Assembly (NCBI GenBank): GCA_023621995.1
Contig: JAMOAB010000050.1
Span: 1 to 36,419, forward strand
Direction: 5' to 3'
Source: Bacillota bacterium
GTDB lineage: Bacteria; Bacillota; Clostridia; Caldicoprobacterales; Xylanivirgaceae
Length of the DNA stretch: 36,419 nucleotides
The position numbers and the translations under genes are program-made. Shown piece after piece: positions 1-36,419 of this stretch (position 1 is its first letter; every line of letters begins with the position of its first letter). Under the pieces are notes generated by a model. That model did not search any database. It saw only the letters and a list, made by a program, of their open reading frames with translations, and had not been told where the DNA came from.

Positions 1-49
1 TGTCGTTATTTCTAACTCGTTACTTAAAAAGCAAAATTATATCTCGAAA

Positions 50-97
50 GTGACATTTTCATAGAATAAAATCATGATTTTTTAGGTGACATTTTCA
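50..97. repeat. Direct repeat, two copies of a 12-bp motif
   Basis: GTGACATTTTCA occurs at 50-61 and again at 86-97 in the same orientation, 36 bp apart. The surrounding 1-310 stretch is AT-rich and contains no open reading frame of note apart from the terminator near its right end. Closely spaced repeats of this kind can be terminal repeats of an insertion sequence whose body lies left of the window, or protein-binding sites. Neither can be decided here. Confidence 0.4.
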
Positions 98-264
98 CAG
101 GTTATTGACATAATATTTAATAAAATTCTATAATTTTTTTAGCTAGTTATATAGTTAAATACAAGAAAAAATCATAGAAACACTTCACTGTACTACGATT
201 CTTTCGATCAAAAATATTGTGCATATTTTTTTACTAACTCTTTATAGCGATATGTCTTAGCCCA

Positions 265-305
265 TTAAAAATTGCCTAAGGGGAAGCACTAGGAAATCCT
301 TGGCA
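265..305 (-). terminator. Rho-independent terminator after the beta-galactosidase gene
   Basis: On the minus strand TGCCAAGG and CCTTAGGCA can pair with one bulged base across a loop of about 16 nt, followed by ATTTTTAAT. It lies directly downstream of the stop codon at 311-313, where transcription of the beta-galactosidase unit should end. Confidence 0.55.
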
Positions 306-310
306 TTCAA

Positions 311-2579
311 TCAAATAGGTATTAAGGAAATAGTGAGATTATCATCTACCTTACAATGTTTAAACGAGGTTATATAGGCCTTTTTCCCATTATATTGGAC
401 ATTATAGTCATGGCTTGGCATTATCCTTCGATCAGTGTTCAATACTATCATATCTTGGGGCTGGGTGAGGCGAAAGGTTATCTTATCTGTATCTACCCTT
501 TGTATCTCTGCAGTGGAATAGACTATCGTAACACCATTAGACAAGGATATATTAAGGGGCATCATTATACCATCCCTTGCCTGTAGGGTGACCTTCCGTC
601 CGTCTAGTAGCTTAGAGCCATTTTCATATACATGAAATTCTTTATCAAAACCATCTAAGTTTATCATGTGGAGAAATCGTTCCCCTTGTTTGTTAGTAGT
701 TGTGGTCATGAATATGCCATGGTAGACACAATCGTGGGTGAGAGCTACCTTGGCCCCTAGTCTCTCAAGTGCCATCCTGAAAAGATCCATATCTGTACAA
801 TAGGTTGTACCTATGACTATAGCACTGCCCATTCCCACATCGGTTTGAAAACCACACACCTCGTCTGTTCCATATATACGTAGAATTGCTTCCCCTCTCT
901 CCATGTTGAAAGTTTGGGCATAGTCTACTCTAACTTCAGGTCTTGGTGCAGCCCATCCTTCACTATATACAGAGAGATAATAACTTGGTGATGCATAGTG
1001 AACTTTTTTAGGCTCAATCCCCATTGCATCTGCAAGAATAGTACAGCTCTCCCCCTCCATGTCCAATGATGGAACCTCTCCATATAGTAGTATTCCGCCC
1101 CCTGATCTCATATAATCCACAAGCTTTGCCTGTATATCGCTATCCATATATCTAGCCGATGGCACTGCTAACACAGCTGTCTTCTTAGTATCCACTTTCC
1201 TATTTTGTATGTCAATTGAGGCAAACCTATAGCCACAAAGTAGCATGGCACGGGCCATTATCTCCCATGCACCAAAGGTCCGTCTACCCTCTATATTTCT
1301 AATCATATCTTTCATTTTCTGACTACCTGGGTAATGGTATTCTGTCATATAATAGTCTGGAATAAAGGCAAATGAAACACTATCGTGCTCCTCCTCCATA
1401 TTTGCCAGTTTACTTGCTACGGCCATAAATGTATTTATACTTCTAGCCATGCGTGGATATGTATAATTAAGCTCCCCCTCTGGGCTTATTGGAGCGGCAA
1501 AGCCATGACGCTCACCAGTTATGCCAATCCTAGCATTGCCATCGTTTAGCTTTATATCTAAGCGATAGTTGTATCCCCCAGCAAATAAGTAATAATTGAG
1601 CATTCGATGTCCTTGGGCAATGCACATACGTGCCTTTAAATCTACGCTAGAGGGATCATATCTGCCACTATATGTATTACCAAAGTTGCCATCACCACAG
1701 TTAAACTCTAGTGATGTAAGGGGCTGATCTTCATGGTGCATAGCATCCATAAAACTATTTATAAGATATAAATCTTGAAAGTTATTCATGTCAAGATCAC
1801 CAAAGTATATGTCGGACCCTGATATATAGCCTGGTGCCTGGGTATAGGTTTTATAGAGCTGGCTTATGCCTACGGGAAAAGTAAACCCTCGTCCATGACC
1901 TGTACCGTGTATATTTATAAAAAATGGCACATCCCTTACCCCGAACTCTTCGGCATAACTTCTAAGAGTTGATACATATCTGGCAAACCTATCCCTCATG
2001 TAGTATCCAAGATCCTTTAAAAGTTCCAATGCATAGTCTTCCTGAGGTGATCTAAATGCTCTATTTCTAAGGTCCACATCGTCCATATCAAATGGATATC
2101 GACTCATTAGACTCAAAGCATCATATCTCTCCTTAAGCCATAGGGAGAAATCATCTAACACATTGTCGGTTAAATCTGGACAATTGCTCACCCAAGACAG
2201 CATACCTATCTCATTATCTAACTGAACACCAATTATATTTCCACTCCTTGTATAGAGCCTAGGTGCTAAAACTCCCATGATTACCTGGTACCATTTTCTA
2301 ACCTCCCTTAAAAAATTAGGAGCAAGATAGTCTACAGTGGGAGTAGTTGCAGGTCTTCCATCCCAACCTACGGGAACTATCTCTGGATGTCTCTCATACA
2401 CCCAATGGGGGATGCCTTCGTTTTTTATCTCAGCCATTATAAAAGGACCTGGTCTTGCTATGAAGTAGAGATCATTTTCCCTGCATAGATCAATAAAGCC
2501 TCCCACGTCTAGCTCAGATCGAGTTTTCCCCTCTACATCGACTTGTCCTTATAATCTGTTTATCCTTGATTTCTATCAT
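311..2579 (-). pseudogene. GH35-type beta-galactosidase-like gene with 5' deletion
   Basis: A 731-codon open frame (311-2506) encodes a glycoside hydrolase of the GH35 type. The RPGPF motif sits near residue 18, QLDNEIG (proton donor Glu) near 95-101, and a Glu in TSLEFNCG near 267 is the likely nucleophile. A GGGILLYGE segment resembles the trimerisation region of beta-galactosidases. The frame has only a GTG start at 2506 without a ribosome binding site. Upstream, a well-placed ATG (2577-2579) preceded by GGGGAGG begins MIEIKDKQIIR, a typical start for this family, but that frame stops after about 20 codons. The main frame can be read upstream through VDVEGKTRSELDVGGF before hitting a stop. 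Roughly 50 residues expected between these segments are missing and the frame is changed. I infer an internal 5' deletion that inactivates the gene, with the rest still intact and hence a recent lesion. An assembly error is the alternative. Substrate is unknown. Confidence 0.75.
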
Positions 2580-2608
2580 AAGCATCTTCCTCCCCATCAA
2601 TATGCTAT

Positions 2609-2620
2609 TGAAACGTTTCA
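2609..2620. promoter_or_regulatory. LacI-family operator (perfect 12-bp palindrome)
   Basis: TGAAACGTTTCA is a perfect palindrome with the central CG step typical of LacI/GalR-family operators, including RbsR sites. It starts 10 nt downstream of the -10 box at 2631-2636, so it covers the expected transcription start: a classical repressor position. The LacI-type regulator at 4830-5843 is the nearest candidate ligand. A catabolite-control site for CcpA is an alternative, although the usual cre consensus has 14 bp. Confidence 0.7.
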
Positions 2621-2630
2621 CTTATGGGCA

Positions 2631-2659
2631 ATAATAACAGAGTTGAAAATCAAAAGCAA
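2631..2659 (-). promoter_or_regulatory. Sigma-A-type promoter for the beta-galactosidase gene
   Basis: On the minus strand TTGCTT (2654-2659) and TATTAT (2631-2636) are separated by exactly 17 nt. The start codon at 2577-2579 lies about 50 nt downstream, with the operator palindrome between. The promoter follows the terminator of the upstream gene, which supports an independent transcription unit. Confidence 0.6.
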
Positions 2660-2673
2660 GGGTATAGGCAGTA

Positions 2674-2728
2674 AAAATAGCCTTAATCATTCTCCAGTTT
2701 TTATTCAATTGGAGATCGATTAAGACTA
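2674..2728 (-). terminator. Rho-independent terminator after the isomerase gene
   Basis: Two 15-nt arms (2682-2728 region; CTTAATC and CTCCA parts pair, two central mismatches) form a long hairpin on the minus strand, followed by GGCTATTTTTAC. It lies 40 nt after the isomerase stop codon at 2768 and before the beta-galactosidase promoter. Confidence 0.6.
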
Positions 2729-2767
2729 TCAATTGAGCTAAGTTTACACACTACCTAGTCTATATAA

Positions 2768-3733
2768 TTATGCCCACCACATTCCACCAGTATCTTCGAA
2801 TGTCATGACTTCTTGAAGGAATTTTATAGCCTTTGTAAGCCCTTCATTTACCGACATAAGACTATCTTCATGTTCTATGCTGAGTACATCATCATAGCCT
2901 ACCATTCGTAGATTGCTCACTATGTCCTTCCACTCTTGATAGCCATGACCGTACCCTACTGAGCGGAATATCCATGAACGATTTATTTCATCGCCATAGT
3001 GTTTTGTATCTAGTACACCATTTATACCTGTGTTTATCTCGTCTATCTTTGTATCCTTGGCATGGAAATGATATATTGCAGGACCAAGCTCTCTTATGGC
3101 TGCTACAATGTCTATACCCTGCCAAAATAGATGGCTTGGATCGAAGTTCGCTCCAATTGTATCTCCAACTGCAGCTCTAAGCTTTAAGAGAGTCTCGGGA
3201 TTATATACACAAAAACCAGGATGCATCTCAAGGGCAATCCTTGTGACACCATGGTCATTTGCAAACTTGACAGCTCTCTCCCAATAGGGTATGAGTACAT
3301 CATTCCACTGATAGTCGAGGATCTTTAAAAAATCCTCTGGCCAAGGGCATGTAACCCAATTTGGATACATGGAATTTGGAGAATCTCCTGGACAACCGGA
3401 GAATGTATTTATCCTATCTAGGCCTAGTTTCTCTGCGAGCAGTACTGTCTTTTCAAAATCTTCATGGAACTTGTCTGCTATCTCCTTCTGTGGATGAACA
3501 GGATTTCCATGACAGCTAAGTGCGCTTATCTCCATGTCATATTTATCAATGAGGTCTTTAAGCTCCTTTATCTTGTCTGGATCCTTCAATAATTCTTCTG
3601 GGTTTGCGTGGGCAGTACCAGGAAATCCACCTGTACCAATTTCTACTGCCTGTACACCTAGTTCAGACAGATATTTCAATGCCTCTTCTAAACTTTTACC
3701 TCCCAATAGAACTGTAAAAACACCTAATTTCAT
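2768..3733 (-). CDS. Sugar phosphate isomerase/epimerase (xylose isomerase-like TIM barrel)
   Basis: This 321-residue protein belongs to the AP-endonuclease-2/xylose-isomerase-like TIM barrel family. Metal-binding residues characteristic of the family are visible in order: E169 in IALEMHPG, D198 in NFDPSHLFW, H224 in YHFHAKD and E287 in SIEHED. Such enzymes interconvert keto and aldo sugars or sugar phosphates, or epimerise or dehydrate related polyols. The exact substrate cannot be read from the sequence. The start ATG follows GAGGAGG at a good distance. A 197-nt gap with a terminator-like hairpin separates it from ribokinase, so it may be expressed partly by read-through or from an unrecognised promoter. 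Its position beside ribokinase and the repressor suggests that it channels a sugar from the same pathway. Confidence 0.85.
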   Translation of the reverse strand: MKLGVFTVLLGGKSLEEALKYLSELGVQAVEIGTGGFPGTAHANPEELLKDPDKIKELKDLIDKYDMEISALSCHGNPVHPQKEIADKFHEDFEKTVLLAEKLGLDRINTFSGCPGDSPNSMYPNWVTCPWPEDFLKILDYQWNDVLIPYWERAVKFANDHGVTRIALEMHPGFCVYNPETLLKLRAAVGDTIGANFDPSHLFWQGIDIVAAIRELGPAIYHFHAKDTKIDEINTGINGVLDTKHYGDEINRSWIFRSVGYGHGYQEWKDIVSNLRMVGYDDVLSIEHEDSLMSVNEGLTKAIKFLQEVMTFEDTGGMWWA

Positions 3734-3864
3734 AATATATGCCTCCTCATAAGATAATATAGATTACCCCTGTATACTATTTTACCCAATATATATTCCT
3801 TCTCATCAACTTTTTTAAGTCTTGTCTCAACTTTCTTTTGAATTCGCAACTTCTAAAGTCAGTG

Positions 3865-3913
3865 AATATATTAAATTGCCTGGACTATATCAAGTAAGAT
3901 ATATGTCCAGGCA
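3865..3913 (-). terminator. Strong hairpin after ribokinase, probable terminator
   Basis: TGCCTGGAC (3877-3885) pairs perfectly with GTCCAGGCA (3905-3913), and the stem continues through TATATC/GATATA with one bulged T. On the minus strand it is followed by ATTTAATATATTC, a rather poor U-tract. It lies 18 nt after the ribokinase stop and probably ends or attenuates the nucleoside operon. It could instead protect the mRNA 3' end. Confidence 0.6.
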
Positions 3914-3930
3914 TAATCTGTTGCGGCTAT

Positions 3931-4827
3931 TTAGTTATCTTCAATAAACTTTTCCACTTCTCTCCTATGTGGAAGCGAGTCTTGTGCACCTAGTTTTAGC
4001 GTAGTAAGTGCTCCTACCCCATTTGCAAATCTAAGGCTCTCTTTCATACCCATGCCCTCCACCATTGCAACTGCCAAGGCACCATTGAATGCATCGCCGG
4101 CAGCAGTAGTGTCTACTGAATCGACTTTAAACGCATCTACATAAAAGCTCTCATCCCTATCCATATAGAAACATCCCTTGCTACCTAGGGTTACCACTAC
4201 CCTTTTAACCCCTAGATCAAGTAGGGCCCTTGATCCCTTCTCTATATCATCGGTGCCACTTAAAAGTTCAAGTTCAGTCTCATTTGGGGTTATTATATCT
4301 ATCCATTTATAGATATGGTCTGGTAGGGAGGCAGCCGGCGCTGGATTTAATATGACAGACGTTTTAAGCTCATTAGTCAGTTCTATAGTATACACTACAG
4401 TATCTAGAGGAATTTCAAGTTGGAGTACTACCACATCAGCCTCCCCTATGACATGGGTAAATTCCTTTATATGTTCTCGTCCTAAATATCTATTGGCACC
4501 AGGATATACTACTATTGTGTTGTTTCCTCCATTATCAACTGTGATCATGGCATTGCCTGTAGCAGAATCTACTTTGTATATACCTCCCGTGTCTATCCCC
4601 TCGTCTTTAAGCCCTTGCAGTAGCACCTCACCAGCACTATCACATCCAACGGCGCCTATCATAGACACGTTAGCACCTAGTCGACTGGCGGCTACTGCCT
4701 GATTGGCCCCTTTGCCCCCTGCTACAGTGGTGAAAAAATTAGACATTATAGTTTCACCCTCACGGGGTAGCCTATCTACTTTCGTTGTATAGTCCATATT
4801 CATACTTCCTACTACCACTATTCCCAT
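3931..4827 (-). CDS. rbsK: Ribokinase
   Basis: A 298-residue PfkB-family sugar kinase that phosphorylates D-ribose with ATP to ribose 5-phosphate in the cytoplasm. The N-terminal signature AGGKGANQAVAASRLG lies at about 36-51. The second signature DTTAAGDAFNGA, with catalytic D245, is at about 239-250. N182 and E184 in the PNETE motif are typical of ribokinases. Length is normal for the family. The ATG follows AAGGAGGA, and the LacI regulator ends 2 nt upstream. As the last gene of the tightly packed operon, it fits as the step that captures ribose released by the two nucleoside hydrolases. Related PfkB kinases for other pentoses or nucleosides are the alternative. Confidence 0.9.
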   Translation of the reverse strand: MGIVVVGSMNMDYTTKVDRLPREGETIMSNFFTTVAGGKGANQAVAASRLGANVSMIGAVGCDSAGEVLLQGLKDEGIDTGGIYKVDSATGNAMITVDNGGNNTIVVYPGANRYLGREHIKEFTHVIGEADVVVLQLEIPLDTVVYTIELTNELKTSVILNPAPAASLPDHIYKWIDIITPNETELELLSGTDDIEKGSRALLDLGVKRVVVTLGSKGCFYMDRDESFYVDAFKVDSVDTTAAGDAFNGALAVAMVEGMGMKESLRFANGVGALTTLKLGAQDSLPHRREVEKFIEDN

Positions 4828-4829
4828 GT

Positions 4830-5843
4830 TTAAATCCTCCTTCGTTCTACAGAGTCTCGTACGACTAATCTAGGCCTTAAAACTATCTCCTCCGCCCCTG
4901 TAGATTTACCATCCATAAGCTCTACAAGCAGTTTCATAGCCTGTACACCTAAACTATACTTAGCTTGTGCCATGGTAGTCAACTTTGGATAGGTCATACC
5001 TGCCAAATATATGTCATCATAACCTGTTATAGATATCTCTTTTGGCACTTCTATACCCTTTTCATGTAATGTATCCAGGGCACCGACTGCCATCAGATCG
5101 TTGGCACAGGCAACTGCAGTAAATTGGTACGGTAGTTTTAAAAGCTCTCCCATGCCAAGTTTTCCACTGCTCATCTTATAGTCTCCATGTACCACTAATT
5201 CTGGATTAAACGGAATTCCATGGTCAATAAGGGCCTTTTTATAGCCCTCTAGCCTGTCTCTTGCAGTAGAGCTTTCCCTAGCCCCCGATATGTAGGCAAT
5301 ATTTCTATGTCCCTCTTCTATGAGATAGCTTACCATCTCATACATTCCAGCCACTCCATCATCACATACATAACTAGCACCGTCAACATGGACAAATCTA
5401 TCTAAAAATACAAATGGAATACTACTATCCATAAGCTCTTCTATGTTTTCCCTATCTGACTGCATAGAACCTGTATATATTATGCCATCTACATACTTAT
5501 CAATTAAAAGCTTTATATATTCTTTTTCCTTATCCCATTTACTATCGGTATTGCATAGTATTATGTTATAGCCATGTTTGGCTGCTGTATCCTCTACACC
5601 TCGAATGATTTCAGGGAAGAAGGGATTCATAATATCGGGAATTATGACACCTACTACCTGAGTCTTTTTGAGTACCAAACCCCTTGCAATATAGTTTGGC
5701 GTATATCCCTTTTCATCTATTATCTTCAAAATTCTCTCCCTAGTCTCCTCCCCTACCCCTTCTGTCTTGTTATTTATTACCCTGGAGACTGTGGTTATAG
5801 ATACTCCTGCTTCCTTTGCAATGTCCTTTATAGTAACCCTCAT
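4830..5843 (-). CDS. LacI-family transcriptional regulator (RbsR-like)
   Basis: A 337-residue LacI/GalR repressor. The N-terminal helix-turn-helix and hinge helix (TIKDIAKEAGVSITTVSRV, then YTPNYIARGL) span residues 3-57. The rest is a periplasmic-binding-protein-like effector domain (VVGVIIPDIMNPFF onward). The start lies 6 nt after the stop of the preceding gene, and the GGGG of that gene's last codons serves as a weak ribosome binding site. It sits directly before ribokinase in the same transcript, so ribose or a nucleoside-derived sugar is a plausible inducer. Two candidate operators are in the window: the 12-bp palindrome before the beta-galactosidase gene and the 27-bp inverted repeat before the nucleoside operon. 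Both contain an AACGTT core. Being inside the operon it would be autoregulated. Confidence 0.88.
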   Translation of the reverse strand: MRVTIKDIAKEAGVSITTVSRVINNKTEGVGEETRERILKIIDEKGYTPNYIARGLVLKKTQVVGVIIPDIMNPFFPEIIRGVEDTAAKHGYNIILCNTDSKWDKEKEYIKLLIDKYVDGIIYTGSMQSDRENIEELMDSSIPFVFLDRFVHVDGASYVCDDGVAGMYEMVSYLIEEGHRNIAYISGARESSTARDRLEGYKKALIDHGIPFNPELVVHGDYKMSSGKLGMGELLKLPYQFTAVACANDLMAVGALDTLHEKGIEVPKEISITGYDDIYLAGMTYPKLTTMAQAKYSLGVQAMKLLVELMDGKSTGAEEIVLRPRLVVRDSVERRRI

Positions 5844-5849
5844 ATATTT

Positions 5850-7235
5850 CTACCCCATTTTCCTCACACTATCTACTGTCCAGTCCACTAGCTCTTCAAT
5901 TGTCATCTCCTTCATGGTACGAACATAGGTATAGAGTTTATCTCCAATGGGCTCCATCCATCGCTTAGGGATAGATTCCATCCCCCCTATTATACCCAGG
6001 GCTGTCATTATCTGAGCTGCATTACAATCCACATCTTGGCCTTCCATGGCTATTATATGCATTGTATCATCAAAATCGCCGTTGCCAAACCATAGGGCTA
6101 CAACTTCAGCTGCTGCATTGGGATATGCATGTACCCAATTATATCGTTCAAATCGCCTCTCGCATATATGCCAAGCTTCTTCCCAATCGGACGATACCCT
6201 GCAGCTCTCGTAGGCAAACTTTATGACACTATAGTATTCACTTTCTTTAGGTAGCATATCCATGGACATCTCTAAAATCTTCTTTATATCGGTCTCTACA
6301 AAGGCTAGAGATACTAGTAGGGCATTGAATACCTCTCCAATTATGCCATTATTCCCATGGGAGATGGTGCCATCTATGAATGCAAGCCTAGCCGCCTCCC
6401 TTGGGTCTCCTGGTGCTACCATGCCGCATATGGCTCCCCGCATCTGGGCTCCAATCCATTCATAGAATGGATTTTGATGTATGCCACTTTGGGGTGGGAA
6501 TATCCCTGACCTTAAATTTTTAAGGGCTATGTCCTCTGCCGACCATCCAAAGGGTATGAGCGCCACCCACTGTAGGGCTATATCCTCTGCTGTAACATCG
6601 TAGCCCTTTTCTTCAAATGCCTTTAAAAATGCGAGCTCATAAGTAATATCGTCATTTAGTGTGTTGGGTTTTCGTACATAGTCCCTTATCTCACCAAATG
6701 CCTTGCGTAAATTGGCGGTGATGTATCCCTCTAATGCTGTTCCCATGGCACCACCTATTATCTGGGCAACCCAACCTGCCCTTATTTTCTGTTTAAAATC
6801 CTCATCGTGTATATTATATTGCCTCTTAGGTTGAAACTCCACATCCTGTTCATATTCCTCCCAAGTATTATATATCTTGTATTTCCAATAGGAGGAAGAT
6901 TCATCATTTTTGGCGTTATTTACAGCATACATAATCTTGGCAGTTACACTGTGTAGTGTAGGCATATCATCCTCTTCAAGTGCCCTAAGCCCCTTTTCTA
7001 TAAGCTCTTCTGCCCCTTCCACTCTCATGCCTCTATTCTCCACCGCCTGTACAGCTGCTATCATGAGCCTTTCAGGTGCTCCAGAACCAGGCACCCGACT
7101 ATCCCATAAAAGCCTTGTATACGAATCTGCTTGCTCTTCTAGTTCACTAATGATATCCCATGATTGCTCTTCTTCCTCAAGCACCCTAGGCATTGCACTG
7201 TCCATAAGTTGCCTTTCCATCTCCCATGCCCTCAT
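5850..7235 (-). CDS. ADP-ribosylglycohydrolase (DraG) family protein in the nucleoside operon
   Basis: A 461-residue protein. Its C-terminal two thirds (about 145-450) match the all-helical ADP-ribosylglycohydrolase/DraG fold. The first metal motif is present as NDDITYE (194-200) and the second as GQDVDCNAAQ (399-408), with DxDC in place of the more usual DTDT. The first 140 residues form an extra helical region absent from small DraG proteins. Family members cleave N- or O-glycosidic bonds to ADP-ribose and related ribosides in a Mg-dependent manner. The ATG has a strong GAGGAGGT site 8 nt upstream. Its place between a nucleoside deaminase and the repressor/ribokinase pair suggests that it acts on a small riboside or ADP-ribose-like metabolite rather than on modified proteins. 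That is inference from context. A paralogue lies at 24190-25551. Confidence 0.8.
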   Translation of the reverse strand: MRAWEMERQLMDSAMPRVLEEEEQSWDIISELEEQADSYTRLLWDSRVPGSGAPERLMIAAVQAVENRGMRVEGAEELIEKGLRALEEDDMPTLHSVTAKIMYAVNNAKNDESSSYWKYKIYNTWEEYEQDVEFQPKRQYNIHDEDFKQKIRAGWVAQIIGGAMGTALEGYITANLRKAFGEIRDYVRKPNTLNDDITYELAFLKAFEEKGYDVTAEDIALQWVALIPFGWSAEDIALKNLRSGIFPPQSGIHQNPFYEWIGAQMRGAICGMVAPGDPREAARLAFIDGTISHGNNGIIGEVFNALLVSLAFVETDIKKILEMSMDMLPKESEYYSVIKFAYESCRVSSDWEEAWHICERRFERYNWVHAYPNAAAEVVALWFGNGDFDDTMHIIAMEGQDVDCNAAQIMTALGIIGGMESIPKRWMEPIGDKLYTYVRTMKEMTIEELVDWTVDSVRKMG

Positions 7236-7257
7236 AAGATACCTCCTCTACATATTT

Positions 7258-8553
7258 TTAAAAATAGAGCATTGCTTTGCCCTTGCCCCGCTTTAATAAA
7301 TTATCTACCCTGTTTAGAATCTCACCTCTTATACTGTCGAGGGGCATGTTCACATCTCCGTCTTTCTTAACCCATTTACCATCTACCATGACATGCCGTA
7401 TATTACGTGCATCAGCACTATATATTATAGCTGCAAGGGGGTTATAGACTGGTAGGGTATTTATCATGTTTATATCCCAAACTATGAGATCTGCCCCATA
7501 GCCTGGCTTTAGCTTTCCAGTTTTGAAGCCAAGGGCTTCATGTCCCCTCATTCCAATCTGCCAAAGCTCCTTTAGAGTAAAACTTTGGGGAAGTCCTAAT
7601 ATATTCTTGCCTATGAGCCCTAAATACCTGATCTGCTCTAAGGGGCTTAGGGAGTTAGAGCTGGCAGCCCCGTCTGTACCTATGCAGAGGGGAAGGTCCC
7701 TATAATTGTGCCAGACAGTTCCCCAGCCCATTGCAAGCTTCATATAGGTCTTTGGCGTGAGGGCCATATAGGTGTCATCGGATAGGTATGACATATCTTC
7801 CTCTTGTATATAGAGCCCATGGGCAACTATAGCTGGAACGTCCATACCGCCTACTTCATGGAGGACTCTAAATGGGGTCTTGCCTGAACTATCTAAGCTA
7901 CTTATTATCTGATCCAAAGTCTCAGATACGTGTATATGGATCCCCACTCCAAGCTCCTTTGCCCTATCTATTATTGTCTCTAGGGATTCAGGAGAGCATG
8001 TATAGGGGGCATGGGGCCCTAGCCTTACATTTAAACGTCTATGCTGTCTATTGTAGGTTTGTACAAGCTCTGTGGCCCCATCTAACTGGGATGAAAATTC
8101 GTTACTGTCACCAAATATGGTGGGTGCTATATCTCCCCTTATGCCCGACTCTAACACTGCCCTACATATCTCCTCTGCATAGAAGTAGTGATCGGCAAAA
8201 CTAGTTACCCCATTATCTATCATCTCAGCAATGGCAAGTAGGGAACCTATATAGACATCCGAAGGCTCTAACTTGCTCTCATAGGGCCATATCTCTCCAT
8301 TGAACCATCTGTCTATACTTACATCCTCAGCAATACCTTTGAATATATTCATAGGCGAGTGGGTATGGAGATTTACAAAACCAGGGGTGACTATAAAGTC
8401 ACTACAGTCTAGCACTTCACCATAGTCAGTTTTGGAAAGTTTAGAACCTATGGTGGTTATATGCCCCCTATCTATGCCTATGTCCAATCCTTTTACTATA
8501 TCGCCATTTTCATCTATTAATGTAACATTCTGAAGTAATATGTCATTTCCCAT
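7258..8553 (-). CDS. Amidohydrolase, MTA/SAH/adenosine deaminase type
   Basis: A 431-residue metal-dependent amidohydrolase of the TrzN/MtaD/SsnA group. Metal and catalytic residues are recognisable: HTH in NLHTHSPMN (about 62-64), HIHVSE (His and Glu), VAHG (His), and D in IGTDGAASSN. An N-terminal composite beta-domain and the C-terminal GADLIVWD strand complete the usual architecture. Family members deaminate 5'-methylthioadenosine, S-adenosylhomocysteine, adenosine or related purines. The start codon overlaps the stop of the upstream nucleoside hydrolase (ATGGGAAATGA), so translation is coupled. With nucleoside import and hydrolysis genes around it, conversion of adenosine-type nucleosides to inosine-type products is the likely job. 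Guanine deaminase or another heterocycle amidohydrolase is possible. Confidence 0.82.
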   Translation of the reverse strand: MGNDILLQNVTLIDENGDIVKGLDIGIDRGHITTIGSKLSKTDYGEVLDCSDFIVTPGFVNLHTHSPMNIFKGIAEDVSIDRWFNGEIWPYESKLEPSDVYIGSLLAIAEMIDNGVTSFADHYFYAEEICRAVLESGIRGDIAPTIFGDSNEFSSQLDGATELVQTYNRQHRRLNVRLGPHAPYTCSPESLETIIDRAKELGVGIHIHVSETLDQIISSLDSSGKTPFRVLHEVGGMDVPAIVAHGLYIQEEDMSYLSDDTYMALTPKTYMKLAMGWGTVWHNYRDLPLCIGTDGAASSNSLSPLEQIRYLGLIGKNILGLPQSFTLKELWQIGMRGHEALGFKTGKLKPGYGADLIVWDINMINTLPVYNPLAAIIYSADARNIRHVMVDGKWVKKDGDVNMPLDSIRGEILNRVDNLLKRGKGKAMLYF

Positions 8554-9481
8554 ATGCTACCAATACTCCCTTTAGGACCTCTATGAACTTCTGCCTATCT
8601 GCGCCTACAGCCACCTTTACATTTGCCTCCTTGCCAGTCACACCATATATGTCAACCACAGTCTTGCCCCTTGTATATTCTCCCTTGGTCTCCACATCTA
8701 CATGGTAATCCTTTGTCTCCATGACCTCATGATCTATGAGAGATGCGAGGGCTAGGGGATCGTGCATTATGGCGCCTTTAAATCCAAACCCCATAGATAC
8801 CTTGGCAAGGTCTTCTATTATATGTCTTATCCTATCTATAGCATCATTCTGTGCTTGATCTTTAAATATATGGTCTATCTCCTCTGGCATTATATATGCT
8901 TCATGGGTGGCATCTAATCCCACCATAGTTATGGGGATACCCGATTCAAACACTATCTTTGCCGCATCTGGATCCACAAATATATTAAACTCTGCTGCAG
9001 GAGTATGATTGCCAATATAGCACGACCCTCCCATAAGGGTTATATGGGCTATCTTGTCCGCTATATCGGGGTAGTTTAGTATAGTAATTGCAATATTTGT
9101 AAGGGGACCTAATGCCAGTATCTCAAGCTCCCCTCCTGCCTTCATGGCCTCCTCATATATTACCTCATAGGCATTTTTGTCATCTAACTCTATGGACGAT
9201 GGGGGAAACTTGACTGTGCCAACGCCGGTGTCACCGTGTACATTAGCTGCCGTCTCCAAACTCCGAACTAGGGGGGCACTGGCACCCTTTGCCAATCTAC
9301 TGGGGTTTTCTACACAGCCTAATATATGTCTGGCATTTTCTGTAACCTTGTCTATGGTCTGATTGCCTGCCACCGTTGTAACTGCCTTTATGTCTAACAT
9401 AGGTGAGCCAAAGGCCATGAATAGGGCTGCCGCATCGTCAAGCCCTGGATCGGTGTCTATTATTATCTGTCTCTTTAGCAT
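8543..9481 (-). CDS. Inosine-uridine type nucleoside hydrolase (first of two)
   Basis: A 312-residue member of the IUNH family, which hydrolyses ribonucleosides to ribose and free base. The N-terminal Ca-binding signature DTDPGLDDA is at residues 9-17. NIFVDPDAA and the MHDPLALA motif, containing the C-terminal His-Asp pair that contributes to leaving-group activation and Ca binding, are also present. Length is standard. It starts 2 nt after the stop of the second hydrolase gene, using GAGGGGAG as ribosome binding site, and overlaps the following deaminase by 11 nt. The two hydrolases differ enough to have distinct base preferences (for example purine versus pyrimidine), but this cannot be assigned from the motifs. 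Confidence 0.88.
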   Translation of the reverse strand: MLKRQIIIDTDPGLDDAAALFMAFGSPMLDIKAVTTVAGNQTIDKVTENARHILGCVENPSRLAKGASAPLVRSLETAANVHGDTGVGTVKFPPSSIELDDKNAYEVIYEEAMKAGGELEILALGPLTNIAITILNYPDIADKIAHITLMGGSCYIGNHTPAAEFNIFVDPDAAKIVFESGIPITMVGLDATHEAYIMPEEIDHIFKDQAQNDAIDRIRHIIEDLAKVSMGFGFKGAIMHDPLALASLIDHEVMETKDYHVDVETKGEYTRGKTVVDIYGVTGKEANVKVAVGADRQKFIEVLKGVLVAYGK

Positions 9482-9483
9482 TT

Positions 9484-10419
9484 TTAATCTCCCCTCTCAT
9501 ATGAGTTTAGTGCTTCTACTAGCATATCTATAAACCTCTCCCTATCTACGTCAAAGGCCACCTTTGCATTTGCCGGTCTACCTGTGACATTGTAGTAATC
9601 TACCACCGTAGCACCAGTCGTAAACTCACCCCTGGTCTCTATATCTACATGAAGGGGCTTTACTTTAAATAGGGTAGGGTCAATTACATAGGCAACAGCA
9701 CATGGGTCATGTAGTGGTGAGCCTTTAAATCCAAAGTCTACATGGTATTTAGAGAAAAAGTCTAAAAGTTCTGCCACCATGACAGGGACCTGTCCTTCCA
9801 AACTCCTTATCCTCTCGATCTCATCTCCATATATCTGGGCCCTATGGGTTACATCAAGTCCATGCATTACAATTGGAATACCCGATTCAAATACTATTTT
9901 TGCCGCCTCTGGATCTACCAATATGTTAAACTCAGCTGCTGGTGTCCAGTTGCCGCCGAAGCATGCACCACCCATGAGGGAGATATAGTCTATTCTGTCT
10001 TTGAGCTCTGGATAGGTGAGAAGCAGGAGGGCAACATTTGTGAGGGGACCTGTGGGGATCAGTACCACCTTTTCCTCACTCCTGAGGAGTACTTCCCTCA
10101 TAAGCTCCACAGCTGTCTCCTCTACTTCTTTAAAGTCTGCAGGTGGAAGGGTTGGGCCCTCTAGTCCACTCTCACCGTGGACTTCAGGTGCTATGGTAAG
10201 CTCCCTAAGTAGGGGTTTTTCGGCCCCTGCTGCCACCCGTGTCCTAACTCCTGCATAACTTAGAAGATCCTTTGTGTTTTTTAAAGTTTTCTCAAGGGTC
10301 TGATTGCCAGCTACCACGGTAACTGCCTGTACATCTAGCTTGGGACTTGCAAAGGCAAGAAGTAGTGCTATGGCATCATCATGACCTGGATCACAATCGA
10401 TAATAACAGGGATTCTCAT
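9484..10419 (-). CDS. Inosine-uridine type nucleoside hydrolase (second of two)
   Basis: A 311-residue IUNH-family enzyme, paralogous to the adjacent one. The Ca-binding signature DCDPGHDDA is at residues 8-16, followed by NILVDPEAAKIVFES in mid-protein and LHDPCAVAYVID toward the C-terminus. It releases ribose and base from imported ribonucleosides in the cytoplasm. Its ATG overlaps the TGA of the upstream permease gene (ATGA), and the GGAGGA inside the permease end is the ribosome binding site, so synthesis is coupled to the transporter. Tandem hydrolases behind a BMP-type nucleoside transporter give strong contextual support. Confidence 0.88.
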   Translation of the reverse strand: MRIPVIIDCDPGHDDAIALLLAFASPKLDVQAVTVVAGNQTLEKTLKNTKDLLSYAGVRTRVAAGAEKPLLRELTIAPEVHGESGLEGPTLPPADFKEVEETAVELMREVLLRSEEKVVLIPTGPLTNVALLLLTYPELKDRIDYISLMGGACFGGNWTPAAEFNILVDPEAAKIVFESGIPIVMHGLDVTHRAQIYGDEIERIRSLEGQVPVMVAELLDFFSKYHVDFGFKGSPLHDPCAVAYVIDPTLFKVKPLHVDIETRGEFTTGATVVDYYNVTGRPANAKVAFDVDRERFIDMLVEALNSYERGD

Positions 10420-11351
10420 ACGCTCTCCTCCATTTCTCCTTTTACCTTCTTAGGCTTTTGTTGATTAGAATATACGACAAGCCCTAAAATAGTGGCAATA
10501 TAGGGGATCATCTGTACAAATTCCGCCGGAACCCTAAGGGATTGGAGGGAATTTGACAGGGCGTCTGCAAAGCCAAATAGTAGAGATGTGAGCATGGTTC
10601 CAAGGGGTGTGCCCCTTCCCATTGCCTCTGCCGCCAGGGCTATAAAACCCCTACCAGCTGTCATATTCCGTGAAAACCACGACACATATCCCATAGACAT
10701 ATATGCACCGCCAAAGCCTGCCAACACGCCACTTAAAACTAGGGCTAGAAACTGTATTCTACGAACGTTTATACCAACCGACGCCGCTGCATCCTTATTC
10801 TCACCTACCGCCCTTATCCTAAGGCCAAGGGGGGTCTTATAGAGGAATATATATATGACTAGGACAGATAAGAATGCAATATATGTGAGTATATTGTGTC
10901 CTGAAAATATTTCACCTACGACTGGTATATCCTTTATTAGGGGAATATCCACCTGGGGAAATACTCCACTCTTTAAAGATGACGATATACCCTTGTCATG
11001 GGCCACTAGATATAGTATAAATATAGTGCCTCCACTTGACATTAAATTTAGGGCAACACCGCCTAATATTATATCAGTCTTTAGATAGAGGGAAAAGTAG
11101 GCGAGGAGCATTGCCATCAGCACGCCGCCTAGTATGGCAGAGATAAGACCAATCCACAGACTGCCACTGAAGGCACTGCCAATTACACCAGTTAGGGCAC
11201 CCATCAGCATTATCCCTTCTAGACCTATATTTATTACACCTGCCCTATCGGATATGAGGGCAGCCATGGCCGCAAAGAGTATGGGGGTGGTTACCCTCAA
11301 GATTGCATATCCAAACTCTGCAGTGAATATTATACTAGCTAAGTTTCCCAT
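10416..11351 (-). CDS. nupQ: Nucleoside ABC transporter permease (NupQ type)
   Basis: A 311-residue, highly hydrophobic inner-membrane permease of the branched-chain amino acid/simple sugar (BPD_transp_2) family. A conserved DRAGVINIGLEGIMLMGA segment lies near residues 33-50 and RIRAVGENKDAAASVGIN is the cytoplasmic coupling loop. About eight to ten membrane helices are apparent. It matches the shorter permease of NupNOPQ/BmpA-type nucleoside importers. The start overlaps the end of the other permease gene by 17 nt and the stop overlaps the first nucleoside hydrolase by 4 nt, which indicates one polycistronic unit. Confidence 0.87.
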   Translation of the reverse strand: MGNLASIIFTAEFGYAILRVTTPILFAAMAALISDRAGVINIGLEGIMLMGALTGVIGSAFSGSLWIGLISAILGGVLMAMLLAYFSLYLKTDIILGGVALNLMSSGGTIFILYLVAHDKGISSSLKSGVFPQVDIPLIKDIPVVGEIFSGHNILTYIAFLSVLVIYIFLYKTPLGLRIRAVGENKDAAASVGINVRRIQFLALVLSGVLAGFGGAYMSMGYVSWFSRNMTAGRGFIALAAEAMGRGTPLGTMLTSLLFGFADALSNSLQSLRVPAEFVQMIPYIATILGLVVYSNQQKPKKVKGEMEESV

Positions 11352-12393
11352 GCTGCTTTGCCCCCTTTACTATCATCTTGTGCCTATATTTTGCCAAGAA
11401 ACCTTGAGCTGCAATTAGCATTATCATAACTGCCTGTATGACTGCTACCATCTCATTTTGTACATCTGTATACCTCGACATTATATCTGCTCCTATCCTG
11501 AGGTATGCCAGGAAAAAGGCAGCAATTGGAATGAAAACCGGGTTGTTTCTGGCGATTATGGCAACTATCACTCCATCAAACCCATATTGGGGAAGGGCCT
11601 GCCATTGGAAGCGATTGTACATACCGAGTATCTCTGTGGCTCCGCCAATTCCAGCTGTAATACCACCTAGTAGCTGGGAATAGATTATGACCTTTACGGT
11701 GTTTATACCAGAATACTCAGCAAAACTCTGGTTGAGCCCTGTCATACGAAGGGCATAGCCCCACTTGGTTCTATATAGGAATAGGTACATAAGTACTATA
11801 CATAAGGCTGCAATAAACAGTCCTGTATGGATACGAGTTCTAGGAATTAGCCTAGATAACATGGCATTATCTTTAAATTGATAGGACACCATGGCACCAG
11901 CATTTGGATCTCTTAAAAAATAATTTATTATATATATGCCAAGTAGAAAGAATATATAGTTAAGCATTAGGGACGATACAAGTTCCGATGCATTCCACTT
12001 TACCTTTAAAAGGGCGGATATGAGACACACTATCCCACCTGCAACGGCACCTAACACTATGGCCACCAAAGGATGGATAACTGGTGGAAGGTTAAAATGT
12101 ATTGCTGCTATTGTGGCCACTACTCCACCTATGAAGAATGCCCCTTCAGCTGCTAAATTAAACTGGTTTGCCTGAAACATTACCGATATAGAAAGTCCAG
12201 TGAATATGAGTGGAATAGCCGTCTCTATTATATTGCCAAAATGTCTGAGTGAACTAAATGGTCCGGTTATAAGCTTTAAAAAGGCAGTAATGGGCTCCTG
12301 GCTGACAAATAGTATGATAATAAAGGCTAAGAGTAGGGCAATGAGTATGGCAACCAGTGTTCGAATAACTTCAAATTTACTTTCACTATGCAT
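11335..12393 (-). CDS. nupP: Nucleoside ABC transporter permease (NupP type)
   Basis: A membrane permease of 352 residues from the preferred start. It partners the shorter permease in a nucleoside importer. Segments such as FNLAAEGAFFIGG and RMTGLNQSFAEYSGIN (coupling loop) match the BMP-linked permease family. An in-frame ATG at 12414 exists, but the ATG at 12391-12393 is preceded by GGGAGGTGC at ideal spacing and overlaps the ATPase stop by 8 nt (ATGCATAG), so I prefer the latter. Multiple hydrophobic helices run throughout, beginning with a segment near residues 14-35. Confidence 0.86.
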   Translation of the reverse strand: MHSESKFEVIRTLVAILIALLLAFIIILFVSQEPITAFLKLITGPFSSLRHFGNIIETAIPLIFTGLSISVMFQANQFNLAAEGAFFIGGVVATIAAIHFNLPPVIHPLVAIVLGAVAGGIVCLISALLKVKWNASELVSSLMLNYIFFLLGIYIINYFLRDPNAGAMVSYQFKDNAMLSRLIPRTRIHTGLFIAALCIVLMYLFLYRTKWGYALRMTGLNQSFAEYSGINTVKVIIYSQLLGGITAGIGGATEILGMYNRFQWQALPQYGFDGVIVAIIARNNPVFIPIAAFFLAYLRIGADIMSRYTDVQNEMVAVIQAVMIMLIAAQGFLAKYRHKMIVKGAKQHGKLS

Positions 12394-13936
12394 GGAAGCA
12401 CCTCCCAATTTCATCTTCTGACTGCCTCTTTAGACCTAACATATAGAGTCCAAGCTCCTCCTCTGTAACTTTAGACATATCTTCAAAGTATGCCACTATC
12501 TCGCCCTCATACATTACAATTAGGCTATCGCTTAAATCCATTATCTCATTCAGATCTGCAGACACGAGGAGAATTGCTGCACCTGTGTCTCTCATATCCA
12601 CTAATTTTCGGTGTATAAAGTTTGCAGCACCTACATCAATACCCCTAGTTGGCTGATGGGCAATTAGGAGTTTCGGATCAGTTGAAAGCTCCCTTGCCAC
12701 CACCACCTTTTGTATATTACCACCTGACAACATCTTAACTAACCGCTTTGATGAGTCAGTCTTTATTATATATTCGTCTATAGTCTTAGCTGTCCAACTA
12801 TCTATCGTATCTGTATCCATGAGGAGCTTGTTTTGGAAATTGGAATCGTCATATCTATTTGAGATTAGATTTTCTTCTACTGAAGCTAGCTCTGCCACTC
12901 CATAAGTCATCCTATCTTCTGGTATGTGACCTACTCCAAGACCTCTAATCCCCTTTATAGATAGTTTGTCTATATTTCTATCTAATATATTTATAGTTCC
13001 TCTATAGTCTACTTGAAGACCTGTGATTATTTCAACTAGTTCCTTCTGACCGTTACCTTCTACTCCTGCCACACCTAATATCTCCCCAGCCCTTACACAA
13101 AAGGATACATCCTTCAGGACTTGTCTTCCAACTACATTGAAATAGCTAAGTCCATCTACAGAAAGTACAGGTTCTTTAGGCTCTGCCTTCTTCTTTTGAA
13201 TGTCAAGGGACATCTCCTTTCCCATCATGAGGTTAGAAATCTCCTCTGTGGAAATCTCGTCTATATGGAATACACCCACGTTTTTTCCACGCCTCATTAT
13301 GGTTACCCTATCGCATATCTCCTTGACCTCGTTTAATTTGTGGGAGATAAATATTATGGTATGTCCCTTGTTTTTGAGCTCTATGAGCTCTCTAAAAAGT
13401 TCAGAGGTCTCCTGCGGTGTAAGTACTGCAGTTGGCTCGTCTAATATGAGTATCTTTGCTCCCCTACATAGAGCCTTTAATATCTCTACCTTCTGTTTTT
13501 TACCCACAGGTATATCTTCCACTTTTGCCTCTGGCTCTACTATTAGATTGTATTGCTCTGAAAGTTCTTTGGTTATCTCAACTGCCTTATCGAAATCTAA
13601 AAAACCCCCCTTTGTAGGTTCCTTTCCAAGTACTAGATTTTCTGCAACTGTGAGGGAGGGAACCAGCATGAAGTGCTGGTGCACCATGCCGATTCCATGT
13701 TCTATAGCATTTTGGGAAGAAGTGAGCTTAACTTCCCTGCCCCTTATAAAAATCTTCCCCTCTTCTGACTGTTCTTGTCCAAAAAGGACCTTCATAAGGG
13801 TACTCTTACCGGCCCCATTCTCACCTACCAATGCATGTATCTCTCCTTCAGTTATGGAAAAGTCAACTTGATTGTTTGCCACCACTCCGTTTGGATAGAC
13901 CTTTGTAATGCCTTCCATGCGAATAATCTCTTCCAT
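12386..13936 (-). CDS. nupO: Nucleoside ABC transporter ATPase, double nucleotide-binding domain (NupO type)
   Basis: A 516-residue ABC protein with two fused ATPase domains, as in NupO, RbsA and MglA. The N-terminal domain has Walker A GENGAGKST (38-46) and Walker B LILDEPTAVLT. The C-terminal domain has a degenerate Walker A, GVEGNGQKE, and signature LSGGNIQKV followed by LLIAHQPTRGID. One canonical and one altered site are normal for this family. It energises uptake through the two permeases encoded downstream. The ATG follows AAAGGAGG. It lies 37 nt after the lipoprotein gene. Confidence 0.9.
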   Translation of the reverse strand: MEEIIRMEGITKVYPNGVVANNQVDFSITEGEIHALVGENGAGKSTLMKVLFGQEQSEEGKIFIRGREVKLTSSQNAIEHGIGMVHQHFMLVPSLTVAENLVLGKEPTKGGFLDFDKAVEITKELSEQYNLIVEPEAKVEDIPVGKKQKVEILKALCRGAKILILDEPTAVLTPQETSELFRELIELKNKGHTIIFISHKLNEVKEICDRVTIMRRGKNVGVFHIDEISTEEISNLMMGKEMSLDIQKKKAEPKEPVLSVDGLSYFNVVGRQVLKDVSFCVRAGEILGVAGVEGNGQKELVEIITGLQVDYRGTINILDRNIDKLSIKGIRGLGVGHIPEDRMTYGVAELASVEENLISNRYDDSNFQNKLLMDTDTIDSWTAKTIDEYIIKTDSSKRLVKMLSGGNIQKVVVARELSTDPKLLIAHQPTRGIDVGAANFIHRKLVDMRDTGAAILLVSADLNEIMDLSDSLIVMYEGEIVAYFEDMSKVTEEELGLYMLGLKRQSEDEIGRCFHA

Positions 13937-13973
13937 AGTGCTCCTCCTTTAAACCACCACAACTCCCTACGTC

Positions 13974-15089
13974 TTACGGCTTTACGCTATTTCGTATCTT
14001 ATTTAATTCATCGGTATCCATACCCATTGCCGATGTGACCTCTATCTTGCCATCAATTATGTCCTTCTCTAGGTCGTCTATTTCTTTTCTTATGTCTTCA
14101 GGAACTAGCTTTTCATAAAATTCATTTTTGGCAAAACCTATAGATTCTTCCTTAAGACCAAGCTCTTCGGCCTCACCCCACTTAAGTTCACCTTTTAGTT
14201 CAAGATCTATGGCCCTGTAGAGGGACATGTCAACACGCTTTAATACAGATGTGAGTATGAGGTTTGCCTTGTCAGGATCTGAGTCTTTAAATAGCATTGC
14301 CTGATCTGAGTCAACTCCAATTGCATACCTGTCCTTTTCTTTAGCTGCATCTAGAGCTCCTAGACCTGCTTGACCTGCTACGTTAAATACAATATCAGAA
14401 CCAAGGTTATACTGGGCAAGCACCATCTCCTTACCCTTTGCTGCATTGAAAAAGTCACCAACATATGAGGTCGCTACCTTTATGTCTGGCTCTATATATT
14501 GGGCCCCTTCAATATAACCAACTAAAAAGTCATTTATTACAGGGACATCCATTCCTCCTAAAAATCCTATTATCTTTTTGCTATTATCGGCTTTTGGAAG
14601 ATCAGATGTTGTAATTCGAGCTGCCAAAGCTCCTGCTAGAAATGAACCTTCATTCTGTTTATATAGTATGGAATAGATATTTGAATATTTGTCACCTTCA
14701 TAGTCTACTGAAGAGTCGAAAAGAATGTATTTATTGCCTGGATAGTCGGGTGCAACTGCCTCTAGCACCTCTTTCATCTGCCATGTTCCCACTATTATGA
14801 CATCCCAATCTTCTTCAGAGATGTCTATTAAAGTAGGTTGCCATTTGGTATCGTCATCACCCATCTCAATTACCTTGGTGGTGGCACCAAATTCCTTTTT
14901 AATCATCTCCATGCCTTCATTTGCAGAATCGAAAAAAGACTTATCTCCTAGATTACCATTTACAAGTAGTACAACCTTTAATGTATCGTCGCCACCTTTA
15001 CCTGATGGCTTGTCCTTTTCTCCACAACCTGTAAAGAGAATTGCTATACTCAAAATGGACACTAAGATAATGATATGTCGCTTCTTCAT
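13974..15089 (-). CDS. nupN: BMP-family nucleoside-binding lipoprotein (NupN type)
   Basis: A 371-residue lipoprotein of the basic membrane protein (BMP/TmpC/PnrA) family, the substrate-binding component of purine or general nucleoside importers. A signal peptide covers residues 1-21 with lipobox LFTGC (Cys 22), followed by a charged linker. The mature part starts LKVVLLVNGNLGDKSFFDSANEG, the usual BMP opening, and later carries VFNVAGQAGLGALDAAKE and AIGVDSDQ, also typical. The start ATG follows AAAGGAGGT. It is the first gene of the nucleoside operon, behind a leader of about 265 nt. Confidence 0.9.
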   Translation of the reverse strand: MKKRHIIILVSILSIAILFTGCGEKDKPSGKGGDDTLKVVLLVNGNLGDKSFFDSANEGMEMIKKEFGATTKVIEMGDDDTKWQPTLIDISEEDWDVIIVGTWQMKEVLEAVAPDYPGNKYILFDSSVDYEGDKYSNIYSILYKQNEGSFLAGALAARITTSDLPKADNSKKIIGFLGGMDVPVINDFLVGYIEGAQYIEPDIKVATSYVGDFFNAAKGKEMVLAQYNLGSDIVFNVAGQAGLGALDAAKEKDRYAIGVDSDQAMLFKDSDPDKANLILTSVLKRVDMSLYRAIDLELKGELKWGEAEELGLKEESIGFAKNEFYEKLVPEDIRKEIDDLEKDIIDGKIEVTSAMGMDTDELNKIRNSVKP

Positions 15090-15118
15090 AATAGGAAGAC
15101 CTCCTTTTATTTTATATA

Positions 15119-15158
15119 TACCATTTCCGTCCCTTGTATTATTAGGGATGATATGGTA
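15119..15158 (-). other. Two-tier stem-loop in the leader of the nucleoside operon
   Basis: Just upstream of the ribosome binding site of the lipoprotein gene, TACCAT pairs with ATGGTA. Inside it TCCCT pairs with AGGGA over a 9-nt loop. It has no U-tract, so it is not a terminator. I could not match it to a purine riboswitch or another known class. It may influence translation of the first gene or be fortuitous. Confidence 0.3.
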
Positions 15159-15321
15159 AAATGTTTGGCTACTTTATCTACGTCAATATACATATATTTT
15201 TATATTCGGAGGTAATTTTCTTTCTATGTTTGAGCTAAGTTTTAGACAAATTTGATATGGTGTATATTATAAATATAGGAATCAGTTTATAATATATTGA
15301 GCTGTATAGAAAAATTCTGAG

Positions 15322-15348
15322 GTTTAACGTTTTAGGAAAACGTTAAAC
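15322..15348. promoter_or_regulatory. 27-bp perfect inverted repeat, probable operator of the nucleoside operon
   Basis: GTTTAACGTTTT (15322-15333) and AAAACGTTAAAC (15337-15348) are perfect inverted copies separated by 3 bp. On the minus strand the repeat begins about 15 nt after the -10 box, around +8, where a bound repressor would block initiation or early elongation. Each arm contains AACGTT, also the core of the operator-like palindrome before the beta-galactosidase gene. This suggests, but does not prove, binding by the same LacI-type regulator. No U-tract follows, so it is not a terminator. Confidence 0.65.
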
Positions 15349-15362
15349 TTGTCTATGACATA

Positions 15363-15391
15363 AGTATACTATAAAGAAAATGTAAATTCAA
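15363..15391 (-). promoter_or_regulatory. Sigma-A-type promoter of the nucleoside operon
   Basis: On the minus strand TTGAAT (15386-15391) and TATACT (15363-15368) are separated by exactly 17 nt in an AT-rich context. The position fits transcription of the whole nucleoside uptake and catabolism operon starting near 15355. It lies between the terminator of the upstream transporter operon and the inverted repeat. Confidence 0.7.
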
Positions 15392-15441
15392 TATTTTTTA
15401 CAATAAATTGGTTAATTTTTATAAAGCTAGTTACAGACAGC

Positions 15442-15478
15442 AAAAAAAGAAGATCCTATATATAGGACCTTCTTTTTA
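15442..15478 (-). terminator. Rho-independent terminator of the carbohydrate transporter operon
   Basis: A nearly perfect palindrome (arms around TCCTATATATAGGA extended by AAGAAG/CTTCTT) forms a long stem; the single A/C mismatch becomes a G-U pair on the minus-strand RNA. It is followed by a run of seven U. It lies 14 nt after the binding-protein stop codon at 15492. Confidence 0.85.
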
Positions 15479-15491
15479 TATTATAAATTAT

Positions 15492-17180
15492 TCAACGTGA
15501 ATTAAGTTCAGCCAGTACTGCTTTGTACATGGATTCTATTTTTTCCATCTCTGTCCTCCATACCTTTTCAATGTCTTCTGCCTTGGTTGTAACGACGATT
15601 TTTTGGTAGTCTACAGGCATGGTAAATGTCTTATATCTCTCTCCCTCAAATGCAGATAAAAACGGATCATATTTTATGATATAATGGGGCTCTTCCTGCC
15701 TTTTGTTATATAGATACCCTGTTCTCTCCCCTACTCCTCCTTCAGAATATTTAGGATTTTTAGAAAACACAGTAGGCCCTTCTGTACATGCAGGCCATAT
15801 TAGTAAGGTCTGGTCTGTCTTGAACTTTGGGTTAGTATTGAACGGCTCTACAGAACCTGTCTCTGGGTCTATCTCTCTCAAGGATACAAGTTTCCCATTT
15901 TCCTCTTTATAGTGCACACCTTCTATACCGTAAAAACTCAGTGCGATACCTTCATCACTACACATGAAATCCCATAAATGGAGAAATCTCTCTAATTTTT
16001 CATCTGAAATCTTTCCACTGAATATCCACTCAGACCAGTAATTCCCATTATCAGTCATAATATGTTTCCCGTCCTTGTTGAGGAGTAAGAGTAGATCTAC
16101 ACACTCATTAGGATCCTTATCAGGATTTGCAGCACCAAAGTTTGTCCTTGTTCTACTAAGCCATGAGGCTGTGCCCCCCTCTACATAGCAAAATATATTA
16201 CCTTGTGGAAACTTTGCCCTAGCTTCATTGTCTGGTATGTTGTAAAATTCTTTATGCAGAAATCCTGCATCATAGAACTTTTTAGCCCATTTTAATCCTT
16301 CGATAAAATCTTCAGTGGCCGGTAAAAATACATATTCGCCTTCCTCTTCACTATACCTAAATGGCCCCCTACTAAAATCTGGACAATATTGGAGCACACC
16401 CAATCTAAGTAGGGCCTGACTTTGCCATATACTGTCGAACACCATTATATCTGGATATTTGTCATGGATGGTCTTAAACAAATCATACAACTCTTCTATA
16501 GTATATGTATCTTGAGGTTGTAGCCCAGCCTCTTTTACAAGATCTTTTCTATAGGTCAATATTGCAGTATAGTCAGCAAATAGTCCTCCTGGATCATATG
16601 GTCTGGGTAGGCAAAACCATTTACCATCATGTTGTAATACAGATGCTGCAGTAACCGTACTTAAAAGAGCACTTATGTTCGGGAATCTGCCTTCTAAATC
16701 TTCAGGTAACGGCCTCAATACTCCTCCCTCAATATAGGGAATATATTCTGATGGCGGTAAGCTAGATAAAACCACATCAGGTAAGGTATTACTGGCTAGC
16801 ATTGAACGAAGTTTTTCTGCCTGACTACTACTTGGTATTATTTGATAATTGAAAGAAACATTAAACTTTTCTGCAACTTGCTTTGCCCTAGGATCATAGA
16901 ATTCTCCATCTTCCCTTGTAAACTCATCACTTGATTCTATATCATTATCCCCAAAACCTCCTATCATGGCAATATCTAGCCTAATGTGTTCCTTAAATGG
17001 ATTCTCATCTTTTACATCATCTGGCTCCTTATCTTTTTCTCCATCCTGGGAATTAGCTATGTTTTCCTTAACATTATCATCTGTATGGATTGATTTGTCA
17101 TTTGAGCAACCTGCCAATATACCTACAAAGAGTATTATAAGTAATAATATAGAGCTTATAACTTTTTTGCCGTTTAGCAC
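15492..17180 (-). CDS. Extracellular solute-binding lipoprotein of a carbohydrate ABC transporter (LplA-like)
   Basis: A 562-residue binding protein of the family-1 (oligosaccharide) class, in the size range of LplA/YtcQ-type proteins. The N-terminus is a signal peptide with lipobox ILAGC (Cys 25), then an Asp/Glu/Lys-rich linker. Mature-domain segments include YDPRAKQVAEKFNVSFNYQ and SNTLPDVVLS, typical of this group. The start is GTG at 17178-17180, preceded by AAGGGGG. The gene ends the transporter operon behind the two permeases, followed by a strong terminator. A small hairpin precedes it at 17207-17222. The substrate is probably an oligosaccharide, but no intact hydrolase nearby reveals which. 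Confidence 0.88.
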   Translation of the reverse strand: MLNGKKVISSILLLIILFVGILAGCSNDKSIHTDDNVKENIANSQDGEKDKEPDDVKDENPFKEHIRLDIAMIGGFGDNDIESSDEFTREDGEFYDPRAKQVAEKFNVSFNYQIIPSSSQAEKLRSMLASNTLPDVVLSSLPPSEYIPYIEGGVLRPLPEDLEGRFPNISALLSTVTAASVLQHDGKWFCLPRPYDPGGLFADYTAILTYRKDLVKEAGLQPQDTYTIEELYDLFKTIHDKYPDIMVFDSIWQSQALLRLGVLQYCPDFSRGPFRYSEEEGEYVFLPATEDFIEGLKWAKKFYDAGFLHKEFYNIPDNEARAKFPQGNIFCYVEGGTASWLSRTRTNFGAANPDKDPNECVDLLLLLNKDGKHIMTDNGNYWSEWIFSGKISDEKLERFLHLWDFMCSDEGIALSFYGIEGVHYKEENGKLVSLREIDPETGSVEPFNTNPKFKTDQTLLIWPACTEGPTVFSKNPKYSEGGVGERTGYLYNKRQEEPHYIIKYDPFLSAFEGERYKTFTMPVDYQKIVVTTKAEDIEKVWRTEMEKIESMYKAVLAELNSR

Positions 17181-17206
17181 CTTTATATGCCCCCTTATTA
17201 TATATT

Positions 17207-17222
17207 TATGGCTATGGCCATA
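17207..17222 (-). other. Small intercistronic hairpin before the binding-protein gene
   Basis: TATGGC and GCCATA pair over a 4-nt loop in the 66-nt gap between the second permease and the binding-protein gene. Such structures can stabilise or process the 3' part of the message so that the binding protein is made in excess. The stem is short, so this is tentative. Confidence 0.25.
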
Positions 17223-17246
17223 TGAATTACTAATACGAACAGGCTT

Positions 17247-18122
17247 TTATCCTTTAACTGCCCCAACCATAATTCCCTTTACATAATATTTCTGTAAAAA
17301 CGGATATAGTAACATGATTGGCACCATAGTTACTACAACTTGAGCCATCTTAACCCCTTCTGAATATACTACTATCCCCTCAAGTGCTTGAGTATTGATA
17401 TTTATATTTACCGACTCAAGTTTATTTTTTAATACTAGCTGGAGTGGATGTAGACTAGATTTGTTTAAAAACAGCATTGCTCTATACCATTCATTCCATA
17501 GCTCAACTGTTGTAAATAGCACAATCGTTGCAATAATTGGCATTGACAAGGGGAGTGTTATATGTATTAAAAGCCTTATCTCACTTGCCCCATCTAATTT
17601 TGCAGACTCCTCAAGACTTTTAGGTATGCTTTCAAAGAAATTTCTCATAAGAAGCATGTAAAAAGTACTTATTCCTGCTGGAAGTATTACAGACCATAAT
17701 GTATCTATTAAATTTAAGTTTTTTATCAAGAGATAAAATGGAATCATGCCTCCAGAAAAATACATGGGTACTATGACAAAATGGAGCATGAATTTTTTCC
17801 CCCAAAGACCCTCTCTAGAAAGTACAAATGCTCCTAATGTAGTCAATGTCATTGAATATATAAGACCTACAACCACTATAGTAAGTGTAGATTTGTAAGC
17901 ATTGCGTAAGCTACCTGTTTCAAATATGGATTTATACGCGCTCAATGTTGGCTCCTTTGGAAATAGTGCAAACTTATGCTGAACATACTCTGCCTCTGTC
18001 ATGAAAGAAATCATAACTGCATTATAAAAAGGGAGTATTATAATTAACCCGAATATTGTAAGCAAAATGCCATTTATAATGTCAAATATGGTAAGCTGTC
18101 TGTGTTTTTTCTTGCTTTTCAT
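17247..18122 (-). CDS. Carbohydrate ABC transporter permease (LplC/YtcP type)
   Basis: A 291-residue MalG-class inner-membrane permease. It has about six hydrophobic segments and the EAA-type coupling loop near FFESIPKSLEESAKLDGASEI. The ATG at 18120-18122, preceded by AGGGGTGAT, is preferred over the GTG three codons upstream because of its spacing. It ends with the common C-terminal MVGAVKG. It pairs with the permease immediately upstream and with the downstream lipoprotein. No ATPase gene is in the operon, as is usual for this family, which uses a shared MsmK-type ATPase encoded elsewhere. Confidence 0.88.
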   Translation of the reverse strand: MKSKKKHRQLTIFDIINGILLTIFGLIIILPFYNAVMISFMTEAEYVQHKFALFPKEPTLSAYKSIFETGSLRNAYKSTLTIVVVGLIYSMTLTTLGAFVLSREGLWGKKFMLHFVIVPMYFSGGMIPFYLLIKNLNLIDTLWSVILPAGISTFYMLLMRNFFESIPKSLEESAKLDGASEIRLLIHITLPLSMPIIATIVLFTTVELWNEWYRAMLFLNKSSLHPLQLVLKNKLESVNININTQALEGIVVYSEGVKMAQVVVTMVPIMLLYPFLQKYYVKGIMVGAVKG

Positions 18123-18134
18123 AAATATCACCCC

Positions 18135-19070
18135 TCAACTATAAATACCTTTTCCGCCGAGTTTTTTTATTACCTTGTCAGCTAAAATGAGCATGGCAAC
18201 ATTTATAACAGATTTGAATAGCCCCACTGCAGTACTAAAACTGTAATCGGGTACTTTTTTAAAGGTTATATCATATATATAGGTGTCTATTATGTCTATT
18301 TTTTCATTTACAATGGGATTGGTCATATTAAAAATCTGACTAAAGCCAGCATTCATTATGTTTGATAGTTTTAGAATTAACATAAAGGCAATTGTAGTTG
18401 CTATCCCTGGCATAGTGACATATATTATCTTTTGCATTCGGTTTGCACCATCGATTGTTGCTGCCTCATATAACTGCTCATCGATTCCCGTTATAGCCGC
18501 TAAATAGATTATAGATGACCACCCAGCACTTTTCCATACACTAGTAGCATAAAGCAGTAGTCTAAAGCGATCTGGGGAGCTTAAAAATGGTATAGGTTCA
18601 ATGTTAAAAGCGTATACCAATACATTGTTGACAAAGCCATCACTTCTTAAGAAGTTTTTTACTATCCCACCTACTATGACCCATGATAAGAAGTGAGGAA
18701 ATGTGTATATGGTTTGAAGGGTTTTTGCATACCTATCTGAATTTAGTTCAGATAACATAATTGCCAATAAAATTGGTATGGGAAACTCAAATAGGATTCT
18801 GCCAAAACTTATTATAATGGTATTTTTAAATACAGTCCAAAAATATTCTAATGAAAACAAAAGTCTAAATTTATCAAAACCTATCCATGGACTACCTAAT
18901 ATGCCTTTGCCTACATGAAACTCTTTAAACGCAAGTGTAGCACCATACATAGGTATATAACTAAATATTAAATAATATATAAAAACCGGGATAAAGAGTA
19001 TATAGAGGAGCCAATTTTGATCTATCTTATTTTCTTTGATAAATCTATCAACATTATCTCTTATCTTCAC
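18135..19070 (-). CDS. Carbohydrate ABC transporter permease (LplB type)
   Basis: A 311-residue MalF-class permease. The N-terminal hydrophobic segment LLYILFIPVFIYYLIFSYIPMYG is very typical of LplB/YteP proteins. The coupling loop carries YEAATIDGANRMQKIIYVTMPG. The start is a GTG at 19068-19070 preceded by GGAGG. The second permease follows after a short gap. A candidate promoter lies at 19113-19141, so the transporter can be transcribed separately from the sensor genes upstream, as is common when a YesMN-type system controls an adjacent importer. Confidence 0.88.
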   Translation of the reverse strand: MKIRDNVDRFIKENKIDQNWLLYILFIPVFIYYLIFSYIPMYGATLAFKEFHVGKGILGSPWIGFDKFRLLFSLEYFWTVFKNTIIISFGRILFEFPIPILLAIMLSELNSDRYAKTLQTIYTFPHFLSWVIVGGIVKNFLRSDGFVNNVLVYAFNIEPIPFLSSPDRFRLLLYATSVWKSAGWSSIIYLAAITGIDEQLYEAATIDGANRMQKIIYVTMPGIATTIAFMLILKLSNIMNAGFSQIFNMTNPIVNEKIDIIDTYIYDITFKKVPDYSFSTAVGLFKSVINVAMLILADKVIKKLGGKGIYS

Positions 19071-19112
19071 TTTTCCTTATCCTCCTATTATGAATTCATA
19101 TAACTCCTTGCA

Positions 19113-19141
19113 TATATAAATTGTAGCCTATATATATACAA
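19113..19141 (-). promoter_or_regulatory. Candidate promoter of the carbohydrate transporter operon
   Basis: TTGTAT (19136-19141) and TATATA (19113-19118) on the minus strand are 17 nt apart, about 40 nt upstream of the LplB-type start codon. The context is very AT-rich, so chance matches are likely. The position between sensor kinase and permease genes is what makes it plausible. Confidence 0.4.
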
Positions 19142-19187
19142 CACATAAATGGAAGATTTTCGGAACCTATTGTAATATTTTCCGATT

Positions 19188-20972
19188 TTATCTTGGTAAT
19201 GTCATTTTTACCACAGTACCCTGGTTCTCCTCACTAGATACCTCTATGCCATATTCTTTACCATAATTTAGTTTTATGCGATTATTTACATTTATAAGGC
19301 CTATGCTCCTCTTATTTGTACTATGTTCCAGTATTGGAAGATTGCTCGTTTGCAAATTTTTATTGATCTTATCGAGCTCTTTAGCGGCTATGCCCTTTCC
19401 ATTATCTTTTATTTCCAAAATAACATTACCGCCTTCTTCCATATACCCTATAATCTCCAGTATACCCTTGCCTCTCTTCTGTTCCAATCCATGATATACG
19501 GCGTTTTCCACCAATGGTTGAAGAGTCATTTTGATAATGTTCTTCTTTAAAATTTCTCTATCCACATCTAACATCAATGAAAACCTATCCCCATAACGTA
19601 TAGATATGATGGTAAAATAATCTTGGACACATTCAAGCTCATTCTCTATAGTCACAATCTCTTCCTCTTTAAGGGCATATCTAAATATTTTCCCCATACA
19701 TGTAGATATGTCAACAATTTCTGTAACCCCGTAATATAGAGCTATACTCCTTATACATTCAAGAGTATTGTATAGAAAATGCGGGTTGATCTGACTTTGA
19801 AGTAAACTTATTTGTGCACGTGTCTCACTTATTTGAGCCATGTATAATGCGTTTTGAGCATCTAGTATCTTTTGGGTCATTAGCTCTGTTCTATCCAACA
19901 TATCGTTTATATAGCCACCAATTACTGCAATCTCATTGCCTCCCTTGATCTCTATCCTTTTTCTATTAGTTAAATCATCTATTTGCTCTAATGATGTAAT
20001 TATATGATTTACCGGGTCAGTAATGCTTTTTATAATGATGTGGCCTATACTAAATAGTAATATGACAGTAATGAAAATTACAAATATCACCTTTTTCTTG
20101 AATTGAACTATGTCTGTTAGAAGCTCAGATATCTTCACCATACTATATATTTTCCATTCGGTGTTTTGTATAGTAGATCCATATATAAGATATTTTTCAC
20201 CTTTATACTCTACTTCGGTATTTTCCTCTATTATGCTATTTCTGTATAAAATTCGAATTAAAGAGTTGTTTAGCTTTTTCCCACGCATATCCGTTCTATT
20301 GGAAGAAACTATCCTATTACTTCCATCTACTAACATAAAAATGCTCTTGGATGGGAGCTTTACATTCTCTATCATGCTATTTGCACCTTGAGCCTTACAT
20401 AGAACTATTGTATAACCTATGCTTTCATCAGAATAGTAACCTTTAGATATGGAAAAGATGGGATTCACATATGCATAGTAGACTTCCCCACTCTTATTAT
20501 CTATGTATGCATTAGTATAAAAGGGATCTTTGTTATTTATCTCTATCAATTCATAATCACTTAGTATTTTGCTTAATATGTAATATTCCCCATTGCTTTT
20601 TGACGAAAGCCTTCTATCTTTACGATCTACTATATTTATACTCAATATGTTATTATTAGATTCCACCATAGAATTCAAATATTCTTGTAAAAAGTCACTC
20701 ATATCCCATCTGTGAGCTTCATCTTCTTCTAATATGTATTTTTGGATATTTGTGCTATACGATATCATAAAAGCAATGTTCTCTATATCCTCGTTCATTG
20801 ATAATAACCTTTGCTCTGCCTGATTCGTAAGATTATAGAACATCATAGACATTCTCTCTTTTGTGGATATACTAAATTGATGATAATAGAAATACTGTAT
20901 CAGTATAAGTGCAATAATGGATATAGAAATGAGTAAAAATAACTGATATTTAAGCTGTACATTTCTAAACAT
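19188..20972 (-). CDS. YesM-type sensor histidine kinase
   Basis: A 594-residue membrane kinase from the preferred start at 20970-20972 (MFRNVQLKYQ). That ATG overlaps the stop of the response regulator and has GGAAGAG upstream, whereas the longer frame to 21089 merely runs into the regulator gene. Domains in order: transmembrane helix about 10-30, extracytoplasmic Cache-like sensor about 31-290, second helix about 294-314, HAMP about 315-367, His_kinase with H398 in QINPHFLYNTLE, and an ATPase domain with DNGKGIAAKE. It autophosphorylates in response to an external sugar-related signal and phosphorylates the co-encoded regulator. Confidence 0.9.
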   Translation of the reverse strand: MFRNVQLKYQLFLLISISIIALILIQYFYYHQFSISTKERMSMMFYNLTNQAEQRLLSMNEDIENIAFMISYSTNIQKYILEEDEAHRWDMSDFLQEYLNSMVESNNNILSINIVDRKDRRLSSKSNGEYYILSKILSDYELIEINNKDPFYTNAYIDNKSGEVYYAYVNPIFSISKGYYSDESIGYTIVLCKAQGANSMIENVKLPSKSIFMLVDGSNRIVSSNRTDMRGKKLNNSLIRILYRNSIIEENTEVEYKGEKYLIYGSTIQNTEWKIYSMVKISELLTDIVQFKKKVIFVIFITVILLFSIGHIIIKSITDPVNHIITSLEQIDDLTNRKRIEIKGGNEIAVIGGYINDMLDRTELMTQKILDAQNALYMAQISETRAQISLLQSQINPHFLYNTLECIRSIALYYGVTEIVDISTCMGKIFRYALKEEEIVTIENELECVQDYFTIISIRYGDRFSLMLDVDREILKKNIIKMTLQPLVENAVYHGLEQKRGKGILEIIGYMEEGGNVILEIKDNGKGIAAKELDKINKNLQTSNLPILEHSTNKRSIGLINVNNRIKLNYGKEYGIEVSSEENQGTVVKMTLPR

Positions 20973-22431
20973 AATGTTCTCTTCCCTTTTCCCTATATTC
21001 GGTAGGAGATATTCCATAATATTTTTTAAACAATCTGCTGAAGTAATAGTAGTCATTGTATCCCACTTTGCTGGCAATTTGAGAAACAAGCATATCCGTA
21101 CCCTTTAGCATAGCACTGGCTTCTGTCATTCTTAGATCTAATATATATTCTGTCAATGTCCTATCAGTATGTTTTCTAAATAAATCGCATATATAAGTAG
21201 GACTTATATAAAATTGGCTTGACAGATCATCAAGACGTATCGTTTGATTGTAATTAAGGTTCACATATTCTAGTAATTCTTTAAAATTCTCATTTGCACT
21301 TTCCTGTCTATTCTTTCCCTCATCTAATAGATATAATATTGAATCACATAACACCTTACAAAATGAATTTATATTCGTAAACTGCTTTACTATCTGTTCA
21401 TAGTCCATAAAACTAAGATCTATATTTCTCATTCTACTGTAATATTCATAGTTTAAATAGCTGATTATCTGATTATAAAAGAACACTAAATCACTTAAAT
21501 TTAATTTCTCTACTTTAAATAGATTTAAAAGTTCTCCTGTTAAAATTTTTTGTACCATGTCCTGATTTTTTTGATCTATAGCTACTATTAACCGCTTTAA
21601 TAGTATGACAAGATTTTTTCTATCATTTTCTCTATAGCAATAGAGACCATTTTCTCCAGTGATAAAACTATTATATGAGGCTTCATCAGCCTCCCTGAAT
21701 TTATCAAAAAGGTTATCCGAACTATCAAATAGTGTACCTATTCCAATATTGCAATTCGCCAGTAATTTCTCTTGAATCAACTTTTTTTGGAAAGAGTTTG
21801 ATATATCTTCTCTACAATTTATTATATACAGGTATTTATTCTCTCCTGTCTTCATATCTATAAACTCTATGTCCTTTGAATCCAAAATGCATTTAATATC
21901 AAAATGGGTAGTTAAACCATCAATCATTACAAATTGAAATTTGTCATAACTACAAATTACTCCTTTCTCTTGAAACATAGCTTCAATTGCCACTTCTTTT
22001 GATAAGATTCTATCTAGATAGCTAAGCTTTAGTGTATATCTCTCAATATTCTGTTTTTCCTTTAGATAAAGAGATAATCTTTCTAAAAGCTCATTACCTT
22101 CTTGCACATCTATTGGTTTTAACAGATAATCATATACGTCATATCTCATAGCATTTTTTGCATAGTCAAATTCGCTATAACCGCTTACTATTACAAATTC
22201 AGAGCTTATATTTGCAGCCCTTGCCTTCTTGATTATATCTATGCCAGATAATTCAGGCATTCTAACATCTATAAAAATTACATCTACCCTTCTATTCATT
22301 ACTAGCTCAAGTGCATCAAATGGATCTGTTGTCTTCCCTATAACACTAAACCCTTTATCCTCCCAGTGGAAACTTCTCTCTATCCCACGTAATGCCCAAG
22401 GTTCGTCATCTATAAGCAATACACTAAACAT
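20965..22431 (-). CDS. YesN-type response regulator with AraC DNA-binding domain
   Basis: A 488-residue regulator beginning MFSVLLIDDEPWALRG. The ATG at 22429-22431 has GGGAGGGA upstream and is preferred over the upstream extension. The receiver domain shows D8/D9, phospho-acceptor D55 in FIDVRMPE and K105 in LLKP. A long middle region of unknown fold precedes a C-terminal AraC helix-turn-helix pair (about 385-485) ending YYYFSRLFKKYYGISPTEYR. It overlaps the kinase gene by 8 nt. It very probably activates the adjacent LplB/LplC transporter operon. Confidence 0.9.
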   Translation of the reverse strand: MFSVLLIDDEPWALRGIERSFHWEDKGFSVIGKTTDPFDALELVMNRRVDVIFIDVRMPELSGIDIIKKARAANISSEFVIVSGYSEFDYAKNAMRYDVYDYLLKPIDVQEGNELLERLSLYLKEKQNIERYTLKLSYLDRILSKEVAIEAMFQEKGVICSYDKFQFVMIDGLTTHFDIKCILDSKDIEFIDMKTGENKYLYIINCREDISNSFQKKLIQEKLLANCNIGIGTLFDSSDNLFDKFREADEASYNSFITGENGLYCYRENDRKNLVILLKRLIVAIDQKNQDMVQKILTGELLNLFKVEKLNLSDLVFFYNQIISYLNYEYYSRMRNIDLSFMDYEQIVKQFTNINSFCKVLCDSILYLLDEGKNRQESANENFKELLEYVNLNYNQTIRLDDLSSQFYISPTYICDLFRKHTDRTLTEYILDLRMTEASAMLKGTDMLVSQIASKVGYNDYYYFSRLFKKYYGISPTEYREKGREHYV

Positions 22432-22780
22432 ATATACTCCCTCCCATGCAATTACAAAAGTCATATAAATTTGAAATATACGCTAAAACAAGGCATATCC
22501 AGAATGTGATGATTAAATTTGTCAGCACATTTTGTCTATTACAATGCAATTTGACAATACTAGTGTGTGTATTTTGATATCTTGACCCCTATATATTCTA
22601 AGCTTTTCCAATACCCTTGAAATATCTTCTAATAATTATTTTGTGATATACCACTTTTAAAGATATGATAATAACCAATACAATACATTTTTATGTGTCG
22701 CAAACTATTTAATTGCAAAAAACTGTCACAATACTCTTGGCATTAATTTTACTAGGAACCCTCCAACTTTTCAAGCCAAA
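22432..22780. other. AT-rich gene-free stretch upstream of the response regulator
   Basis: No convincing reading frame on either strand. It should hold the promoter of the response regulator/kinase pair. A weak candidate is TTGTTT followed at 17-18 nt by TTATAT close to the gene. Nothing else is recognised. Confidence 0.35.
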
Positions 22781-22826
22781 TAAAACAAAAAAATTAACTG
22801 TGTTGAATGACAATCACAGTTAATTT
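22781..22826 (-). terminator. Orphan rho-independent terminator
   Basis: AAATTAACTGTG (22791-22802) and CACAGTTAATTT (22815-22826) form a perfect 12-bp stem with a 12-nt loop, followed on the minus strand by TTTTTTTGTTTT. The preceding minus-strand gene (AraC type, stop at 23150) has its own terminator, so this one has no obvious gene. It may end a small RNA or the remnant of a decayed gene in 22830-23100. Confidence 0.7.
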
Positions 22827-23100
22827 AAATCCGAAATTAAATATACTAAGTCAAATCAATTGGTTGCTATAATATTTTTAATCTTAAATCTCCCACCTAG
22901 CTATTATAGTAGTTTCTGCTTGGTAATAACTAACCTATGGGCTTTATGAGAACTGTTTAATTAATGACTATATCTTCTCATTATGTTTGGCATGGTTCTA
23001 AAGCTACAACGTTATATATCCATAATTTCACTCCTATAAAATTATATCTATACAAAATATATCGACACCATATATTAATTAAATATATTGCATAGATCTG
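22827..23100. other. Gene-free stretch between two minus-strand terminators
   Basis: On the minus strand a ribosome-binding-site-like ATAGGAGTG is followed by an ATG near 23010-23020, but the frame stops after three codons. The other frames also carry many stops. It may be a degraded gene or a small non-coding transcript. I recognise no family. Confidence 0.3.
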
Positions 23101-23102
23101 AA

Positions 23103-23144
23103 ATAAAAAATCACCTACGTATTCGAATTAAGAATACGAAGGTG
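23103..23144 (-). terminator. Rho-independent terminator of the cupin/AraC regulator gene
   Basis: CACCT-CGTATTC and GAATACG-AGGTG arms (23112-23144, one mismatch, loop about 7 nt) form a 13-bp stem, followed on the minus strand by ATTTTTTATTT. The hairpin begins at the 3' end of the gene, a few bases after the stop codon. Confidence 0.8.
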
Positions 23145-23149
23145 TTTCT

Positions 23150-24073
23150 CTATGCATACTTTTTACGATATTGCATCGGTGATACACCTGTATGCTGTTT
23201 AAATAGTTTGTTGAAGTGGTTTACGTTATTAAAACCTACATCTAAACATATATCTAGCACTCGTCTATCGGTAGTCCTTAAAAGTTCCATTGCCTTTGAT
23301 ATGCGAATTCCATTTAAATATTCTACAAATGTCTTCCTCGTTATACTCTTAAACAGATAACTAAAATATGACTGGGAAAGCATTGACACCTTGACAACAT
23401 CATCCATTGCAATATCTTCTGTATAGTTTTCTTCGATATACTTTATAGCATTATATATGGCATCACGATGACGAATATATAGTGGCTGATCATCTGACTT
23501 CTCAAGGGAGGCATTAAACTCTCTACCAACTATGACTAAAAGCTTTAGCAATAGTGATTTTATAAGCAATATATAGCTATCTTCCCTTTCTGTGAACTCC
23601 CTTAGTGCTTCATTTAATATGTTCTCCACTTCTACTTGTATAGAACCAGAGATATTGAGCCTAGGTTTCACCTGTGTCTCACTCACTAAAAAGGGCTCTA
23701 TATACGCAAAATCTAAAAAAGATTTCATGGTATCCATACTATCAAAACTCTCATTTATAAAATCTATGTTAAATTCAAACTCAAAAATTTCTGCATCCAT
23801 ATCTTTAGCTGGCATTATCATGTGGGGTACATATGGTGGTATTACAAATATATCGCCCTTTATTACGTCAAACTCCTGCTTGTTTACAACATGTTTCGCC
23901 CGACCTTTGTATACATAGTTTATCTGCATAAATTCATGCCTATGCATAGTAGTACCTTGGGAAGACAACTTATATTTTGCTATGAAAAACGGTATATCAC
24001 CTTGCCTATTGTCCTCCATTCTGTACATGTGAATATCCTTATATTCCTCTTTATCTAGATAATCAAGTGGCAT
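23150..24073 (-). CDS. AraC-family regulator with N-terminal cupin domain
   Basis: A 307-residue one-component regulator. Residues about 30-110 form a cupin-type sugar-sensing domain (THMHRHEFMQINYV-like sequence, then GDIFVIPPYVPH). Residues about 205-305 form the paired AraC helix-turn-helix, ending VGFNNVNHFNKLFKQHTGVSPMQYRKK. It lies 116 nt after the DraG-family gene on the same strand and is closed by its own terminator. A perfect TATAAT lies only 5 nt before the ATG, preceded by GGGGG. This could be a chance match or indicate a very short or leaderless transcript. The regulated genes are not evident; the neighbouring DraG-family gene is a candidate. Confidence 0.87.
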   Translation of the reverse strand: MPLDYLDKEEYKDIHMYRMEDNRQGDIPFFIAKYKLSSQGTTMHRHEFMQINYVYKGRAKHVVNKQEFDVIKGDIFVIPPYVPHMIMPAKDMDAEIFEFEFNIDFINESFDSMDTMKSFLDFAYIEPFLVSETQVKPRLNISGSIQVEVENILNEALREFTEREDSYILLIKSLLLKLLVIVGREFNASLEKSDDQPLYIRHRDAIYNAIKYIEENYTEDIAMDDVVKVSMLSQSYFSYLFKSITRKTFVEYLNGIRISKAMELLRTTDRRVLDICLDVGFNNVNHFNKLFKQHTGVSPMQYRKKYA

Positions 24074-24189
24074 GCTCTATTATACCCCCATTCAAATATT
24101 GACTTTACTGAGCCACATGTCCTAACACTTCAATATAATTTTATCATAAAACATGGGTTAAGTGTAGAGTATGATTTTATCTAGATTTA

Positions 24190-25551
24190 TTATTCAATAT
24201 CCATAGTTTGCTTAGCAAAGGGCACTGTCCTCTTTGCCAACTCTGAAATGGCTACCTTATGAAAACCCTGTACACCTGATACTATGCTATCATTTAATGG
24301 TTCTATCCACTTTTTAGGTAGATTTTCTGCTCCCATGAGCATTCCTACAATAGAACCTACCGTAGCCGCATTACAATCTGTATCAAAGGCTGCCAGTGTG
24401 GCTATACCTATGGATTTTTCCAAATCGCCGCCTCCATATAACAAAGATAGAGTAACAATCATGGCATTTGTAATTGTATGGCACCAATGGTGTCCAATTG
24501 TCTCATCATATTGACTATGCACCCTGTCTACAGCTTCCTCCCAGCCTATACCTTCATCTATCCAAGACAATACTTCCTTTATTTTTTCACTTAATCTACT
24601 GTTTTGAGGTATCTCAGATAGACCTATATCTATGATCTCTTCCATATCATCTGTAACTGTAGCCCCAGATAACATGGCAGCTACCCACATTGCACCATAT
24701 ATACCGTTCTTGGTATGGGATATTCGTGCATCCCTCCATGCCATTTCAGCAGCCAGTTCAGGATAGCCAGGAGCTATATATCCATAGAAGTCAGCCCTTA
24801 TCTGAGCTCCAATCCACTCTCTATAGGGATTTCTAAAATATGCCGATTGGGGAACATCTATAAGATTCACTATGTTTTGATATGCCACCCTTTCAGCTGT
24901 ACAAGTGTATGCAATAGGTAGGCTAGAGATCCAAGTGTGGGCAACGTCGTTTGATGTAAAGTCAAGACCATATCTCTCAAGTATGGACAATGCTAAAATT
25001 GTATAATTGGTATCGTCATCTTCCACCATGTGTTCTACATTGTTTATCCAATTTATATTATTTGAACCGTATACCACACCTTCGTCCTTGACATTGTACT
25101 TTTTCCTAATGTCATCAGATACATCAGATGACATATAATACATAAGTGGATAGTTGTTAGTATCCTTAGTAAATCTTTGGAGCCTCTTCCTATACCAACC
25201 TTCAACAGGCTGACCTAGAAGGCAACCACTACACCTTCCAAGCCATGCACCTAATATCCTGTCATATAGCATATCATCGGATAATCTAGTCTCTATCCTC
25301 CTAGGACCAGAAGGTCTTTCAGCCCTTATGTCTTCTAATTCAGAAGGCTCTATATACGGAAAGCTGTCCTCCACTTTGAGGGATGAGATCTTATCTAAAA
25401 TTTTTAATGCCATCTCCTCCTTTGCTTGACCACTTAAGCTATCAAGCTTTCTTATCTCTCCCTCGTAGATAGTAACATCCTTCCCCTCATCCCAGCTTTG
25501 AAGAAGCTCTATAGGTACCCTCTCTGAATAGGTTAAATACGTAATATCCAC
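24190..25551 (-). CDS. ADP-ribosylglycohydrolase (DraG) family protein, second copy
   Basis: A 453-residue protein paralogous to the one in the nucleoside operon. A helical N-terminal extension of about 90 residues precedes the DraG-type domain. Metal-binding motifs are EDDDTNYT (177-184) and FDTDCNAATVGS (389-400), again with DxDC for DTDT. Shared segments with the other copy include EWIGAQ followed by an APGxPxxAA stretch and ISHxxNGIxG. It is thus an ADP-ribosyl- or riboside-hydrolase of unknown substrate. The start is a GTG with GGAAGGA upstream. The only co-oriented neighbour is the AraC-type regulator downstream, which may control it. Confidence 0.82.
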   Translation of the reverse strand: MDITYLTYSERVPIELLQSWDEGKDVTIYEGEIRKLDSLSGQAKEEMALKILDKISSLKVEDSFPYIEPSELEDIRAERPSGPRRIETRLSDDMLYDRILGAWLGRCSGCLLGQPVEGWYRKRLQRFTKDTNNYPLMYYMSSDVSDDIRKKYNVKDEGVVYGSNNINWINNVEHMVEDDDTNYTILALSILERYGLDFTSNDVAHTWISSLPIAYTCTAERVAYQNIVNLIDVPQSAYFRNPYREWIGAQIRADFYGYIAPGYPELAAEMAWRDARISHTKNGIYGAMWVAAMLSGATVTDDMEEIIDIGLSEIPQNSRLSEKIKEVLSWIDEGIGWEEAVDRVHSQYDETIGHHWCHTITNAMIVTLSLLYGGGDLEKSIGIATLAAFDTDCNAATVGSIVGMLMGAENLPKKWIEPLNDSIVSGVQGFHKVAISELAKRTVPFAKQTMDIE

Positions 25552-25729
25552 TATGTTTTCCTTCCTATTTGGTTATATTTTTATTTCCCTCACAGTATTA
25601 TTCCCTCTGTTTCAATCCTTACTCCTTCATTTAGCATGGCCTAACGAGAAAATAAAAGTTAATAGAGCGCTATAGCTTTATGCTTTTAGCACTTTATGTG
25701 AACTAGGATTTGCATAATCTTATAATGCA

Positions 25730-25843
25730 TTAAGTGAAGTTAGTTTCTTCTTTTACTACAATACATATATCAATATCACTATAGGCAGTTACCACATCCC
25801 TAGCACAAAAGCCAAATAATGTGATCTTTGCAACAACTAAACC
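25730..25843 (-). pseudogene. Relic of a minimal nucleotidyltransferase (MNT) domain
   Basis: On the minus strand about 37 codons between two stops read a nucleotidyltransferase-like core: KITLFGFCARD, then YSDIDICIVVKEE. The pattern matches the family motif G-S-x-A-R-G followed by S-D-x-D; the catalytic DxD is kept but the GS/RG residues are altered (GFCARD). No start codon, ribosome binding site or further domain is in frame, so I call it a gene remnant. MNT domains usually occur as antitoxins beside HEPN toxins, and none is present here. The flanking 25552-25890 region otherwise holds nothing recognisable. Confidence 0.5.
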
Positions 25844-25890
25844 TTAGGTTTCAATTATAACTTTTTATTAATTATGCTTGTAGTATACCA

Positions 25891-26547
25891 TTAATATTGG
25901 ATTTTAGAATAGTTTTGTTTTATAACTTTTGCCGGTACTCCAACAGCTACCACGTTATCTGGCACATTGTCTATGACTACAGCGCCGGCGCCAACTATGA
26001 CATTGCTACCAATCTCTATCTCTTGAATCACACTACTACCTATTCCTATAAACGAATTATTGCCTATCTTTACTCCTCCAGCTAGAGCTGCGCTAGGAGA
26101 AATTTGAACATTGTCACCTATTATACAATCATGTTCCACAACCGAATTTGTATTTATAATACAGTTAGAACCTAGATTTGCCCCTGCATTTATAACTGCT
26201 CCAGGCATAACGCAAGTACCCTCACCAATGGTAGCATAGGGCGATACCGATGCGCTATTGTGGATTAGAACAGGTAGATTATAACCTATATCCTTCAGCT
26301 TGGTATATATGTTATTTCTAAAATGAGAATTTCCCAGTGCGCCAATGCATATAAAGGCATTTTTTACTTCACTTTCGTATAATTCATATAAGACTTTATC
26401 ATCTCCAAGTATGGGTATTCCAAGCACATTATCTAGCTTAGGATTTGGATCAGTTATACCCACAATTTCATAATTAGTACTACTTTTGATTATATCTATT
26501 ATTACCTTTGACTGGACACCTCCAGCAATTAGAACTATCTTTTTCAT
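25891..26547 (-). CDS. NeuD/PglD-type sugar O- or N-acyltransferase
   Basis: About 218 residues. An N-terminal Rossmann-like domain (KKIVLIAGGVQSKVIIDII) is followed from about residue 85 by left-handed beta-helix hexapeptide repeats (IGEGTCVMPGAVINAGANLG onward). H in VVEHDCIIGD is the likely catalytic base, and the C-terminal AVGVPAKVIK is typical. Family members transfer acetyl groups from acetyl-CoA to amino or hydroxyl groups of sugar nucleotides or sialic acids. I prefer the second or third ATG because GGGTGAT lies just upstream. The gene stands alone, without polysaccharide or glycosylation genes around it, so it looks like a stray member of a surface-sugar cluster. Confidence 0.83.
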   Translation of the reverse strand: MKKIVLIAGGVQSKVIIDIIKSSTNYEIVGITDPNPKLDNVLGIPILGDDKVLYELYESEVKNAFICIGALGNSHFRNNIYTKLKDIGYNLPVLIHNSASVSPYATIGEGTCVMPGAVINAGANLGSNCIINTNSVVEHDCIIGDNVQISPSAALAGGVKIGNNSFIGIGSSVIQEIEIGSNVIVGAGAVVIDNVPDNVVAVGVPAKVIKQNYSKIQY

Positions 26548-26625
26548 CATATCACCCATTTTGTAGTTTTATAAAACATGATTTTCTCAAAAAATGTTAC
26601 ATTTAAATATACAAATAAACTTAAT

Positions 26626-26668
26626 AATAAAATATTGATGCTTATTGAATTTATATCGATATTTTATT
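26626..26668. repeat. AT-rich inverted repeat between helicase and acyltransferase genes
   Basis: Arms AATAAAATATTGA and TCGATATTTTATT match at 12 of 13 positions around a 17-nt loop. The stem is almost pure A-T and lacks a U-tract, so it is at best a weak terminator for the helicase operon or a protein-binding site. Confidence 0.3.
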
Positions 26669-26738
26669 GTAAGTGTTTTAGGGCAATTTTTATATATTTA
26701 TAAATCAGCATTAGTTTGTTTTTATATAGATAACCTTC

Positions 26739-29700
26739 CTAGAATCCCTGCCTATCGTCCATGATATAGTCTAAATATTCCATTGCCAGTCCGCGTTTCA
26801 ATATGTCATGGTATAGTTGATTGCTATAGTTTCGCAAACATCCATAACAGCTTGTCTCCTCACCACATCCACATATTCCAGATACCTTCCTTCGTGCTGC
26901 CATTATTACATCCTCTATGTTCTGGGATATCTTTTTTACATGACCTGCCCCACCTGGTACTTCATCAAACAAAATCAACCTTGGAGTAAGGCCTATTCCC
27001 GCATTATCATAGCTTACACTTCCGTTTATCTCACTGCGATCTATACCCAGTTTCATAGAAGCACCCTCTAAAAGTGCATACAACAAGGAATACCATAGGC
27101 TATTGTCACTCCCTGGCAAGGGTGGTAACCTCAATTCTAATACATCTGTAATAAAGTCATATCCTAAATGCACAGTATGTAAGTATGTGTTACTACATGT
27201 TCGTCCAATCCTATCATTGTGCTTAGTTATCTTTTTGTTTTTATATTCTACTAGAGGTACTATATAACCACAGACATTACACAGACTAAAACCTGATCTA
27301 TTTAATCCCTGGTTTATCAGTACTAGTTTACCTCGCGAAGAATATTTGTAATATATCTTATGGGCTCCAATATATATGTCACCTTCTACTGCAGAATTAT
27401 GTTCATCATCGTCATAGTCATCAAATATGATTTGAGTAGAATATTGTCTACCCTTCCGCCTTTCCCCAGGCGTTCTTGGTGCATCCATGTTGGTAGAGAA
27501 ACCAAACTCCGGCTTTACGTATCTATGGAGGGTCAAATCTTCTCCACAACAACTTCTTGGTAAGTCATTTTCTATACCATGTACCAGAGCAGACTCGACC
27601 ATATATATTTTATTACACTTAGGGCAGAGAACATACTCTTTTGTTGGCCAGCCTCTATTTACCGCTTTTTTAAGTGCATAGGGCTTCCATACTCTCCCAG
27701 CAGCTATTATTTCATTTCCAGGTGCAAATTCAGATATTGCGATCTTTAAATCACGCTCAAATTTTATATCACTCTTAGCCTCCCTAGAATGATGTAATAC
27801 ATCTAATCTGACTACATCTACAGGAAATCCGTATTTAGGTATTACATTGCTAGATGCTAAGAATGATATTATATCTTGATTAAGATATGTATTCTTTATA
27901 TGGAGCACGCTATCCATACCACTTTTTTGCTGAACACGAAGTTGGGTCATGAGTTCATCAAGTTCTTTTAATGTAGATATTAGGGTCATTTGTGCCTTAG
28001 GCAGCACTCCATCCTCACCTATAAATTCATCTAGCCAACCCCAACTATCTATCTCTAGGACAGAATACATCTCTATAGGTACAATCTTCTTTATAGATAT
28101 AAGTAGATCTTGTGGTCTTCTATTTAATTCTTTTCTGAGAATAGATAGTGCATCTGGATCTTTAAATTTATTGTATCTTATAAAATTGTCAACATTGCCA
28201 TAGTATGTTTCATTTTTTCTAAAAAACCACGACAATACAAGGGAATATATGTGTCGTTTTATTATCTTTTCGTTGAATTTCTCAATATACGGTGGTTTTA
28301 TCTTACCTGCAATCATCTGTTCTGGATGTTGGAAATAGGTCAAGTCATGGGAGCGCCTTTTAGCATAAGTCAGCGCAAAAGCAGTAGATTCAGTCTTTCT
28401 GCCAGCACGACCTGCCCTCTGTATGTAATTTGATGTCTCAGGAGGAATATTCCGCATAAATATTGCCTCTAGTTGCCCCACGTCTACACCCATTTCAAAA
28501 GTGGTAGAACAGCTTAATACATTCACATCTCCTTTTTCAAACTCCACTTGAAGGTTTGTTGCCCGTTTACTGGTGAGCTGGGCAGTATGTTCTTCCGCCC
28601 TCATAGGTATGGGTTTTATATTACTATATATGTCCTTATAATAGGTGAACCGAGTCTTCTCGCCTGTATATGGTCTTAAAGTCCCTTGGCATCTATATGT
28701 AGGACATACTCCCTTTATATTATATATTGAAAATGATCCACACACATCACATCTGTAGAGTTTTTTAGATCCATCTATCTTAAATACATTCCATCTATTA
28801 TAATCCATCTGTAGGAGAGTCCCTTGCCTACTGATATTATTGGGGACTATATATGATTTTTGTATAAAAAAATCCAATAACCTCCTATTTAACATATTCT
28901 TTAATATTTTCCGGCCCATATTACCAGAATCATCTTTGGGTACACCCTTTTTCTCTAGTAGCTTTATTATAAAGTCTAACCTCTTATTATTTGAATTTTG
29001 CTTAGGCATCCAACCTAGTACTACACTATTTCTAAAGGGCTCATCTGATTCCATCTTAAAATATACATATCTATTTCTAGGTTCAAATATCGGCTCGAGG
29101 GGAGAGATCTCCTTTGGAAATGTAACTGCTCCTGCAGTTCTTAGGCTATCAAAAAGAATACAGTATAGATTCCACATATCGTATTTATCTATACCCAAGG
29201 GCCTTTGTAAACCTCTTATATTTCCCCACGTGTTGGGAGGCATGAGCCCAAACCCTATCATGCCCAGGCCTTCCAGTCCGATATTTCTCTCCATATTTAA
29301 AAATTCCTTCATCAGGTAACCATATGCCAAATTAACTTTTTGTGGATCATCTAACCTAATATCAAATAGCTTATGCTCGTCTCCATAGCGTACAAGCATT
29401 TCAGCCACACTGTTTATATTTATATGATCATACTCTAGAGATTCTCCTAAAACTTCCAAAATAGCATGTCGCCACATAGTTTGATTATATTTAAGATTTA
29501 AATATGTGGCAAAAAAGGCTGCCTCCTGCCGATTATCAGAAAACACAAGGAGCTTTCGTCCACCTTCTTCTGATCCGGGACTTACACTAAAGTCACCGTC
29601 AATGTCAAAATCGCCATTAATGTCAAAATCAGCATCGATATCAAAATCATCAAACAATTCATATTCTACCTGTATGCTATCCTCCTCTTCATTTGGAGGA

Positions 29701-31670
29701 ATATTTTGATATAGTGTTCGTGCAAGCACTTCTGTTGTAGGAGCATCGGCTGTTAAAAATCTTTTTACCAGTTGATTCGAATGTGCACCACATACATAGC
29801 AAGTATTTAAATTTACACTTCTAGTATTTACCTTAAAAAGCCTTATATATTTTGAATTGTGGGCATCACAACATTTTATATCTCTTACTAAGTTAGCTTT
29901 AGCAATATATCCACATGCAGTGCACAATATATATTCTTCTAACTTTTCCCCAATAAAACTTCCTAAACTTCTACTATTTTTGATATCCAAATTTATATCA
30001 TCTTCATCTATCTCAGTTGTAGGATCTTGGGCATTTAAAATAAAATATTTCAATCTATTGGCATATATCCCTTCTATGGATACCTCTGTCCTAGGCTGTA
30101 CAAGCTTATTTTCACTATCTATTGTACCCACTAAATATTCTTGTCCACATCTTTGACAGTTAGCAAGCTCAAATACAGGAAATTCTTTCCCATCTTTTGT
30201 CTTACGCTTTTCATGTCTATCTAAATATAATTTCTTATCTGGCCAAAGGGATACATAGGCACCCTCTAAAGCTTTCACAAAGAGGTGATAACGGGCAGGA
30301 AGAAGCTGTATATCTTCCTGCCTTTCCTTGGATTGTGAAGCTATATCTACAAGCCTTACTACGAAATGTAAATCCACATATCCGTCACGTTCCAAATCTA
30401 AAGATTTATTTATAGCCTCTACCAAATCACTTAGAAGCATAGGACCTTCACGTAACTTTTCTTGTATCAAGGCTATATAGATATCATCATATAATAAATA
30501 ATAGAGCAATTCTGAAACATCGCTATCTGAATCTACTTTGCTAGCATCACAACAATTTCCTAGTAATTCTATAAGTTTACTTTGTTTCTCTTTATCTGAC
30601 CAATGGGAATACATTATTGTAAACAACGTTTCATAGAACTCTGCATTCTTTTTTTTGTATGAAACCCCATTATACGTAAAATCTATCTTATCTGAGTCAA
30701 TTATATCTGCTTCAGTAAAAGATTCTTTAAATAAATTGCTTGCAAATTCAGCCACTTCTCTATAATCTTCTTTACCTCTACCTAATGTTGCACTTGTAGC
30801 TATACAAGTTAGTCTTCCTTGCTCCCCTTGTGCCACCCTTTCTTTTAACCTTTGTAGTAACATAGATATCTCAGTGCCCTTTGCTCCTTTATAGGAGTGG
30901 GCTTCATCTAAAACAATGAACTTCCACTGATCACTATGTTCTCCATCAAAGAATACATTGTCGCGGGGCCTCAATAGTAAATACTCAAGCATGGCATAGT
31001 TTGTAAGTAGAATATGAGGTGGATTCTCACGCATCTCATCCCTAGATAGAAGTTCATTTTTAAGCCTCTTGCTACCTGGATTCATTTCCAAGAATCGTTC
31101 TAATCCTTTGTCTTCTTTATATTCTGTCTCTCCCGTATATCTGCCAAATGTTATATATGGGTAATCCTTTAAGATACTCCTAAGGCGGGCTAGCTGATCA
31201 TTGGCAAGGGCGTTCATAGGATATATGAGTATTGCTCGCACACCGCTTGTCAACTGGCCCTGTTCTTTCTGTTTCATTAGATAATCTAATATGGGTATCA
31301 AAAAGCATTCAGTCTTACCACTACCTGTACCTGTTGCGACTACAATATTTCTTCCTTCCACTACTATATTTTCAATTGAGCGTTGTTGATGTAGGTAAAG
31401 TGGCCTATATAGTATCTTGTCATCTAAGACTTTGCAATATTCTTTAGATAGTACTCCCCTATTTATTAAATCAGAAATACTTTCGCCCTTAACAAACGGA
31501 GGCGTTATCTCAAGAAAAGGCCCTTTTACAAACTTTCCTGACTCATTTAAAAGCTCTTCAGCCTGCCTGGAGAGTTCCCTATCTCTCAAAAAGAATAGCG
31601 AATTTAAATATTCTATATACCTTTCCCTAATATCTCTTGTGGTTTCTATGGGATTTAACGATATCTTCAT
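26739..31670 (-). CDS. Large DEAH-box helicase with DUF1998-type C-terminus (candidate defence helicase)
   Basis: A 1643-residue superfamily-2 helicase. RecA domain 1: Walker A ATGTGSGKT (112-120), YPMNALANDQ (150-159), DEAH (255-258) and SAT (293-295). RecA domain 2: LLVFSDNRQEAAFF (707-720) and FEMGVDVG...QRAGRAGR (1059-1091). Cys clusters lie at about 505-508, 583-586, 599-601, 624-627, 974-977 and 989-994. Two more follow (CPKC, CNVC) before a DUF1998-type end with FDEVPGGAGH (1568-1577) and CGCG/CYGC (1600-1611). Between the RecA domains, residues 677-694 are a DFDI(D/N)xD repeat. The gene overlaps the upstream 1246-residue gene by 44 nt; the start has GGGGGAGAG. The layout matches DruE/DISARM-like defence helicases and far exceeds the roughly 750-residue MrfA/YprA repair helicases. 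It probably unwinds or translocates on DNA; a defence role is inference. Confidence 0.85.
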   Translation of the reverse strand: MKISLNPIETTRDIRERYIEYLNSLFFLRDRELSRQAEELLNESGKFVKGPFLEITPPFVKGESISDLINRGVLSKEYCKVLDDKILYRPLYLHQQRSIENIVVEGRNIVVATGTGSGKTECFLIPILDYLMKQKEQGQLTSGVRAILIYPMNALANDQLARLRSILKDYPYITFGRYTGETEYKEDKGLERFLEMNPGSKRLKNELLSRDEMRENPPHILLTNYAMLEYLLLRPRDNVFFDGEHSDQWKFIVLDEAHSYKGAKGTEISMLLQRLKERVAQGEQGRLTCIATSATLGRGKEDYREVAEFASNLFKESFTEADIIDSDKIDFTYNGVSYKKKNAEFYETLFTIMYSHWSDKEKQSKLIELLGNCCDASKVDSDSDVSELLYYLLYDDIYIALIQEKLREGPMLLSDLVEAINKSLDLERDGYVDLHFVVRLVDIASQSKERQEDIQLLPARYHLFVKALEGAYVSLWPDKKLYLDRHEKRKTKDGKEFPVFELANCQRCGQEYLVGTIDSENKLVQPRTEVSIEGIYANRLKYFILNAQDPTTEIDEDDINLDIKNSRSLGSFIGEKLEEYILCTACGYIAKANLVRDIKCCDAHNSKYIRLFKVNTRSVNLNTCYVCGAHSNQLVKRFLTADAPTTEVLARTLYQNIPPNEEEDSIQVEYELFDDFDIDADFDINGDFDIDGDFSVSPGSEEGGRKLLVFSDNRQEAAFFATYLNLKYNQTMWRHAILEVLGESLEYDHININSVAEMLVRYGDEHKLFDIRLDDPQKVNLAYGYLMKEFLNMERNIGLEGLGMIGFGLMPPNTWGNIRGLQRPLGIDKYDMWNLYCILFDSLRTAGAVTFPKEISPLEPIFEPRNRYVYFKMESDEPFRNSVVLGWMPKQNSNNKRLDFIIKLLEKKGVPKDDSGNMGRKILKNMLNRRLLDFFIQKSYIVPNNISRQGTLLQMDYNRWNVFKIDGSKKLYRCDVCGSFSIYNIKGVCPTYRCQGTLRPYTGEKTRFTYYKDIYSNIKPIPMRAEEHTAQLTSKRATNLQVEFEKGDVNVLSCSTTFEMGVDVGQLEAIFMRNIPPETSNYIQRAGRAGRKTESTAFALTYAKRRSHDLTYFQHPEQMIAGKIKPPYIEKFNEKIIKRHIYSLVLSWFFRKNETYYGNVDNFIRYNKFKDPDALSILRKELNRRPQDLLISIKKIVPIEMYSVLEIDSWGWLDEFIGEDGVLPKAQMTLISTLKELDELMTQLRVQQKSGMDSVLHIKNTYLNQDIISFLASSNVIPKYGFPVDVVRLDVLHHSREAKSDIKFERDLKIAISEFAPGNEIIAAGRVWKPYALKKAVNRGWPTKEYVLCPKCNKIYMVESALVHGIENDLPRSCCGEDLTLHRYVKPEFGFSTNMDAPRTPGERRKGRQYSTQIIFDDYDDDEHNSAVEGDIYIGAHKIYYKYSSRGKLVLINQGLNRSGFSLCNVCGYIVPLVEYKNKKITKHNDRIGRTCSNTYLHTVHLGYDFITDVLELRLPPLPGSDNSLWYSLLYALLEGASMKLGIDRSEINGSVSYDNAGIGLTPRLILFDEVPGGAGHVKKISQNIEDVIMAARRKVSGICGCGEETSCYGCLRNYSNQLYHDILKRGLAMEYLDYIMDDRQGF
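29593..29664 (-). repeat. 18-bp tandem repeat inside the helicase gene
   Basis: Three and a half imperfect 18-bp units (starting 29593, 29611, 29629 and 29647) share the core GTCAAAATC or a one-base variant. They encode the acidic DFDIxxD repeat between the two RecA domains of the helicase. The copy number could change by slippage without breaking the frame. Confidence 0.7.
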
Positions 31671-34600
31671 CTTTAATCTCTCCCCCTATCGAATGATATA
31701 ATTCAAATATAATATAATCCCTAATGAAAAGCTCCTTCATATTTTTATATGATATTATCGTTAACAAGTAGAAACATATATCTGTGGATATGCCTTCCCA
31801 CGCTGATAATGATGAAAAATATGCTGTCAAACCGCAGTACTCAGCTGCCCTATCTTCCACATCCCGCCGGTAACTTAACATTTTGATAATTTCTACCCTA
31901 TCATCTAGTTCTTTGAGCACACTTCTATATATATTGGATTTTCCGTATAAAGCTTTAAAATTCTTTGTAATTGACTGCCACTTGCTATCTTTTATACTTT
32001 TCTTTAAATCTAAAAAAGTCTTTAAATATGTCTTGCCAAATATTTTAAGCTCCGTATCTTTCTCTGTTTTTTCGTATTCTGCATATATATCATCATCTGA
32101 AAGATACATGAATTTATTGCTCTGTTGAAGAGTATGAAAGTACTTATCAATATGAAATTTATCGCCTAATAAATCAGTATCTAACCTTATACCTACTCTA
32201 TTACAACTACACCCTTCCCATATGGAAGCCTTTAGACACCCTCTAAGAGGTTTTTTATTATTTCCTTCTAATATACAGTCCCCATTGGACAATTGCTTGC
32301 CTATGAGTTTACACGTATTCATCTGTCCAATCCATTCACATATCCTATTTGCAGCACCCATCTTATCTGCTGGATTTGTCCTAATATCTACTAAGAAACC
32401 CAATATTGGCATGGTATCCCATAGATATTGAGTTTCATTTATGGAAAATGTCACTTTAGTATCTACAGGGGCGTTTATGATGTCCCATTTTAGCACCAAA
32501 TGTTCAAAATCCTCTCTAGAAAAGTTCCCATATATTAGAAGTTTTAATATGGTATATTTGCATATTATTCTGGAGTATTTGTAAAACATGCTAGTAAATA
32601 AATTTTTGACTTTCCTCCTAATCTTCCCATCTCGGGGTGGATTTTTTCGGAAGAATAAGTATGAAATACTAATCTTATATATATCAGATTTATCAATATC
32701 ATCTGGCAGATGTTTAGGCAAGTGAATTGTTTTATTTTTCAAAGCCTCATTATCTGCACATAAAAGCATGTATTGTAATAGGGCATCTAGTGGCTCCAAA
32801 TTAGCATACTCCAAATGATCTACAGTAAAACTCTTTAAATCGGATATCTTAGGGATATCCACAGAAGTTATATCATCAAAAAAGTCATCTCCAGATATTC
32901 GTCTAAGTTTTATACCATACCTACCTGGGCTAGGTAAGGCTAACTCATCTAGGTCAATTCCTTTCTCCATTACCCCATCCTCTATATATATAGTCTCAGG
33001 GGGATACCATGGCATATAGTAGTTGTATATTACAAGCTCTCTATCTGCCCTGCTTCCCCCTTCATCCCATGTAACAAGTAATCTGTCTGCCTCGTTTTTA
33101 ACTTCCATATTCCTATAGACTATTTCATCTTGTATCTTTGCTATTACAACTTGGGTCATGGTATCCATATTGTCAGGACATATATCCATTATTAGATAAG
33201 AGCTGTCACATTCATTATCCTGAATTGTGGTCAAATATCTATTCATAGATACAGACACGATATCTCCCTTGCCTATTTTTAAGACTTCATCTTGATATAT
33301 CATCCTATTGCCATCTACTAGTTTTAAATGTATTTTTAAAGATTCCCAACTCCCAATGCCCATACCCACTATAAGAAATACATCATTTTCTGTCTCTATA
33401 TCAGCTAAAGACATTATATGGCATTTGTTGCTCCAAGTTATACTTCCTCTTCCGTCAAGGCCCATCCAACCCCAATATATAGGCCTTATGTATGTCCTAA
33501 AATTTATATCTGGCACTTTATAACGTGAATTGATTACTATCTTTCCGTATAGTATATATGAATCATCTAAAATTTGAAATTTAGAATATTCCCTACCGTT
33601 TATAATTTCCTTATATTCAAATGTTGCATTGTCAAAGTCTAAATCTACATATGAAGGATGATGACAATAGAAATGTTTCAATTTGTAACCTACTGTTCCA
33701 TAAGGCCAAAATGCGTCTGGCTCTATGTAAATTTCAATCTCAGGTATATATCTAAGATAAAACCGTCCCCTCTGTCCATGCCGTCCTACCAGTTTTATAG
33801 TGTAATCACCATAGTTTCCTTTTTTTATAAGTCTAGGGTTATCTAAAGGTATAAGTATCATATCGTCATATTCTTTGATTGTACCCACATCAGAAAGGGA
33901 TATAGTTGAAATGTCATTCTTTTGTTTATTTTCAATGCTAAATGTCCAAAGTTCACACTGACTTTCAAGAGACATGTTTTTCTCCCTATATATGCTTACA
34001 GCAGGTAATTCTACATAGCTATTATTAGATAAGTTCTCATCTGGATCTTCATTAAATATTAATCTGCCACCCACAAGACTTGGTTTTTTATTTACCCTTA
34101 CGTCTATATCAATCCTTTCATCAATTCTATTTTCACTGTACAGAGATAGTATATTAGCCCCTTCTAAGTCAACCCTATAAAATTTAAAACCATGCCATCT
34201 AGTTAGTGGAGGAATCTCAATGATGGTTATTCCAGAATTATATATACAAAGGTCGTCAGTGCATACTAGAGTGATACTCTGTTTTGGTAGGTAATCAGTC
34301 TTAATTAGTTCATTATTCTTATTAAAGCATATATAATCACTGTCATCTTTTATTCCCTTAAACTCCCAATTATTAATTAGCTCCCCCTCTAAATATAGAT
34401 TGATTGTATACACTGGGCTAGGTCCCACTGGCATAATCTTTTCCTCTGAGACAATAGCACCATCTTTTCTATAGAGATCAGCTATAGTGACATGGGAGTT
34501 TTGTGCCCCATTTCCATATAAGAGTTGCCATTCCACCTTATCTTCATATGTATCATTTATCCGTTGCGCCGGCAAAACAATATATATGCCCATACCGGTT

Positions 34601-35367
34601 ATATCTATTTTAAGCTTAGGATTTGCAAATAAGACCCTTCCTCTACGGGCATTTACTTTAGTCGCCCTAGGGAGTTCCCTCCATATAAAATAGCGTTCTA
34701 TAAATCGGGGCTGTATGCTGGGAAACATAGTAAAACTCTCTTCTTTGGAGATCTCTTTATTTTCAACTGCCAACATAAACTCCCTTAAATTTAGTAAAAA
34801 CTCCTCTGCGTCGTCCCCCAAATATTTTATATATCGCCTAATAGGCATATTTGCCCTATACGCTGCTATATAGTTAAATTCATCTAATATATAGCCATTG
34901 AAAAAAGATATATTGTATAGCATGTCTTCTAATACATCAAACAGTATATCCATTGAATTTATCGGTATACCTGCATGACATAGTATAGGAGTAACATATC
35001 TATACCCTTCCCTAGCCTCCTGCTCAAAGGAAGGCAAGTCATACTCCTTTAACACAGAATTAAAGCTACTAATTATGTTATATTTGTAGTTATCTATCTC
35101 ACCTATATATTTTTCTACATGTGGCCAATAGTTGTCATCAAAATGGTATACTGCACAGAACACTAAAAACACTGTCATAGCAACTCTATACTCAGTATAT
35201 AACATTATAATATGGCCATGCTTTGCAAAAGCATTTATCTTATCACTTAAAAGATTGAAATCTTCAGCTGTAAGATTTAAATCAGATATTATATCTACAT
35301 CTTGGAGTTCTTGCTGTAATATCTCATCCATATGCTTTAGAGTGCCATGGCCACCGAATAAGCCCAT
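31627..35367 (-). CDS. Large uncharacterised protein, partner of the DUF1998 helicase
   Basis: About 1246 residues; no signal peptide or transmembrane segment and no enzyme motif that I recognise. I prefer the ATG at 35365-35367 (MGLFGGHGTL), preceded by GGGGTGAG, over a TTG at 35409. The N-terminal 240 residues look helical and contain YWPHVEKYIG and GYRYVTPILCHAGIP. The middle (about 240-850) is rich in predicted beta strands with many aromatic residues (NPKLKIDITGMGIYIVLPAQ, RGRFYLRYIPEIEIYIEPD), suggesting several beta-sandwich domains. The C-terminal part is helical with scattered Cys. It overlaps the helicase start by 44 nt, so the two are translationally coupled. By size and partner it occupies the place of DruH in Druantia type III systems, but homology is not established here. 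Confidence 0.75.
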   Translation of the reverse strand: MGLFGGHGTLKHMDEILQQELQDVDIISDLNLTAEDFNLLSDKINAFAKHGHIIMLYTEYRVAMTVFLVFCAVYHFDDNYWPHVEKYIGEIDNYKYNIISSFNSVLKEYDLPSFEQEAREGYRYVTPILCHAGIPINSMDILFDVLEDMLYNISFFNGYILDEFNYIAAYRANMPIRRYIKYLGDDAEEFLLNLREFMLAVENKEISKEESFTMFPSIQPRFIERYFIWRELPRATKVNARRGRVLFANPKLKIDITGMGIYIVLPAQRINDTYEDKVEWQLLYGNGAQNSHVTIADLYRKDGAIVSEEKIMPVGPSPVYTINLYLEGELINNWEFKGIKDDSDYICFNKNNELIKTDYLPKQSITLVCTDDLCIYNSGITIIEIPPLTRWHGFKFYRVDLEGANILSLYSENRIDERIDIDVRVNKKPSLVGGRLIFNEDPDENLSNNSYVELPAVSIYREKNMSLESQCELWTFSIENKQKNDISTISLSDVGTIKEYDDMILIPLDNPRLIKKGNYGDYTIKLVGRHGQRGRFYLRYIPEIEIYIEPDAFWPYGTVGYKLKHFYCHHPSYVDLDFDNATFEYKEIINGREYSKFQILDDSYILYGKIVINSRYKVPDINFRTYIRPIYWGWMGLDGRGSITWSNKCHIMSLADIETENDVFLIVGMGIGSWESLKIHLKLVDGNRMIYQDEVLKIGKGDIVSVSMNRYLTTIQDNECDSSYLIMDICPDNMDTMTQVVIAKIQDEIVYRNMEVKNEADRLLVTWDEGGSRADRELVIYNYYMPWYPPETIYIEDGVMEKGIDLDELALPSPGRYGIKLRRISGDDFFDDITSVDIPKISDLKSFTVDHLEYANLEPLDALLQYMLLCADNEALKNKTIHLPKHLPDDIDKSDIYKISISYLFFRKNPPRDGKIRRKVKNLFTSMFYKYSRIICKYTILKLLIYGNFSREDFEHLVLKWDIINAPVDTKVTFSINETQYLWDTMPILGFLVDIRTNPADKMGAANRICEWIGQMNTCKLIGKQLSNGDCILEGNNKKPLRGCLKASIWEGCSCNRVGIRLDTDLLGDKFHIDKYFHTLQQSNKFMYLSDDDIYAEYEKTEKDTELKIFGKTYLKTFLDLKKSIKDSKWQSITKNFKALYGKSNIYRSVLKELDDRVEIIKMLSYRRDVEDRAAEYCGLTAYFSSLSAWEGISTDICFYLLTIISYKNMKELFIRDYIIFELYHSIGGEIKDEDIVKSHRNHKRY

Positions 35368-35440
35368 ATATCTCACCCCAAAAATACTTGTGTATATAAT
35401 ATTCGACAAAAAATCCGTTTTCCCTCCATATATTCTCTAC

Positions 35441-35469
35441 AGTCGCATAAATGGCTAATTTACGCGACT
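35441..35469. promoter_or_regulatory. Inverted repeat upstream of the candidate defence operon
   Basis: AGTCGCATAAAT and ATTTACGCGACT pair at 11 of 12 positions around a 5-nt centre, about 75-100 nt upstream of the first start codon. It is GC-richer than its surroundings. Lacking a U-tract on the minus strand, it is more likely a repressor-binding site or leader hairpin than a terminator. Confidence 0.45.
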
Positions 35470-35739
35470 TTTCAAAAAGTATTAATTAAATAACACAATC
35501 TAGATTCCTTAAATATCAGCTTAAATCTCTATTTCAGCATTGTTTATATGAATTGAGTATATTATAATGTATCTATAGACATATGCTTTAGTGTATATTT
35601 AATAATTTTCACTCTATATACTTCAGGTTATACATTCTACATTTCTTAAATCTTGCTATTATTTCTATAACTTCTATTCAATTTTCCTATGTTCAGTCTA
35701 TAAAAAATCCCACTATTAAATTGAGGGGAGTTCGAAAAA
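35470..35739. other. AT-rich intergenic stretch between divergent units
   Basis: No reading frame or strong promoter is recognisable. It must contain the promoter of the minus-strand helicase operon and that of the plus-strand PAP2 pseudogene, if either is active. Confidence 0.35.
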
Positions 35740-36419
35740 ATGGAATTAGAACCCTATTTTTAGACAACTTTTTTCAAGCCATAACTATAATTGGTGAGGA
35801 TTCTTTCATAACCGTTTTTGGTGTGTAAATAAAAGATTTGCATATAAGCTTGGAATAGGCTATATGACTAATGGAATTATCAATCTCTGTAAAGGAAATT
35901 TTCAAAATTCCACGGCCTATAGGACAACCTGGAGTGCAATCCCTTCATACCGAGACAGCCGGTGGATACTCCTTCCCAAGTGGCCACACCCAATCTACAT
36001 CTTCTATTGTAACATCTACAATGGTTGAACTTAAGAAAAGATGGTTTTATATTTTAGGCGTTATTCTCATATTCTTAGTAGCCCTATCCCGTCTATATCT
36101 GGGCGTACATACATTTAAAGACGTTGTTGTTGGTTGTATAATAGGCGTAGTTTGGGTGTTAGTATCTAATCGAATATTTGAACGAATAGATACTTCGGAG
36201 GAAAAACACTTGATGGCCGTATATCTAATCCCCACAGCTTTAGGTATGTTCTTTTTCCGCACTGGCACTTTCTATAAGGCAGTCGGAGTTCTTACCAGTT
36301 TAGTACTAGGATATATTTTAGATGCAAAATATATCCACTATGACTCTAAAGCTCCTCTATGGAAACAAATAATAAAATTTGCTATTGGAATAAGTGTTCT
36401 CACTTTTTTACAAAAATAC
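35740..36419 (+). pseudogene. PAP2-family membrane phosphatase, frameshifted and cut by the window end
   Basis: The plus strand carries a decayed PAP2/undecaprenyl-diphosphatase-type gene. Pieces appear in successive frames: LDNFFQAITIIGEDSFIT (about 35757-35812), FWCVNKRFAYKLGIGYMTNG (about 35815-35875), and KEIFKIPRPIGQPG onward (from about 35895), which stays open to the window end. The later piece holds the PAP2 signatures IPRP, PSGHT and SRLYLGVHTFKD. One extra G at about 35891-35893 causes the last shift. A deletion before FWCVNK puts a stop in the second frame. The initiating ATG at 35740-35742, preceded by GAGGGGAG, is followed by a stop after seven codons. At least three lesions make a pseudogene far more likely than sequencing error. 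The catalytic part might still be made from the ATG at 35871. Confidence 0.7.

Follow-up and report, generated by a model that had tools for sequence, protein, structure and literature searches.

A two-gene operon in a metabolic neighbourhood

The stretch of DNA analysed here, referred to as the window, is a contig of 36,419 nucleotides from a bacterium of the phylum Bacillota. An earlier note made from its sequence alone drew attention to two very long overlapping genes and regarded them as a candidate anti-phage system. Upon inspection both ORFs proved uninterrupted. They reside on the minus strand, and their features are compiled in Table 1. A TTG at position 35409 is an alternative start for the upstream gene and would extend its product to 1260 aa. 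The G+C content of the operon is 35%, compared with 38% for the remainder of the window.

Table 1 Features of the two-gene operon, with positions in the window
Feature	Position	Strand	Basis
DruE-like (YprA family) SF2 helicase, 1643 aa, without C-terminal nuclease domain	26739..31670	-	PADLOC, Pfam, PDB, clade placement
MrfA zinc-binding domain MZB/DUF1998, residues 1531-1612	26835..27080	-	Pfam
Helicase motif VI QRAGRAGR, residues 1084-1091	28398..28421	-	
Walker B DEAH, residues 255-258	30897..30908	-	
Walker A GTGSGKT, residues 114-120	31311..31331	-	
Gene overlap, 44 nt	31627..31670	-	
DruH-like partner, proposed infection sensor, 1246 aa	31627..35367	-	Upstream-partner family membership and profile-profile match to DruH
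C-terminal helical region, partner residues about 826-1246	31630..32892	-	AF2, low confidence, modelled to 1200
Ig-like beta-sandwich array, partner residues about 250-825	32893..34620	-	AF2, Foldseek
N-terminal helical domain, partner residues 1-245	34633..35367	-	AF2, alignment
Shine-Dalgarno-like GGGGTGA preceding the partner ATG at 35367	35373..35379	-	Sequence reading

The neighbouring ORFs that were scanned encode proteins of sugar metabolism, transporters and regulators. No further defence genes were detected among them, and the window contains no tRNA. Two genes of the ADP-ribosylglycohydrolase family (5850-7235 and 24190-25551) lie amid the sugar-catabolism genes. The earlier note had described the surroundings as debris. 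The supposed stray acyltransferase (25891-26559, 180 nt downstream of the helicase gene) does not fit this description: it is intact, belongs to the NeuD/PglD family of sugar acetyltransferases, exceeds its NCBIfam cut-off and probably stands outside the system. For the PAP2 gene, similarity to the model starts only at position 20 of 130, and the ORF continues past the contig end. A relic of an MNT gene was not found among window ORFs of at least 60 aa.

The downstream gene encodes a DruE-like helicase without a nuclease domain

Pfam recognises DEAD (3e-24), Helicase_C (2e-10) and MZB (MrfA Zn-binding, 2e-13) domains in the 1643-aa protein. The SF2 motifs Walker A, DEAH, SAT and VI are all intact, seven CxxC motifs are present, and RecA1 and RecA2 are separated by approximately 700 aa, in agreement with the split RecA arrangement noticed before. 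In the PADLOC library the highest scores were obtained exclusively with DruE families (DruE1 648 bits, DruE3 562 bits), while DpdJ (86 bits), BrxH and DISARM DrmA (53 bits) scored far lower. A sequence search of the PDB returned 9tu7 (2108 aa, 7e-82) and 9wae as best matches; the YprA structure 6znp reached 77 bits and was thus much weaker than 9tu7. The proposal of a DruE-like architecture is thereby borne out.

No PLD domain was matched by Pfam in the helicase, and its C-terminus lies only 31 residues beyond the MZB domain. There is thus no room for the PLD pair of Escherichia coli DruE, nor for the Vsr-like domains that characterise the helicases of Druantia I/II and ARMADA (PMC12458937). 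The earlier observation that no nuclease is visible holds.

A conserved pair with a fast-evolving upstream protein

The distribution of the pair was surveyed in 398 genomes of the same phylum. With a threshold of E up to 1e-60, the helicase was present in 37 of these (about 9%), and a search with the single partner sequence gave matches in 19. A large gene resides directly upstream of the helicase gene in nearly all of 40 retrieved loci. A GTDB scan using the helicase alignment yielded 80 named loci, with hosts that include Fervidibacillus, Fictibacillus, Mycobacterium, Streptomyces, Chloroflexota, Planctomycetota and an archaeal MAG. Best-segment identity was 49% for the helicases of Fervidibacillus and Fictibacillus, and homologues occurred in 8 of 148 Mycobacterium genomes searched.

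An iterated HMM search seeded by the window partner united 88 upstream proteins in one family, among them Mycobacterium proteins of 1125-1134 aa. Upstream sequence of 1.5 kb or more was available for 102 helicase loci, and in 93 of these a family member was found directly upstream. The median gap between the two genes in these loci is -4 nt, and 55 pairs overlap. Absence of conserved pairing, which would have spoken against a joint system, is therefore not what is seen across genomes. For 69 pairs, mean identity is 16% for the partner and 38% for the helicase, and the divergences of the two proteins are correlated (Spearman 0.77). Judged by these values, evolution has been much more rapid in the partner than in the helicase. 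DruH and DruE behave likewise, the partner diverging faster than the helicase (PMC13192584).

The family varies considerably in its additions. Many partners have a long insert of coiled-coil-like character immediately behind the N-terminal domain (genes in loci L062-L066, L068, L097 and L100 are examples), 32 of the 88 members have a length of at least 1290 aa, and a zinc-finger-like Cys/His motif is located near the C-terminus in 28 of the 88. The window copy has neither the insert nor the motif. Two partners (L079:6544-9621 and L087:3007-6468) end in helix-hairpin-helix modules resembling the RNA polymerase alpha-CTD, a possible DNA-binding add-on. In three loci with members of the helicase clade (L123, L151, L187), the large or medium-sized upstream gene does not detectably belong to the partner family.

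Relatives of the pair are found next to genes for type I restriction, BrxC, DrmD, Hma, pAgo and PglX, an observation made without a control set that lends support to a role in defence. In principle, the helicase could also be a DNA-repair enzyme of the YprA/MrfA type with the partner as an accessory repair factor, as might be suspected from the MZB domain that it has in common with MrfA and from the metabolic neighbourhood in the window. We consider this very improbable. The helicase matches DruE1 with 648 bits but YprA 6znp with only 77 bits and groups with DruE, so that clear orthology to a housekeeping repair helicase, the other result that would have argued against a defence system, was not encountered. 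The patchy distribution in the phylum, the fast evolution of the partner and the defence genes adjoining relatives speak against a repair function as well.

Predicted structure of the partner

Direct searches of Pfam, NCBIfam, PADLOC and the PDB with the 1246-aa partner, by HMM and BLAST, returned nothing significant, and tblastn against plasmids gave no match. AlphaFold predicts a helical head, an Ig-like array and a helical tail of low confidence, with an overall pLDDT of 73. The N-terminal domain alone is modelled with a pLDDT of 91.8 and a pTM of 0.89 and contains the family motif xYVTPILxHxGIP at about residues 123-135. Conserved residues of the partner (W81, H131, P135, F348, G815) look structural, and no catalytic pattern suggesting an enzyme was discernible among them. 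Foldseek with the full model matched solely generic tandem Ig-like arrays, and with the N-terminal domain it gave no match with E below 0.001. A DruH structure was absent from the Foldseek results (PDB copy to April 2026).

Profile comparison relates the partner to DruH

DruH sequences of the E. coli type ('STY4851/ECs_5259 family') were drawn from annotated plasmids. While eleven PADLOC DruH3 models match E. coli DruH, the PADLOC DruH models produced no match at the cut-offs used, neither with the window partner nor with its family. A different picture emerged when a profile of 94 partner family sequences was compared by hhalign with nine DruH sequences. Locally, 425 co-linear columns were aligned at a probability of 95% (P=3.9e-8); globally, co-linearity extended over 933 columns (P=1.7e-9). 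Controls with DruH reversed or shuffled gave probabilities of 0.1 or less, and the DruH profile scored 83 compared with 28 for the top of 65 decoys. With the first partner profile, which was small (21 members), the probability had been 22%. In the profile alignment, partner and DruH share about 9% identity.

The strongest match falls in the beta-rich region, and this, together with the failure of all PADLOC DruH models and the generic Ig arrays retrieved by Foldseek, could mean that the partner is unrelated to DruH, merely shares common Ig-like beta-sandwiches with it and forms a separate, unnamed two-gene defence type with a DruE-like helicase. We regard this as unlikely. The N-terminal helical domain on its own aligns with DruH at a probability of 76% (P=2.3e-5), whereas the reversed control yields 0.2% (P 0.24). 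Alignments of this domain with several individual DruH sequences share one register, and the motif YVTPILxHAGIP of the partner is paired with YLxSLxxEGGLP of DruH. In addition, the global alignment is co-linear throughout, all decoys remain far below the DruH score, and the partner gene takes the same place and order with respect to the DruE gene as the DruH gene does. The predicted layout of the partner also resembles that of E. coli DruH, in which helical regions at both ends enclose Ig-like domains that span 257-748 (PMC13192584). On this profile-based evidence, the partner is a very distant DruH homologue, and what is new here is a large and diverse family of DruH-related partners that is invisible to the PADLOC DruH models.

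The helicase falls into a branch separate from Druantia III-A

In both trees calculated, the window helicase groups with those of Fervidibacillus and Fictibacillus. The clade is set apart, with an SH-aLRT of 98, from III-A, type I-like, type II-like and ARMADA helicases and from a cyanobacterial group, and most of its members have a length that leaves no space for a nuclease. References for type I were chosen by a PADLOC DruE1 score of 1891 bits and those for type II by DruE2/4 scores above 1400; distant matches from a helicase tblastn search against plasmids were taken as III-A and ARMADA references. The deep root of the tree is unsure, because the ARMADA sequences are very long-branched.

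Two further groups of relatives deserve mention. DruE-like helicases of about 2080 aa from cyanobacteria (L105, L106, L197, L198) form a clade of their own. In their loci an additional gene of about 310 aa separates the helicase gene from the upstream gene, and in L198 the latter gives a match to the partner family (3.6e-23). Two viral contigs, L209 and L214, contribute DruE-like helicases (2098 and 2010 aa, respectively) that branch at or close to the base of the III-B-like clade. Their partners, with lengths of 1256 and 1097 aa, show only weak matches to the partner family (1e-5 and 8e-7). The two pairs are possible intermediates.

A branch of III-like YprA helicases that stands apart from III-A and is mostly nuclease-less has been described as Druantia III-B, with GIH50614.1 as representative and without mention of DruH in the main text (Bell et al. 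2025 preprint, PMC12458937). Architecture and tree position of the window helicase fit this branch. PADLOC scores and tree agree that it belongs to the DruE family, the hallmark of Druantia. The upstream DruH that defines Druantia III escapes family HMMs and becomes apparent by profile-profile comparison. The two C-terminal PLD domains of III-A DruE are missing, and a position in type I is contradicted by the DruE1 score, which is about a third of that of the type I-like reference. DruA-D, methyltransferases, PLD nucleases and deazaguanine genes were not found among the scanned window ORFs.

Could the pair then be a canonical Druantia III-A that has recently lost its nuclease domains? A precedent exists in the DruE of an Azotobacter plasmid (L228:1037-6154, 1705 aa), which is encoded with a true DruH, lies inside III-A, is also nuclease-less and appears to have lost the PLD domains independently. 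That protein, however, remains within III-A (SH-aLRT 100), while the window helicase resides in another clade, where the length of most members corresponds to that of a helicase lacking a nuclease, and we judge such a recent loss extremely improbable for the window pair.

Druantia I/II, ARMADA, DISARM and Dpd also employ helicases of the YprA family, most of which bear a DUF1998/MZB module. Those of Druantia I/II and ARMADA sit on other branches of the tree, and DISARM and Dpd are set apart by HMM scores. DISARM was rejected since MZB/DUF1998 is fused to the helicase in the window pair, DrmA scores low, and neither a methyltransferase nor a PLD nuclease was found; BREX and ARMADA were dismissed on domain content and tree. 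The statement that the locus is neither DISARM nor BREX thus stands. Between the two options left by the earlier note, the DruE match of the helicase, the conserved pairing and the remote homology of the partner to DruH favour a Clostridial variant of Druantia III. The option of an unnamed type is weaker, because the literature already contains III-B (PMC12458937) as well as experiments on a nuclease-less Druantia III (PMC13316683).

Comparison with characterised Druantia systems and a proposed mechanism

The tested system is type III Druantia of Mycobacterium smegmatis (MSMEG_1253/1254), which consists of a DruH of 1132 aa and a DruE of 1667 aa encoded with a 17-bp overlap (Li & He 2026, PMC13316683). 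Its DruE has DEAD, Helicase_C and DUF1998 domains and no nuclease. Both genes and the interaction of their products are required for defence, DruH alone is toxic and is neutralised by DruE, and circularisation and replication of phage DNA are blocked (PMC13316683). Overlapping genes for a DruH or DruH-like protein and a nuclease-less DruE-family helicase are a plan common to this system and the window pair. The M. smegmatis system differs in that it stems from Actinomycetota and from another sub-branch of the helicase tree, and it was likened to the pair via DruE and not via the DruH sequence. Four sites mutated in M. smegmatis DruE, K119, A292, A1016 and C1516, are occupied by K, A, A and C in the helicase of Mycobacterium angelicum (L148), a member of the clade, where they represent the Walker A lysine, the motif III alanine, an alanine that follows motif VI and a cysteine of MZB; the residues at these positions of E. 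coli DruE are S, A, M and E. D225 is a mismatch, the residue being tyrosine in L148, and the mutated residues of M. smegmatis DruH left no clear fingerprint among the homologues tested.

E. coli Druantia III-A (PDB 9tu7, 9tud) has the gene order, the DruE core and the zinc modules of the window pair. It differs in the DruE PLD pair and in its DruH, which is about 9% identical to the partner and was not matched by ordinary HMM search. E. coli DruE has a length of about 2100 aa and bears two PLD nuclease domains. It loads onto DNA that is 3'-tailed or forked and exerts its action on replication intermediates at a late stage; DruH is the likely sensor (PMC13192584).

Taken together, we assign a probability of about 75% to the explanation that the pair is a Druantia III-like anti-phage system of the III-B branch, composed of a putative DruH-like sensor and a nuclease-less helicase. 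Sensing, substrate and anti-phage outcome are inferred by analogy with the systems described above. The DruH-like partner, predicted to consist of a helical head, an Ig-like array and a helical tail, is probably the infection sensor and would most likely bind a structural or replication protein of the phage. The helicase would load where replication intermediates of the phage expose 3' single-stranded tails and would translocate in the 3'-5' direction, as proposed by analogy with E. coli DruE. Together, the two proteins would block replication or circularisation of phage DNA, and cleavage, if any, would be left to the partner itself or to host nucleases. We know of no phage assay for Bacillota members of the branch.

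A more far-reaching version of the Druantia III-B-like explanation can be put forward tentatively. According to it, the whole branch would defend without a dedicated nuclease, and DruH-like sensors that differ in their inserts (coiled coils, zinc fingers, RNA polymerase alpha-CTD-like modules) would activate a helicase that stops replication by unwinding or blocking alone. Bacillota and several other phyla would then harbour a large, so far unrecognised sensor family with triggers of its own.

Implications

Since the PADLOC DruH models miss the partner entirely and the best match of the helicase is DruE1, systems of this kind are likely under-called or mis-typed. Nuclease-less Druantia III is already known as a kind; the novelty lies in the divergent DruH family that current models do not recognise. 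If the partner is a DruH homologue, more than 80 diverse sensors would be available for mapping surfaces that contact phage triggers, and the family may also be useful for understanding how nuclease-less Druantia works.
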